Origin: Pseudomonadota bacterium
GTDB taxonomy: Bacteria > Desulfobacterota > Syntrophia > Syntrophales > JADFWA01
Assembly (NCBI GenBank): GCA_030612385.1
Contig: JAUWNZ010000014.1
Span: 1 to 12,723, forward strand
Reading direction: 5' to 3'
DNA length: 12,723 nucleotides
The notes under the pieces: model-generated
Database searches by the model: none
Seen by the model: the letters and a program-made list of their open reading frames with translations, nothing else
Told to the model about the DNA's origin: nothing
Made by a program: the position numbers and the translations under genes
Part shown: in pieces, positions 1-12,723 of the stretch
Layout: each line of letters begins with the position of its first letter
Position numbering within the stretch: position 1 is the first letter of the stretch

Positions 1-1
1 T

Positions 2-1672
2 CAGGCGGATAAATATGGCGTGCCAAAGATAGCCTTCATCAATAAGATGGATCGAACAGGCGCCGATTTTTTCGCAACAATCAAGATGATAGAAGAGAGG
101 TTCAATTCAATTCCTCTAATAATACAGTTGCCGGTTGGTAAGGAGCAACAATTTAGCGGCGTGGTGGATTTGATCGGTCAGAAGACCATGACCTGGAATG
201 AAGATACCCTGGGTCTCACCTTTGAACACTCGGATATCCCCTCCGACCTCCTTCCGCGGGTGGAACAGGCCAGGGAAAAGCTCATAGAAACCGTCGCAGA
301 TGTTGACGACTATATTGCCGAAAAGTATATAGAGGGAATACCTGTTTCCGAAAAGGAAATTATCGACGCCATCAGGAGGGCAACCATCTCCTTGAAAGTT
401 GTGCCCGTTATGTGCGGATCAGCCTTGCGGAACAAAGGAATCCAACCCGTACTTGACGCTGTCGTTGATTTCCTGCCGTCCCCTTTGGATATTCCCACCA
501 TTAAAGGCATCAATACCCTCACCGGCAAGGAGGAAAAACGTCACATCGGCAATGAGGATAACCTTACCGCCCTCGCCTTTAAGGTTATGACGAATGAGGG
601 AAGGAAGATGACCTATCTGAGAATCTATTCAGGCAGGATTGAATCTGGCGCGGAGATCTACAACGCGAGCAAGGGTAAGAAGGAGAAGATTGGGCGACTT
701 CTCAGGATGCATGCCAATAAAAGAGAGAGGGTAAAAGAGGCAGGCGCAGGTGACATAGTAGCCGTAGTAGGGCTGAAAAACACCACAACGGGAGACACCA
801 TCTGTGATGAATCCCATCCGATTATCCTGGAACCGGTAGAAATTTACGAACCGGTAATCAGTCAGGCAATCGAGGCAAAGACACCGGCGGACCATGAAAA
901 ATTGATGGTGGCTCTCGACAAGATTACCGAAGAAGATCCCACTATCAAGGTAAAATATGAAGATGAAACAGCGCAGACAGTTATATCCGGCATGGGGGAA
1001 CTCCACCTGGAAATCTTGATTGACAGGCTGCGAAGAGAATATAAGACCTATGTAAATGTAGGCAAACCCAAGGTCGTATACAGAGAAACGATAGAAAAGG
1101 CGGTGGAAGTTGAAGGAAAATTTGAAAGGGAACTTGGAGATAGAAGGCATTTTGGCCATGTTAAGTTGGCCCTTGAACCTGAGAAACGGGGGTGTGGGAT
1201 TGAGATTGTCAAGGAATTAAATGAACTCTTAATCCCTGAAGAGTTCCATGCGGCCATCGTTGACGGCATCCATGAGGCTACTCTGAGCGGTGTTGTGAGT
1301 GGTTATCCCGTCATGGATGTCAAAATCAGAGTCATCGGCGGTTCTTTCAGGGATGGCGAATCCTCGGAACTCGGTTATAAAGTAGCAGCCTCGACCGCTT
1401 TCAAAGATGGATGCCTGAAAGCGGATCCCATACTTCTCAAGCCTATTATGAAGGTAAACATCATTTCACCGGCTGAATTTATGGGGGAAATCATCGGAGA
1501 CATCAATTCAAGAAAGGGAGAAATTGAATCTGTCAACCACAGAGGGCCTGTCACCGAAATAAAAGCAAAGGTGCCGCTGGAGAAGATGCTTGGATACTCC
1601 ACCAACCTTAGGTCCGTCACCCAGGGAAGAGCCATTTTCTCTATGCAGTTTTCAGAATACGGAAAGAAATGA
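2..1672 (+). CDS. fusA: Elongation factor G (EF-G), 5'-truncated, probably a non-canonical paralogue
   Basis: GTPase that drives tRNA-mRNA translocation (or, in some paralogues, ribosome recycling) in the cytoplasm. The reading frame is open from the window edge, giving 556 visible residues; about 130 N-terminal residues with the P-loop and switch regions lie outside. Visible are the G4 motif NKMD (nt 41-52), the G5 motif GSAL after the G' insert, domain II, domain III with GMGELHLEI, domain IV, and domain V ending in LRSVTQGRA. Two domain IV tip loops depart from the usual EF-G: the RQSGGRGQYGHV-like loop reads RELGDRRHFGHV (nt 1127-1162), and SYHDVDSSE reads SFRDGESSE (nt 1343-1369), losing the conserved histidine. 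The gene is convergent with the ribosomal operon, not in a str operon with rpsL, rpsG and tuf. EF-G identity is certain; the subtype (EF-G II or a spirochaete-planctomycete-delta type) is inference. Confidence 0.93.
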   Translation, partial: QADKYGVPKIAFINKMDRTGADFFATIKMIEERFNSIPLIIQLPVGKEQQFSGVVDLIGQKTMTWNEDTLGLTFEHSDIPSDLLPRVEQAREKLIETVADVDDYIAEKYIEGIPVSEKEIIDAIRRATISLKVVPVMCGSALRNKGIQPVLDAVVDFLPSPLDIPTIKGINTLTGKEEKRHIGNEDNLTALAFKVMTNEGRKMTYLRIYSGRIESGAEIYNASKGKKEKIGRLLRMHANKRERVKEAGAGDIVAVVGLKNTTTGDTICDESHPIILEPVEIYEPVISQAIEAKTPADHEKLMVALDKITEEDPTIKVKYEDETAQTVISGMGELHLEILIDRLRREYKTYVNVGKPKVVYRETIEKAVEVEGKFERELGDRRHFGHVKLALEPEKRGCGIEIVKELNELLIPEEFHAAIVDGIHEATLSGVVSGYPVMDVKIRVIGGSFRDGESSELGYKVAASTAFKDGCLKADPILLKPIMKVNIISPAEFMGEIIGDINSRKGEIESVNHRGPVTEIKAKVPLEKMLGYSTNLRSVTQGRAIFSMQFSEYGKK

Positions 1673-1677
1673 TGAAC

Positions 1678-1871
1678 GTAACTACTCAGGTAGTCAGGCT
1701 GAAGCTGTTGTAGGCTGAGTAGTTACAGTCACTTGTAATTATTTAGCCACCGATCTACGCAGATTAGCACCGGTATTTTTTTTATTGCAACTACTCACGT
1801 AATCACGCGATTTCTTTGTATTTAACCCTATCTGTGTTCATCTGTGTGAATCTGTGGCTGAGTAGAGTTAC
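1678..1871. repeat. Family A modular inverted-repeat element, copy 1
   Basis: Fills the gap between the convergent fusA and rplQ genes. Module 1 (1678-1726) has perfect 12-bp inverted ends, GTAACTACTCAG and CTGAGTAGTTAC. Module 2 (about 1787-1871) starts GCAACTACTCAC and ends CTGAGTAGAGTTAC. Between them AGCCACCGATCTACGCAG (from 1745) is an imperfect inverted match to the tail of module 2 (about 1831-1859), which holds three ATCTGTG units about 10 bp apart. A T8 run at 1776-1783 follows a weak stem, so it could help end fusA transcription. No coding capacity. The element ends 2 nt from the rplQ stop. Confidence 0.8.
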
Positions 1872-1873
1872 AC

Positions 1874-2224
1874 CTAAACTAACTCAATAACAGACATCGA
1901 AGCATTATCGCCCGCTCGATGACCTCTTTTCACTATGCTTGTATAGCCACCAGATCTTCCACTGTATCGAGGTGACACTTCTTGAAAAAGTTTCTCAACA
2001 ACTGTCCGATCCCTTATAAAAGCTAATGCCTGCCGTCTTGCATGAAGGTTTCCTCTTTTCCCCAAGGTAATCATCTTTTCGGCAACCCTGCTCAACTCCT
2101 TGGCCTTGGCATCGGTCGTAAGAATCTTTTCATATCTGAAAAAAGAAGTTACCATATTTCTCAGCATAGCTTTTCTATGACTTGTGGTCTTACCTAACTT
2201 CCTTCCACTCTTTCTGTGACGCAT
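1874..2224 (-). CDS. rplQ: 50S ribosomal protein L17
   Basis: Large-subunit protein bL17, near the peptide exit tunnel, and the last gene of the alpha operon. The 116-residue product has the usual length and the conserved basic start [11 protein letters not shown], followed by the HRKAMLRNM segment and the typical [17 protein letters not shown] core. It starts at ATG with a purine-rich GGAAAGGAAAG upstream, 35 nt after the rpoA stop. It ends in TAG only 2 nt from a family A repeat, so any operon terminator must lie in or beyond that element. Nothing is truncated. Confidence 0.97.
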
Positions 2225-2259
2225 TTAATACTTTCCTTTCCCAATAACGAATCTATCCC

Positions 2260-3273
2260 TTATTCCCCTTTAGTGTCTTCCTCATCTTTATCCGGCAGAG
2301 GAATATCCACCATCATACCAAGACTAAGCTCCATTTCACCGAGTACTTCCTTGATTTCATTAAGAGACTTCCTTCCAAAGTTTTTGGTCTTTAACATTTC
2401 AGCTTCAGTATTCTGAACTAATTCGCCAATAAGAGTAATATCGGCGTTTTTTAAACAGTTTGCAGATCTTACGGAAAGTTCCAATTCATCAACATTCCTC
2501 AACAAGTTTTCGTTAATCTTTTTCTTCTTTTCGGCCTCTTTATTTTCTTCTTCCTTCTCCTCTTCCTCTATCTCCTCAAAGTTTATAAAAATACTCGCCT
2601 GCTCTCTTAATGTTTTTGCCGCATAGGACACGGCATCCTCAGGTAAAATACTCCCGTCCGTCCACACCTCCATTATTAACTTGTCATAATCGGTAACCTG
2701 TCCAATTCTGGCATGGGTTACCGTATAGTTCACCTTCTTGATCGGCGCAAACATCGCATCAATGTTTATAGTGCCTTCCGGTTGGTCGGGCTCTCTCTCC
2801 TTTTTGGCTGGAATATAGCCACGACCCATCTTTACAACCATCTCAGCCTTAAACCTGGCGTCAGACGAAAGGGTTGTTATATAATGATCAGGGTTCAAAA
2901 TTTCAACTGTTCCATCAGTAATAATATCCCCCGCAGTTATAACCCCCTCTTCTGAAGCATCCACATGAACAACTCTCGGTCCATCCTGGTGCATCTTCAA
3001 ATGAATGCCTTTCAGGTTCAGAACAATATCGGTCACATCATCTTTCACACCGGAAACCGTCGAAAATTCGTGAAGGACATTATCAATCTTTACAGAAACA
3101 ATAGCTGCGCCTTCTATAGAAGAGAGCATTATCCTTCTCAGCGAGTTGCCCAGAGTAATACCCAAGCCCCTCTCTAATGGCTGACACGTAAGCTTCCCGT
3201 AAAATCGTGTATATGTCTCCTTCTCTATATCTATTCGCTTGGGTCGTATTAAACTATGCCGGTTTGTTTGCAT
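2260..3273 (-). CDS. rpoA: DNA-directed RNA polymerase subunit alpha
   Basis: Alpha subunit of RNA polymerase; its dimer nucleates assembly of beta and beta', and its C-terminal domain contacts UP elements and activators. The 337-residue protein has the N-terminal assembly domain (about 1-231, with [13 protein letters not shown] at 35-47) and a C-terminal helix-hairpin-helix domain (about 262-324). The DNA-contact residues that correspond to E. coli R265, N268, C269, G296 and K298 are R269, N272, C273, G300 and K302. The interdomain linker (about 233-254) is unusually charged: a run of glutamates, then lysines. ATG start with GGAG and an upstream AGGA. It lies between rpsD and rplQ as in most bacteria, but a 190-bp repeat separates it from rpsD. 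Confidence 0.98.
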
Positions 3274-3302
3274 ATCTCCAATTTCCTATACAAGAATTTA
3301 TA

Positions 3303-3492
3303 TGACTACTCACGCAGTCAGGCTGAAGCTGTTGTAGGCTGAGTAGTTACTTTTGTAATTATTTAGCCACCGATCTACGCAGATTATCACTGATATTTTT
3401 TCTTTTATTGTAACTACTCACGTAGTCACGTGATTTCTTTGTATTTAACCCTATCTGTGTTCATCTGTGTAAATCTGTGGCTGAGCAGTTAC
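3303..3492. repeat. Family A modular inverted-repeat element, copy 2
   Basis: Near-identical in layout to copy 1. Module 1 (3303-3350) begins GACTACTCACGCAGTCAGG and ends GCTGAGTAGTTAC. The AGCCACCGATCTACGCAG block follows from 3365. Module 2 (3410-3492) runs from GTAACTACTCACGTAGTCA to CTGAGCAGTTAC and again holds three ATCTGTG units. The last base touches the rpsD stop codon (3493-3495). Its poly-T stretch is on the plus strand, so the operon mRNA is A-rich here and the element should not terminate operon transcription. It occupies almost the whole rpsD-rpoA gap of 219 nt. Confidence 0.82.
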
Positions 3493-4125
3493 CTATTTGG
3501 AGTAAAGCTCGACTATCAACTGTTCCCGAATCGGCATGGTCAATTCTTCACGAGAAGGAAAGGCCCTTACAACACCCTTAAATTTATCCTTATCCAGTTC
3601 TAACCATTGTGGAATGCCCCGTCTTGCAACTGTCTCCATAGAATCGAGTATCCGTGCCATCTTTCTGCTTTTATCTCTAATCTGGATCTCTTCGCCAATC
3701 TTTACCAGATAAGACGGAATGTTTACTTTTTTACCATTCACTAAAAAATGATTATGCCTTATCAACTGCCTTGCCTCACCCCTGGAACTGGCAAAGCCCA
3801 TCCTGAATGCAGTATTGTCAAGTCTTCTTTCCAACAAAACCAACAGGTTTGTGCCGGTTATTCCCTTTTGCCTCTCAGCCTTCTTATAATAACCCCTGAA
3901 CTGTTTCTCCAAAAGTCCGGACATCCTTTTGAGCTTCTGTTTCTCCCTCAACTGGACACCATAATCGGAATGCTTTCTCCTTACCCTATCCTGCCCATGC
4001 TCCCCGGGAGCATAGGCTCTTCTTTCAAAGGAACATTTGTCAGTGTAACACCTATCTCCTTTGAGATAGAGTTTCAAATTCTCCCTTCGGCATAACCTGC
4101 ATAAAGATCCTCTATATCTCGCCAA
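3493..4125 (-). CDS. rpsD: 30S ribosomal protein S4 (zinc-binding form)
   Basis: Primary 16S rRNA-binding protein uS4, an assembly initiator and, in E. coli, the translational repressor of the alpha operon. Length 210 residues, normal. The N-terminus has four cysteines, C9, C12, C26 and C31, a likely zinc knuckle (the 'C+' form). An S4 RNA-binding domain lies at about residues 100-163 ([16 protein letters not shown] onward). The start is TTG: it has GGAGGG at 4131-4136, five nt upstream, and begins with the family-typical MARYRG. A nearby ATG (4128-4130) is out of frame and too close to the Shine-Dalgarno sequence. The gene sits between rpsK (47-nt gap) and rpoA. Confidence 0.97.
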
Positions 4126-4130
4126 GACAT

Positions 4131-4136
4131 CCCTCC
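4131..4136 (-). promoter_or_regulatory. Ribosome binding site deciding the TTG start of rpsD
   Basis: GGAGGG on the minus strand, five nt before TTG at 4125. An ATG at 4130-4128, in another frame, follows only directly after it and opens a short frame ending within about 20 codons. Spacing and the conserved S4 N-terminus favour TTG. Confidence 0.75.
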
Positions 4137-4172
4137 ATTTTACTATATAATCAAGTTATCTATGCTTCTCTA

Positions 4173-4565
4173 TTACACTCTCCTTCTTTTTGGCGGGCGG
4201 CAGCCATTATGTGGAATAGGCGTAACATCTCTTATAAGATTTATGTTAAACCCTGCCGCCTGAAGAGACCTCAATGCCGCCTCTCTACCGGAACCAGGCC
4301 CCTTAACATACACGCGAACCCTCTTTACCCCATGCTCCTTCGCCTTCCTTACTACATCTTCAGCAGCCAACTGCGCAGCAAACGGTGTACTCTTCCTTGA
4401 ACCTTTAAAGCCCCGTGCCCCGGCAGAAGACCAGGCAATAACATTGCCGCTCAAATCTGTAATAGTAATGATCGTATTGTTGAAAGTCGATTGGATGTGG
4501 GCAATACCCTCCGGAACATCTTTACGCTCCTTTTTTCGCCCAGTTTTCCTCTTTGGCTTCGCCAT
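4173..4565 (-). CDS. rpsK: 30S ribosomal protein S11
   Basis: Small-subunit platform protein uS11, which contacts the mRNA exit region near the anti-Shine-Dalgarno sequence. The frame is open far upstream into rpsM, but the start chosen is the ATG at 4565. It is preceded by GGAGG with 5-nt spacing and gives [15 protein letters not shown], the basic tail typical of the family, and a normal 130-residue protein. The conserved core [19 protein letters not shown] and the C-terminal [20 protein letters not shown] are present. It lies 22 nt after rpsM and 47 nt before rpsD. Confidence 0.97.
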
Positions 4566-4587
4566 TATTCCTCCAAATGTACCGTAA

Positions 4588-4962
4588 TTACTTTTTCTTT
4601 CTCTTGCCAACAACAGACCTTCTCGGCCCCTTTCTTGTCCTGGCATTTGTGCTTGTTCTCTGCCCCCTGACAGGAAGGCCTTTTCTGTGTCTGAGCCCAC
4701 GGTAAGAACCTATATCCATCAAGCGCTTCACAGACATATAGATATTTCTTCTTAAATCCCCCTCAACCTGATGCTTTCCATCAATGATATTTCTTATAGA
4801 TGTTACTTCCGAGTCTGCAAGATCATCGGTTTTTGTATCAAAATCAACTCCTGCCTCTTTAAGTATCTCCATCGACTTAGATCTGCCTATACCATATATA
4901 TAGGTCAAAGCAATTTCCATCCTCTTATTCTTAGGCAGATCCACACCTGCAATTCTCGCCAC
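4588..4962 (-). CDS. rpsM: 30S ribosomal protein S13
   Basis: Small-subunit head protein uS13, which makes intersubunit bridges and touches P-site tRNA through its basic tail. The 124-residue product has the family start [14 protein letters not shown], the helix-turn segment [14 protein letters not shown], the conserved [17 protein letters not shown] motif and a lysine-rich end. The start is GTG, with GAGGAGG seven nt upstream. It opens the rpsM-rpsK-rpsD-rpoA-rplQ block, with rpmJ 69 nt upstream. Confidence 0.97.
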
Positions 4963-5031
4963 TTAGTATCCTCCTCGTGAGTTATATTCAGAAGCTATAA
5001 TATCGCAAAAATGCAAACCAGGCTTTACTTT

Positions 5032-5145
5032 TTATCCCTGGCGCTGCTTATGCTTTGGATTCTCACAGATAACCCTGAGTACCCCGCGTCTCTTAACAAT
5101 TTTACATTTATCACACATCTTTTTAACAGAAGATCTTACTTTCAT
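5032..5145 (-). CDS. rpmJ: 50S ribosomal protein L36 (zinc-ribbon form)
   Basis: Smallest large-subunit protein, bL36, which binds 23S rRNA. The 37-residue reading frame starts [14 protein letters not shown] and ends NPKHKQRQG before TAA. C11, C14, C27 and H32 form the classic zinc site, so this is the zinc-dependent ('C+') version. ATG start; the only upstream purine stretch is GAAGGGA, about 11 nt away, a weak site. It sits between infA and rpsM as in many bacteria. A 143-bp inverted-repeat element separates it from infA. Confidence 0.97.
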
Positions 5146-5196
5146 AACACTGTTATCCCTTCATAACGAAAATCACTCCCCGGATTCACGTTAAAT

Positions 5197-5339
5197 AGTG
5201 TCCATCCAGGAATGAAGTTTTTTGTTCAAGATCAAGGCGCGCGAAACAAATAACCACAGACATATATTTGATATTCCGAGGATTATTTTTTGAGCATAAC
5301 GCAGATATCGGGCAAAAAAACCATTTATGGATGGACACT
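5197..5339. mobile_element. Family B MITE-like element between infA and rpmJ
   Basis: A non-coding 143-bp block with 12-bp perfect terminal inverted repeats, AGTGTCCATCCA at 5197-5208 and its complement at 5328-5339. It is flanked by AAAT direct repeats (5193-5196 and 5340-5343), a likely 4-bp target duplication. The interior has no reading frame of note. It fills most of the 205-nt gap between the rpmJ start and the infA stop. Ends plus a duplication suggest a non-autonomous transposon; the mobilising transposase is not in the window. Confidence 0.75.
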
Positions 5340-5350
5340 AAATATCGCAC

Positions 5351-5569
5351 CTATTTCGCCCTGTATACAATCCTTCCTCTGGTCAAATCGTAGGGAGAAA
5401 GTTCCACAACCACCTTATCTCCAGGCAATATCTTGATATAATGCATCCTCATTTTTCCCGAAATGTGGGCAAGAACACGATGCCCATTTTCCAGCTCAAC
5501 CCGAAACATGGCATTCGGCAGCGGTTCAACCACCTTTCCCTCGACTTGTATAGCTTCCTCTTTTGCCAT
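5351..5569 (-). CDS. infA: Translation initiation factor IF-1
   Basis: Binds the 30S A site during initiation and works with IF-2 and IF-3. At 72 residues it has the exact family length, a single S1-like OB fold, and conserved segments [33 protein letters not shown] and [20 protein letters not shown]. It starts at ATG with GAGGA about 10 nt upstream. Its place after map and before rpmJ is standard. Both flanking gaps (205 and 242 nt) are expanded by repeats, so translational coupling to its neighbours is unlikely. Confidence 0.98.
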
Positions 5570-5625
5570 AAAATATTTATCCTCTTGAGATGTGACCCCT
5601 TTCTCTTCCTTTCTCTTCGGAACAT

Positions 5626-5757
5626 TGAAATTAGAAAATAGAAATTGGAAATTTGGCCTTCATGCTTAAGAGCTGTTAAGCTAAGAGCTTATGAGCTTAC
5701 GAGCTTTTGTACTGTAAACTCGTTTCATCCCTCCCAAATTTCTACTTTCCAATTTCA
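5626..5757. repeat. Family E inverted-repeat block in the infA-map gap
   Basis: The 242-nt gap holds an imperfect inverted repeat. The left arm, from TGAAATTAGAAAATAGAAATT (5626 on), is matched by the complement of 5734-5757, which reads TGAAATTGGAAAGTAGAAAT, with two mismatches over about 19 bp. Between the arms AGCTTA-like units recur, and GCTTAA (5664-5669) pairs with TTAAGC (5676-5681). A separate 6-bp hairpin AGCCGT-GA-ACGGCT lies at 5765-5778, close to the map stop. No reading frame, no clear target duplication. Confidence 0.6.
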
Positions 5758-5811
5758 AGTTTCAAGCCGTGAACGGCTGCCTAATTTGTAAATCTGCAAC
5801 GCAATATGTCC

Positions 5812-6561
5812 CTACGCCACTTCACTCAATATCACAGGACCATTCTCCGTAATTGCCAAAGAATGTTCAAAGTGAGCTGAAAGCTTGCCATCAAATGTCA
5901 CTGCCGTCCAGCCATCGTTCAATACCTTTATCTTGTATGTTCCTTCATTCACCATCGGCTCTACCGCCAAAACCATACCCGATTTCAGCTTAATGCCCCT
6001 TCCCCGCACCCCAAAATTGGGGATCTGAGGATCTTCGTGAAGGCTTTTTCCTATACCGTGACCCACAAAATCTCTCACCACGGAAAACCCTGCAGCTTCA
6101 ACTTGTTCTTGTATAGCAGCGGAAATATCACCCAACCGATTCCCTGCCCTTGCCTCCTCGATTCCACTGTAAAGCGCCTTTCGAGTTGTGCCAATTAATC
6201 TTTTCGCTATATCGGAACTATCACCTACAGGAACAGTTATGGCTGAATCGCCGTAATATTCATTATAACATACCCCAAAATCGAGACTTACTATATCTCC
6301 TTCTTTTAATGCTCTATCTGACGGCATTCCATGAACCACTTCGTTATTGACAGATACGCACAGGGAAAAAGGATATCCCATATACCCTTTAAAGGCAGGT
6401 TTAGCGCCCTTCCTCAGGGCAAGTTCCTCAGAATATCTATCCAGCTCTATGGTTGTTATGCCAGGTCTTATCATCTCCCTCAATTCACTCAAGATATCGG
6501 CTACAATACCATTACTTGCCTTTAGCTTTTCAATCTCTTCAGGAGATTTCAAGATTACCAT
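5812..6561 (-). CDS. map: Type I methionine aminopeptidase
   Basis: Cytoplasmic metalloprotease that removes the initiator methionine from nascent proteins. With the ATG at 6561 the protein has 249 residues, typical for type I enzymes. The metal ligands are all present: D94, D105, H168, E201 and E232, with H78 and H175 as the usual catalytic-site histidines (motifs LDFG, YYGDSA, VGHGIG, VEPM and HFEHS). The frame is open to a GTG at 6576, but the ATG is preferred because GGTGA lies seven nt before it and MVILKSPEEIEKL is a normal family start. It follows secY directly with no adk between; a repeat fills that gap. Confidence 0.97.
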   Translation of the reverse strand: MVILKSPEEIEKLKASNGIVADILSELREMIRPGITTIELDRYSEELALRKGAKPAFKGYMGYPFSLCVSVNNEVVHGMPSDRALKEGDIVSLDFGVCYNEYYGDSAITVPVGDSSDIAKRLIGTTRKALYSGIEEARAGNRLGDISAAIQEQVEAAGFSVVRDFVGHGIGKSLHEDPQIPNFGVRGRGIKLKSGMVLAVEPMVNEGTYKIKVLNDGWTAVTFDGKLSAHFEHSLAITENGPVILSEVA

Positions 6562-6568
6562 TATTTGT

Positions 6569-6573
6569 TCACC
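6569..6573 (-). promoter_or_regulatory. Ribosome binding site deciding the ATG start of map
   Basis: GGTGA on the minus strand, seven nt before the ATG at 6561. It sits inside the alternative GTG-started extension (6576), which makes the longer form unlikely. Confidence 0.6.
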
Positions 6574-6589
6574 CACCAGACATCGCTAA

Positions 6590-6827
6590 ATAGTCGAGTG
6601 GTTGTGTTGGGAAAAAACTGCAAACAATTCAGCATCAAAGCTCAAAGCTCAAAAGGGGGAAGGACTTAAGCATCTTGGTTTTCAATCTTTCACCTTTCAG
6701 CCTGGGTAGTTGCGCACGGACAAACGAGTTTGTCCATGCCACCCGCCTTTGAGCTTCAATCTTTCAGCTTTGAGCTTTCAATAGCCTGCTTGCTTGAATA
6801 ATAACAACCACTTAACCACTCGACTAT
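6590..6827. repeat. Family D inverted-repeat element in the map-secY gap
   Basis: Bounded by 14-bp perfect inverted repeats, ATAGTCGAGTGGTT (6590-6603) and AACCACTCGACTAT (6814-6827). Inside are a near-perfect palindrome GGACAAAC-GA-GTTTGTCC (6718-6735) and several copies of CAAAGCTCAAAG / CTTTGAGCTT in opposite orientation, with TTCAATCTTTCA repeated directly. It is 238 bp with no coding capacity and no clear target duplication, and ends 9 nt from the secY stop. It may be a nest of smaller repeats instead of one element. Confidence 0.65.
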
Positions 6828-6836
6828 ATCTACCAA

Positions 6837-8144
6837 CTATCGCTTCCTGCCTATTTTTCCCTTTTTCATAAACCCTTCATATTGTCTCGTCAGCAAATGT
6901 GACTCTATCTGACCAACCGTATCAAGAGCAACACCAACTATAATAAGAAGCGCTGTCCCGCCGAAGTAAAAAGGCACATTAAACCGACTGATAAGAACAC
7001 TTGGCAGCACACAGACTGCCGAGACATAGATAGCGCCACTGAAGGTCAGCCTCGTCAAGATACCGTCTATATACTCCGCTGTTCTTTTACCAGGTCTTAT
7101 GCCAGGCACATAGCCTCCATACTTTTTCATATTATCAGCCACATCTATGGGATTAAAAGTAACCGCGGTATAAAAATAGCAGAAAAATATTATAAACGCC
7201 ACATAGAGCGATTCATACAGGAGCCTTCCCGGCATCAGGAGATCCGCCACAATCTTCATCCAGGGATGTTGAATAAAATTGGCAATCGTAGCTGGAAACA
7301 TTATGATAGACGAAGCAAAAATAGGGGGTATGACACCAGCAGTATTAACCTTCAACGGCAAATGAGTCATCTGTCCACCATACATCTTTCTCCCAACAAC
7401 TCTCTTTGCGTATTGAACCGGTATTTTCCTCTGTCCACTTTCCACAAAGACAACAACGGCGACAACAGCAATCATTAACACGGAGAGGATCACTACAAAA
7501 AATATTCCCATCTCACCTGACAACAACAGGCGAAAGGTATTTGCAACCGCGGCAGGACCTCGACATACTATGCCGGCAAAGATTATCAGAGATATTCCAT
7601 TACCAATACCCCTGTCGGTAATCTGCTCTCCCAACCACATGATGAACGAAGTACCGGCGGTAAGAGTGATAACAGTGATCAGCCGAAAACTCCATCCATG
7701 GTCAATCACTACCGACACACCCGTGGGCCCCGCCATATTTTCCAGTCCCACGGCAATACCGAACCCCTGGATTATACTTAAAAGAACAGTCCCGTACCTT
7801 GTGTATTGGGTTATCTTTCTCCTGCCGGCTTCCCCTTCCTTGGAAAGTTTTTCGAGATGAGGAACGGCAACCGTGAGCAGCTGCAAGATGATCGAGGCGC
7901 TGATATAAGGCATAATCCCCAGGGCAAAGACCGACAATCTGCTCAATGCGCCGCCGGCAAACATATCAAAAAGCCCCAGAAGTGATCCTCTTGACTGTTC
8001 AAAGATAGCCGCTAAGGCCTCCGTATCTATCCCCGGCGTTGGAACATGAACACCTATCCTGTAAACAGCCAACAGAAGAACAGTGAAAAGTATTCTCTTC
8101 TGAAGCTCTGGAATTTTCTGGATATTTTTGAACCCGCCTAACAA
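6837..8144 (-). CDS. secY: Protein translocase subunit SecY
   Basis: Channel-forming subunit of the SecYEG translocon in the inner membrane. The 435-residue protein has the expected ten hydrophobic segments, the first at about 18-31. It carries the plug/TM2 region ([25 protein letters not shown], about 57-81), the cytosolic [14 protein letters not shown] segment (235-248) and the C5 loop [15 protein letters not shown], with conserved R350 matching E. coli R357. The basic tail ends KKGKIGRKR. The start is TTG at 8144, one nt after the rplO stop, with GAGG eight nt upstream, pointing to translational coupling. Downstream comes map, not adk. Confidence 0.97.
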
Positions 8145-8145
8145 C

Positions 8146-8586
8146 TCAGTTAACCTCTACCGAACCACCGGCAGCCTCAATTTTCTCTCTTGCCCCATGA
8201 CTTATTCTGTCTACCTTCAAAAACAAAGGATAATCTATGGACCCATTGCCCAATATCTTGATTCCGTCTCCTCTTTTTTTAACAATCCCGGTGTTTATTA
8301 GAGTATTTGAATCAACAACCGAACCTTCAGAAAACTTCTTTAACTGCTCTATGTTCACGATAACGATATCTTTACGGAAAATATTACAAAATCCTCTCTT
8401 GGGTAATCTCCTTGTAAGGGGCATCTGACCACCCTCAAATCCCAATCTTACTCCTCCTCCTGAACGAGAATTCTGGCCATTCGACCCTCTGCATGATGTT
8501 TTCCCATGACCTGATCCATTTCCGCGCCCCACTCTTTTTCTCTTTTTTCGAGAACCGTCAGGTGGCTTTAGCTCACTCAAGTTCAT
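8146..8586 (-). CDS. rplO: 50S ribosomal protein L15
   Basis: Late-assembly 23S rRNA-binding protein uL15. The 146-residue product has the glycine- and arginine-rich N-terminal arm ([21 protein letters not shown]), then [24 protein letters not shown], and a globular C-terminal part that ends [19 protein letters not shown], all family hallmarks. ATG start, 2 nt after the rpmD stop. The TGA stop is one nt from the secY start. This rpmD-rplO-secY stretch is the tightest part of the operon and carries no inserted repeat. Confidence 0.97.
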
Positions 8587-8588
8587 AT

Positions 8589-8780
8589 CTAATTCACTCC
8601 TATCTCTTCGGCGGTCACCAGGTGAGCAACTTTTCTTACCATCCCCCGGATCTCGGGAGTATCGCCAAGCAAGACGGTTTTATTCAACCTTGCGAGCCCC
8701 ATTCCGCGAAGTACCTTTCTGTGCTTTTCCGGTCTTCCTATGAAACTTTTTATCAATGTTATCTTAAGCTTTTTTTCCAC
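8589..8780 (-). CDS. rpmD: 50S ribosomal protein L30
   Basis: Small 23S rRNA-binding protein uL30. The 63-residue length, the [29 protein letters not shown] core and [15 protein letters not shown] fit the bacterial family. The start is GTG, with GGGAG six nt upstream. It lies between rpsE (61-nt gap, nothing recognised in it) and rplO (2-nt gap), the standard order. Confidence 0.96.
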
Positions 8781-8841
8781 AATTTACTCCCGCTCTTAAA
8801 CTCATCAGCTTTGCATTGTACTTTGGCGGCTAAAGGAAACG

Positions 8842-9321
8842 TCAAATTTCAGAAACGGTCTTTCCTCTCAGGGCCGCAATTTTTTCGGGAACCCTCATCC
8901 TGCAGAGAGCATCAAGAGTTGCCTTGACCAGATTATGCGGGTTGTGTGAACCAATACATTTCGTCAATACATCATGAACCCCGGCAACTTCCAAAACCGC
9001 TCTTACAGCGCCTCCCGCTATGAGACCCGTTCCCTCCGATGCCGGCTTGAGGAGGACTTTCCCTGCTCCAGAGTGTCCTATGGCTTCATGGGGGATTGTT
9101 CTGTTTACTATGGCAACCTCAGTCAAATTCTTCTTGGCCATTTCCATACCTTTTCTTATCGCCTCCGGGACTTCATGGGCTTTCCCCAGCCCGGCGCCGA
9201 CAAAACCATTGCCGTCACCTACAACCACAACAGCGCTAAATCTGAACCTTCTGCCACCTTTGACAACCTTAGCAGTCCTCCCGATAGCAATTACCCTGTC
9301 AAGAAGTTCAATTTCATCCAT
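8842..9321 (-). CDS. rpsE: 30S ribosomal protein S5
   Basis: Small-subunit protein uS5, which shapes the mRNA entry channel and translational accuracy. At 159 residues it is slightly shorter than the E. coli protein because the disordered N-terminus is brief. The double-stranded-RNA-binding N domain ([37 protein letters not shown], about 6-42) and the C-terminal domain ([33 protein letters not shown]) are intact. ATG start; the nearest AAGG is very close, and a GAGGGG lies about 14 nt upstream, so initiation signals are unremarkable to weak. It follows rplR with a 28-nt gap. Confidence 0.96.
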
Positions 9322-9349
9322 ACCTTTTTACACTCTACCCCTCAGAAAT

Positions 9350-9715
9350 TTAAAATTTCAACCCTGCCCCTCTGGCAGCCTCAGCAAGAACCTTCACACG
9401 CCCATGATAAAGAAACATTCCCCTGTCAAAGACAACTTCTCTTATATCTTTGGACAATAGTCTCTCTGCCACCAATTTGCCCACCTCCGCGGCAGCCTCT
9501 TTTTTCTTCAACGCCGAGAGTTTTCCCTTCAACTGTTTACTAACAGTCGAAGCCTCAGCAAGAGTTTCCCCCAAATCATCTGCAATTGCCTGCGCATATA
9601 TATGCATTGAACTTCTAAACACAGAAAGACGAGGCCTCTCCTGAGTGCCGAAGATCTTACCCCTCACCCTCTTCTCACGTTTACTTCTTCTCTTCTCTAT
9701 CTTTTTAGATGCCAA
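9350..9715 (-). CDS. rplR: 50S ribosomal protein L18
   Basis: 5S rRNA-binding protein uL18 of the central protuberance. The frame is open upstream into rplF, but the TTG at 9715 gives a family-typical start ([20 protein letters not shown]) and 121 residues. GGGGTG lies just before it, overlapping the rplF stop region. The stop of rplF is only 4 nt upstream, so the two are probably coupled. The conserved [20 protein letters not shown] and the end [26 protein letters not shown] are present. A longer form from a TTG at 9742 is possible but would overlap rplF by 23 nt. Confidence 0.95.
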
Positions 9716-9719
9716 TATC

Positions 9720-10259
9720 TTACACCCCTGCTGATTTTCCAACCTTCCTTCTTATATGCTCACCCGAATACCTGATACCTTTTCCCTTATATGGTTCAGG
9801 TTTTTTGAAACTCCTTATCTCGGCGGCCACTCTCCCGACAATCTCCTTATCTATACCTGAAATCGCTATTATCGCCTTCTTGTCAACATTAACAGAAATA
9901 CCACCAGGAATTTCATACTCTACAGGATGCGAGTACCCGAGCAACAATCTCAAGATATTACCATTCAACTCTGCGCGATAGCCGACACCTGATATCTCCA
10001 GAGTTTTCTCAAATCCTGCGGTAACCCCTGTTACCATATTTGCAATCAATGTCCTTGTCATCCCATGGAGAGACGCCGTTTTTTTATCATCAGAAAGCCT
10101 CTTCACCATAATGATACCATTATCGGAAACTACCTCAACCCCCCGGGGAATTTCCATAGACAAAGTCCCCTTAGGACCTTCTACCTCAATCATAGGATCA
10201 TCCTGCCTGATCTTCACCCCATCAGGAATTTCTATGGGCTTTTTGCCAATCCTCGACAT
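9720..10259 (-). CDS. rplF: 50S ribosomal protein L6
   Basis: Large-subunit protein uL6, near the sarcin-ricin loop and factor-binding site. The 179-residue product has the two repeated L6 domains. The first begins [17 protein letters not shown]; the second holds the signature [26 protein letters not shown] at the C-terminus. ATG start with GGAG about 8 nt upstream. The gap to rpsH upstream is expanded to 169 nt by a family A repeat. Confidence 0.98.
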
Positions 10260-10282
10260 TTATAATTCTCCTAATTTCCTCG

Positions 10283-10365
10283 GTAACTGCTCATAACTAC
10301 TCACGTAATCACGTGATTTTCCCGTATTTAAACCTATCTGTGTGAATCTGCGGCTGAGTAGTTAC
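10283..10365. repeat. Family A element, copy 3 (module 2 only)
   Basis: Lies between rpsH and rplF. It has two tandem left ends, GTAACTGCTCA (10283-10293) and TAACTACTCA (10294-10303), then module 2 with the 12-bp palindrome AATCACGTGATT (10308-10319). The right end is CTGAGTAGTTAC (10354-10365). It has two ATCTGTG-like units instead of the three in copies 1 and 2, consistent with loss of one 10-bp unit. Module 1 and the CGATCTACGCAG block are missing. The remaining gap sequence up to the rpsH stop at 10429 includes TTCGTGTCTTTGCGCCTTAG, which may be a further repeat. Confidence 0.78.
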
Positions 10366-10428
10366 TTTCCTGATAGCTAAAAATAACCTTCGTGTCTTTG
10401 CGCCTTAGTGGCTCCCTGAAAGGATAAT

Positions 10429-10830
10429 TCACCACACATTGCAGAGAATCTCACCACCAACATTCGACTCCCTTGCCTTCTTATCGGTCATAACACCACT
10501 TGATGTTGAAAGTATCGCAATACCATAACCATTCAAAACCTTTGGTATCTTTTCACTCTTTTCATAAACCCTTTTCCCCGGTTTACTCACTCTCTTTATC
10601 TCTGTTATAACCCTTTCATTAGAGTCAGAATACTTCAAATATATCCTTAATATCTCTCTTCTTCTATCATCCCTTTTAATATTATATCCACTTATGTAAC
10701 CGGATTCATTCAAAACTTTGGCAATATTTAAATTCATATTCGACAATAATACGTCTACCCTCTTGAATCTCACCATGTTGGCATTCCTGATTCTCGTCAG
10801 CATATCAGCTATTGGATCCGTCATCCCCAT
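10429..10830 (-). CDS. rpsH: 30S ribosomal protein S8
   Basis: Primary 16S rRNA-binding protein uS8; in E. coli it also represses the spc operon. The 133-residue product has the family start MGMTDPIADMLTRIRNAN and the C-terminal signature GYGIAILSTSSGVMTDKKARESNVGGEILCNVW. The first of two in-frame ATGs (10830) is chosen because GGAG lies seven nt before it. Gaps on both sides are expanded by repeats (161 nt before, 169 nt after), unlike the usual tight spacing of rpsN-rpsH-rplF. Confidence 0.97.
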   Translation of the reverse strand: MGMTDPIADMLTRIRNANMVRFKRVDVLLSNMNLNIAKVLNESGYISGYNIKRDDRRREILRIYLKYSDSNERVITEIKRVSKPGKRVYEKSEKIPKVLNGYGIAILSTSSGVMTDKKARESNVGGEILCNVW

Positions 10831-10859
10831 ACTGCTACTCCTTCACATTACACAATTTC

Positions 10860-10979
10860 CGTAAAAGTTGAGAACTCACTCGCAACCACTCAGAGCTTTC
10901 GGTGGATTCGCTTCGCTTAATCCACCCTACAAGCTCAACCCTGAACCTTGAATCCTGAACGGTTACAACCACTTTTACT
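10860..10979. repeat. Family F hairpin-containing block in the rpsN-rpsH gap
   Basis: A perfect 8-bp stem, GGTGGATT (10901-10908) and AATCCACC (10919-10926), encloses a 10-nt loop. The block is bounded by an imperfect inverted pair, GTAAAAGTTG (10861-10870) and the complement of CAACCACTTTTAC (10966-10978). No reading frame. On the minus strand it is not followed by a T run, so it does not look like a terminator. Confidence 0.6.
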
Positions 10980-10991
10980 CGTATTTGATCA

Positions 10992-11177
10992 CTACCAACT
11001 TGATTTTATCACGCCGGGAATTTCACCTGCAAGAGCAAGTTTTCTCAAGCATATCCTGCACATATCAAACTTCTTATAATATGCCCTCGCCCTCCCGCAT
11101 ATAGGGCATCGGTTATATTGCCTGACAGAAAATTTATTTTTCCTCTTTGCCTTTGCAATTAAGGACTTTTTAGCCAC
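10992..11177 (-). CDS. rpsN: 30S ribosomal protein S14 type Z (zinc-binding)
   Basis: Small-subunit head protein uS14. The short 61-residue form with two CxxC pairs (C24/C27 and C40/C43) is the zinc-dependent type. The core [30 protein letters not shown] and the end PGVIKSSW match the family. The GTG start has the strongest ribosome-binding site in the window, GGAGGTGA at 11181-11188. Upstream, a 180-bp element separates it from rplE, ending only a few bases before this site. Confidence 0.97.
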
Positions 11178-11180
11178 ACT

Positions 11181-11188
11181 TCACCTCC
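11181..11188 (-). promoter_or_regulatory. Perfect Shine-Dalgarno of rpsN, spared by an adjacent insertion
   Basis: GGAGGTGA, fully complementary to the 16S 3' end, stands 3 nt before the GTG start. The inserted element's duplication begins at 11193-11195, so the site was missed by only a few bases. Confidence 0.8.
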
Positions 11189-11195
11189 AACCTTA

Positions 11196-11375
11196 GGGTC
11201 TGTCAGGAAATAACTCATACACTTATGCATCTCATCTTCAGGCCATCTTTAGCCGATCCTCAATCGCAAAAACCTCGAAATAGCACAACTATTCCTCTAC
11301 TTTTGTGGGGTAGTATCGACTAAATCTAACCTAAATCTGAGCGCCTAATCGCACAACTTATTTCCTGACAGACCC
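11196..11375. mobile_element. Family C MITE-like element, copy 1 (180 bp)
   Basis: Terminal inverted repeats GGGTCTGTCAGGAAATAA (11196-11213, complement at 11358-11375) are perfect over 18 bp. TTA flanks both ends (11193-11195 and 11376-11378), a likely 3-bp duplication; CTTA is an equally possible 4-bp reading. The right-hand TTA is the rplE stop codon read on the minus strand. The interior has no coding frame and closely resembles copy 2 in the same orientation (shared CTCATCTTCAGGCCATCTTT). Removing element plus one TTA restores a normal 15-nt rplE-rpsN gap. Confidence 0.88.
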
Positions 11376-11915
11376 TTAGTTTCTAAAAGGCATTCCCATA
11401 AATCTCAAGAGTTCCCTTCCCTCATTATCTGTTCTGGCCGAAGTGACAATTACTATATTCATTCCTCTGACACTGTCAATCTTGTCGTAATCTATCTCAG
11501 GAAAAATAGCCTGCTCCTTAATACCCATGGAAAAATTTCCACTTCCATCAAAAGATTTTGGCAAAATACCCCTGAAATCCCTGATCCTCGGAAGGGCAAC
11601 ATTAACAAGCCTGTCGAAAAACTCGTACATCCCGTTCCGCCTCAGAGTAACCATACAACCTATTGACATACCCTTACGAAGTTTAAATGTAGCAATAGAC
11701 TTCCGCGCCTTTGTGACAATTGGTTTCTGCCCCACAATCATGGAAAGCTCAGAAACAGCATTATCAATTATCTTTATGTCCTGGATCGCCCCACCCAGAC
11801 CCATATTCACAACGATCTTTTCGAGCTTCGGAACTTCCATCCTGCTTTTATATTTAAATCTCTCTATTAAGGCGGGAACTACTTCTTTCTTATAATGCTC
11901 TTTTAATCTTGCCAT
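11376..11915 (-). CDS. rplE: 50S ribosomal protein L5
   Basis: 5S rRNA-binding protein uL5 of the central protuberance; it contacts P-site tRNA. The 179-residue product has the usual start ([20 protein letters not shown]), the signature [16 protein letters not shown], the [19 protein letters not shown] segment and the end [14 protein letters not shown] start with GAGGGAAGAGGG before it. Both neighbours are separated by copies of the same 180-bp element, and its TAA stop coincides with the target duplication of the downstream copy. Confidence 0.98.
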
Positions 11916-11934
11916 CCCTCTTCCCTCAGTCTAA

Positions 11935-12114
11935 GGGTCTGTCATGAAATAAGTATCACATTTATACATCTCATCTTCAGGCCATCTTTAGCCGATTCTC
12001 AATCGCAAAATCCTCAAAAGAGCTCTGCTATTCCTGCGGTTTTGCTCACTCGCATCGACTAAACCTGACCCAAATCTGAGCGCCTAACTGCAACACTTAT
12101 TTCATGACAGGCCC
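11935..12114. mobile_element. Family C MITE-like element, copy 2 (180 bp)
   Basis: Same length and orientation as copy 1. Ends are GGGTCTGTCATGAAATAAG at 11935-11953 and, complemented from 12096-12114, GGGCCTGTCATGAAATAAG (one mismatch). TAA flanks both sides (11932-11934 and 12115-12117). The rplX stop, TAG on the minus strand (12116-12114), uses two bases of the duplication and the terminal base of the element. Removing the element leaves TAG and a 15-nt gap to rplE. It lies close to where, in E. coli, S8 binds the spc mRNA near the rplE start. Confidence 0.88.
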
Positions 12115-12434
12115 TAATCGTCCAATATTTCATCACACCTTTTGCAGACACGCACCTTTTTGCCATCATCCAATATGCGGTATCCCACCCTGATGCCGGC
12201 GTTACATTTGTTACACATCAGCATTACATTAGATATATGCACAGAACCTTCTTTTTCTATAATACCACCCTTCCCCTGCGCATCCGGTTTCTGGTGTTTT
12301 TTTATAAAATTCAACTTCTCCACGACCACGCGGTTCCTCTTTTTAATAATATTAAGAACCTTACCGGTTTTACCTTTTTCCTTGCCGGCAACAACTGCAA
12401 CCATATCATCCTTTTTCAGCCGCGATCCTCGCAT
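12114..12434 (-). CDS. rplX: 50S ribosomal protein L24 (zinc-motif form)
   Basis: Assembly-initiator protein uL24, which binds the 5' part of 23S rRNA. The start chosen is the ATG at 12434: GAGGGA lies just before it (12441-12447), and it gives 106 residues, the normal size; a GTG at 12461 would add nine residues. A KOW-type RNA-binding segment (KKDDMVAVVAGKEKGKTGKV, about 7-26) and NRVVVEKLNFIKKHQKP are typical. C74/C77 and C97/C100 form two CxxC pairs, a probable zinc ribbon found in many but not all bacterial L24 proteins. The stop codon overlaps the end of an inserted element. Confidence 0.96.
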   Translation of the reverse strand: MRGSRLKKDDMVAVVAGKEKGKTGKVLNIIKKRNRVVVEKLNFIKKHQKPDAQGKGGIIEKEGSVHISNVMLMCNKCNAGIRVGYRILDDGKKVRVCKRCDEILDD

Positions 12435-12440
12435 ATCCAA

Positions 12441-12447
12441 TCCCTCA
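12441..12447 (-). promoter_or_regulatory. Ribosome binding site deciding the ATG start of rplX
   Basis: TGAGGGA on the minus strand, six nt before the ATG at 12434 and inside the longer GTG-started frame. It supports the shorter 106-residue L24. Confidence 0.6.
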
Positions 12448-12492
12448 GCATTCACGCTCACATGTTACAATCAATATCGCAAATAGTTATTA

Positions 12493-12723
12493 TTATAAGA
12501 CTTCAGGCGCCAGAGACACTATCTTCATAAATTTTTTGGCCCTCAGCTCCCGGGCTACCGGTCCAAATATCCTTGTCCCTACAGGTTCCATTTGATTATT
12601 TATCAGTACCGCTGAATTATCGTCAAATTTAAGGTATGTCCCATCGGGCCTTCTCACCTCTTTCGCTGTTCTCACCACAACAGCCCTCATTACTTCACCC
12701 TTTTTTACCTTTGAATTTGGAAT
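12493..12723 (-). CDS. rplN: 50S ribosomal protein L14, N-terminus beyond window
   Basis: Large-subunit protein uL14, at the intersubunit face. Only the C-terminal 76 residues are visible; the frame stays open to the right edge and begins [11 protein letters not shown], so an internal ATG at 12690 is not the true start. The signature [20 protein letters not shown] and the end [23 protein letters not shown] are diagnostic. About 46 residues are missing. It is separated from rplX by 58 nt with nothing notable. Confidence 0.96.

Follow-up and report, generated by a model that had tools for sequence, protein, structure and literature searches.

MITE-like insertions at ribosomal-protein stop codons carry a conserved hairpin core with strand-specific pairing

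Two related repeats of equal length interrupt a bacterial ribosomal-protein operon, each at the stop codon of a gene. What kind of element lies there, why does it lie at stop codons, and which part of it has been conserved? The window analyzed here, 12,723 nucleotides long, comes from an incomplete MAG of 1.61 Mb in 324 contigs, in which it constitutes contig C258. A preliminary description made from the letters of the window had proposed MITE-like copies with a possible tie to the IS5 family and a built-in tendency to land harmlessly at gene ends. We find that the copies at rplE and rplX are MITE-like insertions with an end type of the IS5 family (DUF4096). Their interior is a conserved, strand-specific hairpin core that the earlier reading overlooked.

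Two insertions in a ribosomal-protein operon

The operon runs on the minus strand of the window and includes rplX (uL24; 115 amino acids; 12114–12461), rplE (uL5; 179 amino acids; 11376–11915), and rpsZ (uS14; 61 amino acids; 10992–11177), which were named from their sequences and from operon order. Elements of exactly 180 bp follow rplE (copy 1; 11196–11375) and rplX (copy 2; 11935–12114); rpsZ is the next gene past copy 1. The two copies are 81% identical and have the same orientation. Both fold better on the minus strand, which is also the sense strand of the operon and on which model R1 scores copy 1 at 158 bits and copy 2 at 175 bits (59 and 54 bits on the plus strand, respectively). By end pattern, copy 1 begins with GGGTCTGTCAGGAAATAA (11196–11213, plus strand) and closes with the inverted repeat of that sequence (11358–11375, minus strand), which gives the end pair GGGTCTGTCAGGAAATAA/TTATTTCCTGACAGACCC. 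The ends of copy 2, GGGTCTGTCATGAAATAA (11935–11952, plus strand) and GGGCCTGTCATGAAATAA (12097–12114, minus strand), form the pair GGGTCTGTCATGAAATAA/TTATTTCATGACAGGCCC with one mismatch. The inverted repeat extends beyond these termini, and each copy forms one full-length hairpin (z −11.4 and −10.2).

Copy 1 is flanked on both sides by TTA (11193–11195 and 11376–11378), and the right-hand repeat, read on the minus strand, is the TAA stop codon of rplE. Copy 2 is flanked by TAA (11932–11934 and 12115–12117). Its right-hand repeat overlaps the stop codon of rplX (12114–12116, minus strand), a TAG built from the repeat and one G, with an offset of one base. Removal of the elements in silico leaves TAA and TAG stops and 15-nucleotide gaps to rpsZ and rplE. 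The preliminary description of two 180-bp copies in the same orientation, with near-perfect inverted ends, TNA duplications placed on stop codons, and an excision that restores stop and gap, is accurate once the one-base shift at rplX is allowed for.

The gap between rplX and rplE is empty in all three genomes of the same family that were compared (G001, G002, and G003; loci L337–L339, one per genome, with a second, more distant rplE match in G003 lying outside the comparison), which indicates that copy 2 inserted after the split from these genomes. In all three, rplE ends in TGA and the ~70 bases displayed downstream are free of the element.

Copies, ends, and insertion sites of the family

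BLAST comparison of the element with the source genome returned 17 rows: 3 for the window copies themselves, 8 for full or partial copies at other loci, and 6 for matches to ends only. A scan of the same genome for the end pattern found 22 end-like sites (4 in the window) versus none for a reversed control pattern. The element matches 25 of the 155 genomes of the order. In a covariance-model scan of the phylum, for which up to six candidates per genome were scored under stricter filters, 51 of 395 genomes gave matches at E ≤ 1e-6, a class whose weaker members include hairpins of other lengths; 26 of the 51 reached E ≤ 1e-20. A core pattern recovered at least 117 stretches from named genomes, some of them by chance (12 have no profile match). 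Desulfobacterota groups, a Chromatiaceae MAG, Nitrospirota, and Rokubacteria are among the labels of the matches listed, host names being those of MAG records and multi-copy elements being prone to mis-binning. Plasmids and phages yielded no match to copy 1.

Boundaries were called for 74 copies within a permitted range of 160–239 bp; 45 measure 179–180 bp and 67 measure 177–184 bp. Matching TTA/TTA or TAA/TAA duplications flank 31 of 53 copies from the order and 44 of the 74 boundary-called copies, two overlapping sets (orthologous copies L044/L084 and L060/L089 were counted separately), so most copies retain the repeats seen in the window. The target logo, drawn from 52 sites, resembles C-T-W-A-G. 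Coding potential is unsupported, with a median longest open stretch of 19–43 of ~60 codons per frame; single copies are fully open. Short, non-coding, bounded by paired terminal inverted repeats, flanked by target-site duplications in most copies, and dispersed with empty sites, the 180-bp element has the properties of a MITE.

Several loci have unusual forms. Mixed flanks, TTA at one end and TAA at the opposite end, surround 6 of the 53 and 6 of the 74 copies, for which recombination between copies is one possible cause. At a site common to G127 and G049, the element of G128 is only 45 bp long (L082, 1487–1531) and its right flanking repeat differs by one base. This remnant is consistent with palindrome-driven deletion, by which the palindrome can be lost. 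A 37-bp minimal derivative (L106 in G000:C160, 1406–1442) consists of the two ends only, between TTA and TAA. Nested elements are found at L107 (G000:C79, 2341–2667) and L279; they include a 141-bp type within a 180-bp element and a 180-bp type within another. The Desulfocapsa MAG G156 (L215) contains at least 98 end-like sites in 1.7 Mb among the matches listed (none for the control pattern). These belong to several hairpin families (180, 159, and ~56 bp), many lie close to contig ends, and no cognate transposase was seen in this MAG.

Cut-and-paste transposition by an IS5-like transposase would be the simplest reading of the ends and duplications. TNA targets are known in the IS5 family from IS1031-like elements (ISfinder). 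The IS5 link, which had been drawn from target form, gains support from two IS5/DUF4096 insertion sequences that share the end type of the element and are flanked by duplicated TTA or TAA. A search for PF01609 gave 38 hits in 11 of 12 genomes, and one of the 30 that were inspected (L144) is an insertion sequence with fitting ends. L144 is 943 bp long, has ends GTGCTTATCCGTAAATAA and GAGCCTATCCGTAAATAA and TTA flanks, and its first ORF encodes DUF4096, an IS4/5 transposase domain. Two relatives lie on viral contigs; L306 has ends GGATTTATCCATAAATAA and GGACCTATCCATAAATAA with TAA on both sides, and no such ends were found at L305. The ends of L144 and L306 match subgroups of the element such as GAGCTTATCCGTAAATAA. 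By the ends and 3-bp target that it has in common with L144 and L306, the element qualifies as a derivative of the IS5 family; the fit is close only for the GAGCTTATCC and GGGCTTGTCC end subgroups and looser for the GGGTCTGTCA ends of the window. The likeness lies in ends such as GAGCCTATCCGTAAATAA and GGACCTATCCATAAATAA and in the TTA or TAA duplications, whereas the insertion sequences are ~0.9 kb and coding and the element, which is non-coding, has only its ends in common with them.

An autonomous insertion sequence with the window's own ends was not found among the end hits of the source genome, the PF01609 loci, the DUF4096 searches, or the end pairs listed in 15 genomes. No cognate transposase was found in the source genome, an incomplete MAG. 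L144 was the sole fit among the 30 of 38 PF01609 loci inspected earlier and all 12 further loci, in MAGs that are likewise incomplete. The DUF4096 transposase protein search was positive in one of the 155 genomes of the order (G139) and PF13340 in one of 18 genomes, again G139. G162 and G169, each with several element ends, gave no PF01609 match. A 2.9-kb end pair in G156 (C52), considered as an insertion sequence, was rejected; it comprises two short hairpins that flank ordinary genes. We infer from the ends and duplications that the transposase moving the element is IS5-like.

Does the element seek stop codons? With one flank kept per copy, 28 of 104 copies (L216 among them) overlap a stop, 45 are intergenic, and 31 lie in ORFs called by a simple longest-ORF rule; 10 of 114 copies were excluded because they lie near contig ends. 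By the same count, 11 copies lie 5–52 nucleotides ahead of a stop. Measured against non-coding TAA/TTA sites from these loci, stop overlap occurs at two- to threefold the expected frequency (15 versus 5.7–6.9 in the order set, one flank per copy), and the enrichment over random target sites foreseen in the preliminary description is thus present. When either flank is permitted, 36 of 104 copies touch stops, and 36 of 81 compare with 10.9–12.1 expected, a count that inflates the observed value; the one-flank count does not allow this second chance. The stops struck are TAA (20), TAG (7), and TGA (1), TGA accounting for 131 of the 341 stops in those loci. Because the target prefers C-T-W-A-G and 27 of the 28 struck stops are TAA or TAG, such stops are natural targets, and to this extent the proposed tendency stands. 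No clear preference beyond the target motif emerges; within 40 nucleotides downstream of a stop, 27 of 41 compares with 22.8 expected, which is not significant (P 0.06). The landing at stops needs no cause other than the target motif and survival at gene ends. Gene ends would tolerate insertions, the stop codon being in many cases the TWA target, and the 15-nucleotide gaps of dense operons would hold few alternative target sites. The position of the elements at stop codons in essential operons can be explained in this way without special targeting.

A conserved core that pairs on one strand

Alignment of 53 diverged copies revealed that the outer ~30 bp are lineage-specific yet pair with the partner end, whereas the inner ~115 bp are conserved (mean column identity 0.63–0.65 for the outer parts versus 0.83 for the core). 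End types differ by lineage and include GGGTCTGTCA, GAGCTTATCC, GGGCTCGCGC, GGGACTCGGA, GGAGGCTATT, GGCGTCGAGC, and others. From close to distant pairs of copies, the ratio of outer to apical changes is 1.8, 1.7, 1.8, 1.25, 2.0, and 2.4, with no steady rise, a series compatible with neutral decay as well as with selection. The best-conserved part is the tip of the hairpin, GATTGAGCAAAACCGCAGG...TCGAGGATTTTGYGATTGAGG. Aligned to model R1, the apical motif of copy 2, ACCGCAGG-AATA-loop-TTTTGAGGAT, is located at 12010–12040 and that of copy 1, in which the left half has decayed, at 11271–11301, both on the minus strand.

The minus strand is the more stable one in all 58 non-redundant copies, by a mean of 26 kcal/mol, and in 53 of 53 copies under DNA parameters, by a mean of 9.9 kcal/mol. 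The copies share ancestry, and 58 of 58 does not amount to 58 independent events. L116 was removed from this comparison for weak core words; L155, L188, L202, L216, and L233, removed as doubtful before the alignment, are still among the 58. Elsewhere in the window, six palindromes or repeats split evenly in direction, three each way, with differences of 1 to 17 kcal/mol. The difference of 17 kcal/mol was found in an unrelated repeat at 1681–1865, whose sister copy differs by under 1 kcal/mol, and a strand difference in a single copy therefore means little. That repeat belongs to a second dispersed family (1681–1865 and 3305–3488, ~185 bp each with pieces more than 90% alike, and a partial copy at 10272–10361), which lies between genes of the same operon.

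In a strand-neutral pairing register, the core contains 395 G-T versus 55 A-C cells, with agreement in 53 of 53 sequences, and 23 core pairs are G-T-major versus 6. The outer arms show the same bias (97 versus 27 cells; 14 versus 2 pairs). The covariation score of 0.532 compares with 0.208 ± 0.006 for shuffled alignments (0 of 500) and with 0.103 for the best slid value, and both partners vary in 52 of 65 pairs. In all, 94.2% of cells are paired, a value inflated by derivation of the structure from the same alignment; the 58-copy strand comparison is independent of that structure. Columns 88–107 are occupied by G-U in 43 sequences, A-U in 9, another combination in 1, and never by G-C. Rfam returned nothing at gathering score, its three sub-threshold hits (up to E 1) belonging to unrelated families.

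The apical motif, ACCGCAGG...TCGAGGAT, is also present in hairpin elements with other ends. Those of ~141–145, 161, and 176–179 bp contain ACCGCAGG[CA][GA]TA...TAYKTCGAGGAT, or sequences close to it, on whichever strand folds more stably. In all 96 motif hairpins examined, most of them 180-bp copies, the greater stability belongs to the strand that bears the motif. Because the model that retrieved the families with other ends includes the motif, the sharing is partly selected and the list is not unbiased. The 176–179-bp hairpins (L382–L384) combine the same apical motif with ends, CCCGCATTTCTCACC, that match the inverted repeats of a 487-amino-acid transposase locus of another kind (L293, Chromatiaceae MAG). 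The 159-bp family of the Desulfocapsa MAG is motif-free yet strand-asymmetric. Within the window, a 141-bp hairpin element (5198–5338, plus strand; model R1, 32 bits, E 1e-6) lies a few bases after the 3′ end of infA in the opposite orientation; it has a decayed apical motif, ends GTGTCCATCC, and the 6-bp repeat TAAATA on both sides. Hairpins of ~141 bp with a like core also occur in other genomes of the phylum. L188, from a planctomycete MAG (Candidatus Scalindua), has ends TATACCCAT... and the variant apical motif CCAGAGG...TCGAGG.

What does the fold serve? That a one-strand hairpin has been kept between ends that differ by lineage suggests a role of the folded strand in the life of the element. 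The strand-specific pairing, which extends to the diverging outer arms, indicates, at the level of sequence comparison, that a single-stranded folded form would matter. Orientation relative to host genes is unbiased (21 versus 17 tandem pairs and 16 versus 9 stop overlaps; 8 copies near contig ends were excluded), and for this reason the fold probably benefits the element and not host mRNA, with no sign of host use of the predicted RNA. We consider it probable that the element is a non-autonomous MITE, moved by IS5-like DDE transposases, whose conserved hairpin interior needs to fold on one particular strand. Such transposases would cut and paste the element via its paired ends, insertion would create the 3-bp TWA duplication, and success of the element would depend on the strand-specific fold. 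The folding strand would be transcribed into an RNA hairpin, ssDNA extrusion being less likely, and the apical motif may be bound by a factor that aids movement or tolerance of the element. Because G-U positions are conserved, as in columns 88–107, we infer RNA rather than ssDNA; a binder of the motif is postulated. It weighs against this reading that cognate transposases are missing in nearly all hosts searched, mostly incomplete MAGs, and that copy 1 lacks half of the apical motif.

It is tempting to go further, although this proposal is tentative, and to regard the conserved structured RNA (ACCGCAGG...UCGAGGAU within a long G-U-rich hairpin) as a selfish unit that crosses phyla on successive transposon systems. 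Ends of IS5 types and ends resembling those of the 487-amino-acid DDE_Tnp_1 transposase would be exchanged, the RNA core would be kept, and a shared host or transposition factor would be recruited. G-U pairs would provide a full RNA fold while the DNA palindrome stays interrupted and escapes palindrome loss.

An ordinary MITE, whose interior is the inherited remnant of one horizontally spread ancestor and whose strand asymmetry was fixed by chance and has no function, would fit the shared ancestry of the copies, their dispersed and often intergenic positions, and the scarcity of open frames; other MITEs also fold into hairpins (PMC10969869, PMC2229807). We consider this explanation unlikely. 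Recent spread by a single transposase would leave ends less variable than the interior, yet the opposite is seen; helices 3 and 5 of the core show ongoing compensatory change; and in the fast-changing outer arms, 14 of the 16 scored pairs share the G-U bias.

Hairpins of single-stranded DNA are recognized in attC sites and in REP/RAYT systems. Selection might likewise act on a minus strand that extrudes during replication and is recognized by a transposase or host factor, a reading with which the 53 of 53 result under DNA energies and the absence of bias towards host transcription agree. We regard it as improbable; the asymmetry shrinks with DNA energies (9.9 versus 26 kcal/mol, in 53 versus 58 copies), and matching 3-bp TWA duplications fit the staggered cut of a DDE enzyme rather than an HUH enzyme or tyrosine recombinase. 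An mRNA hairpin past the stop that protects or processes operon transcripts for the host, a role proposed for Correia/NEMIS and ERIC (PMC2229807), would suit the stop contacts counted with either flank (36 of 104) and the sense orientation of both window copies, but is very doubtful given the unbiased orientation overall, the empty site in relatives, and the decay of copy 1.

Known elements and meaning

The proposed MITE with a strand-specific interior can be compared with several described systems. Its core was listed among predicted short RNA elements in Geobacter by Aklujkar et al. 2009 (PMC2700814), with occurrences in G. sulfurreducens, G. uraniireducens, and Desulfotalea psychrophila; these elements are intergenic, and one lies between dapAB and dapL. 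Their central palindrome, GRCGTAGCGCTGCTACGCC, is found verbatim in 12 of 386 loci, not each verified as full-length; the carriers include the full-length copies L076, L103, and L104, and the window copies contain diverged forms of the palindrome. Mobility, ends, duplications, varied ends, strand-specific covariation, and the wider spread are not described in the available part of that report.

The MITE Chunjie was named a year earlier. In that work, the structure of a phosphate operon is reportedly undisturbed by the insertion. Chunjie of Geobacter uraniireducens (Chen et al. 2008) measures 178–235 bp and has inverted ends, direct repeats, and intergenic copies, one of them in the phosphate uptake operon and called a disrupted copy in a review (PMC10969869). 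It resembles our element in size range, inverted ends, direct repeats, and intergenic position and, compared by description only, probably belongs to the same family.

Correia/NEMIS, ERIC, and YPAL are of the same length class (~100–200 bp), form hairpins, and are mostly intergenic, with ERIC co-transcribed with its neighbors. Correia and ERIC differ in having TA at their termini and YPAL in duplications of 3–26 bp, and the available part of the source reports no varied ends on a conserved core for them (PMC2229807). REP/RAYT and IS200/IS605 elements, which depend on an HUH transposase, are set apart by the absence of target duplications, which are present here. Other bacteria also have stem-loop families that are strand-specific and contain G-U pairs (PMC2267715). 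In the literature covered on the present family, mainly openly accessible papers and their available text, neither varied ends nor strand-specific covariation is described. The core had been noticed before; its mobile identity, varied ends, TWA duplications, strand-specific covariation, and a motif common to element families are new here.

These comparisons link two separate Geobacter reports, of 2008 and 2009. The usual picture of a MITE is a pair of ends around arbitrary contents; here, it is the contents that are conserved, covary, and fold on one strand only. A bacterial MITE would thus carry a working RNA or ssDNA structure, and the reason for conserved MITE interiors in bacteria becomes directly testable.
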